DNA of 40,103 nucleotides, taken from the IMG/VR virus record IMGVR_UViG_3300049255_000166, positions 1-40,103 of that record, one strand, 5' to 3'. The position numbers and the translations under genes were made by a program. The stretch is from a virus. The notes under the pieces are model-generated. The model was not told the DNA's origin, did not search any database, and saw nothing but the letters and a program-made list of their open reading frames with translations. Every line of letters starts with the position of its first letter. Positions within the stretch are counted from its first letter, which is position 1. Shown here piece by piece: positions 1-40,103 of this stretch.

Positions 1-37
1 TGCCAGCTGACAGCGAGCCCGGGGAGGATGTGGCTTG

Positions 38-253
38 ATGGCGGTGTTTGAGCGCGCGTGTTGTCGCCTCTGCGGCGGCGTCGGCGTTGTCAACGACTGG
101 CAGACGATTGGAGAAGCGGCCGCCGCGGTAGTTGTCGGCACCCGCGCCGAACCTCGGCAGGTGACCTGCGATGGGTGCGGCGGAGAAGGAACAATCGAGG
201 TTTTGTGCGGTGAGGTCGAGCTGCCGGCCGACGTCGAGCGCCAGGAGGCGTGA
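38..253 (+). CDS. Small Cys-rich protein with two DnaJ-type zinc motifs
   Basis: A 71-residue protein. It carries two CxxCxGxG motifs, CRLCGGVG at residues 9-16 and CDGCGGEG at 44-51. This is the zinc-knuckle pattern of the DnaJ central domain, so one bound zinc is likely. No J domain is present, so it is not a DnaJ; such mini zinc proteins are common in phage early operons and their role is unknown. A GGGGAGGA Shine-Dalgarno at 21-28 sits nine bases before ATG 38. The next gene starts two bases after its stop, so it belongs to the rightward early operon. It may be the middle of a longer operon that starts left of the window. Confidence 0.7.
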   Translation: MAVFERACCRLCGGVGVVNDWQTIGEAAAAVVVGTRAEPRQVTCDGCGGEGTIEVLCGEVELPADVERQEA

Positions 254-254
254 C

Positions 255-515
255 ATGAAGATCACGATCGAATCGACATCGAAGATCATCGAGCTCGTCG
301 TCGGCGTGCATCACTGCAAGGTGCAGGCGCGCGTCTGGCAGGGCGAGACCGAGAGCGGCGTGCCGGTCCAGGTCTACGTCACCCGGATCGCGCCGGAGAT
401 CCCGACGTCGGATCCACGCATCGACGAGCTCACGGCGGAGTTCGAGCGGGACCTCATGCGCCAGGCCGAGCCGCGGCCGACGGTCGAGGCGATACCGCTC
501 CGGCTGATCATATGA
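255..515 (+). CDS. Hypothetical early protein, 86 aa
   Basis: A small acidic protein of unknown function. The N-terminal half alternates beta-like stretches (IIELVVGVHHCKVQARVW) and the C-terminal half is helical around DELTAEFERDLM. An AGGAGG ribosome site at 243-248 lies inside the end of the preceding gene and points to ATG 255. Its stop overlaps the next start (ATGA at 512-515), so translation of the two is probably coupled. Codon third positions are strongly G/C, supporting a real gene. I recognise no family. Confidence 0.75.
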   Translation: MKITIESTSKIIELVVGVHHCKVQARVWQGETESGVPVQVYVTRIAPEIPTSDPRIDELTAEFERDLMRQAEPRPTVEAIPLRLII

Positions 516-889
516 CAGCCACGGGCGCCGACCCTCTCACCGAGGCGCGACGAGCCGCTCGCCTCGATCGCGACTTCGCCCTCCTGGTCGCCGCGGCCGT
601 CGCCGGCGAGCGCTGCCCGCAGACGTCACGTCGTGGCGTCAAAAGCGGCCCGACGATCCACGTCGGCTCGATCTCGCGCCTCGTCGAGGAGGGCCGCATC
701 AGGTCGGAGGTCTTCGCACGCAACTATCGTGTCGTCACCATCCTTGTCGGCGAGCACGCCGGCAAGTCGACCGCGCCGCACCCGAACGGATTTGCGCCGT
801 ACATGATCGACGGCCGACACGTCGACGGAGATGCCGGCTGGCGTAACATGCGGGGCGGATGGAAACAGACGCGGAGGATCGCGCCATGA
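512..889 (+). CDS. Hypothetical early protein, 125 aa
   Basis: A hypothetical protein in the early operon, translationally coupled at both ends through ATGA overlaps (512-515 and 886-889). The N-terminal third is helical and rich in Arg/Ala. The central part contains GPTIHVGSISRLVEEGRI and RNYRVVTILVGEH, suggesting a small alpha/beta fold. The C-terminus is basic (GGWKQTRRI). I cannot assign a family. Overlap with the genes on both sides and G/C-ending codons make it a convincing coding region. Confidence 0.75.
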   Translation: MTATGADPLTEARRAARLDRDFALLVAAAVAGERCPQTSRRGVKSGPTIHVGSISRLVEEGRIRSEVFARNYRVVTILVGEHAGKSTAPHPNGFAPYMIDGRHVDGDAGWRNMRGGWKQTRRIAP

Positions 890-1308
890 CTGAGAACGAG
901 CGCGAGGAGACGACAGAGAAAGAGCGAGCCGACTGGCAGGGTCGAGCTGATGATGCCGGCCGTTTGGCGCGAGACTATGCGCGCCTCCTCCAACGCGAGG
1001 CCATTGCCGAAGGACCGCGGCCAAATGTGACCGACGATGATCGCGAGGCCGGCATGGTTCACGATCTTGGCTTCCGGGCTGGCGTAGCAGTAACCGACGC
1101 GGCGTGCGAAGCTCGTATCGCCGCCGCCGTGGCAGAGCAGGCGGAAGTGTATCGGGCAGCGATGATCGAGGCCGCCGAGGCGCTGGAAGCGATCGGCGAG
1201 AGCGTGGCGCCTGCATGGCGGCATGCCTACGAGGTAGCGAACAAGCTGCGCCGCATGCTCGCCCTTATGACCTCTCCGGCAGAAGACCGCGACATGGTGC
1301 ACGGGTGA
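886..1308 (+). CDS. Hypothetical helical early protein, 140 aa
   Basis: Start ATG 886 is chosen because a GGAGG site lies at 873-877 and the start overlaps the previous stop; an upstream ATG at 859 in the same frame would give nine more residues. The protein looks wholly alpha-helical. A charged N-terminus (ENEREETTEKERADW) is followed by a long Ala/Glu-rich region, AAVAEQAEVYRAAMIEAAEA, consistent with a coiled coil. No catalytic motif is visible. It ends in a GTGA-type overlap with the next frame at 1305. Function unknown. Confidence 0.75.
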   Translation: MTENEREETTEKERADWQGRADDAGRLARDYARLLQREAIAEGPRPNVTDDDREAGMVHDLGFRAGVAVTDAACEARIAAAVAEQAEVYRAAMIEAAEALEAIGESVAPAWRHAYEVANKLRRMLALMTSPAEDRDMVHG

Positions 1309-1544
1309 GCGGCACGACCGCCGACCGTCTTCTCGACCACTACGGCCACTGTGTGCTGCCGGCCAACCTGTGTCTCTGTCTCAAGCCTGAAGCGCGCTGG
1401 CTTGGGCGGGCGTGCCCGAATTGGCGGACCCTCGGCGCTCGCACCTATGCCGAGCTTCGCGACGCGCAGGCGATGTTCTATCGTCGTGGAGATGCCGAAA
1501 AAGGCGCGGCTCCTCGCCTGGGCGCACACCTGGAAGAAGGGTGA
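1305..1544 (+). CDS. Small Cys-containing protein, 79 aa, overlapping the next frame
   Basis: GTG 1305 overlaps the stop of the previous gene. The protein has a Cys cluster (GHCVLPANLCLCLKP, then RACPNW) that could bind a metal. The part up to about 1490 has convincing codon use. The last 50 bases overlap the next frame (1492), which there has the better codon pattern. The junction carries GAAAAAG at 1497-1503, so a frameshift joining 1305 to 1650 into one protein of about 115 residues is an alternative to two genes. No family recognised. Confidence 0.55.
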   Translation: MSGTTADRLLDHYGHCVLPANLCLCLKPEARWLGRACPNWRTLGARTYAELRDAQAMFYRRGDAEKGAAPRLGAHLEEG

Positions 1545-1650
1545 AGGCTCGCGCGACGACTATACCGACAAGGATCCGGCCTTCCCGCGTCTCTATGCCC
1601 GCAGCGTATCGCGGCTCCTAGGTGGGAGGAAAACGCAAGATAGGCGCTAA
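1492..1650 (+). CDS. Small basic protein, 52 aa, possibly the C-terminal part of the preceding frame
   Basis: It reads MPKKARLLAWAHTWKKGE and then DDYTDKDPAFPRLYARS, with almost all codons ending in G or C, so the frame is coding. ATG 1492 has only a very close GGAG (1488-1491), a poor ribosome-site spacing. The long overlap with the frame from 1305 is also suspicious. It may be an independent small gene or the downstream half of a frameshifted gene. No family recognised. After its stop the sequence becomes A/T-richer (1651-1760) with no gene seen. Confidence 0.5.
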   Translation: MPKKARLLAWAHTWKKGEGSRDDYTDKDPAFPRLYARSVSRLLGGRKTQDRR

Positions 1651-1796
1651 GCCATTAGTTTTGTTAGGTCTGCGGTCGAGAAATCAACGAATCAATGGCC
1701 TTAGAAGTCCTAAAGGTGATAATTACGCACTCCAAACGGCGGGGCTGATCGCCTACCTTCGCCGCCATTTGTATCAGTATCGTCGAGCTCCGCGCG

Positions 1797-1973
1797 TTGT
1801 GCGGACGCAAGGGATTTGCCGCCGAAAGGACAGTGTGCGGCAAGCGCTTCCGCCTCATCGATCTCGAGATCGGCCACGCGCTCAAGAACGACGGCAGCTT
1901 CTGGCCGAACAGCTTCAGCCTGAAAGAGGCGGTCGTCCGCCTCCGTTCGCTCGAGCGGGATCCGGCGATCTAA
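1797..1973 (+). CDS. Possible small protein, about 58 aa, start uncertain
   Basis: The open frame begins after a TGA at 1746 and ends at TAA 1971-1973. It encodes CGRKGFAAERTVCGKRF, then DLEIGHALKNDGSFWPNSF and LKEAVVRLRSL, with G/C-ending codons in the distal half. No ATG is available. TTG 1797 is the first conventional start and ATT 1767 is a non-standard alternative; neither has a clear ribosome site. It could be the 3' remnant of a longer gene whose 5' end was lost in the A/T-rich stretch 1651-1760. Its stop overlaps the stop of the convergent gene at 1970 by three bases. Confidence 0.4.
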   Translation: MCGRKGFAAERTVCGKRFRLIDLEIGHALKNDGSFWPNSFSLKEAVVRLRSLERDPAI

Positions 1974-2242
1974 ACCCGGGCGTCGATCGCGGCCCGGCTG
2001 ATCCGGCCCCTGACGGCCGGGCGCTTCGGACGGTTGCCGAGATCCTGGTAGAGCACCGACAGCGTCACCGTGAACCCGGCCTCGGCCGCCTCCTCAAGGG
2101 CGCGGTTCAGGTGGGCGACGGCGCCGCCGACAACGCCGACCATCCGCTGGTCGCGGATGGAAACGGACTCGTCGACCTCGAGTCCTCGCCGCTCGGCCTC
2201 GGCGATCGTCATGCTCGGCAGTTTGAGGGTGAGCTGATCCAC
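1970..2242 (-). CDS. Hypothetical protein, 90 aa
   Basis: GTG 2242 is preceded on the minus strand by AGGGGAG at about ten bases, a good ribosome site; an internal ATG at 2212 is a less supported alternative. The protein is compact and alpha/beta: IAEAERRGLEVDE, then a helix AHLNRALEEAAEAGFTVTL and a basic tail. It is divergently transcribed from the 57-residue gene at 2361 across a region with paired inverted repeats and a TTGACA box. That would fit a small regulator, but no helix-turn-helix is evident. Function unknown. Confidence 0.6.
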   Translation of the reverse strand: MDQLTLKLPSMTIAEAERRGLEVDESVSIRDQRMVGVVGGAVAHLNRALEEAAEAGFTVTLSVLYQDLGNRPKRPAVRGRISRAAIDARV

Positions 2243-2263
2243 TTACCCGGGCTCCCCTAAGCA

Positions 2264-2323
2264 TTTTCGCGCCGTTTTGCGCATCGATCGATTGCGAAAA
2301 CATCAAAATCGCTGTCAAAACGG
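2264..2323. promoter_or_regulatory. Divergent promoter/operator region with two inverted repeats
   Basis: This A/T-rich gap lies between the minus gene at 2242 and the plus gene at 2361. It has TTTTCGC (2264-2270) facing GCGAAAA (2294-2300), and CCGTTTTG (2272-2279) facing CAAAACGG (2316-2323). On the minus strand a TTGACA hexamer reads from 2318 to 2313, a consensus -35 box, though no convincing -10 follows. The interleaved repeats look like binding sites for a dimeric regulator. Inference only. Confidence 0.45.
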
Positions 2324-2360
2324 ACTGTTCTGCCGATTCGACCAGAAAAGGAGGTCAGCA

Positions 2361-2534
2361 ATGGCAGTGAAACGGACCACGGCGGCGAAGAAGACCACGC
2401 GGGCCCCGGCGAAGACGGCGCCGAGCAAGGCCAAGGGCGCGATGGCACGCGAGTCTGCCGCAACGAAGGCCGCGGCGAAGAAACCGGCCGCCGGCAAGCC
2501 GGCCCGGCGCGCGAACAAGGCGGTCAGCGTCTAG
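2361..2534 (+). CDS. Lys/Ala-rich histone H1-like small protein, 57 aa
   Basis: A strongly basic, low-complexity protein (repeated AAKK, KTAPSK, KPAAGKPARR) resembling the Lys/Ala/Pro tails of bacterial histone H1-like proteins. Such proteins bind DNA or RNA without a defined fold. ATG 2361 follows an excellent AAGGAGG (2348-2354). The gene stands alone: a divergent regulatory gap lies upstream and a strong terminator lies 40 bases downstream, so it is probably its own transcription unit. A role in nucleoid or phage-DNA packing is inference; a simple intrinsically disordered protein is equally possible. Confidence 0.75.
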   Translation: MAVKRTTAAKKTTRAPAKTAPSKAKGAMARESAATKAAAKKPAAGKPARRANKAVSV

Positions 2535-2573
2535 AGCAGCCGACAGCCGACGGGCCACGATGCGCCCGGAATC

Positions 2574-2615
2574 AAAAAAGGCGCCCGCCGGCTCTCGGGC
2601 CAGCGGGCGCCTTTG
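2574..2615. terminator. Bidirectional intrinsic terminator
   Basis: A GGCGCCCGC stem faces GCGGGCGCC, with an A-run on the left (about 2574-2579) and CTTTGCTTTT on the right. It can therefore stop both the plus-strand 57-aa gene and the long leftward late block ending with the gene at 2688. Confidence 0.8.
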
Positions 2616-2687
2616 CTTTTCGCGAACGGGCGAAAACGCGAGATGGGGGTCAACTCATTCCGATATCCGTCCGCAAGAAAGTCTCCC

Positions 2688-2957
2688 TCAGAGCGGCAGC
2701 TCGGTCCAGTAGCGGTGGTCGGCGCCTGGCCGGTCCTGCGGTGGCACCCCTGTCATGCACCACGGCTCGCGCCCGGGCGGAAAGACGGTGACGTCGACGA
2801 CGCGGCCGGGACGGAGCTTGGTCACGATCGCGGCGTAGGGCCCGAGGCCGATATCGACGTCGAGGGTCAGCCCGTAGATGTTGACGTTGTCGCCGACGAC
2901 GGGCTGGAACCGGCCCATTGCGGGACCATCGTCGGCTTCCTCGAATCGGGTGTCCAT
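2688..2957 (-). CDS. Small phage protein, 89 aa, last gene of the late block
   Basis: ATG 2957 follows a GGAGG on the minus strand (about 2963-2967). The core PYAAIVTKLRPGRVVDVTVF followed by PPGREPW and a C-terminal YWTELP resembles a small protein type often seen in phage genomes (pattern AIVT-x-V...V-T-V-F...W). I know it by pattern only and no function is established. It is mostly beta and lacks a signal peptide. It is the promoter-distal gene of the leftward block, ending just before the terminator at 2574-2615. Confidence 0.7.
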   Translation of the reverse strand: MDTRFEEADDGPAMGRFQPVVGDNVNIYGLTLDVDIGLGPYAAIVTKLRPGRVVDVTVFPPGREPWCMTGVPPQDRPGADHRYWTELPL

Positions 2958-3007
2958 GGCGCCACCTCCGCCGCGACTATGCCTGGAGTCGCGGCGCGGC
3001 GGATTGG

Positions 3008-3816
3008 TCAGCCGCTGACGATCAGCTCGCCCTGGCTCTCCCGCTCGCGCGAGCCGGTGCCGGTCGTGTAGGTGACCCGGGCCTCCTCGATCGAGAAGCC
3101 GGCGAAGACCCGCCGGAGCTCCGGCGTATCGTTGACCGTCAGGATGAAGCGGCCGCGAAGCCGTCTGAGGCGATCGGCGACGCGGGCGAAGTCATCCGGC
3201 GCGAAGAGGCCGCGGCCGTAATAATGCTCCGATCCGGCATAAGGCGGGTCGAGATAGAACAGTGCGCCGGGCCGGTCCCAGCGCTCGAGGAAATCGCCCC
3301 AGGGCAGGCATTCGATCCAGACGCCGGCGAGCCGCTCGTGCGCCGCGGGCGAGGAGCGGCGCCAGCTTGCCGAGATCGAAGCGCGACGGCGTCGTCGTGT
3401 GCTGGTGCCGAAGTTTCGGCCGGCGACCCGCCGAAGGCGAGCCGCTGGACGTAGAGGAAGCGGGCGGCGCGCTGCAGGTCGGTGAGGCGCTCGGGATCCT
3501 GGCCGTTGAGCCGGTCGAACTCGGCGCGGCTCGCGAGCTGCCAGCGCAGCATGTCCATCAGCGCCTGGTGATGGTTCTGCAGGACGCGGAAGAAGGTGGC
3601 GACGTCGCGGCTGATATCGTTGAGGACCTCGACCTGCGGCGCCTGCTGCCTCGCGAAGAAGACGCCGGCCATGCCGGCGAAGACCTCGCCGTAGAGGGAA
3701 TGGCGCACGGCCGCGATGCGGCGGGCGAGCTCGCGCGCGAGCTGCCTCTTGCCGCCGACATAGCCGGCGACCGGCTTGGCGGCGGGGACGTCGTGCAAGG
3801 CAAACGATCGGTTCAC
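3008..3816 (-). pseudogene. D12-class DNA adenine methyltransferase, broken by clustered frameshifts
   Basis: The N-terminal part reads KPVAGYVGGKRQLA (AdoMet motif I, FxGxK type) through RLAFGG. The C-terminal part contains YLDPPYAGSEHYYG (catalytic DPPY) through GELIVSG. Together they match a Dam/D12 adenine methylase of about 265 residues. The reading frame changes three times in about 90 bases: near 3426-3430, where about four bases are missing between LAFGG and VAGRNFGTST; near 3398-3403, two extra bases before TTPSRFDLGKLAPLL; and near 3344-3349, one extra C before AAHERLAG. Each correction restores family-like sequence. GTG 3816 overlaps the TGA of the upstream frame (GTGA). It is either a decayed gene or carries local sequencing errors. 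An intact enzyme would methylate adenine, probably against host restriction. Confidence 0.85.
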
Positions 3817-4003
3817 GGGCGGCCGCGAAGGCCGCCGATTTCGGCCGCCTTCCTGGATGAGCGGTCGGACCGGTAAGCCGGACGGCGCGGGTGCTTCCGG
3901 TAGCTCTGCGTGCCGCGCGCGGCGCCGCCGGCCTCGGTAAATGGAAGAACGCCGCAATGATAGCGCCGGCGAGGCCCTCACGCAGGAATGGCAGGGTGCG
4001 CAT
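3813..4003 (-). pseudogene. Small membrane protein, apparently frameshifted, about 62 aa
   Basis: ATG 4003 opens with LPFLREGLAGAIIAAFFHLP, a short hydrophobic segment. About 60 bases in (near 3937-3942) the coding pattern moves to another frame, which reads GTQSYRKHPRRPAYRSDRSS and stops at TGA 3815-3813. That stop exactly overlaps the methylase GTG. One added base would join the two halves into a small protein with an N-terminal membrane segment and a basic tail. In a lysis region this could be an antiholin or lysis accessory protein, but that is inference. A programmed frameshift, a mutation or a base-calling error cannot be told apart here. Confidence 0.45.
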
Positions 4004-4355
4004 GGGAGATCCTTTTCCGGCGATCGCCGGCGACGAGCTCGTCGAGAAGGCGGCGGAGCTCGTCCTCGTGCGGGATGAGGTGGTAGAGGACGACGCCGAG
4101 GCGGGAGAGGCGACCGAGGCGGCTGAGCTCCTCCTCGAGCTTGCGGCCGGCGAGGCCGGTCATGCCGGCCTCGTTGATCGCCTGGCGGTGCAGGGCGACG
4201 CGCTCGGCGGTGAAGCCGGCGGCAATGAAGATGTCGTCGGCGAGCTCGTCGAGGGGCGGCAGCGGCTTCATCGCGGGCGACGGTACCGGCGCCGGCTGGC
4301 GCGGCGGATTGGCCCCAGGGCGGCAGCCCCAATCTTCGCGTTTCGGCGGGGCCAC
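3978..4355 (-). CDS. Hypothetical helical protein, 125 aa
   Basis: GTG 4355 lies ten bases after the stop of the Gam-like gene; an internal ATG at 4271 (MKPLPPLDELADDIF) is an alternative that would remove a Pro-rich leader. The protein is mostly helical, with DELADDIFIAAGFTAERVAL and KLEEELSRLGRLSRLGVVLY as the clearest helices, and a charged C-terminus. No membrane segment or catalytic motif. The same frame continues after its TGA into the frame ending at 3813, so readthrough is formally possible. Function unknown. Confidence 0.65.
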   Translation of the reverse strand: MAPPKREDWGCRPGANPPRQPAPVPSPAMKPLPPLDELADDIFIAAGFTAERVALHRQAINEAGMTGLAGRKLEEELSRLGRLSRLGVVLYHLIPHEDELRRLLDELVAGDRRKRISHAHPAIPA

Positions 4356-4365
4356 CCGATCGCGC

Positions 4366-4950
4366 CTACTGCCCCTCGTCCGGCTGAGGCCGCTCCGCCA
4401 GCTCGGCGCCGGCGGGCTCGATGAAGAACGCCTCGCCGCCAGGCACGAAGACGATGCCGCGGTCGCGGAGCTTGGCTTTCGCCTCCGCGTCGGTCGCGGC
4501 GATCGCCTTGATCGCGGTCTTCGACAGCCGCACCGAGATCGTGACGAAGGGCGCGTAGAAGCCGACCAGCCGCTTGAGCGCGCCCAGGATGGCCTTCTTT
4601 GCCGGCTCGACGATCTTCGCCTCGACCTCGTCGGGGATCTCGACGGTATCGCGCTCCTTGCGCCAGCCGGCCTTGCCGGTGGGGAACTCGACCGTCTTCC
4701 CTTTGCCGCCAGTCAGCCGGCGGCGCTCGGCGTCGCACCAGGCTTTCACCCCGGCCGTCAGAGCCGCCTTGGCGGCGAGAAAGGGCGTCGCCTCGTCCTC
4801 GAAGCGCCGGGTCGTGGCGGCGATCGCCGCCGACTTCCGGGTCTCGATGCCGGCGAGGATGCGATCGAGCCTGCCGACCTCGGCTATCGCTTCGGCGCAG
4901 GCTGCGTCGGAGGCGATCGGAGTGGCTTGCGATTCGGCGGCGTCGACCAT
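4366..4950 (-). CDS. gam: Mu Gam-like host-nuclease inhibitor
   Basis: A 194-residue protein with the Mu Gam family signature: a helical coiled N-terminus, then AWCDAERRRLTGGKGKTVEF, then TGKAGWRKERDTVEIP, and a C-terminal GIVFVPGGEAFFIEPAG. Gam of phage Mu is a Ku-like dimer that binds linear double-stranded DNA ends and shields them from RecBCD/exonucleases. The length fits the family. The start ATG 4950 has no good ribosome site, so it may depend on translation of the gene upstream (ends 4995). Gam usually sits with early genes; here it lies at the distal end of the late block beside lysis and methylase genes. Family assignment is from sequence pattern. Confidence 0.85.
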   Translation of the reverse strand: MVDAAESQATPIASDAACAEAIAEVGRLDRILAGIETRKSAAIAATTRRFEDEATPFLAAKAALTAGVKAWCDAERRRLTGGKGKTVEFPTGKAGWRKERDTVEIPDEVEAKIVEPAKKAILGALKRLVGFYAPFVTISVRLSKTAIKAIAATDAEAKAKLRDRGIVFVPGGEAFFIEPAGAELAERPQPDEGQ

Positions 4951-4994
4951 GCGAGGAGAGGTAGCGCCGCCGGCGATGGCGGCGGATTGGCCGA

Positions 4995-5405
4995 TCAGCC
5001 CTGTTGCGCCGATGTCTTCTTCGTCTTCCCCGCCACGACGCGGGTGACGCGGGGCGACCGCTTGGAGGCGATCTTGTCCTCAAGCGAATCGAAGCGGACG
5101 GTGAAAATCTCCTTGAGCTGGTCGAGCGCTTCCCTGAGGCCGCTTCTCGGCAGGTATTCGCCGACGAGCTTGCGCTCGAGGAGGCTGAGCTTCTCGGCCT
5201 GGGCCTTGATCTCCTGGCGGATGGCGGCGATCGCCGCGGTGATGCGGGCCTCCGATGCGCCGATCGCCTGCGTGGCGCGCCCGTCGGCATCGTCGAAACC
5301 GCCGGTGAGCCATTTATAGACGGCGATCACGGCCCCGGCGACGACGAACATGGCGATGACGATCCCGGCCGTGACCGGCGGCCCGGCAAAGAGATTGTCC
5401 CACAT
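4995..5405 (-). CDS. Membrane-anchored coiled-coil protein (holin or i-spanin candidate)
   Basis: 136 residues. One strong transmembrane helix spans about residues 11-32 (VTAGIVIAMFVVAGAVIAVY). A long charged helical region follows (about 45-110: ARITAAIAAIRQEIKAQAEK and onward), then a basic tail (KTKKTSAQQG). An N-terminal anchor plus coiled coil is the layout of inner-membrane spanins; single-span holins and unrelated membrane proteins also look like this. GGGGAG lies about nine bases before ATG 5405. Its place just after the lysozyme and a small gene supports a lysis role, which remains inference. Confidence 0.65.
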   Translation of the reverse strand: MWDNLFAGPPVTAGIVIAMFVVAGAVIAVYKWLTGGFDDADGRATQAIGASEARITAAIAAIRQEIKAQAEKLSLLERKLVGEYLPRSGLREALDQLKEIFTVRFDSLEDKIASKRSPRVTRVVAGKTKKTSAQQG

Positions 5406-5428
5406 GAAGGGTACTCCCCAAATGGAAA

Positions 5429-5448
5429 GAGGCGCCCGAAGGCGCCTC
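5429..5448. other. Perfect hairpin GAGGCGCC-CGAA-GGCGCCTC
   Basis: An 8-bp perfect stem with a four-base loop sits between the 66-aa gene and the membrane-protein gene. On the minus strand it is followed by CTTTCCATTTGG rather than a clean U-run, so it is at best a weak terminator or an mRNA-processing or stability hairpin. Confidence 0.4.
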
Positions 5449-5492
5449 CCGATGGATCGAGACGGATGACGCGCCTTGCGGCGCCGATCCGG

Positions 5493-5693
5493 CTACTTCG
5501 TGTTGGCGGCGACGGCCTGCCCGATCGCCGTCTTGTTGGCGACGAGCTCCTGCAGGATGTCCTCGGCGGTCTTGATCGGATCGCCCTTGCCTTCGGCGAC
5601 GCCTTTCTCGACCTCGGCAAACAGGGTTTCGACGCCGGCGACGACGGTGGGCGCCTCGGTGACGAGCGCGATCGCGGTCTCAAGATTGAACAT
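5493..5693 (-). CDS. Hypothetical small protein, 66 aa, lysis region
   Basis: ATG 5693 is preceded by GAGAGG at about eleven bases. The protein is helical and mildly acidic: NLETAIALVTEAPTVVAGVE, VEKGVAEGKGDPIKTAEDIL, then a short C-terminal helix. It contains no membrane segment strong enough to call a holin. It lies between the lysozyme and the membrane coiled-coil gene and is probably co-transcribed with both. Function unknown. Confidence 0.7.
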   Translation of the reverse strand: MFNLETAIALVTEAPTVVAGVETLFAEVEKGVAEGKGDPIKTAEDILQELVANKTAIGQAVAANTK

Positions 5694-5735
5694 GGGTGAA
5701 TGACCTCTCGGTTGGGAGAACTCCGCGGCCGGAAT

Positions 5736-6551
5736 TTATGCGGCCGGTAGCTGGGGATGCGGATTGGCCGGGGTCGCCGGCGCCGCGGCGGCCGCCGCCG
5801 GCTTCGCCGAACCCGGGGGAACCGCCGGCGTCGCGGCGGTCGCCTTGGCCTGGCCGTGCATCCTGGCGAGCACGGCGAGCACGATTCCGATCACGACGAG
5901 CGCCGCGCCGATGAAGAGGGCGCCGCCGATGGCCCACCAGGGGACGCCGGCAGCGCCGGCGGCGATCGCCGCGGTACCGGCCGCGGCAGCGCCGGCGATG
6001 GTTGCCGCCGCCGCCGGCGTGACGGAGGGCGCCGGCAACGCCGCGGCAGGATGATTCGCGAGCCAGGCCGCCTTGGCGCGCTGCGCGTAGGCGAGACGGT
6101 CGCCTTCGGCGACGATTCCCGCCATCTCGTAGTGCTTCTCGAAGGCGGCGACCTTGTCGGCCAGGGTCTTCGCCGCGGCGACCTCGGTGACCACGATGCG
6201 GTAGTCGCCGACGCCGAGTTTCACATCGAGACCGCGGAGCTCGACGACATGGAAGGCGTAGGCCGCCGCGAAGCTGGCCGGGTCTTTGCCGGTCCGCGCA
6301 CAATAGGCGAGGTATTGGACATGGCGCGGACCGGTCCACTGCCACGGCCCGTACCCGCCGGCTGTGCCGGAAGTGCCGCCCTGCTGCACCATCGCGATCT
6401 GGCTCTCGCGGCCGGCATTGCCGGCGTCGGCACAGGCGCAGTCGATGTCCCATGACGGGAAATCCTGGAGCAGCTTCTCGACCAGCCAGCAGGCGCGGTC
6501 CTCGAACGTCGCCATCGGCGCGGCAGCGTCGGTCATCGGGGCATTCTCCAA
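5736..6551 (-). CDS. Phage lysozyme with C-terminal membrane anchor (endolysin)
   Basis: 271 residues. Residues 18-100 contain a cell-wall hydrolase core resembling the phage tail-lysozyme-like fold: AGNAGRESQ with a likely catalytic Glu at 49, and GGYGPWQWTGPRHVQYLAYC (65-84), the G-L/W-x-QWTGPRR-type glycan-binding turn of that family. An Ala/Pro linker leads to one transmembrane helix at about 204-229 (WWAIGGALFIGAALVVIGIV) and an Ala/Pro-rich tail. A C-terminal anchor is unusual for an endolysin, and I see no N-terminal signal, so topology and export are unclear. It is grouped with the permuted amidase upstream and a membrane protein downstream. The enzyme class is well supported; the exact bond cleaved is not. 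Confidence 0.8.
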   Translation of the reverse strand: MENAPMTDAAAPMATFEDRACWLVEKLLQDFPSWDIDCACADAGNAGRESQIAMVQQGGTSGTAGGYGPWQWTGPRHVQYLAYCARTGKDPASFAAAYAFHVVELRGLDVKLGVGDYRIVVTEVAAAKTLADKVAAFEKHYEMAGIVAEGDRLAYAQRAKAAWLANHPAAALPAPSVTPAAAATIAGAAAAGTAAIAAGAAGVPWWAIGGALFIGAALVVIGIVLAVLARMHGQAKATAATPAVPPGSAKPAAAAAAPATPANPHPQLPAA

Positions 6552-6579
6552 AGGTGCGGGAAGGGCGAGCCGCGCCAGG

Positions 6580-7044
6580 TCAGCGGCGGAAGGCGGAGCA
6601 GAGGAAGTATTCGAGCCCGGGCGTCACCCGGTTGGCCGGCGTGGCAAGCCGCGGGACGAAACCGGATTGCTCGAGGCCGGCCGTGCTCACCTCGGAGCAG
6701 AACCACGAGTCCGGCGCGCGCCAGTCGCGATCGAAGGCGAAGGCGGCGATGGCGGTCATGTCGTAGGGCTTGCCGAGCTGCGCCTGGACGAAGGCGTAGT
6801 AGGCGCCGGCGATGGCCTCGGTCGTGACAAGCTCGACGCGCTCGAGCCGGGTGAACGGCGCATAGCCGGGCGGTCGGAGCTGCACGCCTGGTCGCGGGGC
6901 GCCGTCCTTCCCCGAGCGGGCGCCGAGGAGCCAGCCATCCGGCATGACGGTATCGACGTGGCTGCACCAGCCGCGCTCGAACACGCGGATAGCCCACGAC
7001 TGCCATCCGGCCTCGGTCGAGAACTGGAGGACGATGGCGGCCAT
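6580..7044 (-). CDS. Permuted papain-like (NlpC/P60, YiiX-type) peptidase or amidase
   Basis: 154 residues with the catalytic elements in permuted order. His29 in WCSHVDTVMPDGWLLGA comes first and Cys116 in DSWFCSEVS comes near the end, as in YiiX-like enzymes; ordinary NlpC/P60 has Cys first. The stretch QLGKPYDMTAIAAF before the Cys is typical of the family. These enzymes cut amide or ester bonds, in phages most often in peptidoglycan stem peptides. Its position directly upstream of the lysozyme suggests a lysis or entry role. This call rests on motif order, spacing and context. Confidence 0.75.
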   Translation of the reverse strand: MAAIVLQFSTEAGWQSWAIRVFERGWCSHVDTVMPDGWLLGARSGKDGAPRPGVQLRPPGYAPFTRLERVELVTTEAIAGAYYAFVQAQLGKPYDMTAIAAFAFDRDWRAPDSWFCSEVSTAGLEQSGFVPRLATPANRVTPGLEYFLCSAFRR

Positions 7045-7060
7045 GGTTGGTCCGGCTGTG

Positions 7061-7085
7061 GCAGTCGGCAGCGGGCAGTCGGCGC
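7061..7085. repeat. Direct repeat of GGCAGTCGGC in a gene junction
   Basis: TGGCAGTCGGCAGCGGGCAGTCGGC contains two copies of GGCAGTCGGC with a related CAG-CGG unit between them, in the 73-base gap between two late genes. Similar units recur at 23914-23950. See the finding on junction repeats. Confidence 0.55.
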
Positions 7086-7117
7086 GACGCGAAAGAGGGG
7101 AAAAGCCTCGGGAACCG

Positions 7118-7330
7118 CTACGGCTTGCTGCGCCGGCGGGTGGCGGTCTTCTTCCTGGCGGTGCCGGTCTTTTCCAACGGCTCGAGCACGTGTTCGGGAA
7201 ACATGCCGCCCTTCACCAGGCCGTCGCCGGGAAAGTAGTAGAGGCACTCGAAGGCGCCTTCCGGACCCAGCTTGCCGACCACCATGGCGGGGCCGCCGCT
7301 CTTCAGCCTGACCACGTCGCCAATCTTCAT
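7118..7330 (-). CDS. DUF2158/YodC-like small protein, 70 aa
   Basis: It begins MKIGDVVRLKSGGPAMVVGK, the hallmark opening of the DUF2158 (YodC-like) family of small SH3-like beta proteins. It continues with AFECLYYFPGDGL and ends in a basic tail RKKTATRRRSKP. Family members bind no known ligand and their function is not established. It lies between the fibre gene and the amidase in the late block. Family recognition is by the N-terminal motif. Confidence 0.75.
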   Translation of the reverse strand: MKIGDVVRLKSGGPAMVVGKLGPEGAFECLYYFPGDGLVKGGMFPEHVLEPLEKTGTARKKTATRRRSKP

Positions 7331-7418
7331 GGTGCACTGTCCCCGCGGGCGTCGCGCCGCCCCGCAGCGGACATTATGCGGCGGCCGGCGACCGGGCGGA
7401 TTGGGCGCGGGCGGAGCC

Positions 7419-8846
7419 TCAGAACTTGATGAGGACGTTGCAGACCAGGCTCGGCTGCAGGTTGTTGTGCGGGCCGCCGCCGCCCGTACCCGTGTCGGTT
7501 ATGCCCCCGAAGAAGGTCGAGGTGACATTGCCGGTGACCGTGCTCGAGTTGATCGTCAAGCCAGCATTCCCGACGGCACCGGACACGCCCGGCGCATTGC
7601 TGTTGCCGGTGGCGGCATTCGACACGTTGATGTTCAGCGCGGTCAGGTGGCCGTTGCTGAAGGTCGAGCTGACGTTGCCCGTTACATTGTGCGTATGGCT
7701 CGGCAGCTCGTTCACGCCGAGGGTGTGGGCTTCCTCGCCGAACTGCGCGCCGAGCGTATAGCCGGGCTGCGAGGCGATCAGGCCGCGGTCGCTGCCGCCC
7801 ATGTTGCCCTTGCCGACCTTGGCGACGTCGCGGCAGTCGGGGAGGTAGGCATTGTTGGCGTCAATGTCGCCGTGCGGCGCGTAATAGGCGGTGTGGGTGC
7901 CGGATTGGGTGCCGCTGGTGTTGATCGCGGCGCCGCCGGGCGTCGCGGCGAGCTGGAAGCTGACGCCGGCCACCGTGTTGACCGCGTAGTAGACCGTGCC
8001 CGCGGTGAGGCCGGTCGGTAGCGCGCCGGTGGTGCGGAGTTTTACCGGGTCGCCGTTCGAAACCGGATGGCCGGCCCAGGAGACGACGCCCGGCGAGGCG
8101 ATGGTGATGGTCGCGGTGCCGGTCGACACAATCGCGGCGTAAAGGCCGGGATAGGTCGCCTTGGCGAAGCTGGCGCCGTTGGCGAACAGCCAGCCATCGG
8201 GCGCGACGATCGCCGCCGTGTCGGCGTAGGTGCCGGGAGCCGGCGTCGCGGCGCCGCCCGAGTCGGAATAGCAGAGACCTTTCCACAGGCCGCTGCCGAG
8301 ATGCATGACGACCAGGGTGGCGCCGGCGCGGACATAGAGGTTCTGCGCCCACGGCGTGATGATGCCGGGAGCGCTCGACCCGTACTGGATTACCGGGTTC
8401 GACGCGAAATTGAGCTGCTTGCGCGCGCCGATCGGCGCCGAGGTGCCGAACGAGGTGATGGTGCCAGCACCGGTGATGGTGATGGTGTCGGCCGGCTCCG
8501 TGCCGAGGTCGGTGGTCGCCGCAGCGGCGATCGAGCCGGCGCCGCCGGAGATCGGCGTCCACACGTTCTGCACCGTGTCAAGGACGCCGAGGCCTTCCCA
8601 CACGGAGCCGTCATAGATGCGGACGACGGGATAGGCGGCGCTGGTCTGGTCAAGCCAGGCCACGCCCTGCACCGGGGCGCCGGCGCCGCCGCCGGCGGTC
8701 TGGCCGTAGTTGGTCGGCGCGGTGGCGCCGGCGTTCATCGCCGCGATCGAGGCGAGCGCGCCGTTGATGTCGCCAGCCATTGCCGCCGGCGAGGTGTTCG
8801 GAGGGTTGGACGAGATCGGGATCTGGAGCGGCGCTTGCGTGCTCAT
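7419..8846 (-). CDS. Tail fibre protein with phage tail-collar domain
   Basis: 475 residues. The N-terminus (SNPPNTSPAAMAGDIN) and following Gly/Ala/Thr-rich beta region look like a fibre shaft. The collar domain starts at APDGWLFANGASFAKATYPG and resumes at DNAYLPDCRDVAKVGKGNMG. The two halves are separated by an inserted beta region of about 75 residues containing LTAGTVYYAVNTVAGVSFQL. Near the end LPSHTHNVTG and PHNNLQPSLVCNVLIKF are classic for collar/microcystin-dependent proteins. It would sit at the tail end and contact the host surface. A second collar protein is encoded at 22808-23638. Confidence 0.85.
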   Translation of the reverse strand: MSTQAPLQIPISSNPPNTSPAAMAGDINGALASIAAMNAGATAPTNYGQTAGGGAGAPVQGVAWLDQTSAAYPVVRIYDGSVWEGLGVLDTVQNVWTPISGGAGSIAAAATTDLGTEPADTITITGAGTITSFGTSAPIGARKQLNFASNPVIQYGSSAPGIITPWAQNLYVRAGATLVVMHLGSGLWKGLCYSDSGGAATPAPGTYADTAAIVAPDGWLFANGASFAKATYPGLYAAIVSTGTATITIASPGVVSWAGHPVSNGDPVKLRTTGALPTGLTAGTVYYAVNTVAGVSFQLAATPGGAAINTSGTQSGTHTAYYAPHGDIDANNAYLPDCRDVAKVGKGNMGGSDRGLIASQPGYTLGAQFGEEAHTLGVNELPSHTHNVTGNVSSTFSNGHLTALNINVSNAATGNSNAPGVSGAVGNAGLTINSSTVTGNVTSTFFGGITDTGTGGGGPHNNLQPSLVCNVLIKF

Positions 8847-8893
8847 CTATGCCGTCCGGAAAAAGAGACGCGGGAGGGTTGGGAGGGGGTGCT

Positions 8894-9598
8894 TTACTGC
8901 GCGATGATCGGACCGAGCTGGGCGGTCGGCGTGTAGGGCACCTGGCTCTGAACTGGAAGGAAGCCGATGATCCAGGCGGCCCAGTTGGACCCGCTGCTCA
9001 GCGTCGGGGCGAAGGTCTTGGCCGCGGCGCCGGCGACGACCTGGCTGCCGCCGACGGCGACGTCGTTAATCGTACTGACTGCCCTCGCCGGCGGCGTGCT
9101 CCAGCCGTTCGTCGTATCCTGGGTAAAGGTGGCGCCGCTGTCGTAGGCGAGGCCGGCGACCATCGCCTCTCCCGCGGACGACGGCGTTCCCGAGGTGACG
9201 CTCGGGGACGAGCCGCTGCCGCCGGAAGCTCGCGCCGTGACGGCGGCGTCGAGAGGGCTCGACGCCGCGACGCCGGTGATCGACATCGCCGAGAGGGCAA
9301 TCCCGCCGATGCCCGTGGCATCGTAGGTGATGCTGTCTCTGGAGAAGGTGGGCGAGCCGGTGAGGCCCGTCGACAGGACGGAATAGAAGATCGACCCATA
9401 GCCGGCGACGGTCGAGATGAGAGTATAGCTATTGCCCTGGCTGTCGGTCACCGTATCCGAGGCGCCCGCCCCTGGGCAGGACGCCACGACGACGACCACC
9501 GCGCCGGCGGGCACGCTGACACCGCCGCCGAGGCCCATCCTGAGGCTACTACCGGTTCCTCCATTCGTTCCGGCCGTGCCGACGTTAGCGAAGGCCAT
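8894..9598 (-). CDS. Putative minor tail or fibre-associated beta protein
   Basis: 234 residues, almost entirely Gly/Ser/Thr/Ala/Val, with alternating polarity typical of a beta-sandwich (SVPAGAVVVVVASCPGAG, DSQGNSYTLISTVAGYGSIF, NWAAWIIGFLPVQ). No catalytic motif. It lies between two tail genes in the late block, so a virion surface or fibre role is likely by context. I recognise no named family. ATG 9598 follows a GGAGAG. Confidence 0.6.
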   Translation of the reverse strand: MAFANVGTAGTNGGTGSSLRMGLGGGVSVPAGAVVVVVASCPGAGASDTVTDSQGNSYTLISTVAGYGSIFYSVLSTGLTGSPTFSRDSITYDATGIGGIALSAMSITGVAASSPLDAAVTARASGGSGSSPSVTSGTPSSAGEAMVAGLAYDSGATFTQDTTNGWSTPPARAVSTINDVAVGGSQVVAGAAAKTFAPTLSSGSNWAAWIIGFLPVQSQVPYTPTAQLGPIIAQ

Positions 9599-9620
9599 GG
9601 TTCCGCTCTCCGCTTAGGCG

Positions 9621-11108
9621 TCAGTAGCCGATTGCCAGCACGTTGACGGTGCGCGCCACGCCGCTGCCGCCGTTCACGACCTGGATGGTCACCTGCGACC
9701 GGCTCAATCCGGTCACCAGCACCTGGTCGCCGGCCGAGGCGCCTACGATGGTGACCTGGAGGTGCGGGTTGGCTTGCCCGATGGGGCCGCCGTTGAACGC
9801 GGCCGCCGATCCGCCGTCCGGCGCGAAGGTGATCGTCGAGCCGCCGGCGGCGAGGCTGATATTGTAGTGGTCGCTGCGGGTCGGGACGTCGACCGTGAAC
9901 TTGAACGCCTCGAGGACGGCGATGGTGCTGGGGTCGCCGGAGGCGATCTGCATCCGCGCCTTGACGGCCCAGAGATTGTAGGTTGCCGGCGCGTACTTGA
10001 CCCAGGCGCCGTAATTGGTGCCGTCGGTCGAGATTGCGATCTCGGCCCAGGCCGAGATGAATTTGGTGTTGTTCGTCCCGAAGAAGTCGGTCGGGACGAA
10101 GAAGTCGGAGGGCGAGAACCAGTCGGCGCCGACCGCCTGTCCGGTGGCAAGCCAGGTGATCAGCACCTGGCAGGGCGCGAGCCGCCCGATGTTGACGACA
10201 TGCGAATTCGGGATCGTGTAGGTGCCGGAGCCGCCGGGACCGGTCTCTAGGAAGCCGCCGACGATCGACAGGCCCGGCGCGGTGACGACCGGCGGATGGA
10301 GCTGCGGCGCCGGCTGGACGGGCGGCGGCGGCGGCTCCCAGGCCTGCCGGATGACGATATTCGAGGCGAGCCCGCGCGGCCAGCCGACCGGGGGGTTGTC
10401 GGTCCGGACTGCGGCGATCGGCGCATTGCTGCGGCGGCCGTAGGGCTGCCAGGACGCTGGGAAGACATAGGGCCAGTCCGGCGGCTGCGCCGCCTGGACG
10501 ACGGTGGCGAGCACTGCCGGCGAGCGGCCGGTGCCGGCAAAGGGCGGGTTGTCGACCTCGACGGCGGTGAGCGCCGGGTTGAGCTTGTTCGGCGCCAGGC
10601 CCTGCGCCGCCCCGAAATAGGGCGAGGGGTCCGGCGGCTGCCACAGCGCGACCGCAGTGGTGCGGCGCGACACGCCGACCGGGCCGGCGCCGACCGGTGG
10701 CGGATCGACCTCGACGGCGGTGATCGACGGCGCCAGCCAGCGCGGCGCGAAGGCCTGCAGGCCGCCGGCAAAGACGGGCGGCCAGTCGGGCGGCTGCGCC
10801 AGGCCGACGACCTCGGCGAGGTTGCCGGCGGAACGGCCGGCGTGCTGGAAGGGCGGGTTGTCGACCTTGCTGCCGATGATCGATGCCGGCAGGCGCCGTG
10901 GCGAGGCGCCCTGGGAGCCGCCCTCGAGCGGGAACGGATCGGGTGGCGTCCAGGCGCCGACGACGCCGACCGCGGCCGGCGAGCGGCCGGCGTGGTTGGG
11001 CGGCGGCGGATCGATCTCGACGGCGAGCAGCGCCGCCGGCAGTTGCCGCGGCTGATAGGGCTGCAGCCCGCCGATGAAGGGAATGGGCGGCTGATAGAAG
11101 TGGCCCAT
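9621..11108 (-). CDS. Tail-region protein of five to six 50-residue Pro-rich repeats plus beta C-terminus
   Basis: 495 residues. Residues 1 to about 260 are successive units of roughly 50 residues with the pattern QPPDWPxVFxGGxQ, then PRxLxPxIxAVEVDNPPF, then GRSxAVL. Examples are QPPDWPPVFAGGLQAFAPRW and LNPALTAVEVDNPPFAGTGR. A Pro linker (PPPPPVQPAPQLHPP) leads to a beta-rich C-terminal half that ends VLVTGLSRSQVTIQVVNGGS and a final short strand. The same repeat builds the protein at 20654-22228. It lies directly downstream of the tail-tip gene, so a long tail appendage is plausible. I know no characterised family with this repeat. Confidence 0.75.
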   Translation of the reverse strand: MGHFYQPPIPFIGGLQPYQPRQLPAALLAVEIDPPPPNHAGRSPAAVGVVGAWTPPDPFPLEGGSQGASPRRLPASIIGSKVDNPPFQHAGRSAGNLAEVVGLAQPPDWPPVFAGGLQAFAPRWLAPSITAVEVDPPPVGAGPVGVSRRTTAVALWQPPDPSPYFGAAQGLAPNKLNPALTAVEVDNPPFAGTGRSPAVLATVVQAAQPPDWPYVFPASWQPYGRRSNAPIAAVRTDNPPVGWPRGLASNIVIRQAWEPPPPPVQPAPQLHPPVVTAPGLSIVGGFLETGPGGSGTYTIPNSHVVNIGRLAPCQVLITWLATGQAVGADWFSPSDFFVPTDFFGTNNTKFISAWAEIAISTDGTNYGAWVKYAPATYNLWAVKARMQIASGDPSTIAVLEAFKFTVDVPTRSDHYNISLAAGGSTITFAPDGGSAAAFNGGPIGQANPHLQVTIVGASAGDQVLVTGLSRSQVTIQVVNGGSGVARTVNVLAIGY

Positions 11109-11129
11109 GGGGCGTCGCGCTCCGCTGGG

Positions 11130-13442
11130 CTAGTGGGTCCCCGGCCAGCCTGCCGCCTGCTCGTCGTGGGTGGCGATGATGTTCTGGGTCAGGATCGAGC
11201 CGGTGATGGCGACGTCGGCGGGGTTGGCGCTGTAGACGGTGAGGCCGGCGACCGGCTGCGACCAGGCGGCGATCCAGTAGGTGCCGTCGCCCTGCGGCGC
11301 CGCCACCGGCGGGTGGGCGTAGCGGCCGATCGGCTGCGCCGTCGCCCAGCTCGCGCCCTGCCGGATTTCGTATTGCACGGCCCGGAAATCCGTCACCTCG
11401 TCCCACGAGAACATGGTGAGCGTGCCCTGGTAGGACGTGCGGAAGTTCTTCACGTCGGGGAGCGCCGAAGAGAGCGCCAGGCCCTGGATGGTGTATGTCG
11501 AAGCCGAGACGTCGGCGAGGGTCTGCTGGCCGCCCTCATAGACGTTGAAGCTGACCAGCTTGACGTAGATTTGGCTGCCGATGCGGTCCTGGGTGTAGGG
11601 GATGGCGAAGACGCCGCTGTCGACCCGGCCGAATTTCGCGCCGGCCGCATGCGGGCCGATTGAAGTGCCGTAGCAGCCGCGGGCAAGATAGCTGACCGCG
11701 TACTGGCCGGGCCCGGTCAGGGTGACGTCGCGATAGGCGATCAGCTCGCCGTCGACCCAGAGGAGGGTGTTGAGGGCGAGAAGGTCGGCCTGCGATCCCG
11801 GCAGGAGCTCGCCGGTCTCGTCCATCTGCACGCTGAGCACCGAGGTGGTGTCGATGGTGAGGCCGCTGGTCGCCGGGGTCGCGGTCGGCAGCGGCGCGGT
11901 GAGCACCCCCTTGCGACCGCCGCCGATGATGCGCGGGCTCTGCAGCGCGTAGCTCTGATTATCGGTCGAGGTGTAGACGTCGCAGCCGCCCCACTCGGCG
12001 CCGCCGGTCACCACCATGTAGACGTACAGGCCGCCGGCGAGAGCGTCGGGCGGCTCGAAGAAGAGCGGCACGTCGGCGTTGCCGGGCGGCACGTTGTAGT
12101 CGGGCACCGCGCCGGCATTGGCGTCGGTGTTGTAGACCGGAGCCTCGCCGGCGCCGTTGAGGTATTCCTCGGCGGTGATGGTCAGGCTGAAATCCTGGTT
12201 CTCCTGGATCTCGGTGATCCTGACCCATTGGCTCGCGAGGGCGAGGCCGGGATCGCTGATCGCGATCACGTCCATCGGCTCGAGGAGGATGAAGCGGCGG
12301 CCGACCGTGAACTGGAAGGCGCGGAGGATCTGCTCGCGGCCGAGCTGCAGCGCCGCGCTCTTCGCCGCGCAGGCGGCATGGCAGAAGAAATGGAGCTGCT
12401 TGGTGTCCTTCGGCTTGAGGCCCCAGTTGAGGATGTTGGCCTCGTTCTTGACCTCGTAGATGCTGGGGTTGTAGCTGTTGTTGCGGGCGAGATACTCGAT
12501 CTTGATCGAATTAGACTGGTCCTGGATGCGCTTGATCTTGCAGACCACCGGCGTCCGGTAGATCGAATTCCCGGACAGGATGAAATCGTCGTCGCCGAGC
12601 GAATAGAGCGGCTGCTGCGGCGGCGTGTAGCTGGCGCCGTTGGCGGCGAGCGCGGTGTCGCCGTAGGGCACGACCTTGAGCTGGCCGGCCGACCAGTAGG
12701 CGTCCGAATTGGTCGCCGTCATCAGGTCCTTGAGGAAGACGTTCGCCGCCTGCTGGCTGACGATCGCCGGCGAGATGACCAGGCCGGCGGCGAGGCAGTA
12801 CTGCCCGTAGGTGGTGAGGTCGCCGACCCAGGCGCTCGCGAAGCCGGCACCGTAATTGACGTTGGTCAGGTAGTCGTGCAGCACCTGGTCGGGCGCCGCG
12901 TCGGGCGCCCCGGAGACGGCGCTGCCGGTGCCGGCGAGAGGACCGGAGACCTCGTAGTTCATGTTGGGCACCTCTGGCGAGGTGCCGAGCGACATCGTGC
13001 CGGCGAGGTAGGCGATGCCGCGGTAGTTGGAATAGGGCGCGATCGACGAGAAAAGGCTGGTGATCAGGCTCCAGACCGTCTGCGCGTAGCTGCCGCCGAA
13101 CAGGCTGAGCGCCAGGGCGGCGATGGTGGTCTGGACCTTGTTCGACCAGACCTTGCCGATCGCCGAGACGACGCCCTCGCAGAGGCCGAGGACGACGCTG
13201 GCGGAATAGTTGTAGGTGCCCGAGTTGCCGGCCTTGCCGCCCGACAGCGCGCCACCCTTGCCGCCCGCGGTCGAGGCCTTCGCCGCCTTGAAATTCCCGT
13301 ACCAGAGAATGTTCGCCGCGAGCCTGGTCTGCCCCCAGAGGATCGGGATCGGCGTTCCCTGGATCGCCGTCTGGATGCGGAGCTGCGACGCTGGCCCGGT
13401 GCGCGTCGTCTTGCGCGCGGTGTTGCCGAAGAGGATGGCCAT
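11130..13442 (-). CDS. Tail tip / host-specificity protein (phage-tail_3, GTA g15-like position)
   Basis: 770 residues. It opens with SQLRIQTAIQGTPIPILWGQ, a typical start for baseplate-hub/tail-tip proteins. Residues about 55-200 include ASVVLGLCEGVVSAIGKVWS and YRGIAYLAGTMSLGTSPEVP. The later VGRRFILLEPMDVIAISDPG and ITEIQENQDFSLTITAEEYL match the phage-tail_3 region of GTA-like tail proteins. The C-terminus has a fibronectin-like strand pattern. It follows DUF2460, DUF2163 and NlpC/P60 genes in exactly the g12-g15 order of the Rhodobacter gene transfer agent. It forms the tip that contacts the cell. A strong GGAGG precedes ATG 13442. Confidence 0.85.
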   Translation of the reverse strand: MAILFGNTARKTTRTGPASQLRIQTAIQGTPIPILWGQTRLAANILWYGNFKAAKASTAGGKGGALSGGKAGNSGTYNYSASVVLGLCEGVVSAIGKVWSNKVQTTIAALALSLFGGSYAQTVWSLITSLFSSIAPYSNYRGIAYLAGTMSLGTSPEVPNMNYEVSGPLAGTGSAVSGAPDAAPDQVLHDYLTNVNYGAGFASAWVGDLTTYGQYCLAAGLVISPAIVSQQAANVFLKDLMTATNSDAYWSAGQLKVVPYGDTALAANGASYTPPQQPLYSLGDDDFILSGNSIYRTPVVCKIKRIQDQSNSIKIEYLARNNSYNPSIYEVKNEANILNWGLKPKDTKQLHFFCHAACAAKSAALQLGREQILRAFQFTVGRRFILLEPMDVIAISDPGLALASQWVRITEIQENQDFSLTITAEEYLNGAGEAPVYNTDANAGAVPDYNVPPGNADVPLFFEPPDALAGGLYVYMVVTGGAEWGGCDVYTSTDNQSYALQSPRIIGGGRKGVLTAPLPTATPATSGLTIDTTSVLSVQMDETGELLPGSQADLLALNTLLWVDGELIAYRDVTLTGPGQYAVSYLARGCYGTSIGPHAAGAKFGRVDSGVFAIPYTQDRIGSQIYVKLVSFNVYEGGQQTLADVSASTYTIQGLALSSALPDVKNFRTSYQGTLTMFSWDEVTDFRAVQYEIRQGASWATAQPIGRYAHPPVAAPQGDGTYWIAAWSQPVAGLTVYSANPADVAITGSILTQNIIATHDEQAAGWPGTH

Positions 13443-13458
13443 GCGTCCGCCTCCGCCA

Positions 13459-13944
13459 CTACGGCCACAGAGTGAAGAACCGACGCCCCTTCGCCGCCGC
13501 GAGTCTTCCGCCGTCGCCCTCGGCGAGGAGGATCTTCCGCTCGACCATGTCGCCGTGGGCGATCAGCGGCGGACCGGCGCCGCCGGCCCATCCGCCGGGG
13601 TCGACGATGACGCCGCCATGCGAATAGGTGCGGCCGAACTTGTAGAGGACGACATCGCCGACGCCGGGCACCTCGACCGGTGAAGCGTACCGCCGGATGA
13701 TCTGCTCGTAGACGCCGGCCTCGCTATGGAGGTGCGCCTCGGGCGAGTAGGCCGGTATCGCCGTCGGCGGGATCAGCCCGGCGTCCTCGTAGACGAGGAC
13801 GAAGAACGTGCAGTCGCCGCCGACGCCGCGCAGCCGCTGGCCGTGATAGTAGGGCAGGCCGATCCAGGCGCGGGCGAGCGCCGCGACGCGGGCGCGCTGA
13901 TCAGTGATCAGCGACCAGTGATCAGTGATCAGATGATCCCCCAT
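13459..13944 (-). CDS. Tail NlpC/P60 peptidase with repeat-derived N-terminus
   Basis: 161 residues. The catalytic Cys45 lies in RGVGGDCTFFVLVYEDAG and His109 in GRTYSHGGVIVD, the conventional NlpC/P60 order, as in lambda K-type and GTA g14 proteins. It cleaves peptidoglycan peptide bonds during DNA delivery and/or takes part in tail-tip assembly. Residues 3-16 (DHLITDHWSLITDQ) are translated from the short TGATCAGTGATCA repeats at 13899-13933. No other start codon lies between them and the domain, so the repeat supplies the start region. The ribosome site before ATG 13944 is weak. Confidence 0.85.
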   Translation of the reverse strand: MGDHLITDHWSLITDQRARVAALARAWIGLPYYHGQRLRGVGGDCTFFVLVYEDAGLIPPTAIPAYSPEAHLHSEAGVYEQIIRRYASPVEVPGVGDVVLYKFGRTYSHGGVIVDPGGWAGGAGPPLIAHGDMVERKILLAEGDGGRLAAAKGRRFFTLWP

Positions 13945-13987
13945 TCGGCACGCTTCTGATTACTGATTACTGATGACTGATCACTGA
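13899..13987. repeat. Imperfect short tandem repeats (TGATCAGTGATCA / TGATTACTGATTAC type)
   Basis: Units of 7-8 bases repeat in two blocks. 13899-13933 has GATCAGTGATCAGCGACCAG and further copies; about 13957-13987 has TGATTACTGATTACTGATGA and ACTGATCACTGA. The first block is translated as the N-terminus of the NlpC/P60 gene and the second spans the gap to the DUF2163 stop. See the finding on junction repeats. Confidence 0.75.
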
Positions 13988-13988
13988 C

Positions 13989-14921
13989 TCAGACCGCCGT
14001 CTCCGGACTCGGAATGTACGCCTGGCCACCATAGTTCTCGGCGTTGCCGAAGCTGGCGCAGCTGGCCTGCGTCTTGTCGCAGCCCGGGTACGCGGTGAAC
14101 GTATCGCCGATGGAAATCGCGAACGGCATCGGGCGGATCAGCGTGAAGCTCGCGACGAGGCCGTTATGCGAATAGGTCGTGACGTGCATGCGAAGGCCGG
14201 CATTGTTGCCGCTCGTCCAGAGGACCTGGCCGAGCTGGGCCGTGCCGGAGCCGCGGAGCTCGCCCGACAGCGTCGCCGCGAAGGCGTTGTTGGCGGCGCC
14301 GGCCGAGGTCACCGTGCCCGCGGTGCCGTAGCTCGCCTGGTTGAGGGTGCAGCCGGCGTCGAAGAGGCTATGGCGGCAGTGCTGCTGCCAGACGTTCCGC
14401 GGCATCGGGTTGTCGAGGAGAGCCATGTAGCTCTCGGCCGTGAGGTTGACCTCCTGGCGGTAGCAGTCGACCGCGGCGACGCGGCCGTAGAAGAGTTTTG
14501 ACAGCACATAGGACGGCACGAAGGGATAGACGCCGGCCGCCGGCCAGGCCGGCCAGTAGGCGCGGTCGACCTGGAAGGTGGCGCCCTCGAGGACGCCGGC
14601 AGCGACCGCCGCGAGCCAGGGCTGGCCGCCAATTTTCGCGGGATAGGGCGCGCCGCTGACCGGATCGACCGCCGACGGCTTGATCCGCACCTGCCAGGTG
14701 TCGACGTCGAGGCCGGTCTTCCAGTGCGCCTGGCTCTTGTTCGCGATCTCGTCGAAGAAGACGCCCGACGCGAGATAGAGCGTGCCGCCGGTGCTGACGT
14801 CGATCTGCGCCGTGGTGTAGGTCAGCACCTGCCCGGCGATCGTGGTGATGGTGTAGAGGTCGGCGTGGACGAAGACGCCGGTCAGGAGGAGCGTATCGAG
14901 GCCGGGCGGGAAGGGTTTCAT
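13989..14921 (-). CDS. DUF2163 tail protein (GTA g13-like)
   Basis: 310 residues. The C-terminal signature YPGCDKTQASCASFGNAENY, then GGQAYIPSPE, matches the Cys-containing C-terminus of the DUF2163/BR0599 family. An earlier MPRNVWQQHCRHSLFDAGCT is the other Cys-rich hallmark. The N-terminal beta region (GVFVHADLYTITTIAGQVLT) is also typical. The family belongs to the tail hub of GTA-like particles; the Cys residues may bind a metal or Fe-S cluster, as proposed for related tail-hub proteins. GAGGG precedes ATG 14921. Confidence 0.85.
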   Translation of the reverse strand: MKPFPPGLDTLLLTGVFVHADLYTITTIAGQVLTYTTAQIDVSTGGTLYLASGVFFDEIANKSQAHWKTGLDVDTWQVRIKPSAVDPVSGAPYPAKIGGQPWLAAVAAGVLEGATFQVDRAYWPAWPAAGVYPFVPSYVLSKLFYGRVAAVDCYRQEVNLTAESYMALLDNPMPRNVWQQHCRHSLFDAGCTLNQASYGTAGTVTSAGAANNAFAATLSGELRGSGTAQLGQVLWTSGNNAGLRMHVTTYSHNGLVASFTLIRPMPFAISIGDTFTAYPGCDKTQASCASFGNAENYGGQAYIPSPETAV

Positions 14922-14928
14922 CGCACCC

Positions 14929-15549
14929 TCACGCGTAGCTCAACGGCACCGTAGTGAAGCTCAATTTCTTGAGCTCCCACAAGGTCGACATGAACTCGCT
15001 GAAATCGAGCTCGTCGGCATCGAAGCGGCAGACGAAGCCGAAGCTCCCGGTCCAGGTCAGCGCCGCGCCGAGGGCCGGCGCCGAGGTGAACGTGACAAGG
15101 CCTTGCGTGCCGAGGGTGAAGGCCAAGGTCGGCGTACCGCTGACATAGATCGTCGGCGTGCCCTGCGGCGCGAACACCGGCTCAGTGAAGCCGCCCCAGG
15201 TCCGCACCAGGCCGAACTGGGTGGTCACCCCGTCGCCGGTGCCGAGCAGCTGGCCGGTGACGGTCGAATCCTCGGGCGGCACGAAAACGAACGCCAGCGC
15301 CGAGCCGGCGACCGCATTGTAGAACCCCTCGACATATTGCAGCGCCTGTGCCGGGGCCGGGATGTTGAGCGAGGCGTTGTCCGAGCGCAGCACGTCGAAA
15401 GACACGTCCCAGGTCCGCCGGGGATAAGGCCAGAGCTGGACCGGGTTGTCCTTACCCGACACCGATTCCTGGTGAAGCGTGCTCCACTTCGGCCGGCGCC
15501 CGACCGGCCAAGCGAGGCCGACCGGCGGCGAGAAGACGGGTAGGGTCAT
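14929..15549 (-). CDS. DUF2460 tail protein (GTA g12-like)
   Basis: 206 residues. PVFSPPVGLAWPVGRRPKWS, then WPYPRRTWDVSFDVL, YVEGFYNAVAGSALAFVFVP and the C-terminal RFDADELDFSEFMSTLWELK follow the DUF2460 family layout. These proteins form the distal tail component just above the hub. The middle contains a beta module (QGTPTIYVSGTPTLAFTLGT) seen in many phage virion proteins. Length and position fit the GTA-like cassette. The start ATG 15549 has only a weak ribosome site and lies near the moron insertion upstream. Confidence 0.85.
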   Translation of the reverse strand: MTLPVFSPPVGLAWPVGRRPKWSTLHQESVSGKDNPVQLWPYPRRTWDVSFDVLRSDNASLNIPAPAQALQYVEGFYNAVAGSALAFVFVPPEDSTVTGQLLGTGDGVTTQFGLVRTWGGFTEPVFAPQGTPTIYVSGTPTLAFTLGTQGLVTFTSAPALGAALTWTGSFGFVCRFDADELDFSEFMSTLWELKKLSFTTVPLSYA

Positions 15550-15644
15550 GGGCGGTCGCGGAAGTAAAGATCATTGTGGGGAAAGACTTCGCCGGCTTCG
15601 TTGACTCTCGCGCGTCGCCGCAATCCAATTCAGCCACTGACGAA

Positions 15645-15682
15645 TCAGTAGGGCCGCCAGTTTGCAGCTGGCGGCCCACTGA
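15645..15682. other. Strong hairpin between tail gene and moron gene
   Basis: TCAGT-A-GGGCCGCCAG faces CTGGCGGCCC-ACTGA, giving 15 pairs with one bulged A and a seven-base loop. It sits in the 230-base gap 15550-15779, where I see no gene. It lacks a U-run on either strand, so a transcription barrier or a mobile-element relic is possible. It may separate the leftward late transcript from the rightward moron gene. Confidence 0.5.
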
Positions 15683-15779
15683 ATTTCCCACAGCAACCTT
15701 GGCCGGGCTGCGGGGTCACCGTGAATTAGAAGTCGCGACCGACCTTTGCGTCAAGCCCGGCCGAAACAGAAGGGGCAGC

Positions 15780-16295
15780 ATGGTCGACTTCTCTGCGATC
15801 ACCGGGACGATCGCCGCCCTCAAGGGCGTGACAGACATCGCGAAGGCGATAAAGGACCTTCACCCTTCCGGCGCCCTCGATGCCAAGATCAGGGAACTCA
15901 ATTCCAGGATCCTCGAGGCCCAGAGCAGCGCATTCGCGGCGAACGATGAGCGCTCGGCGCTGATTGAGCGCATACGCGCGCTTGAAGCAGAAGTGGCCGG
16001 CCTTAAAGCATGGGACGCTGAGAAGCAGAACTACCAGCTCAAGGAGGTCTATGCCGGTTCGTTCGCCTACGTGCTGAAGCCGATCGGCGGCGGCGTAGAA
16101 CCAATTCATTGGCTCTGTCCAGCATGCTACCAGCAGGGCAAGAAGTCTCTTCTGCAGTACAATGGTCGCTCGGCCAGCGAGTCGCGATCGTCGATCTACG
16201 GGTGCCCTCGATGCAAGAACGCGATCCGCGTCGATTACAGGGTCACTCCGACGGGAGATCCATGGCAGCGGCCGGACGGTGGACACGCCCCCTAG
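15780..16295 (+). CDS. Moron-type protein: coiled coil plus zinc ribbon, 171 aa
   Basis: Transcribed against the surrounding late genes. Residues about 8-28 are an amphipathic helix (GTIAALKGVTDIAKAIKDL). Residues 35-85 form a coiled coil with SSAFAANDERSALIERIRAL. The C-terminal half has CPAC (113-116) and CPRC (142-145), a zinc ribbon. I recognise this helix/coiled-coil/ribbon architecture as a recurrent accessory protein of proteobacterial phages and islands; no function is known to me. An AAGGGGC lies just before ATG 15780. It converges on the tape-measure stop 17 bases away, as expected for an inserted moron with its own promoter. Confidence 0.8.
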   Translation: MVDFSAITGTIAALKGVTDIAKAIKDLHPSGALDAKIRELNSRILEAQSSAFAANDERSALIERIRALEAEVAGLKAWDAEKQNYQLKEVYAGSFAYVLKPIGGGVEPIHWLCPACYQQGKKSLLQYNGRSASESRSSIYGCPRCKNAIRVDYRVTPTGDPWQRPDGGHAP

Positions 16296-16312
16296 CCCAC
16301 GGTTGGTTTGCA

Positions 16313-18298
16313 TCAGAACGCCGGCCTGAGGCTCGGATGCCGATTCATCAACGCGACGACCTGGCGGGCGATGGTCTCGCCGTGATTCTGCATGAGTTGT
16401 GTAACGCCCGTCGCATCGACCGCCTGTATCACGGGCGCCGAGTTGACCACGATGGTCGGCGATCCGCCGAAGCCGCCGCCGTTCTCCATCATGCCTCGCG
16501 TGATGCCGGCGCTGGTCGAGTCGAGCACCATCTCGCCGGGGTGTAGGATCGCGAGCTCGGTCGAGGGCACGTTGTAGGCGCCATCGGCGTGAAAACCGAG
16601 CACCCCCTTGGCGACCTGGCCGAAGGCGCCAAGCGCGCTGCCGCCGCCCGCCGTGCCGCCGGTGATCAGCTCGAGCACCGCCCACTCGACGATCATCTGC
16701 TCGACCATCTCGATGAACTTGACCAGCATGTCGCCGCACATCTTGGCGAAGCCTTGGCTCCAGGTCTCCTGTCCACTGAGAATCTCGGTGAGCTGGCTGT
16801 TGAAGACGCCGGTGATGCCGCTCGCTATGCGCCCGGCCTCGCTCAGCTGTCTCTGCTGGAGCGCCCGCTCGGCCTCTGCCTCCTGATTGGCGAGCTGCAG
16901 CTTGTCGGACTGGTAACGTGCGTCGAGCTCCTTGAGCTTGTCGAGGATCGCCTGGTGCTGCTGGACCGAGAGGCCGCCGATCGAGAGCTCCCGCTCGAGG
17001 TCAGCGCGGTCGATCGCGTATTTCTTGTCGAGGAGAGCCTGCAGCGCCTGGAACTTCTGGTCGACGCTCAGCTGGTTGAGCTTGCCCTCGGCTTCGAGCT
17101 TCTGCTTCTCGCTGTCGAGCTCCAGGTCGTCGACCTTCATTTTGGTTTGCAGTTCGGCGAGGAGCGCGGCGGTCTTTTCCTTGATCGCCGCCGGGTCGGT
17201 AAAGAGATTTGCGCCGCCGGCCGGCGCGGGCGGTGGCGCCGGCGGCCCGTACGTTTCGGCGCCGACCCCGAAGCCGGAGCTGATCGCGGCCTTGACGCGG
17301 CCGGCGAAGGACTTGGCGTCTGCCTCCATCTGCGAGAACTTCGCGTCGACCCCGGCGCGCATGGCGTCGATATCGCGGAACATCGCCGCGGTGTTGGTCG
17401 CGTTGAAGGCCTGCAGGCCATGCTTGGCGAGAAACGTCGCCCGGATCGAGAGCTCGTCGACGACCTCGTAGGCCTGCCGGGCAACGTCGGCGATCCACAG
17501 GATCACCGAAGTGATCGTGTCGACAAGCGAGGACAGGGCCGCCGCTATATGCTTGGCGTCGAGAGCCTCGATGAAGCTGGTGATCCAGTCGATCGCGCCG
17601 TCGATCGCCGGCTTGAGGACGCTGAACAGGCGCTCGCCGAAGCCCTGCACCGCGGTTTCGAGGGTGACGATCTTCTCGTGCGTCTCGGCGAAGCCCGCGG
17701 CCATCGGGCCGCTCATCGCGGCGCCCGTCTGATCGTAGGTGTCGATGAGGTCGCGGTATTTCTCGCCGCTCATCGACAGGATCGGAAGAAGGCTCTCGGC
17801 GCCGCCCTTGACCAGCGCCTGCGCGACGACCGCCCGCTCCATTCCTTGCGGCAACTGCTGAAAATGCTCGCGCAGCGTGTCGAGCATCTGCGGCAGCGGG
17901 ACGCCGGCGAGGTCCTTCGCCGAAAGCCCCATGGCCGAGAGGGCTTCCGTCATCGGCGAGGCGCGCTCGCCGGCCTTGGCGATATTGAGTGCGAGCTTTT
18001 CGAGCGTCCGACTCAGCTCTTCGCCGGATGAGCCGGTCTGCTTGGCAATGAAATCGAGTTGGCCGACCTGTTCCGTCGAGATGCCTAGGATCTCGGCGGT
18101 GCGCTCGGTCTGCTCGCCGAGCTCCGACATGGTCTCGACGAATTCCTTGAAGGCGTCGAAGCTCAGGCTGATCCCGGCGAGCTCCGCGAAGCCGCTGACT
18201 TTCTCCTTCAGTCCGTCGAGCTGCTCCTTGATGCCGTTGACCGCCTCGACGACATCGCCGATCGACGCGCCGAATTTTACAGAGACATCGTCGGCCAT
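16313..18298 (-). CDS. Tape measure protein
   Basis: 661 residues, dominated by long helices. The N-terminus (VEAVNGIKEQLDGLKEKVSG) and middle (KLNQLSVDQKFQALQALLDK) are coiled coils. A central hydrophobic region (HIAAALSSLVDTITSVILWI) may be the membrane-inserting part. The C-terminal FHADGAYNVPSTELAILHPG and HPGEMVLDSTSAG are typical tail-length-tape endings. It spans the tail lumen and sets tail length; 661 residues implies a short-to-medium siphovirus tail. It lies directly downstream of the chaperone pair, as is standard. A plus-strand moron is inserted at each end of the gene. Confidence 0.9.
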   Translation of the reverse strand: MADDVSVKFGASIGDVVEAVNGIKEQLDGLKEKVSGFAELAGISLSFDAFKEFVETMSELGEQTERTAEILGISTEQVGQLDFIAKQTGSSGEELSRTLEKLALNIAKAGERASPMTEALSAMGLSAKDLAGVPLPQMLDTLREHFQQLPQGMERAVVAQALVKGGAESLLPILSMSGEKYRDLIDTYDQTGAAMSGPMAAGFAETHEKIVTLETAVQGFGERLFSVLKPAIDGAIDWITSFIEALDAKHIAAALSSLVDTITSVILWIADVARQAYEVVDELSIRATFLAKHGLQAFNATNTAAMFRDIDAMRAGVDAKFSQMEADAKSFAGRVKAAISSGFGVGAETYGPPAPPPAPAGGANLFTDPAAIKEKTAALLAELQTKMKVDDLELDSEKQKLEAEGKLNQLSVDQKFQALQALLDKKYAIDRADLERELSIGGLSVQQHQAILDKLKELDARYQSDKLQLANQEAEAERALQQRQLSEAGRIASGITGVFNSQLTEILSGQETWSQGFAKMCGDMLVKFIEMVEQMIVEWAVLELITGGTAGGGSALGAFGQVAKGVLGFHADGAYNVPSTELAILHPGEMVLDSTSAGITRGMMENGGGFGGSPTIVVNSAPVIQAVDATGVTQLMQNHGETIARQVVALMNRHPSLRPAF

Positions 18299-18351
18299 TT
18301 GACACTCGCCGCGCGTGATTTCAAAATGACATAAACCATAAGACGCACGCG

Positions 18352-18723
18352 ATGACGCACCCCGACATCGATCACCTGAACCGCAGCCTTGCCGCGGCGG
18401 TCGCGTGCTGGCTGTCGCTCGGTATGGCCGCCCGCGGCGGCGAAGGCGACGATCGCTGCGTGTCGTTCGAGGCGGACGGCGTCTTTTCCGCCGTCCTGGC
18501 GGTGCGGTCGGGGATCGCGTCGGAGCCGATCCGGTGCGTCATCTTCAGCGCCAGGGGCGTCACCATCGCGTGGCCGGAAGGGTATGCCTCCCGGCTGGTG
18601 GTGGTCGCCATCGGCAGGAGCTTCCGGCTCCTGGTCAGCCGCGGACGATCCCGTCGGGATAGCGCGCCCGGATCATCGCGATACTCGGGTGCGCCGCCGC
18701 TTCGGCCTCCGTCTTCGGCTTGA
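18352..18723 (+). CDS. Hypothetical moron-type protein, up to 123 aa
   Basis: ATG 18352 opens a plus-strand frame with strongly G/C-ending codons through about position 18640. It reads HLNRSLAAAVACWLSLGMAA, then RCVSFEADGVFSAVLAV and ASRLVVVAIGRSFRLLVS. The last 30 codons have poor codon use and overlap the opposing tail-chaperone T frame by 89 bases, so the C-terminus may be accidental. An A/T-rich gap (18299-18351, ATGACATAAACCATAAG) upstream could hold its own promoter. No family recognised. Confidence 0.55.
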   Translation: MTHPDIDHLNRSLAAAVACWLSLGMAARGGEGDDRCVSFEADGVFSAVLAVRSGIASEPIRCVIFSARGVTIAWPEGYASRLVVVAIGRSFRLLVSRGRSRRDSAPGSSRYSGAPPLRPPSSA

Positions 18724-18912
18724 AGCCGAGATAGGCGGCGACTAGGTCGACGAGCGGCGGGTTGCGACGCCAATAGCGATATAGCCCGTCTACCTCGTCC
18801 ATGGTCATCTCGCGCACCTCGGCCGGCGTGAAGCCGGCGCGGGTGGCGAGCGAGCCGAATATTTCCTCCAGGGTCTCAGCCAGGCTCAGGCTGCGCCCTG
18901 GATCGCTTCCCC
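18635..18912 (-). CDS. Tail assembly chaperone, frameshift extension (T part)
   Basis: This frame has no good start. It runs from inside the end of the preceding gene through SLSLAETLEEIFGSLATRAG, FTPAEVREMTMDEVDGLYRY and WRRNPPLVDLVAAYLGF. The WRxNPPxxxLxAAYLG motif is typical of the downstream tail-chaperone domain in siphoviruses (lambda GT-like). It is probably made by -1 slippage at the minus-strand G-run (positions 18913-18909, CCG GGG GAA): tRNA on GGG can re-pair one base back on GGG. A GTG at 18817 exists but would remove half the domain. Low-frequency frameshift fusion is the norm in this gene position. Confidence 0.75.
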
Positions 18913-19164
18913 CGGCTTGGCGCCCTTGAGGCCATTGAGGCCCATGATGGCGAGGAAGGCGGCGCCGATCTGTTCGGCCGATGCCGTGAGGTCGTTGACG
19001 TCGATCTTGGCGCTAGCCGACATGGCGAGACGCAGCACCGCGAACGGGACCTTGACCGGAGGCTCGTCCTGGAAGGTCTGCATAATCTTCTCGAGCTCGC
19101 CGATCTTGAACTGGCGAATTTCATAGTCCGTCTCGCCGAGACGGATGGTGGCGGTTTTTGGCAC
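18886..19164 (-). CDS. Tail assembly chaperone (G part)
   Basis: 92 residues, between the major tail protein and tape measure, where siphoviruses encode the G-type tail chaperone. It begins TATIRLGETDYEIRQFKIGE and continues LEKIMQTFQDEPPVKVPFAV and NDLTASAEQIGAAFLAIMGL, a compact alpha/beta protein. It ends KPGEAIQGAA with TGA at 18888-18886. Just before the stop is the G-run at 18913-18909, where ribosomes could shift into the T frame. It binds the tape measure protein during tail assembly and is absent from the virion in known systems. Confidence 0.8.
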   Translation of the reverse strand: MPKTATIRLGETDYEIRQFKIGELEKIMQTFQDEPPVKVPFAVLRLAMSASAKIDVNDLTASAEQIGAAFLAIMGLNGLKGAKPGEAIQGAA

Positions 19165-19174
19165 TACCTCTCTC

Positions 19175-19921
19175 CTAGAAAATGTCCGGGAAGCTCCACA
19201 GCCCCATCACGTTGGCCGGGTTGACGTAGGCCTCGGCTTCGAAGTCTGGGATGGTGAAGTCCTCGAGCTTGGTGCCGAGCGAGAGCTTCGAGGCTACGCA
19301 ATTGTTGAGCTGCAGCGTGACGCCATTACCGCCCGAGGCGACGGTCGGGTCGTAGCCAGTCAAATTGAGCGCGAAGGAGACGGTCTGGCCGAGAAGCGGA
19401 TTGCCGATCGTGAGCTGCTGGCCGGAGCCGGCGATCGAGTAGTTGTACGAGATGAGGACGCCCTTGCCGGTGTCGGCCGCGGCGAAGGTGTAGACGCCTG
19501 CCGAGACCGAGTACTGGCCGGTGATCGGCCCCGAGGCGACGCGCTTCAGCGGCAGGCCGGTCGTGGTGAAGACGACGCTCTGGTCCTGGGTCCAGGTGGC
19601 CGAGTTGGCGACGGTGACCTGGTAGGGCGTGGTCGGTATGGTCGCCGCTTCGGCGACCGCGGTCGCCACCTGCCCGGCGACCAGCGCGGTGCCGTAATAG
19701 GCGGCCGAGAGCATCAGGCCGGAGATGCGGGCGAACTTCGCCTTGACCGTCGTCTTGATCGTGCCGGCACCGACGGCGATCGCGCGCCGGTACTGGCCGA
19801 AGAGGCTCTTCAGGCTCGACGACTCGTCGTAGGTGATCTCCTGGAGGAGACCGATATTGACCGGGGTGGGGTTCGCCCCCTGGGGCGTCACGTAGGCGAC
19901 GCCGCTGCCGAACAGGTACAT
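19175..19921 (-). CDS. Major tail (tube) protein
   Basis: 248 residues, beta-rich. YLFGSGVAYVTPQGANPTPV, then VNIGLLQEITYDESSSLKSL and FGQYRRAIAVGAGTIKTTVK are characteristic of tail-tube proteins of this type. Residues about 91-162 carry an inserted module (EAATIPTTPY ... ITGQYSVSAGVYTFAAADTG) that is clearly related to residues 158-231 of the head-tail connector at 26412-27293. Its position upstream of the chaperone pair and tape measure fixes the role. GGAG lies eight bases before ATG 19921, downstream of the tRNA-like element. Confidence 0.85.
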   Translation of the reverse strand: MYLFGSGVAYVTPQGANPTPVNIGLLQEITYDESSSLKSLFGQYRRAIAVGAGTIKTTVKAKFARISGLMLSAAYYGTALVAGQVATAVAEAATIPTTPYQVTVANSATWTQDQSVVFTTTGLPLKRVASGPITGQYSVSAGVYTFAAADTGKGVLISYNYSIAGSGQQLTIGNPLLGQTVSFALNLTGYDPTVASGGNGVTLQLNNCVASKLSLGTKLEDFTIPDFEAEAYVNPANVMGLWSFPDIF

Positions 19922-19971
19922 CGGCTGTGCTCCATCTCGGGGAATGGCGCGTCATCACGACGGGCCGTGAA

Positions 19972-20067
19972 TTTGGAAGGGGCACTCTGCCGCTGAGCTA
20001 CGGTTCAGGCGAGGTTCGCTAGCCTCTCGCCCTCTCCGCCGGGGAGTCGAACCCCGGGCCTCCCCTA
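19972..20067 (-). other. tRNA-like element with T-arm encoded before D-arm (possible permuted tRNA)
   Basis: Read on the minus strand, a perfect T-arm (CGGGG-TTCGACT-CCCCG, 20056-20040) comes first. A GGCGAG...CTCGCC hairpin follows. Then TA (20000-19999), a perfect D-arm (GCTC-AGCGGCA-GAGT, 19998-19984) and GCCCC plus a canonical anticodon-like loop TTCCAAA (19978-19972). CCCC (19982-19979) can pair with GGGG upstream of the T-arm (20065-20062). The order is circularly permuted relative to a normal tRNA. The acceptor strands next to the arms pair poorly (three pairs), so this may be a decayed copy or two fragments. It fills the 152-base gap before the major tail protein. Confidence 0.5.
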
Positions 20068-20073
20068 TTCGCT

Positions 20074-20325
20074 TCAGAGGCTCTTGAGCCTGGTCTTGAG
20101 TTCTTCCTTGGCGGCGTGGGCGAGGTTCCAGACCTCGGTACCGGCGCGCGACAGGACCGAGTTGGGGAAATGGTCGTTCCACCACTGCTCGACAATGTCG
20201 TCGATGGACAGCACTACCCCGGCTTCCGCCAGCTCGGCCGGGGAGAGTAGCCGCGGCGCCGGCTCGTGCGAAGAGCCCGGCGCCTCTGCCGCCGTGATCG
20301 TGTGCGTCTCTTCCTTGTCGCTCAT
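20074..20325 (-). CDS. Hypothetical small virion-region protein, 83 aa
   Basis: Acidic, with a disordered N-terminus (SDKEETHTITAAEAPGSSHE) and a helical C-terminus containing IDDIVEQWWNDHFPNSVLSR and AHAAKEELKTRLKSL. ATG 20325 overlaps the stop of the upstream gene (ATGA), so it is translationally coupled to the fibre module. The N-terminal extension followed by a small helical domain could be a chaperone or capping protein, but nothing identifies it. No family recognised. Confidence 0.65.
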   Translation of the reverse strand: MSDKEETHTITAAEAPGSSHEPAPRLLSPAELAEAGVVLSIDDIVEQWWNDHFPNSVLSRAGTEVWNLAHAAKEELKTRLKSL

Positions 20326-20657
20326 GTCCGTGCCCTGCAGTTGACGTAGCCGGAAAGCACCGGCGTGTTGCCCTGGCTGGTGGTCGCCTGGCAGTCGAGG
20401 CGGTAGCGGCAGCCGGCGACCATGCCGGCGATACGCTGCGCGCAGACGGTGTTGCGGCCGTCGAAGCCGTTGGCCGAGATCGTCGCGCCGCCAGAGAGGT
20501 GGCTCGACGGGCTGGCGTCGACGCCGCTGATCAGCGCCAGCGAGAAGCTCGCCGAGACAACGAAGTCGGTTGCGTTGACGTCGCGATAGAAATCGAACGA
20601 GTAGGACTCGCTCTCGCTCGGATCGGCGTCGGTGAAGGTGCGGCCGAGGATGGTCAT
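20322..20657 (-). CDS. Fibre-tail adaptor-like beta protein, 111 aa
   Basis: ATG 20657 overlaps the stop of the repeat protein (ATGA). The sequence alternates strands in an Ig-like pattern: SESESYSFDFYRDVNATDFV, VSASFSLALISGV and RYRLDCQATTSQGNTPVLSG. This resembles the small phage fibre-tail adaptor proteins, which have an N-terminal Y-x-F-D-F strand and a C-terminal G-x-x-Y-x-L...T-x-x-G pattern. It lies in the fibre module, translationally linked to neighbours on both sides. The adaptor role is a family-pattern inference. Confidence 0.6.
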   Translation of the reverse strand: MTILGRTFTDADPSESESYSFDFYRDVNATDFVVSASFSLALISGVDASPSSHLSGGATISANGFDGRNTVCAQRIAGMVAGCRYRLDCQATTSQGNTPVLSGYVNCRART

Positions 20658-22228
20658 GGCAGCGTCCGTACCCTTTGCGTCGGGCTCGTCACCTGGCGGA
20701 CCCGCAGTTCCTCGCCGGCAAGGAGCCGCACGCGCTGCGTCGGGCTGATGAGGAGCCGCGACGGGTCTGGAGCCGCCGACGCGAAGAACGCCTGGACCAG
20801 CCGGCGCCGCATCGTCTCGTCGAAGCGCGTCGGCTCGGCCGCCCACAGCGACAGGACCAGGGCGAGCCACGGCCGCGTGTACGGGACGAAGGCCGAGACC
20901 GCCGCTGCGGCGGCCTGGACCAGCTTGGGCGGCAGGCTCGGCAAGGCCGGCGGCAGGTCCGGCCAGGCCGGCTGGCCGAGCCGGGCGAGTCCCGGCGAGC
21001 GATCAACGGACTGGCCGGGAATCCCCGGCGCGAGAGTGCGCGGCAGCAGCGGCAACGTCGCCGGCTCGACGGGAGCCGGCACGAACAGCCGGAGCCCAGG
21101 CGGATTGTCGACCGACTGCCCCGGTATTCCCGGCGACAGCCCCGCCCTCTGCGGCAGGACAATCGGGTCGGCCGGGCGGAGCGCGGCGTCAAGGCCGAGA
21201 TTGCGCGGGACGCGCGGCGGGTCGGCCGACTGGCCTGGAATGCCGGGCGACAGTCTGCCCGCGGTGATCGGTGCCGGGTCCGGCGGAATCCAGCCGACGG
21301 CGATGCCAGCCGCCGTGGCCTTGAGGCTCGCCGGCGGCGGCGGATCGATAGACTGGCCGGGCGTGCCGGGGCTGAGCGTGCGCGGCTGGTAGGGCTCGAA
21401 CGCGCCCGCGAAGGTGTAGGTCCAGGGGTCTGGCTGGGCGAGGAGCGCCGCCTCGGCCTGGAAGAGAAGCGTGCGCCCCGGATGGGCGAAAGGCGGGTTG
21501 TCGACCTCGACCGCCGATATCGACGGGCTGAGCCGGCGGGCGGGCGAGGTTGCCGGGTCGGCGCTGCCCCAGATCGCCAGCACCGTGGCGAGCCAGCCGG
21601 GCGCGAACGGGGTCTGCGCGGCGGCGCCCGCGGCGGCACCCTGCGGGACCGCGCGCGGCACGAAGGGCAGCGCGTCGGCGGCGGCCGGTGGCGGCATCGC
21701 GACGATGACGCGCCATCCCGGAAAGGGAGGATTGTCGACCTCGACCGCGATCAGTTGCGGGTTCAGCCAGCGCGGCGCGAAGGCCTGTGAGCCTCCTTCG
21801 AAACTATGCGTCCACGGATCGGGCTGCGCCAGGATTGCGATCTCGGCGGCGCCGACACTCCGTCCGGCATGGCTCGCTGGCGGTGGATCGACGGACTGGC
21901 CGGGAATGCCCGGCGAAAGGCTTCCCCTGATTACCGGCGCCGGGTCAGGCGGCTGCCAGAGGGCGGCTAGCACGAAAGCCGTGCCGGGCCAGCGCCCCTC
22001 GTGCTCATAGGGCGGATCGTTGACCGGTACCGCCGTGATCGACGGTGGCAGCTTGCGCGGTTCGAGCGGCTCGCGGCCGCCGACGAAAGGCTGCGGATCG
22101 GTCGGCCAGCCGGCGTTCCATTGCGCCACCACAGGGACCAGCCGCGCAGCACTCGGCTGCGAGGCGATCGTCCAGTGGAAGTAGGCTTGGCCGAGCGCCA
22201 GCTCGCCGAGGGCGCCGAAGCCGAGCAT
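20654..22228 (-). CDS. Large Pro-rich repeat protein of the fibre module, 524 aa
   Basis: The N-terminus LGFGALGELALGQ is a short motif seen at the start of other phage tail-associated proteins. The rest is built of degenerate repeats, with units such as QPDPWTHSFEGGSQAFAPRW, LIAVEVDNPPF, WQPPDPAPVIRGSLSPGIPG and QSVDPPPASHAGRS. They are homologous to those of the protein at 9621-11108 but more numerous and varied. The PGIPGQS(V/I/A)D segment recurs six times. The C-terminus has SPTQRVR twice (TQRVRLL, TQRVRTL). No enzyme motif. It is probably an extended structural protein of the tail or fibre base. I recognise no characterised family. Confidence 0.75.
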   Translation of the reverse strand: MLGFGALGELALGQAYFHWTIASQPSAARLVPVVAQWNAGWPTDPQPFVGGREPLEPRKLPPSITAVPVNDPPYEHEGRWPGTAFVLAALWQPPDPAPVIRGSLSPGIPGQSVDPPPASHAGRSVGAAEIAILAQPDPWTHSFEGGSQAFAPRWLNPQLIAVEVDNPPFPGWRVIVAMPPPAAADALPFVPRAVPQGAAAGAAAQTPFAPGWLATVLAIWGSADPATSPARRLSPSISAVEVDNPPFAHPGRTLLFQAEAALLAQPDPWTYTFAGAFEPYQPRTLSPGTPGQSIDPPPPASLKATAAGIAVGWIPPDPAPITAGRLSPGIPGQSADPPRVPRNLGLDAALRPADPIVLPQRAGLSPGIPGQSVDNPPGLRLFVPAPVEPATLPLLPRTLAPGIPGQSVDRSPGLARLGQPAWPDLPPALPSLPPKLVQAAAAAVSAFVPYTRPWLALVLSLWAAEPTRFDETMRRRLVQAFFASAAPDPSRLLISPTQRVRLLAGEELRVRQVTSPTQRVRTLP

Positions 22229-22253
22229 CGCTCATCCCCCGCGCGCGGCAGGA

Positions 22254-22808
22254 TCAGGTCCAATAGCTGTCGTTGGTCGCGTAGTCTGCCGGGATCGGGC
22301 TCATTGCCTTGAGCGCCCAGCTCTTGGCGTAGATTGCCTGCACGCCGGCAAGCACCTTGAGGCCCATCTCGACAAGCTCAGCCGGCGCCAGTGTCCAACT
22401 CTGATTGTTAGCGTCGCGGAACACCGTGGTCTGGGTTGAGCCCTGCCCCTGTAGGGCGAGGCCGCAGGTCGAGAGACCGTTGATGTTGCGAAAATCGGTG
22501 TCGTCGCGGGTCTGGACGGGGATCGTCTTGCCGGTCGAAAGCGTAACGGTGACGCCGAGGGCTATGCGTCGGGCAAGCTCAAGATCGACGCCGGCAGAAG
22601 CATCGACCGGAGGAGGCATCGGCGCCGGCACGATCGTGTACAGGCCAGCGTATTGTTTGACGATCTGCTCGACGAGCGGGGCCGCGATGGGAGCGGGCAT
22701 TCCCTCCGTGGAGGCGAAACTGGTCAGGGCCTGCTGGTAGGCGGCGATGGCCTTGTCAAGATCGTAGCCGAGCGCCGCGAATGTGTCCTGGGGTATCGGC
22801 AGCGGCAT
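22254..22808 (-). CDS. DUF4376-type tail fibre assembly protein
   Basis: 184 residues. The N-terminal half has a helix and Pro-rich linker (PLVEQIVKQYAGLYTIVPAP). The C-terminal half carries the DUF4376 pattern: VTVTLSTGKTIPVQTRDDTD, then FRNINGLSTCGLALQGQGS and QSWTLAPAELVEMGLKVLA. DUF4376 proteins are typically encoded directly after a tail fibre and are thought to act as fibre assembly chaperones. Here ATG 22808 overlaps the stop of the collar fibre gene by one base, matching that arrangement. Confidence 0.75.
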   Translation of the reverse strand: MPLPIPQDTFAALGYDLDKAIAAYQQALTSFASTEGMPAPIAAPLVEQIVKQYAGLYTIVPAPMPPPVDASAGVDLELARRIALGVTVTLSTGKTIPVQTRDDTDFRNINGLSTCGLALQGQGSTQTTVFRDANNQSWTLAPAELVEMGLKVLAGVQAIYAKSWALKAMSPIPADYATNDSYWT

Positions 22809-23638
22809 CAGGCACCTGCGAAGATCATGTAGTTGAGGGCGATGCCGGGAGGCACGGTGTTGTGTGCGCCGCCGCCGGCGTTGTCGGTCGTGGAGAGCGT
22901 GAAGGTGCTTGTGGTGATCGGATCGCTGGTGCCGCTGTTGTTGGTGCGCAGCACGCCGCCCGACCCCGCCGAGCCGGAGTCGCGAGCCGGGATCGAGCTC
23001 GATGTCATCGTGGTCGTGTAACTAAGCGCCGCGCTCTCGGCAGCCGTGATCGTATGCCCCTGCTCACCGCCGGTATTGCCAAGGGCGCTGCCGTCAAGGC
23101 CGCCGGTCTCTGCGTTGGTCAGCCGGTTCGCCGCCGAGCCGCCCATATTGTCGAGTCCGGCGACGAAGCGGCCCCGGAGGTCGGGAACGCCGAATGTGGT
23201 GGACCCGTCACCTGCCCCAAAGGTGGTGCTCAGCACCCGGAAAAGGGCCGCATAGGTCGTGCGGCTGACGTTCTGACCGTAGCAGAGCAGCCAGCCAGCC
23301 GGCGCCGCGCTGCCGGCATAGGGCAGCACCGTGCCGATCGGCAGGAAGTCTTCCTTGCGGGCCGTGATGAAGACTTCCGCCGAGCCAGAGAGGCTGAGCG
23401 GATTGTTGCTGTTGGTCGACTTGGTGACGTTGCGCGTCAGCGTCGTTCCCGCCGCCGTGTAAGTGCCGGTGCCGATCTCGCTGTTGCCGCCGTCGCGGAT
23501 GGCATAGCTGACCTGGTCGCCGTCGCTGATGCCGGCATTGGCAAAGGACAGGAACCCCGACACCGCCGCGCCGAGCGTGATGGTGCCGGTGCCCGTGGTC
23601 GCGGTGGTCATCCGCGCGAGATTGTAGAGGAGGGCCAT
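22808..23638 (-). CDS. Tail-collar fibre protein, 276 aa
   Basis: The N-terminal 95 residues form a beta domain (NLARMTTATTGTGTITLGAA, VSYAIRDGGNSEIGTGTYTA) common at the start of alphaproteobacterial phage fibres. The collar domain follows: PIGTVLPYAGSAAPAGWLLC, YGQNVSRTTYAALFRVLS and FGVPDLRGRFVAGLDNMGG. The C-terminus, GGAHNTVPPGIALNYMIF, is the standard end of collar proteins. It should form a receptor-binding or fibre component. It is the first gene of a fibre module located between neck genes and the major tail protein. Confidence 0.85.
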   Translation of the reverse strand: MALLYNLARMTTATTGTGTITLGAAVSGFLSFANAGISDGDQVSYAIRDGGNSEIGTGTYTAAGTTLTRNVTKSTNSNNPLSLSGSAEVFITARKEDFLPIGTVLPYAGSAAPAGWLLCYGQNVSRTTYAALFRVLSTTFGAGDGSTTFGVPDLRGRFVAGLDNMGGSAANRLTNAETGGLDGSALGNTGGEQGHTITAAESAALSYTTTMTSSSIPARDSGSAGSGGVLRTNNSGTSDPITTSTFTLSTTDNAGGGAHNTVPPGIALNYMIFAGA

Positions 23639-23662
23639 GGACGCTCCTCTCGCGGGCGAGAG

Positions 23663-23884
23663 CTAGCCCGCGACCTCGTGGTTCTCGAGCGTGATTGTCT
23701 CGCCGGTCTCGAGGCGGACGAGGGTCTTGGCGATGCGGACGTCGTAGCCGGGGTCGCCCTTCTCGGCCGCCTTGATGACCGTGCAGCGCTTGCCGTGATG
23801 CTGCTCGGTGTCGCGGCCGTTGTGGAGCGTCATGACCTCGTGGGCATGGCCGGAGGGATGGTTGGGATCGCCGCGGGTGGGCAT
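23663..23884 (-). CDS. Hypothetical small protein, 73 aa
   Basis: The N-terminus is His-rich (NHPSGHAHEVMTLHNG, EQHHGKR), possibly metal-binding. The C-terminal part alternates strands (CTVIKAAEKGDPGYDVRIA, RLETGETITLENHEVAG). ATG 23884 has GGAG upstream on the minus strand. It lies between two virion genes in the late block and has matching codon use. No family recognised. Confidence 0.65.
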   Translation of the reverse strand: MPTRGDPNHPSGHAHEVMTLHNGRDTEQHHGKRCTVIKAAEKGDPGYDVRIAKTLVRLETGETITLENHEVAG

Positions 23885-23913
23885 GGGGGGAACTCCGTGG
23901 TGTGAGAAGAGAG

Positions 23914-23950
23914 GCAGTCGGGAGTAAGCAATCGGCAGTCTGCCGATTGC
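23914..23950. repeat. GGCAGTCGG-type repeat and perfect hairpin in a gene junction
   Basis: GGCAGTCGGGAGTAAGCAATCGGCAGTCTGCCGATTGC contains GGCAGTC twice. It ends in a hairpin GCAATCGGCA-GTC-TGCCGATTGC (23928-23950). It lies in the 76-base gap upstream of the 73-aa gene. Related units occur at 7061-7085. Confidence 0.6.
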
Positions 23951-23960
23951 GCGCGCGAAG

Positions 23961-24449
23961 CTAGACTTCGCGGTAGATCAGCCCGGCCGACCAGTTGGTC
24001 AGCGTCGCCGGCGCGACCGGGAAGAAGAGGCCGAGGCCGGAGGTCGAGCCGGCGGCCTTGACCACGGTCTCGGTCGGCGTCGGGACGGACAACCAGCCGT
24101 TCAAGACGTTGAAGGTGTCCTCCCAGTCGGTGGTCTTCGACCCGGCGCCCTCGGCCGAGGCGTTGATCCCCGCGGTGCCCGCGGCGCCGGCGGTGCCGCC
24201 GGTGATGACGCTGGCGTTGGCGTCGGTCTCCTTGAGCTTGACCGGGGTGAACGAGGTCAAGGTCGGGAAGGCGGTGACCTGGTGCTCGACCTGGATGCGC
24301 TGCTGGGCGCTCGTGGCGTTGGCGCTCTGCCCGACCCAGAAGCGGAGGAACTCGAGGTTCGGGTTCACCGACGCGGGCGGGTTGACGAAGATCAGGGTCG
24401 TCGCGCCGGCGACGGTCAGGCCGCCGGACGAGATGCGGAATTCACGCAT
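23961..24449 (-). CDS. Putative virion structural protein, 162 aa
   Basis: It starts REFRISSGGLTVAGATTLIF and has a beta-rich core with LEFLRFWVGQSANATSAQQR, QVEHQVTAFPTLTSFTPVKL, a Gly/Ala turn region, and a C-terminal LGLFFPVAPATLTNWSAGLI. The polarity and length fit a small decoration or tail-associated protein. It lies between the tRNA-Thr and the fibre module. No family recognised; structural role inferred from context. Confidence 0.65.
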   Translation of the reverse strand: MREFRISSGGLTVAGATTLIFVNPPASVNPNLEFLRFWVGQSANATSAQQRIQVEHQVTAFPTLTSFTPVKLKETDANASVITGGTAGAAGTAGINASAEGAGSKTTDWEDTFNVLNGWLSVPTPTETVVKAAGSTSGLGLFFPVAPATLTNWSAGLIYREV

Positions 24450-24550
24450 GGGATGCGGGCTCCATCATGAGGGATTGCCGGCGTCGTCAGACGCGGGCGG
24501 GTTCCGCTTGCCCAAGGCGGCCTTTCGGGGCGACACGAAACGAGAGAGAC

Positions 24551-24626
24551 TGGTGCCGGCCGGGAAGAGTCGAACTTCCGACCCCCGCATTACGAGTGCA
24601 GTGCTCTACCGCTGAGCTACGCCGGC
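24551..24626 (-). tRNA. tRNA-Thr(CGU), linear, CCA encoded, one extra base at the acceptor
   Basis: Minus strand from 24626: acceptor GCCGGCG, D-arm GCTC-AGCGGTA-GAGC, anticodon stem CTGCA/TGCGG with loop CTCGTAA (anticodon CGU, antisense of 24592-24594), variable GGGTC, T-arm GGAAG-TTCGACT-CTTCC, then C-GGCCGGC-ACCA. All stems close except the base of the acceptor: eight bases lie between the T-stem and ACCA where seven are expected, leaving one bulged base near position 66. Six acceptor pairs are still perfect. It could be functional with a bulge, decaying, or a base-calling error. It sits between two late genes on the same strand. Confidence 0.85.
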
Positions 24627-24633
24627 AAGTCGT

Positions 24634-25059
24634 TCAGTTAACGCGGCTGACGTTCTCGGGGATGATCAGCTTCGGCCCGGATGAGCGGCGGTAGGCTTTG
24701 CCGGCGTCGCAGAGCTCGATCGCTTCGATGAGCTGTCGGGCGAAGCTGTCGGCCTCCTCGGCGCCGTAGCGGATCGAGCCGTCCAGACTGCCATTACTGA
24801 AGAGCATCACTTCGAACTCTCCGCCCCGGCAGCGATCGAGAGCCTCGACGAGCTTGCGCGCGAAATTCTCGGCCTGGTCCTGCGTGTAGCGGATCGAACC
24901 CTTGGGCAGGCCGTCGTAGAGGAGAACGATTTCGATCGCGCCGATCTTCGGGTTGACCATGAAGCGGAATTCGCGCCGATCGGCCGCTTTCTGCCGCGGC
25001 TGCGGACGCGGGTGGGCGTTGAACCGCAGCTCGCGGGCGGGCTCCGCGCTGGCGATCAT
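24634..25059 (-). CDS. Hypothetical protein with an internal duplication, 141 aa
   Basis: ATG 25059 overlaps the preceding stop (ATGA). The N-terminus is basic (NAHPRPQPRQKAADRREFRF). Two homologous units follow: PKGSIRYTQDQAENFARKLV-EALDRC and LDGSIRYGAEEADSFARQLI-EAIELCD. Each consists of a short strand GSIRY then an amphipathic helix ending in Cys. The tandem units suggest a pseudo-symmetric small fold. It lies in the neck region, directly after the tRNA-Thr. No family recognised. Confidence 0.7.
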   Translation of the reverse strand: MIASAEPARELRFNAHPRPQPRQKAADRREFRFMVNPKIGAIEIVLLYDGLPKGSIRYTQDQAENFARKLVEALDRCRGGEFEVMLFSNGSLDGSIRYGAEEADSFARQLIEAIELCDAGKAYRRSSGPKLIIPENVSRVN

Positions 25060-25349
25060 ACGAACGTCCTCCCGCTCCAGGTCTTCCATCCAGCCTTGCC
25101 GAAGATGCGGACGCGCCGGCCGCTGGCGCGGCAGCACTCGATGCGGCTCGCGAACTCGCCGGTCCAGATGTCGTTGCGGAGCACGGTCCACTCGAGGTCG
25201 TCGTTGTGGCGCACGCCGAGCGTCCAGCAGTCGCCGCGCTCATCGGTGATGAGCAGCGCCGGCGGGATGACGACATCGGCCTCGGTCTCGCGCTCGCGGT
25301 AGTACCGCTCGCCGTAAACCTGGCCGACGAAGGAATCGCGAGTTTCCAT
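25056..25349 (-). CDS. Hypothetical small protein, 97 aa
   Basis: A beta-rich small protein: ADVVIPPALLITDERGDCWT, LGVRHNDDLEWTVLRNDIW, ECCRASGRRVRIFGKAGWKT. The three Cys residues (DCW, ECC) are not in a clear metal pattern. ATG 25349 is well placed and the stop overlaps the next gene. It is co-transcribed with neck genes and may be a small accessory head-tail protein. No family recognised. Confidence 0.65.
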   Translation of the reverse strand: METRDSFVGQVYGERYYRERETEADVVIPPALLITDERGDCWTLGVRHNDDLEWTVLRNDIWTGEFASRIECCRASGRRVRIFGKAGWKTWSGRTFV

Positions 25350-25394
25350 GCTTGCTCCGGCTGGGGTTCGCGCGTTGGCTCCGCCTCTCTACCG

Positions 25395-25838
25395 CTAGGG
25401 AAGGAGGATGCGGATCGGCACGATCAGCAGCCCGTCGCCGTCGAGGTCGCCGGGATCCTTGACCACCTCGCCGTCGATGTAGCAGTGCGAGACGAGGCCG
25501 CCGAGGGTCTGCCGGTTGCCGACGAAGGCATCGCGGCCGCTCGGCGTCAGCGCCGCGTCGAGCTCGTCGAGGATTGTGTTGATCTGCGTCGCGCCGACGA
25601 TCGTGGCGTCCTTGGCGTCGGTGTAGACGAAGAGCGTCGCGTGGAGCTCGCGCTTCTGCAGCGTCTCGCTCGGATGCGAATAGGCCTCGTTGTGCTCGAG
25701 CATGTACAGCGCCGGGCGTTCCGTCGCGGGGACGTCGTCCCACAGCACCAGGCGCCGGCCGGTCCTGGCGAAATCGTGGACGCCGATGACCAGGTTGAAC
25801 AGCGCCGTCATGACGGCTTCGCGAGTGACGGCGGCCAT
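25395..25838 (-). CDS. Tail terminator / tail completion protein
   Basis: 147 residues. AAVTREAVMTALFNLVIGVH starts a helix, followed by RLVLWDDVPATERPALYMLE, then KRELHATLFVYTDAKDAT and NTILDELDAALTPS, and a C-terminal strand DGLLIVPIRILLP. This alpha/beta layout and the order connector, gp10-like protein, this gene, tail module match siphovirus tail terminator proteins, which cap the tail tube and join it to the head. The assignment combines pattern and position. Confidence 0.7.
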   Translation of the reverse strand: MAAVTREAVMTALFNLVIGVHDFARTGRRLVLWDDVPATERPALYMLEHNEAYSHPSETLQKRELHATLFVYTDAKDATIVGATQINTILDELDAALTPSGRDAFVGNRQTLGGLVSHCYIDGEVVKDPGDLDGDGLLIVPIRILLP

Positions 25839-25842
25839 GGCG

Positions 25843-26313
25843 TCACGCCTGATTCAGGCCGAACTTCACCGCGTCGGTGAGCTCGGCGCGGATCTGGCTC
25901 GCCATGCTGTCGAGCGACGGCTTCAGGAACGGGTGCGCCGGGATCACCGCGCCCGGGTTCATGACCCGCGCCGCGAAGACCTGGGCGCCGCCGAGGGCAA
26001 AGGCGAGCACCTTCGCCTTGTCGGGCAGGATCTCGTGGGCCTTCGTCTTGGCGCCGCGCTCCTGGGCGCGCGCATACTGCTTGGCCTTGCCGGAGACGTA
26101 GACCCGGGCGGTCACCGCTTTCTCGCTCGCCCGCACGCGCTGGCGGATGCTCGAGGCGAGCTTGCCGCTCAGCTTCGGCGCCACGCCGGCGGCCTTCTCG
26201 GCGAGGGCGGCGGCGAGCTCGAGCTCCTTTTCCTTGAGCGCGTTCATCACGCTCTCCGGCATGCGCTTGAGGCGCGCCTCGCCGGCGACGGCGTTGATCT
26301 CGATCTTGAGCAT
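25843..26313 (-). CDS. HK97 gp10-like / minor tail protein
   Basis: 156 residues. A basic N-terminal strand (KIEINAVAGEARLKRM), a long helix (ALKEKELELAAALAEKAAGV), then APKLSGKLASSIRQRV, the A-P-x-x-x-G-x-L-x-x-S-I motif of HK97 gp10/phage Z-type proteins. The C-terminal PAHPFLKPSLDSMASQI matches the family ending. It takes part in head-tail joining. Unusually, the minus-strand sequence before ATG 26313 has no ribosome site: it is occupied by the permuted tRNA element, suggesting that the tRNA displaced the original leader. Confidence 0.8.
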   Translation of the reverse strand: MLKIEINAVAGEARLKRMPESVMNALKEKELELAAALAEKAAGVAPKLSGKLASSIRQRVRASEKAVTARVYVSGKAKQYARAQERGAKTKAHEILPDKAKVLAFALGGAQVFAARVMNPGAVIPAHPFLKPSLDSMASQIRAELTDAVKFGLNQA

Positions 26314-26326
26314 CGTGCTAAACCGG

Positions 26327-26410
26327 CTGCAGGCGGAGGTCGGTGGTTCGAATCCACCTCGGTTCCATTCGACGGGGCCGATAGCTCAGGCGGGAGAGCG
26401 CCGCCCTCAA
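26327..26410 (+). tRNA. Circularly permuted tRNA (3' half encoded before 5' half)
   Basis: In order on the plus strand: 3' anticodon strand GGCGG (26332-26336), variable AGGTC, T-arm GGTGG-TTCGAAT-CCACC (26342-26358) and 3' acceptor TCGGTTC (26359-26365). A spacer C-ATTCGAC-G follows. Then 5' acceptor GGGCCGA (26375-26381), TA, D-arm GCTC-AGGCGGGA-GAGC (26384-26399), G and 5' anticodon strand CCGCC (26401-26405). The acceptor strands pair at all seven positions (two G-U), plus one extra G-C. The anticodon strands pair 5 of 5. No linear arrangement works on either side. The anticodon cannot be fixed because the loop junction (CTGCA upstream, CTCAAC downstream) is unknown. It fills the 98-base gap between two opposite-strand CDSs. 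Confidence 0.7.
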
Positions 26411-26411
26411 C

Positions 26412-27293
26412 TCAGGCCGCGGCGACGACCGGCACGCGATAGGAGTCGAGCAGTCCCTCCACGTAATAGGGCATCGTCTTCAGGTCGAAGCTGACGGTTT
26501 CCTGGGCGTTGAGCGCCTTCGACTTCACTCCGATGCGCTCGAGGTAGCGGAAGCGCTCGGCGGCGATCTCGATCACCGCCTGCTCGATATCGCTCGGCAC
26601 GAACCCGTAGGTGAGGAGCACCGCCTGGCCGGCGTCGCCGGCGGCGAAGCCGTAGTTGCCCTTGGCGTCGACCGTATACTGTCCTGTCGCCGGGCTGGCG
26701 GCGACATTCGCGAGCGCCGCGCCGCTCGAGGCGTATGTGACGCCACCATCGCTGCCCCAGGGGCCGAGCGGCTGCTGGGCGGCGACCGACTGGCCGGCGC
26801 CCTGCGGCACCGTCGCCGCCTCGTTGGTGACCTGGTAGCCCGCGACGTAGCTGACCGCGACGTTGCGGATCCCGGCGTCGAAGGCCCACTGCCAGCCCTG
26901 GATCGAGAGCATCTGGGCATTGCCCGGGATGGTCCCGTCCCACGGGTCGAGAATGTAGCCGTCGCCGGGCTCCTCGCCGAAGACGAGGGGCGGCGCGGCG
27001 GTGATGGTCTCGCCGTTGATCGTCAGCGAGGTGATCGAGAGGACCGGCCAGCGTCGGAGCTGGATGCGGCTGCCTGAGGTCGCGGCGATGCCGCCGCGGG
27101 TCATCACGACGCTGTCGCCGCCGGAGCCGTCGCGCACCTCGGTGACCGGGGTCGGCGTCCAGATCGGCCGGTTGGTATAGTTGCAGACGAAGAGCGAGGC
27201 CTGGCGGATGAGCCGGCCGAGCTGCAGGTCGTTGTTCGAGTTGGCTATGCCAAGCCAGAGCTTGACGTTGTCGAGGCTGGCGAGGTCGGGCAT
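26412..27293 (-). CDS. Head-tail connector (gp6-like) with inserted beta module
   Basis: 293 residues. The N-terminus ASLDNVKLWLGIANSNNDLQ and LGRLIRQASLFVCNYTNRPI, then RRWPVLSITSLTINGE, are typical of gp6-like connectors. The C-terminal helix region SDIEQAVIEIAAERFRYLER completes the fold. Between them (about residues 158-231) is an extra domain ending GQYTVDAKGNYGFAAGDAGQ, which also occurs in the major tail protein. gp6-type proteins form the ring below the portal. The stop TGA at 26414-26412 lies immediately after the permuted tRNA on the other strand. Confidence 0.8.
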   Translation of the reverse strand: MPDLASLDNVKLWLGIANSNNDLQLGRLIRQASLFVCNYTNRPIWTPTPVTEVRDGSGGDSVVMTRGGIAATSGSRIQLRRWPVLSITSLTINGETITAAPPLVFGEEPGDGYILDPWDGTIPGNAQMLSIQGWQWAFDAGIRNVAVSYVAGYQVTNEAATVPQGAGQSVAAQQPLGPWGSDGGVTYASSGAALANVAASPATGQYTVDAKGNYGFAAGDAGQAVLLTYGFVPSDIEQAVIEIAAERFRYLERIGVKSKALNAQETVSFDLKTMPYYVEGLLDSYRVPVVAAA

Positions 27294-27322
27294 GGACGCT
27301 CCTGCCGCGGCACGCGACCGGA

Positions 27323-27658
27323 CTAGACGTAGATCAGCGTGAGCGTGCGGGTGGCGGTCTGGTTGACCGGCGAGCCCGATGTGCCGGAGCGGACCTTGAG
27401 CATGGTGACGCCGCGCCAGAGGGTCGGATCGATCGCGATGTACTGGCCCGCCGCGGCGTTGTAGGTGAGGACGGCCGAAGCGCCCTGCATCTCCAGCCAG
27501 GTCGTGCCGCCGTCAGGGCTCATCTGGAAGGTGAGCGCGGCCGCGTCCCAGCCCACGTCCATCTGGATCCCGACGAGAAGACGATTGACGCCGAGCGTCG
27601 CGGCGATCGAGAGCGACTGGCCGCTCGTGATCGTGACCTGCTGGGTCTGCAGTGACAT
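27323..27658 (-). CDS. Small virion protein, 111 aa
   Basis: ATG 27658 is chosen over upstream starts because AGGAG lies seven bases before it and the extra upstream residues come from palindromic non-coding DNA. The protein is beta-rich: SLQTQQVTITSGQSLSIAAT, LLVGIQMDVGWDAAALTFQM, SPDGGTTWLEMQGASAVLTY, and LWRGVTMLKVRSGTSG. This pattern (QxxxITSGQSLS ... PALTFQxSxDGGTTW) recurs in phage genomes as a small structural protein, possibly decorating head or neck. Function inferred from context. Confidence 0.7.
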   Translation of the reverse strand: MSLQTQQVTITSGQSLSIAATLGVNRLLVGIQMDVGWDAAALTFQMSPDGGTTWLEMQGASAVLTYNAAAGQYIAIDPTLWRGVTMLKVRSGTSGSPVNQTATRTLTLIYV

Positions 27659-27665
27659 CGGCAGG

Positions 27666-27860
27666 CTCCTGCGGCTTCGCCGCATTCGCGGACCCCTCCC
27701 CGAAACCGCTCCGCGGTTTCGACCCTCCCGCACCCAAATCGGGCCTGCCCGATTTCGGCACTGATGACTGCCGATCTCGGGCAAGCCCGAGATCGGTGGT
27801 AGGGTTAGGCGTCCGTTCCAGGTGGGGGCGCGACCGCATCATGCGATCGAGATAGTCTCG
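27666..27860. repeat. Cluster of palindromes in a 207-base intergenic region
   Basis: No gene seen. Successive hairpins include CGGCTTCGCCG, GAAACCGCTCCGCGGTTTC, AAATCGGGCCTGCCCGATTT, CCGATCTCGGGCAAGCCCGAGATCGG (in two parts around CAAG) and GATCGAGA...TCTCGGATC. The style (CCCTCCCC next to palindromes) resembles chromosomal REP-type repeats of alphaproteobacteria rather than phage signals. It separates two virion genes in the same operon. Confidence 0.65.
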
Positions 27861-27865
27861 GATCA

Positions 27866-28627
27866 TCACGACCGGTTGGCGTAGACCTTGGCGTAATCGA
27901 GCTGCATCGTGGCGACGCCGGTGCCGCTCGGCTTGTAGCAGCTGAAATAGGGCTGCAGGATCGCGTTCGCGCCGGTCGCCGCGAACTTGACCTGCCCGGC
28001 GGTGTTCTGCTGGACGCCGTCGATATAGAAGCCGACGTCGTTCACGTTGGTGAGGTCGATCCGGTAGATGTGCCAGTCGGTGGCGAGCACCGTGGTCGGG
28101 CTCGACAGGTTGTTCTGGGTGACCTGGTCCTGCGACCGCATCTTGATGAGGCCGGAGCCGTTGGCCCCCATCTCGGCGTAGTAGGAAGCGTTGTCGGGGC
28201 CATCGATCCAGGCCGAGGACAGGCCGAAGACCGCCTGGACGCCGGCGGCCGAGGGCAGCACCGAGAGCTTGACCCGGCACTCGAACACCAGGCCCTTGGT
28301 CACGTCGAGCTGGAGGTTGTCCGCCCAGTAGAGGCTCGCCTCCTGCTTTTCCGAGGTGGCGTCGAGGGCGAGCTGGATGGCGCCGAAGGCGGCGTTGGCT
28401 ATGCCGGCGACGCTCGGGCTGCCGGCCGATTGTACGGTCTTCTTGATCCAGTCGAAGCCGATGGTGGGGGTCGTCGGGAAGGTGGCGCCACCCTTGGCGG
28501 CGCCGAGGAACTCCTCGGCATACCAAATGACGGCGCCGCTGTTGCTCACCTCGAAGGTGTTCTTGTCGAACTCCTCGAAGACGTTCGCCGCGTTGAGACG
28601 CGCCGCGATGCGGCTCTTGTCGGACAT
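27866..28627 (-). CDS. Virion protein with lectin-like (concanavalin-type) beta sandwich
   Basis: 253 residues. KSRIAARLNAANVFEEFDKN is a helical N-terminus. The remainder looks like a LamG/concanavalin-A-like fold: LVFECRVKLSVLPSAAGVQA, then VFGLSSAWIDGPDNASYYAE, TDWHIYRIDLTNVNDVGFYI and DGVQQNTAGQVKF. The FYIDGVQ strand and W-H-x-Y-R-I-D strand are diagnostic of this fold. Encoded between capsid and connector genes, it may decorate the head or bind surface glycans. The fold is inferred by pattern. Confidence 0.7.
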   Translation of the reverse strand: MSDKSRIAARLNAANVFEEFDKNTFEVSNSGAVIWYAEEFLGAAKGGATFPTTPTIGFDWIKKTVQSAGSPSVAGIANAAFGAIQLALDATSEKQEASLYWADNLQLDVTKGLVFECRVKLSVLPSAAGVQAVFGLSSAWIDGPDNASYYAEMGANGSGLIKMRSQDQVTQNNLSSPTTVLATDWHIYRIDLTNVNDVGFYIDGVQQNTAGQVKFAATGANAILQPYFSCYKPSGTGVATMQLDYAKVYANRS

Positions 28628-28641
28628 GGAAGCTTCCCTTT

Positions 28642-28734
28642 CGGCATGGCCGGGGACTTGTCCCGCACATCCGCTTTGGGCGGCGGGATTCTCGGCAAAA
28701 AGACGTGGATGGCCGGACGAAGCCCGGCCATGAC
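28642..28734. repeat. REP-like palindromic element pair
   Basis: A full palindrome, CGTGGATGGCCGGACGAAGC and on to CCGGCCATGACG (28703-28734), is preceded by a partial relative, ATGGCCGGGGACTTGTCCC (from 28645), with about 45 bases between. I recognise the TGGATGGCCGG...CCGGCCATGACG type as a common chromosomal REP-like repeat in Bradyrhizobium-like and related alphaproteobacteria. Its presence inside the late operon indicates acquisition from a host chromosome. Confidence 0.65.
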
Positions 28735-28742
28735 GTGGCGCG

Positions 28743-29225
28743 CTAGGACAGGATGCTCGGCGGCTGCGCCTGCCGGTAGCGGTGCAGGCCGTAGATCATG
28801 CACTCGGTGATGTTGGCGGCGTTCGAGGCGCCGGTCGACACCGCGAGCGTGTTGAAGCCGTTCGCCATGTCCATGACGTCCTGCGGCGTCACCTCGAAGA
28901 TGACCACCTTGTGCTTGACGCCGGCGTCGGTCGTGTAGGTGGCGGCGCTCGTCTGCTTGGTCAGCTGGTCGAGGGTCGCCTCGTCGAGGTCGGTCCAGAT
29001 TGGCGTCGCGGCGATCGCCTTCGAGTTCGAGCCCGAGGTGTCGGTCGCCTGCAGCACCGAGAGGAGGATGGTGGCGGCGTTGCCCTGGGTGATGTGGAAG
29101 ACGATCCACAGCTTGTCGAGCTTGCCGACCTTGACGTAGCTCGAGGTGCGCCCGGCGGCGTCGGCGGCGGGATTGAGGAGCTCGACCGGAGGGAACTCCT
29201 CCGGCATGGAAGTCTGACGGGCCAT
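28743..29225 (-). CDS. Putative head-associated virion protein, 160 aa
   Basis: ARQTSMPEEFPPVELLNPAA begins an extended N-terminus. The core is alpha/beta: SSYVKVGKLDKLWIVFHITQ, GNAATILLSVLQATDTSGSN, HKVVIFEVTPQDVMDMANGF, NTLAVSTGASNAANITECMI. Located directly downstream of the major capsid gene, it is a candidate head decoration or stabilisation protein. No named family recognised. GAGG lies before ATG 29225. Confidence 0.65.
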   Translation of the reverse strand: MARQTSMPEEFPPVELLNPAADAAGRTSSYVKVGKLDKLWIVFHITQGNAATILLSVLQATDTSGSNSKAIAATPIWTDLDEATLDQLTKQTSAATYTTDAGVKHKVVIFEVTPQDVMDMANGFNTLAVSTGASNAANITECMIYGLHRYRQAQPPSILS

Positions 29226-29253
29226 CGGGGGCCTCCTGGAAAAGAGCGGGTAG

Positions 29254-29330
29254 AGAGGAGGGAGCGGCGAGTAGACGCGATGCGAGCGAAAGCGATCTAC
29301 TGTTCGCTAGTCGCCATCGCGCTTCTCGCC
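29254..29330. repeat. Nested inverted repeats in the gap after the capsid gene
   Basis: AGTAGA (about 29271) faces TCTACT (about 29297). A wider GGCGAGTAG faces CTAGTCGCC, followed by CATCGCGCTTCTCGCC. The units AGTAG/CGATC/GCGAG recur, giving a structured element in the 114-base gap. No coding sequence seen. It belongs to the same class of junction elements as those at 7061, 13899 and 23914. Confidence 0.45.
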
Positions 29331-29339
29331 GGGCGATGA

Positions 29340-30752
29340 TTACCGCTGCGCCAGCGTGATGAACGGCGACAGCGTGTTCGACCCCTTGTAGGGGGTGAGC
29401 GCCGAATGCCAGATCGCCTCGCCGTCGAGGCGGTAGGTGATGCGGAACACCATCTCGTCGGTCAGGAAGGCGACGTGCATGGACGAGGCCGCCTGGATGC
29501 CGCCCTTGTCGGCGAGGACGTACTGGCTGAGGTCGAGGAGGGCGATGTCACCGTTGTTGCCGACGGTGTCGCAATACTCGACCGGGATCACCGGCCGGCC
29601 GAAGAGCGTGCCGTAGGGGCGGCCGGAGATGCCGTTCGCCGGCAGGTAGACCGGGACGCCGGCGGTGCCGATCACCTGGGCAAGGGAGAGGAGCTGCGGC
29701 TCGGCGTCCTGGTTGATGAACCAGACCGCGTTCTGGCGCGAGCGGCCCCAGCAGCGCGACCACATCTTGAGGACGTTCTCGTAGACGATGGTCTTCGTCG
29801 CCTGGCCGGTCTCCTTGGCGACGCTCACCATCGCCTGGGCGTTGAGGATGCCGAGCGGCTTGCCGGCGCCGTCTCCGCGGAAGATGGCGTCCTCGGTCAT
29901 GAAGGTGATTTCTTCCGAGAACGCCTGGTTGGCGATCGAGTTGAGCACCGAGGCGTCGGCCATCAGCTCGTCGGTCACGTACCAGACCGACATGAGCTTC
30001 TTGAGGTCGAGCTCGATCAGGCGGAACTTCGGCTTGGTCGTGGTGACCGAGGGGCCTTCGCCGACCCAGTAGGACTGCACGCCGCCCCAGCGGGATCCGG
30101 TGGCGCGGCTCGTTTCATCGACCGCCGGGATCTTGATCGAGTTGGCCGTCGTGGTCAGCGTCAGCTTCTGCACGCGGCTCAACAGCTGGCCCATGTCATA
30201 GGCGCGGGCGAAGATCGCCGTGGCGAAATCGGTCTGCACCAGGAAGCCGCCGGCGGACGGGTCGACTTCGCCGGCGCCGGTCGGGGCGCGGCTGAAGCGG
30301 TCGGCGGCGCTCGACGGCGCCCGCACCAGGCGGGGGTCCATGACGCCGGGGTCGCGGCCGCCGATGTAGTAGTTGGCGACCGCCTTGAGCTGCTCGCCGA
30401 AGGAGCGGAAATGGCGCTCGCGGTCGGCCTCGAACTCGATCTCCTTGCGGACGGTGCGGAGATAGTCGTCGGCGGTCCAGTTGATCCGCGCCTCGCGCGG
30501 GGCGACGCGGTCGAGCGAGATCGACGGCGGGATGAGGATGGGGTCGCGATCGTCGCCCGGCGCGCTCGAGCCGGCCGGCCGGGCCAGCTTGGCGGCGCGC
30601 GTCTGGGCCCGGCCGAGGCGGTCGATCTGGCCCTGGAGCTCGTTGATCTCCTGCTCCTTGGCCGTGTAGAGCGCCTCGTCGGCGATCACCGCCTCGGTGC
30701 CAAGCTCGTCGACCGCGCGGCCGAGGGCCTCGCGGAGCTCATGAATCTGCAT
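29340..30752 (-). CDS. Major capsid protein, HK97 fold
   Basis: 470 residues. The N-terminal about 100 residues are a charged coiled coil (IHELREALGRAVDELGTEAV, KEQEINELQGQIDRLGRAQT), the scaffold-like delta domain removed by the prohead protease. The body has TQAMVSVAKETG..., GRSRQNAVWFINQDAEPQLL, GRPYGTLFGRPVIPVEYCDT, GDIALLDLSQYVLADKGGIQ and DEMVFRITYRLDGEAIW, all standard for the phage_capsid (HK97) family. It forms the icosahedral shell. ATG 30752 follows the prohead protease gene by about 60 bases. Confidence 0.95.
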   Translation of the reverse strand: MQIHELREALGRAVDELGTEAVIADEALYTAKEQEINELQGQIDRLGRAQTRAAKLARPAGSSAPGDDRDPILIPPSISLDRVAPREARINWTADDYLRTVRKEIEFEADRERHFRSFGEQLKAVANYYIGGRDPGVMDPRLVRAPSSAADRFSRAPTGAGEVDPSAGGFLVQTDFATAIFARAYDMGQLLSRVQKLTLTTTANSIKIPAVDETSRATGSRWGGVQSYWVGEGPSVTTTKPKFRLIELDLKKLMSVWYVTDELMADASVLNSIANQAFSEEITFMTEDAIFRGDGAGKPLGILNAQAMVSVAKETGQATKTIVYENVLKMWSRCWGRSRQNAVWFINQDAEPQLLSLAQVIGTAGVPVYLPANGISGRPYGTLFGRPVIPVEYCDTVGNNGDIALLDLSQYVLADKGGIQAASSMHVAFLTDEMVFRITYRLDGEAIWHSALTPYKGSNTLSPFITLAQR

Positions 30753-30813
30753 GGGTAGGGCTCCATTTTCGGGAGGGGCGGCGTCGTCGCGACGCGGCGG
30801 GTGGGCCCGGCGT

Positions 30814-32799
30814 CTACGCCGCGGGCTGGATCGAAATCTTGCGCTTCAGGGCATCGGCCTGGCGCTTGCGCCGCGCGGCGGCCGCGGCGGGATCTGTGGG
30901 CGGAGGCACCGTGCGCGCGGCGCCCTCGTCGGTGTCGACCAGGTCGCCGCCGTCGCTGCCGGTGGCCTCGGCGAGTACGTCGCGGAGCATGTCGCAGCCG
31001 CGGCTGTGCATGTCGAGGCAGTCGCGGAGCGCGGCCTCGTTCTTCGACGAGAGCACCTTTCCGGCGCGCTGGCCGCGGGTGGCACCCGCCTCCTGGCCAG
31101 GTGGCGGCCCGATCAGCGGGTCGACCACGATGAGCTCGGCGCCGCTGTCGAGGATGAGCGGCTTGCTCGGATCGCCGCGCAACCACTCGCCGAACGACTC
31201 GTTCAGCCGCCGGGCGGCCTCGATGGTGAGCGGCGACCTCGTCTTGATCGCGTACCGCCGCGTCGCGGCGGCGCTGGCGTCGCGGGCGAGGCGGCAAAGC
31301 CCAAGGACTAGGGCCTGGCCCTTGGTTTGCTGGCGGCTGCCCGGCTCGCGATCGAGGTTGGCGATGAGCTCCGCGACCTCCTCCGCGGTCATGGCGACGA
31401 GGACGTCGCCGAGCGACTTGAGGGCGGCGAGCATCTGGCCGGGGACGGCGCTGCCGTCCTCTTCCCAGGCAGCCTCCCAGGAGACGCTGTCCTGGAGATA
31501 GCCGAGCTCGGTCATCATCCAGGCGAGCGAGGCGACCTCGTACAGTCCGCGCTTGCCGATCGCGGGCTTGGCCGGCGAAGTCGACGCGGCAGGATCCGCG
31601 TGCTTTGAAGCGGGGGTGGCAGCCGGCATCTTGGCTTCTCTCCGGAGTGCTTCGAGCTCGGCGCGCGGCACCATCATCATGCCGCCGCCGTCGAGGATCT
31701 TCTCGGCCCAGGCGTAGACCGGGCCGGTGTCGATGCCGGCGGCGCGGGCCGAGGCGAGCGCCGTCGGCAGAGCCGGGACCGGCACCTGGCTGATCTCGAG
31801 GAGGTCGACCAGCTCGAAATCGATGCCGCGCGGCCGGTTCTTGTCGGTCGAGAACCGCCACTTGATCGGGTCCCACGACGTCGAGACGGCGTTGAGCCAG
31901 CCCCCCTTGACCATCTGGAAGATGGTGTCGGCGAAGGGATAGAGGTCGCGCTCGGCGTATTCGACGCTGCCGGTGAGCGTGCCCGCGTTGTCGACGAGGT
32001 CGTCGAGGACGCGGCCGATCGGCGGCTCGTCGGCCTGGTGCGCCCAGAGGAAAACCGGGTTCCTCCGGAAATTCTGGGTCTGCCAGGCGGCAATAGTGTG
32101 GTCGTCGCGGGCGACGGAAGCGTCGCTGAACTTGTAGCGGATGACCCGCCCGGACGAGTTGGCAAGGTCGGCCACGCCGCCGGCGGCGCGGATGAGGACG
32201 CGCTCGGCCGCCTGGGCCCGGGGGAAGCGGGCGAAATCCTCGAGGCTGACGACCTGGCGCACGAGGTTCACCTGCATGCTGGCGGCGGTGGGCACTTCCA
32301 CGGCCGGCTCGTCGCCCTCGACGTCCATCTCGTCGTAGGGGCGCTGGTCGACCTCCGCCACCGGCGGCGGATCGGCGATCGGGCTCGCGGCGATCAGGTC
32401 GACGTACTCGTCCATCTCGGCGTTGTACTTGGCGACGATGTCAGGATCGTCGGGGAATTGCTCCCGGACGTTCCGCTCCTCGAGCGGCGTCGCCACGTCG
32501 ACATGCGCGGACGGCGAGCCCCTGAAGTAGGGAAGGCCGTCATTCATCGCGAGCCATTCGCCGCATTCGTGCGTCGCCAGGCTCTCACGCGTATCGACCC
32601 CGCACCTCGGCAACAGCGCCGGGATGCGGCGGTCGCGCCAGACCTTCGTGCAGTCGGGCGTGCGGTTCGAGGCGTAGAGCACCTCGTGGGTGTCGTCGAG
32701 GATGGAGGCGGCGACGAGCTCCCTGGTCCGTGCGTAGTAGCTGTCGGCGAGGGCGGGATCGGCGACCTTGCCGTGCGCCGCCTTGTGCCCGGCGCTCAT
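30814..32799 (-). CDS. Prohead protease fused to extra N- and C-terminal domains, 661 aa
   Basis: Residues about 176-350 are an HK97-type prohead protease: FRRNPVFLWAHQADEPPIGR with His254, KGGWLNAVSTSWDPIKWRF with Ser306/308, and ELVDLLEISQVPVPALPTAL with Glu335. The first 175 residues form a separate domain with CGVDTRESLATHECGEWLAM (His77-Glu78-x-x-Glu81), possibly metal-binding. The last 300 residues are helical and contain KRGLYEVASLAWMMTELGYL and a Pro/Ala/Arg-rich tail; this may be a scaffold. Typical prohead proteases are 180-250 residues, so this is about three times the usual length. The protein cleaves the capsid delta domain during maturation. ATG 32799 overlaps the portal stop. 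Confidence 0.85.
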   Translation of the reverse strand: MSAGHKAAHGKVADPALADSYYARTRELVAASILDDTHEVLYASNRTPDCTKVWRDRRIPALLPRCGVDTRESLATHECGEWLAMNDGLPYFRGSPSAHVDVATPLEERNVREQFPDDPDIVAKYNAEMDEYVDLIAASPIADPPPVAEVDQRPYDEMDVEGDEPAVEVPTAASMQVNLVRQVVSLEDFARFPRAQAAERVLIRAAGGVADLANSSGRVIRYKFSDASVARDDHTIAAWQTQNFRRNPVFLWAHQADEPPIGRVLDDLVDNAGTLTGSVEYAERDLYPFADTIFQMVKGGWLNAVSTSWDPIKWRFSTDKNRPRGIDFELVDLLEISQVPVPALPTALASARAAGIDTGPVYAWAEKILDGGGMMMVPRAELEALRREAKMPAATPASKHADPAASTSPAKPAIGKRGLYEVASLAWMMTELGYLQDSVSWEAAWEEDGSAVPGQMLAALKSLGDVLVAMTAEEVAELIANLDREPGSRQQTKGQALVLGLCRLARDASAAATRRYAIKTRSPLTIEAARRLNESFGEWLRGDPSKPLILDSGAELIVVDPLIGPPPGQEAGATRGQRAGKVLSSKNEAALRDCLDMHSRGCDMLRDVLAEATGSDGGDLVDTDEGAARTVPPPTDPAAAAARRKRQADALKRKISIQPAA

Positions 32800-34094
32800 G
32801 CCCTCGGCCCCGCATCGCCCGCCGGCGACGGGTCCCCGGGCGGCCTTCCGCCTTCGCTAATGCCGGCCGACTGGCTGCCCATCGTGGCCATGTTCTGCGG
32901 GGCCTGCAGCTTCGCCGCCTCGCCGCCCTCGGGCTTGTAGCCGAGGTCGAGGCGGGCCTCGTCGGGCGTGTTGATCATTGACATGATCGCCGTGCGCCAA
33001 TTGTTGATGCGCGAGGTCATGTCGGCGGTGGTGAGCTCGCGATAGTCGAACTCAATCGAGAGGCCTTGCCGCCACAGGCCGAAATCCGTCGAAAACTTGG
33101 CGCGCCAGCGGTTGGTGTAGCCGGTCAGCGTATAGTTGATGTATTCCTGCGCCTGCTGGGCGATGTTGTTGTTGGTTGAGCGGGTGAGCTCGCCGATCAT
33201 GTGGAGAGGGATTCGGAAAATCCGCGCGATCTCCTCCATCTGGAACTTGCGGCTGTTGACCAGGTCGAGGTCGTTCGCCGTGGGCGTGATCGACTGGTAT
33301 TTGAGCCCCTGCTCGAGGATCGCGGTGCGGCCGCTGTTCTGCAGGCCGACCACCATCTCCTTCCAGTTCTGGGCGAGGCGTTTCGCCGCCTCGTCCGTCA
33401 GCTTCGAATCCGTGGTGAGGACGCCGCTCGGGTGCGCCCCCTGGCCGATCGCACGGGCCGACTGCTGCTCCATGGCGAGGCCGAGAGCGATCGCCTCGCG
33501 GGCGATGGCGATGCGGCTAACGCCGGTGAGCCCGTTCAGCGAGAAGCCGCGGATGTGCAGCATGTCGGCGAACGGGATGAGGAACGGCTGCCCGGCCAGC
33601 TCGGCCCGCATGTGCAGGCCCTGCGGCGTCACCCGGTAGAAGAGCTCGCCGGTCGGCGCCTCGTAGAGGGCGACCCAATCGGCGTTGCACGGCACGAACT
33701 TGACGACGCGGCCGCGGAGGTCGCGGATCTTCACGGCATAGGCGTTGCCGCGGAGGATCAGCGAGACCTGCATCTGCTCGCGGAACTCGAACCCGTTCTG
33801 CCAGTCGTTGGGCTCCTGGAGGAGCGGGTAGAGCCAGTGGTCCTTGGCCTCGTTGCGCGCGTCGCCTTCGGCGTGGCGGAAGATCGACCAGGGCAGCTTG
33901 GCGACGTCCTCGGCGAGCATGGTCACGCAGGCGAGGACGGCGGAGGCGTTGAGCGCCGAAAACTGATTGATCGAGATGCCGGTGACCGACGGCGCCGACC
34001 AGAACGAGGCCTGCCAGAGGAACTCGTCGTCCATCGTGGTGGTGGCGCGGGCAAGCCACCTGGCCACGCGGTTGAGGCGCTGGAGCATTCCCAT
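32796..34094 (-). CDS. Portal protein, HK97 family
   Basis: 432 residues from ATG 34094, which has GAGG about seven bases upstream; longer frames upstream run into the terminase gene. Family hallmarks are TGISINQFSALNASAVLACV, TMLAEDVAKLPWSIFRHAEG, HWLYPLLQEPNDWQNGFEFR, QVSLILRGNAYAVKIRD, and EEIARIFRIPLHMIGELTRS followed by NNIAQQAQEYINYTL. The C-terminus is a Pro/Gly-rich tail. The dodecameric portal is the DNA entry channel and the docking site for terminase. The stop overlaps the prohead protease start (ATGA). Confidence 0.95.
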   Translation of the reverse strand: MGMLQRLNRVARWLARATTTMDDEFLWQASFWSAPSVTGISINQFSALNASAVLACVTMLAEDVAKLPWSIFRHAEGDARNEAKDHWLYPLLQEPNDWQNGFEFREQMQVSLILRGNAYAVKIRDLRGRVVKFVPCNADWVALYEAPTGELFYRVTPQGLHMRAELAGQPFLIPFADMLHIRGFSLNGLTGVSRIAIAREAIALGLAMEQQSARAIGQGAHPSGVLTTDSKLTDEAAKRLAQNWKEMVVGLQNSGRTAILEQGLKYQSITPTANDLDLVNSRKFQMEEIARIFRIPLHMIGELTRSTNNNIAQQAQEYINYTLTGYTNRWRAKFSTDFGLWRQGLSIEFDYRELTTADMTSRINNWRTAIMSMINTPDEARLDLGYKPEGGEAAKLQAPQNMATMGSQSAGISEGGRPPGDPSPAGDAGPRA

Positions 34095-34108
34095 CTGGCG
34101 CCTCGGCT

Positions 34109-35803
34109 TCAGCTCACGAAAATCAGGCCGCGCTCCTCGTAGACGGACCCAGGCGCCGGCGGGTTGCGCGACATCAGCGCCACCGCGTCGAACATCGCCA
34201 TGGCCGGATCGATCTTGGCGGTACCGGAGGCCTGCTTGGTGATCAGGATGGCGTTGCCGCGCGGCTCGCGCCGGCAGTTGCCCACCGCCCAGGCGAGGAG
34301 CTTCTGGCCGCCATGAATCATCGTGCCGTCGGCGAGCTTGCGGCCGGCGGTCTGGATCGGCCCGGTGAGGCTCCAGCCCTGGCTGATGCCGACGAGGACC
34401 TGCGCCTCGGGCGAGGTGTCGATGCCGCGGCCGCCGATCTCGTCGACGATCTGGCCGATGCCGGCCTGGTCGACGCCGAGCGCGTGCTTGTCGGCGAGCT
34501 TGCCGGTCTTGGCCAGCCATTCGACCAGGTCGGCGAGCTCGACGATGTCCTCGCCGAACTCCTTGCAGACGCGGAGGTCGCCGGCGGCCTCGAAGTCGCG
34601 GAGCCGGGGCGCCTCGCTCTTGCGGAGCTCGAGGACCGATTCGTGGCACCAGGCGCGTACCCAGACGAGCCAGCGCTTGGTGAGCTTGTCGCGGCCTATG
34701 ACGCAGAGCGCCAGGAGGTCGTCGAGGCCGCCGCCATCGATGCCGGCGACCACCACCTCGGAGGCGGCGATGAGCTCGGCCAGGGCTTTCGGGCCGGTGG
34801 CGGCGGCTTCGAAGTGGTCGGCGCCGGACCAGCGGTCGGAGAGGAGGGCTTGGCCGATCTCGATGTTGAGGTGCTGGCTCGCCCAGCGGCGGACCTCCTC
34901 CTCGCCTGCGAGCTTGGCCTCCTGGAAGTCGGCGGCGAGCCGCTCGACGGTGATCGAGCGGCCGTTGTTAGGCGTGACCCACGGCCAGATGCTGGTGTCG
35001 TGCCAGCGCGGGGTCTCGCCGGTACGGACGGGGGCGACGTACTCCTCCGGGAACTCGTAGAGGATCGGCAGCATCGTGCCGGTCGCCTTGCCGTCCCGGA
35101 TCGCACGCGCCTTCTTGAGCTCGGCGGCGAAGACGCCCGCCGGGGGCCGCTCCGACTGTGTCGTGATGAAGCCGAGAAAGGCGCCAGGCCGGGCGATCAG
35201 GCCGCCGCGGAGCTGACCGATGACGCGGTCGGCGTTGGCGATCTCGCCGAGGAGGTGGAGCTCGTCGACCAGTGCGGAGCCGTTGATGCCGGTGACGATC
35301 TTCGGATCGAAGGACTTGACCTCGAGGCGCGATTTGGTCGGGAGGTAGGTGACCCGCTTGAGGTGCGTCTGGACCTGGAAGCGGTTCTTCAGCGCCGCGT
35401 CGGCCTCGAGGAAGCCCTCGACCTGGCTGTAGCCGGTCTCGGCGATCTTCTGGGTGGGGCCGATCAGGGTGAAGCGCTCGCGGGGCCGCTCGTTGAGGAG
35501 CAGCTCCGTCAGCATCAGCGCCGCGCCGCTGGTGGTCTTGGTGTTCTTCTTGGGAACCAGGCAAAGGAACGATTCGATCTGCCGCTTTCCTGCGGCGTCG
35601 ATTGAGCCATGCATGGCGCCGACGATCTCGCGGAACCACTCGCCGCCGGCCTCGCCGAAGGTCGGCTGGCCGGGGACGTCGGGCACCCGCAGGCGATTGT
35701 AGACGGCGATCGCCCGGCCCGCCCGCTTGCGGTCGAGCTCGGGGAGGTCCGGCATCAGCGACCGGCCGGCGCGGATCCGCTCACGCCAGTCGGGCCGTGC
35801 CAT
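34109..35803 (-). CDS. terL: Terminase large subunit
   Basis: 564 residues from ATG 35803; an in-frame TTG at 35815 sits three bases after AAGGTGG and is an alternative. The ATPase has a Walker A variant LVPKKNTKTT (82-91), motif RFTLIGPTQKIAETGYSQVE and Walker B SALVDELH (176-183). The nuclease half has VVAGIDGGGLDDLLAL (351-366), with RNase H-like acidic residues, ALGVDQAGIG and TAKIDPAMAMFDAVALMS. This is the Terminase_1 (HK97-like) type. It cuts concatemeric DNA and pumps it into the prohead. The HNH gene upstream is a usual partner in this packaging type. Confidence 0.95.
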   Translation of the reverse strand: MARPDWRERIRAGRSLMPDLPELDRKRAGRAIAVYNRLRVPDVPGQPTFGEAGGEWFREIVGAMHGSIDAAGKRQIESFLCLVPKKNTKTTSGAALMLTELLLNERPRERFTLIGPTQKIAETGYSQVEGFLEADAALKNRFQVQTHLKRVTYLPTKSRLEVKSFDPKIVTGINGSALVDELHLLGEIANADRVIGQLRGGLIARPGAFLGFITTQSERPPAGVFAAELKKARAIRDGKATGTMLPILYEFPEEYVAPVRTGETPRWHDTSIWPWVTPNNGRSITVERLAADFQEAKLAGEEEVRRWASQHLNIEIGQALLSDRWSGADHFEAAATGPKALAELIAASEVVVAGIDGGGLDDLLALCVIGRDKLTKRWLVWVRAWCHESVLELRKSEAPRLRDFEAAGDLRVCKEFGEDIVELADLVEWLAKTGKLADKHALGVDQAGIGQIVDEIGGRGIDTSPEAQVLVGISQGWSLTGPIQTAGRKLADGTMIHGGQKLLAWAVGNCRREPRGNAILITKQASGTAKIDPAMAMFDAVALMSRNPPAPGSVYEERGLIFVS

Positions 35804-35836
35804 CGACCAGGGCAATTGCCACCTTGCTACAAGTTG

Positions 35837-36448
35837 CTAATTCGGCCGTCCGGTCGCCAGGACGTCGGCCCAGTCGTCGGACGACGGTGGGGCGCCGGGC
35901 GCCGGCGGCCGGGCCTCGGTACCGGCAGGCTTGCCGGCCCCGCGCCGCGCTTCCTCGGACAGGCTGCGCTCGAGCGCGATCAGCGCCCCGCGCTTGTCGA
36001 GGAGCTTGATCTTGAGGCTGCCATTCGCCGACTTCGAGATCTCGCCTATCGCCGTGGCGACGTCGTCGGGGACGTCCTCGCTGTTGACCAGCTCGACGTC
36101 GTTGACGTGCGCGAGCGTAACCTCGCCGGAATCCGGGTCCTCGACAGTGGCGAGGACGTTCGACCGCCACTTCACGACGTCGCGGATGTCGGCCTTGGCG
36201 ATCTTCTCGAGCTCGGCGCGGACGTCGGCGAGCGTCATCGGCCGCCGCTCGGCCTTGGCGATGCTCGCCGCCTGGCGGTTCGCGAGGGCCTCGGCGACCG
36301 CGGCGGCAATGTCAACATTTGTCAACAGGCGCGAGCCCTGCTGACGAGCGGTCCGCTTGCTGTAGCCGGCGGCGATCGCCGCCGATGTCGCATTAAGGTC
36401 AATGACATAAGCATCAACGAACCGCCGCTGCTTCGGCGAAAGCGCCAT
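35837..36448 (-). CDS. terS: Terminase small subunit (Terminase_2 type)
   Basis: 203 residues. The N-terminus ALSPKQRRFVDAYVIDLNAT, then SAAIAAGYSKRTARQQGSRL, is the Terminase_2 DNA-binding helix-turn-helix. It is followed by a helical oligomerisation region (LADVRAELEKIAKADIRDVV) and the C-terminal IKLLDKRGALIALERSL. It recognises the packaging site and loads the large subunit. The C-terminal 35 residues are Pro/Ala-rich and probably disordered. It lies directly upstream of terL. Confidence 0.92.
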   Translation of the reverse strand: MALSPKQRRFVDAYVIDLNATSAAIAAGYSKRTARQQGSRLLTNVDIAAAVAEALANRQAASIAKAERRPMTLADVRAELEKIAKADIRDVVKWRSNVLATVEDPDSGEVTLAHVNDVELVNSEDVPDDVATAIGEISKSANGSLKIKLLDKRGALIALERSLSEEARRGAGKPAGTEARPPAPGAPPSSDDWADVLATGRPN

Positions 36449-36480
36449 TCACCCGACTCCACGCGCGCGCCGCGGCTCAG

Positions 36481-36509
36481 AAAAAATCCCCGCGTGAGGC
36501 TGCGCGCGG
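36481..36509 (-). terminator. Weak terminator-like hairpin between HNH and terS
   Basis: On the minus strand CCGCG-(10)-CGCGG is followed by GGATTTTTT. The stem is only five pairs and the U-run starts three bases late, so it would be a partial terminator at most. The gap 36449-36512 between HNH and terS is also where a cos or pac site might lie; I cannot identify one by sequence alone. Confidence 0.35.
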
Positions 36510-36512
36510 TTA

Positions 36513-36866
36513 CTACGCGCCGGTCGGGTGAGGATTTAATCCCCCTACCCCCGCCGCCTCGGCGGCGCGACGTGCCTTCTCGGCGCTGGTCTTCTTCGTG
36601 TGGCAGGAGCCGCAGCGAAGCTTGACGTTGCGCGGGTCGAGCGGGGCGCCGCCATCACGGAGCTCGACGACGTGATCGCCAAACAGGCGGACGTGCTCGC
36701 GCCCGCAGCCCGGCGTCTCACACTTCCGGCCGCGAACGCGGATGAGTTCCTCAACCAGGTCACGCCATTGGCGTGAAAGATAGAAGGGATCCGCCTTCTT
36801 CGGCGGCGGCAAGGCTGAGCGGGTATCAAGCCTGGCCAGCCGCGGACTCAGCTGCCGGACGGCCAA
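36513..36866 (-). CDS. HNH endonuclease (packaging-associated)
   Basis: 117 residues from TTG 36866; no ATG is available and AAGGG lies upstream. HNH motif: Cys49 and Cys54 (KCETPGCGREHV), Asp64-His65 (RLFGDHVVEL), Asn80 (LDPRNVKL), Cys85/Cys88/His89 (CGSCHTKK). Two Cys pairs hold a structural zinc. HNH proteins next to terminase genes are needed for cos cleavage together with terL in HK97-type phages. The C-terminus (NPHPTGA) is short. Confidence 0.9.
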   Translation of the reverse strand: MAVRQLSPRLARLDTRSALPPPKKADPFYLSRQWRDLVEELIRVRGRKCETPGCGREHVRLFGDHVVELRDGGAPLDPRNVKLRCGSCHTKKTSAEKARRAAEAAGVGGLNPHPTGA

Positions 36867-36869
36867 CGG

Positions 36870-37163
36870 TCAGCCCTTGAGCCCGCCCGCCCATTCGGCC
36901 AGGCGCTGGAGCTCGCGGGCGATCTCGCTACGTTCCTCGTGAAACCGTTCCGGCGCCGATGATGTCGGCGGCGCCAGCCGGCGGATGCGGCTCGACAGCT
37001 CGTCGAGACGCTTGGCGAGCTCGCGGCCGCTCCGCGGCAACGCCACCCCCGAACCAGCGTCCTGCTTGTTGTCCTTCGGCTCGAGCTTGCGCCGGACGGC
37101 AGGGATATGACGCCCACGCGAGTCCGTGATGTCGGCTCGATCGAGTCGCGGCAACGGAACCAT
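36870..37163 (-). CDS. Hypothetical basic helical protein, 97 aa
   Basis: First gene of the leftward late block. The N-terminus is basic and Pro-containing (PLPRLDRADITDSRGRHIPA) and the C-terminus is a helical pair (SGRELAKRLDELSSRIRRLA, ERSEIARELQRLAEWAGGL). Its stop lies just before the HNH start. The ribosome site (AGGG) is abnormally close to ATG 37163. It could be a small DNA-binding or packaging-accessory protein; no family recognised. Confidence 0.6.
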   Translation of the reverse strand: MVPLPRLDRADITDSRGRHIPAVRRKLEPKDNKQDAGSGVALPRSGRELAKRLDELSSRIRRLAPPTSSAPERFHEERSEIARELQRLAEWAGGLKG

Positions 37164-37273
37164 CCCTGTGCAACCGTATTGGGGGAGAGGTCGGGAGCCG
37201 GCTGGAGGTCAGGCCAAGCCAGCTCCCGCCTTGCACACTTGCGCGTCGGCCGCGCAAGAAGCGGAACGGCAAA

Positions 37274-37305
37274 AGCGCCCGGGCGGCTAACCGAACCCGG
37301 GCGCT
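37274..37305 (-). terminator. Intrinsic terminator of the small regulatory cluster
   Basis: AGCGCCCGGG (37274-37283) faces CCCGGGCGCT (37296-37305) with an inner CGG/CCG pair around CTAA, a stem of up to 13 pairs. On the minus strand it is followed by TTTTGCC. It would stop leftward transcripts from 37949-37565 before the late block. The gap 37164-37273 holds no gene and should contain the late promoter, but I see no clear -35/-10 pair. Confidence 0.7.
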
Positions 37306-37564
37306 ATTTGCAATCCAAGATACCACAACCGATCGTAGTTGCGGCGCTTCGCTGTCTCAGAAGCGGGGCTGCGAAATCGGAGAATGTACGGAATGTACGA
37401 TTGCCCCGATCACACCAAGGGCCGCACTTCTCGACCATATCTCGCTTAGGGCCGATTTTGCCCATATCGGCGGCGCGCTGGCAAATCGGTGGACCTCGCC
37501 AAAGGAGGCCACGAGGGCAGGAAACCCAAGCGCCGCAAGGGTTCAAAGGGGGCCAGTTTTCTTC
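37306..37564. other. Intergenic region, no confident gene; tandem 9-mer at 37382-37399
   Basis: A/T-richer than its surroundings and with weak codon structure in every frame. A minus-strand open frame (about 80 codons, TTG start) exists, but its third positions are not G/C-biased and it lacks a ribosome site. It contains GAATGTACG twice in tandem (37382-37399), which could be a protein-binding site. The contents are otherwise unremarkable. Confidence 0.5.
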
Positions 37565-37789
37565 TCAGTCAACCAGGCTGAGAGCTCTCCAAGGCAGCAG
37601 CAAAATTCGTTCGGCGACCGGCTGTGACCAGTCCGTGACGATCCTGCCGTCGAAGACCTGCCGGCACGCCGGGTGACCGTTGGCATCAAAGCCGAGCGCC
37701 CATTGCTGGCGATCGCGCTCTCGAATGAGCCAAAAGCAGCCAAGCTGGTCCGTCGCAATCCAGGTTATCTGCGATCGGGGGTCCAACAT
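37565..37789 (-). CDS. Hypothetical small protein, 74 aa
   Basis: ATG 37789 lies five bases after the stop of the zinc protein; a longer frame from TTG 37849 would overlap that gene and is less likely. The protein reads LDPRSQITWIATDQLGCFWL, IRERDRQQWALGFDANGHPA and GRIVTDWSQPVAERILLLPW. It is Trp-rich and probably beta-structured. Codon bias is weaker than in the late genes. No family recognised. Confidence 0.6.
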   Translation of the reverse strand: MLDPRSQITWIATDQLGCFWLIRERDRQQWALGFDANGHPACRQVFDGRIVTDWSQPVAERILLLPWRALSLVD

Positions 37790-37793
37790 GCGA

Positions 37794-37949
37794 TCACTGT
37801 TGCCGGCGCGAGGCCACCGCTTCGTTGAATAGACGCTCCAGGCAGCCAATACAGATCGTGCAACGCTCGCTGACGAGGGGCGGCTTCATCTCGACGAACT
37901 CTTCGCCTTCATCGACGGCGCGTTCACAAATGTCGCAGTTTATTGTCAT
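37794..37949 (-). CDS. Small zinc-finger-like protein, 51 aa
   Basis: A short gene encoding TINCDICERAVDEGEEFVEM, then a second Cys cluster, CTICIGC. The pairs CxxC...CxxCxxC give a treble-clef or zinc-ribbon-like knuckle. It ends with FNEAVASRRQQ. Codons and the tight junction with the next gene (five bases) support it. Such mini zinc proteins in phage regulatory regions are often DNA- or polymerase-binding, but no function can be assigned here. Confidence 0.65.
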   Translation of the reverse strand: MTINCDICERAVDEGEEFVEMKPPLVSERCTICIGCLERLFNEAVASRRQQ

Positions 37950-37968
37950 GCAGCCAGTTCCCGTGCGC

Positions 37969-38277
37969 TCATCGCCAAAGGATCGCGGCGACTAGGTTCT
38001 CGCCGATCACCGTGTCGATGATATCGCCGGCGAGCTGCTCGACGCTGCGCCGGCGGGCCCGCGCCAGGCTCGCCATCGCCGCCGACGTCCGCGGGTGAAC
38101 GCGCACGATCAGCAAGGCAGCATTGTCGGGAGAACGTCGCGATCGCCAGAGGCGGCGATACCGGGTAGCCGATTTGCGACACACGCCGGCGGCCGCTGCG
38201 GCCCGGCGCGCCGTATAGCCGGCCTCGAACAGCCGGAAGAGCTCGTCGACTACCGGAAGCGGCAGAAACCGCGCCAC
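37969..38277 (-). CDS. Putative helix-turn-helix protein, 102 aa
   Basis: GTG 38277. FRLFEAGYTARRAAAAAGVC, then RKSATRYRRLW, is a homeodomain-like helix-turn-helix (G-x-T-x-R-x-A-A-x-x-x-G-V-x-x-x-T-x-x-R). A C-terminal region follows with VRVHPRTSAAMASLARARRR and SVEQLAGDIIDTVIGE, resembling a small ribbon-helix-helix-like or dimerisation unit. It is divergent from the 38384 operon and is a good candidate for the regulator acting on the shared intergenic region. Confidence 0.65.
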   Translation of the reverse strand: MARFLPLPVVDELFRLFEAGYTARRAAAAAGVCRKSATRYRRLWRSRRSPDNAALLIVRVHPRTSAAMASLARARRRSVEQLAGDIIDTVIGENLVAAILWR

Positions 38278-38383
38278 TGAAGAAGTGCCCTCGCCCCGCC
38301 AGGGCGCTTTCCCACGCCACGCGAACTATGCTACGCAAGCCACTGCACACTTGCATGTTTTGGCCGCCCTGCGGATTGACCGG
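38278..38383. promoter_or_regulatory. Divergent intergenic region between HTH gene and replication operon
   Basis: 106 bases separating GTG 38277 (-) and ATG 38384 (+). GAACTATGCTACG (38321 onward) could hold a -10-like TATGCT for the plus operon. GCCCT-CGCCCCGCC-AGGGC (about 38291-38309) is a small hairpin. No strong consensus promoter is visible, so this is a positional call. Confidence 0.4.
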
Positions 38384-38974
38384 ATGGCTGGCTTGGTGAT
38401 CCTCGAGCCCGTCGATCTAGCGGGCGTCGTCCCGCGTCCGGCAAGGCGGCCGCGGCCGCCGCGCACACCCATATTCCATCGCGACATCAACCTTCGCGGC
38501 CTCGGTCCCGACCGCCTGCGCGAGCTCCACGACCAGGCTCGCGAGCTCCTCCGCCGCGCCGTCCTCACCGATGCCGCCATGCCGCGGGTCGGCCCGCACG
38601 GCTACCGGAGCTCGCTTCCGGAGATGAGCCCCCAGGACCGGGTCGAGGAATTTGGCCGCGACGCGGCCAGGGCGCTCAGTTTCTACATGCGCGAAATGCT
38701 GGCGCAGCGCGCCGATCGATTCCGGCCGACGCGCACCGATATCGCCCGCTGCAACGACGTTCTCACCTGGCTCGCCTGGCTCCGGATGCAGGGCGAGGAA
38801 GGCAAGGAAGGCGCCCGCATCATCCGGCTGAACGCATGCACGGTCCCGTATGTCCAGATCGCGCTCAAATATTCAGTCGACGACCGGACCGTGCGCAGGT
38901 GGCACGTAAAGGCGGTCACCCGCATCGCCGCCAAGTTTCCCGAGCAAATCGAGGCAATGGAGGCTACGCCATGA
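38384..38974 (+). CDS. DUF6362-like protein with C-terminal helix-turn-helix, 196 aa
   Basis: ATG 38384 begins AGLVILEPVDLAGVVPRPAR. The central part is helical (DRLRELHDQARELLRRAVLT, RVEEFGRDAARALSFYMREM). The C-terminal part has RCNDVLTWLAWLRMQGEEG, then RIIRLNACTVPYVQIALKYS and VDDRTVRRWHVKAVTRIAA, a sigma-like or transposase-like helix-turn-helix. The W-L-x-W-L segment followed by an HTH with a T-V-x-R-W recognition helix resembles DUF6362 of alphaproteobacterial phages, by my reading. A DNA-binding regulatory role is likely. The stop overlaps the next start (ATGA). Confidence 0.65.
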   Translation: MAGLVILEPVDLAGVVPRPARRPRPPRTPIFHRDINLRGLGPDRLRELHDQARELLRRAVLTDAAMPRVGPHGYRSSLPEMSPQDRVEEFGRDAARALSFYMREMLAQRADRFRPTRTDIARCNDVLTWLAWLRMQGEEGKEGARIIRLNACTVPYVQIALKYSVDDRTVRRWHVKAVTRIAAKFPEQIEAMEATP

Positions 38975-39162
38975 ACGACTACCTGCTTCAGTTCTTTGCG
39001 TACGAGCATCTTCCACCGCCGCTGCAAGCGCACAGCAAGCCATTCGGCGACCTGGCGAAGCACATCGTCGAAACGTTGCCGAGCAATCCCGAGCGTACTA
39101 CTGCGCTCAGGAAACTGCTCGAAGCAAAGGACTGCGCCGTACGGGCGCATCTCTTCAAATGA
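38971..39162 (+). CDS. Small helical protein resembling the Acb2/Tad1 hairpin family, 63 aa
   Basis: Sequence core: LLQFFAYEHLPPPLQAHSKP, FGDLAKHIVETLPSNPERTT, ALRKLLEAKDCAVRAHLFK. The helix - LPxNPERTxALRKLLEAKDxAVRA - helix layout recurs in many phages. I associate it with the helical-hairpin domain of Acb2/Tad1 proteins, which act as cyclic-nucleotide sponges against CBASS and Thoeris defence. It is shorter than or equal to the known sponges and I cannot verify ligand residues, so the function is tentative. It is translationally coupled on both sides (ATGA at 38971 and 39159), inside what looks like a replication operon. Confidence 0.5.
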   Translation: MNDYLLQFFAYEHLPPPLQAHSKPFGDLAKHIVETLPSNPERTTALRKLLEAKDCAVRAHLFK

Positions 39163-39752
39163 GCCTCGGCCAGCTACCGCCCTCGGTCGCGACTGAGACC
39201 CGCTTCCGCGGCTGCGACCTGCAGGTCCTGATGCTCCTCGTCTGCTACGCCGACACGGACGGCTGGTGCCGGCGCACGCAAGGCTCGATCGCCGGCGAGC
39301 TCGGTCGACACCGGGTGACGATCATCGAATCGCTGAACCGCCTCGCCAGGCTCGGCTACCTCGAGCGTCGCGCCGGGAAAAGGCCGGACGGCGGTAAGGC
39401 GGCAAGCGCCTATCGGGTCAAAAGTCCACGTAAGGCGCGCGCTACATGGGCTGCCAACGGCGCCATTAAGGCGGTGGTGACGGCGGTTGCGGCCGAGCTC
39501 GGTGTCGATCGCGCCATCATCGTCGCCGAACCGCGCGGCGACAGCAGGACGGTGCTCGCCCGCCAGGTCGCCGAATACCTGGCGGTGACAGCGCTCAACT
39601 GGTCGGCAACCCGGGTCGCCCCCTTCTTCCAGCGCCATCGCTCGACGGTCGACCACACGCTGCGCGAGATTGAGGACCGTCGTGACGACCCAGCGTTCGA
39701 CGCGATCCTCACCCGGCTGACCGACAGGATCGCGCCGGTTGCGGTGGGGTGA
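39159..39752 (+). CDS. Winged-helix + DnaA domain IV replication protein, 197 aa
   Basis: ATG 39159 overlaps the previous stop. Residues about 20-85 are a winged helix of the replication-initiator type: DLQVLMLLVCYADTDGWCRR, TQGSIAGELGRHRVTIIESL, NRLARLGYLERR. After a basic linker, residues about 120-185 match the C-terminal DNA-binding domain of DnaA: TVLARQVAEYLAVTALNWSA, RVAPFFQRHRSTVDHTLREI. In DnaA the H-T-T-V segment at the same place contacts the DnaA box; here it is RSTVDH. Without the ATPase domain it cannot be an initiator by itself. It may bind DnaA boxes to recruit or block host DnaA. An origin nearby is possible but not seen. Confidence 0.8.
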   Translation: MSLGQLPPSVATETRFRGCDLQVLMLLVCYADTDGWCRRTQGSIAGELGRHRVTIIESLNRLARLGYLERRAGKRPDGGKAASAYRVKSPRKARATWAANGAIKAVVTAVAAELGVDRAIIVAEPRGDSRTVLARQVAEYLAVTALNWSATRVAPFFQRHRSTVDHTLREIEDRRDDPAFDAILTRLTDRIAPVAVG

Positions 39753-40042
39753 TGCCTTCAGCTGGACCGGGAAATGAGCTGCAGAGCGAACGTACGCTAG
39801 CGCACACAGGAAGGAACTTGCGATTCGGGGCGCTGACGGTAATCCGTGAACGGACGAGGATCAGCCGCTTCCATTCGGCCGCCCCCTGCTTGACGGGTTA
39901 CTTGACTAGCGTAAAGCTCGGCTCGCCCAGCCTTCGAATCGCCCGTTGCGTTACAGTCTGCGTGACATTTGACGTGACGGGCGATTCGAGCACGAGGCTT
40001 TTCGCCTAGCACTTGTTAGGGTCTCGAAACCCGCTGCCATAC
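39753..40042. other. Region before the attachment-like site, no confident gene
   Basis: About 290 bases with lower G/C content. Open frames of about 70-86 codons exist on both strands but lack ribosome sites and codon bias. It contains a 12-base inverted repeat (39934-39989) and repeated GCGTGACATTTGACGTGACG units (from about 39958). This fits a recombinase or excisionase binding region beside an attachment site, though no integrase is encoded in the window. Confidence 0.5.
39934..39989. repeat. Perfect 12-base inverted repeat next to the putative attachment site
   Basis: TCGAATCGCCCG (39934-39945) faces CGGGCGATTCGA (39978-39989) with a 32-base spacer. A related TGCGATTCGGGG lies at about 39829. 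The spacing is too long for a terminator and fits paired protein-binding arms. Confidence 0.6.
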
Positions 40043-40067
40043 ACTTCGAATCCCATCCTCTCCGCCA
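40043..40067 (+). other. Putative attachment site: tRNA-Ser 3'-end segment
   Basis: ACTTCGAATCCCATCCTCTC followed by CGCCA reads as a T-loop (TTCGAAT), 3' T-stem, the acceptor strand CCTCTCC, discriminator G and CCA, the usual 3' end of bacterial tRNA-Ser (5' GGAGAGG). The upstream T-stem strand does not pair and no 5' tRNA half precedes it, so only the 3' segment is present, as at the distal end of a prophage integrated into a tRNA gene. Downstream DNA (40068-40103) becomes A/T-rich and may be chromosome. Confidence 0.5.
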
Positions 40068-40103
40068 ACCGATCCGAATAAGTTAATGAAACGTCTCAAT
40101 AAT

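Follow-up and report, generated by a model that had tools for sequence, protein, structure and literature searches.

The window analyzed here is the whole of the IMG/VR record IMGVR_UViG_3300049255_000166 (40,103 nt, positions 1 to 40,103). A 98-base gap in its late operon lies between an HK97-gp10-like gene (25843 to 26313, minus strand; assigned by position and weak similarity, with no Pfam match) and the gene for a gp6-like head-tail connector (26412 to 27293, minus strand; Pfam PF05135, E-value of 7e−9). The gap houses a permuted tRNA-like element on the plus strand, opposite the late operon, and has little room beyond this tRNA-like domain (TLD). A promoter and terminator scan found neither a sigma-70-like promoter nor an intrinsic terminator near the element. 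Another gap in the late operon contains a complete tRNA-Thr(CGT) gene on the operon's strand (24551 to 24626, minus strand), the sole tRNA that ARAGORN and Rfam recovered in the window at default thresholds. Capsid relatives are found in Xanthobacter, Beijerinckiaceae, and Roseiarcus, and the likely host order is Hyphomicrobiales.

The core of the domain (26332 to 26405, plus strand) reads, in order, anticodon-stem 3′ strand, variable loop, T-arm, acceptor hairpin, D-arm, and anticodon-stem 5′ strand. GGCGG (26332 to 26336) and CCGCC (26401 to 26405) are the 5′ and 3′ outer strands of a closing stem at the anticodon position, in which all five positions pair according to both the sequence and ViennaRNA. 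The variable loop AGGTC (26337 to 26341; tRNA positions 44 to 48) is followed by the T-arm GGTGG-TTCGAAT-CCACC (26342 to 26358; five of five pairs). The 3′ acceptor strand TCGGTTCC (26359 to 26366) then pairs at all eight positions, two of them G-U, with the 5′ acceptor strand GGGGCCGA (26374 to 26381), and the stem is capped by the loop ATTCGAC (26367 to 26373). Comparison with host tRNA-Ala identifies the first A of this loop as the discriminator position A73, and GGGGCCGA retains G3:U70, the alanine identity pair. The dinucleotide TA leads from the acceptor hairpin to the D-arm GCTC-AGGCGGGA-GAGC (26384 to 26399; four of four stem pairs), and a single G separates the D-arm from CCGCC. The tRNA signature bases U8, A14, G15, G18G19, G26, C48, and TTCGA are all retained. 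A preliminary description of this DNA had placed the T-arm and 3′ acceptor strand ahead of the 5′ acceptor strand and D-arm, with perfect D- and T-arms, a fully paired anticodon stem, and a seven-base spacer between the acceptor ends. All of these elements were confirmed, the spacer as a hairpin loop; its 7 of 7 acceptor pairs, a count that includes the two G-U wobbles, are corrected to eight by the addition of 26366/26374.

ViennaRNA folds 26332 to 26405 into exactly this cloverleaf (−32.9 kcal/mol, z −1.5). ARAGORN makes no linear tRNA call at the element, and Rfam is silent at default thresholds; when the two halves are swapped, ARAGORN calls a tRNA. A scanner for permuted tRNAs scored 21 of 21 pairs at the element, a value that was not reached in any of 300 dinucleotide shuffles of the window (maximum of 19), and the maximum across 993 kb of related phage DNA was also 19. 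The permuted cloverleaf is not a chance arrangement.

A scan of viral contigs for the pattern "T-loop, short spacer, D-arm" returned at least 120 stretches, most of which are tandem linear tRNAs. Among the matches listed, 13 are not flanked by a linear tRNA, and six or seven of seven acceptor pairs form in 11 of the 13; tandem linear pairs center on three cross-acceptor pairs (peak of 2 to 4). After a second, narrower scan had enlarged the locus set, 30 distinct nonlinear loci were picked by sequence pattern alone. At least five of the seven acceptor pairs form in 27 of these 30 loci and six or seven in 24, and each acceptor position takes four to six standard pair types across the set. At class level, such covariation is strong evidence for a permuted acceptor hairpin, and it provides the compensatory changes in homologous loci that the preliminary description had proposed as a check. 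The same architecture is present in many phages and in Hyphomicrobiales genomes. At several sister loci a TROVE (Ro60/Rsr) gene lies directly downstream, which pointed us to bacterial Y RNAs. Of 33 TLD-bearing records, 19 matched the TROVE domain PF05731 (6 of 12 in a first batch and 13 of 21 in a second, some records being near-duplicates), compared with 1 of 30 controls that carry linear tRNAs in tandem.

The element itself aligns end to end with the Rfam YrlA model (RF02553) at 26323 to 26423. The score of 32.2 bits (E-values of 2.3e−5 in a 341-base search and 6.3e−7 for the record) is well under the curated gathering cut-off of 69 bits; the core alone reaches 28.9 bits, the flanks adding about 3 (3.3) bits, and the ordinary tRNA-Thr of the same record obtains 9 bits. 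The YrlA matches of the sister loci, at 27 to 58 bits, likewise stay under the cut-off, and a threshold of 69 bits excludes almost every phage YrlA-type RNA in this set (L034, L036, L049, L118, L128, and L097). Sub-threshold scores of about 27 bits are also obtained from tandem linear tRNAs (L034, 13038 to 13197), whose outer tRNA halves the element lacks; hence, a dedicated model for phage YrlA-type RNAs would be needed. The element has the D-, T-, and acceptor arms and the closed acceptor hairpin of a TLD.

The Ro module, in contrast to the tRNA-like half, is absent. The middle helix on the Ro side of YrlA is deleted in the RF02553 alignment, both flank sequence motifs of other Y RNAs were not found at the element, and its best flank helix has 6 bp, compared with 8 to 14 in canonical Y RNAs. 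No stable Ro-like stem appeared when the outer flanks were included in the fold (z −0.7). The alignment offers a weak, possible remnant of the basal Y-RNA stem, CGGC (26324 to 26327) paired with GCCG (26416 to 26419), both on the plus strand. A full Y RNA in the 98-base gap would overrun both neighboring genes, and no PF05731 match (TROVE/Ro60/rsr) was found in the 40-kb record; a linked rsr gene is frequent with YrlA RNAs but does not accompany all of them. About ten of the 66 TLDs that we collected also have neither flank motif, including L240, L242, and L278.

At those three loci (T-loops at 6996, 6911, and 2663, respectively) the Ro-less permuted domains are located within tRNA arrays and adjoin linear phage tRNA genes (tRNA-Asn, or tRNA-Lys together with tRNA-Leu), in records without TROVE. 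Three Hyphomicrobiales loci (L315 1536, L316 1517, and L317 1513), which have no canonical Ro stem, share a repeated unit in which a linear tRNA-like gene, called as Val or Met at L315 and L316, lies no more than about 10 bases downstream of a permuted tRNA domain. Many phage YrlA-type RNAs (T-loops at L093 11354, L097 6968, L128 3024, L036 1172, L254 467, L259 12657, L283 4815, and L289 9808) and the host copy L314 (1512) carry an anticodon hairpin between the Ro stem and the variable loop. These hairpins have a stem of 4 to 5 pairs, U33, a purine at 37, and varying anticodons (for example GCT, TCT, TTT, TGT, and CAT), so that these RNAs contain a complete tRNA with its permutation at position 26. 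A local anticodon hairpin with five of five pairs occurs in 10 of the 66 TLDs, compared with 1.5% in shuffles. At L034 (8000 to 8850) and L097 (6400 to 7150), both on the minus strand, at least three apparent Y RNAs stand in a row before the rsr gene, and some units of these arrays seem to have only an anticodon-like hairpin and no full tRNA domain.

Among 199 genomes of the likely host order, YrlA was found above the Rfam cut-off in 8 and at an E-value of 0.001 in 29, and TROVE was found in 15. The element was absent from all 91 capsid relatives and from eight loci of connector-protein relatives (34 to 43% identity); because none of these relatives has it, conservation or covariation cannot be shown at the same locus. 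The search with the gp10-like protein gave no relatives, and BLASTn against phage and plasmid collections produced short or scattered matches to tRNA arms. Its absence from all 91 capsid relatives makes it probable that the element was acquired recently or in this lineage alone.

We consider it likely that the element is an orphan tRNA mimic with the TLD architecture of YrlA and no Ro-binding stem, and predict its function on this basis. According to PMC8394870 and PMC7790460, the tRNA-like domain of YrlA RNAs resembles D-, T-, and acceptor arms and is a substrate for modification by DusA and TruB, and the basal stem tethers Rsr; PMC8394870 also covers binding to PNPase and cites PDB 6CU1 as the structure of Salmonella YrlA. 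The phage RNA would be transcribed from the plus strand, antisense to the late operon, although the promoter scan found no match, and would fold on its own. It should be neither aminoacylated nor used in decoding, because its acceptor end is a closed hairpin. Enzymes that act on tRNA, TruB and Dus among them, would bind and modify the elbow formed by the D- and T-arms and the acceptor helix, as the literature shows for YrlA. Ordinary YrlA tethers Rsr through the stem at its anticodon position, and in the element this handle is reduced to a bare five-pair stem. We hypothesize that, because of this reduction, the RNA functions independently of Rsr, serving tRNA-handling enzymes or PNPase as a decoy or tether, or that it makes weak use of host Rsr. 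The possibility that YrlA decoys tRNA nucleases is raised in PMC7790460.

Has the element simply decayed? It could be a remnant of a YrlA acquired from a host or phage and now without function, as the missing Ro stem, the lack of rsr in the record and of a promoter match, and the relatives without the element would suggest. However, none of the 22 pairs is broken, the tertiary signature bases are preserved, and the element fills a short gap between two structural genes. We regard decay as unlikely.

The preliminary description took the element for a permuted tRNA gene. The permuted topology stands, and a working-tRNA gene is unlikely; given the RF02553 match, which has the same permuted order and closed acceptor hairpin, the element is best explained as the TLD of a Y RNA of the YrlA type, a tRNA mimic described in PMC8394870. 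If the gene instead encoded a true tRNA-Ala in permuted or split form, the ATTCGAC loop would have to be cleaved by RNase P and a 3′ nuclease, and the anticodon gap would be ligated or left nicked, giving a two-piece tRNA. Several features favor this idea: the reordered element aligns over 75 nt with 81 to 83% identity to Hyphomicrobiales tRNA-Ala(CGC), retains G3:U70 and A73, is accepted by ARAGORN, and has UGC-A at the anticodon position of its 3′ half. However, a genuine host YrlA (L303; above the cut-off and in a genome with TROVE), the one YrlA used as a reordering control, reorders to 88% identity with host tRNA-Lys. The tRNA-like domains of Y RNAs can thus lie this close to a tRNA, and no independent permutation of a tRNA is needed to explain it; we have therefore set aside an independent permutation of tRNA-Ala. 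In addition, the acceptor contains an extra A-U pair, CCA is not encoded, and plausible junctions of the halves give either CUG with C37 or a six-base loop with UGC-A37, so that a normal seven-base anticodon loop with U33 and a purine at 37 seems hard to build. A search of a subset of the window's ORFs found no RNA ligase or splicing gene among their proteins. The YrlA control, the apparent lack of a normal anticodon loop, and the additional pair in the acceptor leave a working tRNA with a small probability. We give a similarly small chance to a broader version, in which phages carry Ro-free permuted tRNAs, the element among them. These would either mature into working tRNAs that stay nicked or are religated (tRNA-Ala in this case, with its G3:U70 pair) or act on their own as decoys against host defenses that attack tRNAs.

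Two further explanations were refuted. Tandem linear tRNAs in phage arrays can imitate the sequence pattern, and the preliminary description had considered that a nearby linear tRNA might reveal two unrelated truncated copies; yet no outer halves and no tRNA call were found within 26200 to 26500, 7 of 7 cross-acceptor pairing occurred in only 2 of roughly 140 tandem linear pairs tested, and at the element the closing stem also pairs at five of five positions, which makes an origin from truncated tRNAs in head-to-tail arrangement extremely improbable. A permuted or two-piece tmRNA, the analogy offered in the preliminary description, shares the permuted order of halves and is just as improbable, as the element has a standard D-stem, no mRNA-like tag domain or tag reading frame, and no pseudoknots, and it received no tmRNA call, the tmRNA models scoring 9.7 to 12.9 bits against cut-offs of 70 to 84. 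An attachment site was dropped by reasoning: the element lies between structural genes, and such a site does not need two reversed tRNA halves.

Our analysis explains a phage "permuted tRNA" by a known tRNA mimic and corrects a tempting misreading. It also illustrates that most phage Y RNAs escape detection at the cut-offs now used for tRNAs and by Rfam. The form without Ro is of modest interest unless it is expressed; if it is, one must ask which role the tRNA-like half of a Y RNA plays when Ro is missing.

How does the element compare with known systems? In algal and archaeal permuted tRNA genes, the 3′ half also precedes the 5′ half, and a tRNA endonuclease and a ligase splice their transcripts to working tRNAs; in contrast, no processing signal or usable anticodon was found in the element. 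Like the permuted two-piece tmRNA (RF04321), the element has its tRNA-like part in permuted order, but it lacks the mRNA-like part, scores poorly with the models, and differs in the D region. The preliminary description knew of no established phage example, which does not hold for this fold: Y RNAs in phages have already been reported, as noted in PMC12282133 with reference to Chen 2014, and mycobacteriophages also have Y RNAs beside TROVE/Rsr according to the same source. The phage Y RNAs beside TROVE/Rsr in our set (L034, L049, L075, L093, and L097) have the same tRNA-like domain as the element and, unlike it, a Ro-type basal stem and an adjacent rsr gene, several of them with an intact anticodon hairpin. 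What is new here is the domain-only form, without Ro stem and rsr, in a structural operon. YrlA (RF02553) and the element have in common the permuted D-, T-, and acceptor arms, an acceptor closed by a short loop, and a stem at the anticodon position that leads to both RNA ends; the element differs in its eight acceptor pairs and in its score of 32.2 against 69 bits, has neither the Ro-binding helix nor the motifs, and comes from a record without rsr. Because the Ro stem, the motifs, a score above the cut-off, and rsr were not found, we do not file the element as a member of YrlA; it is built like the tRNA-like domain of YrlA and is probably derived from it.
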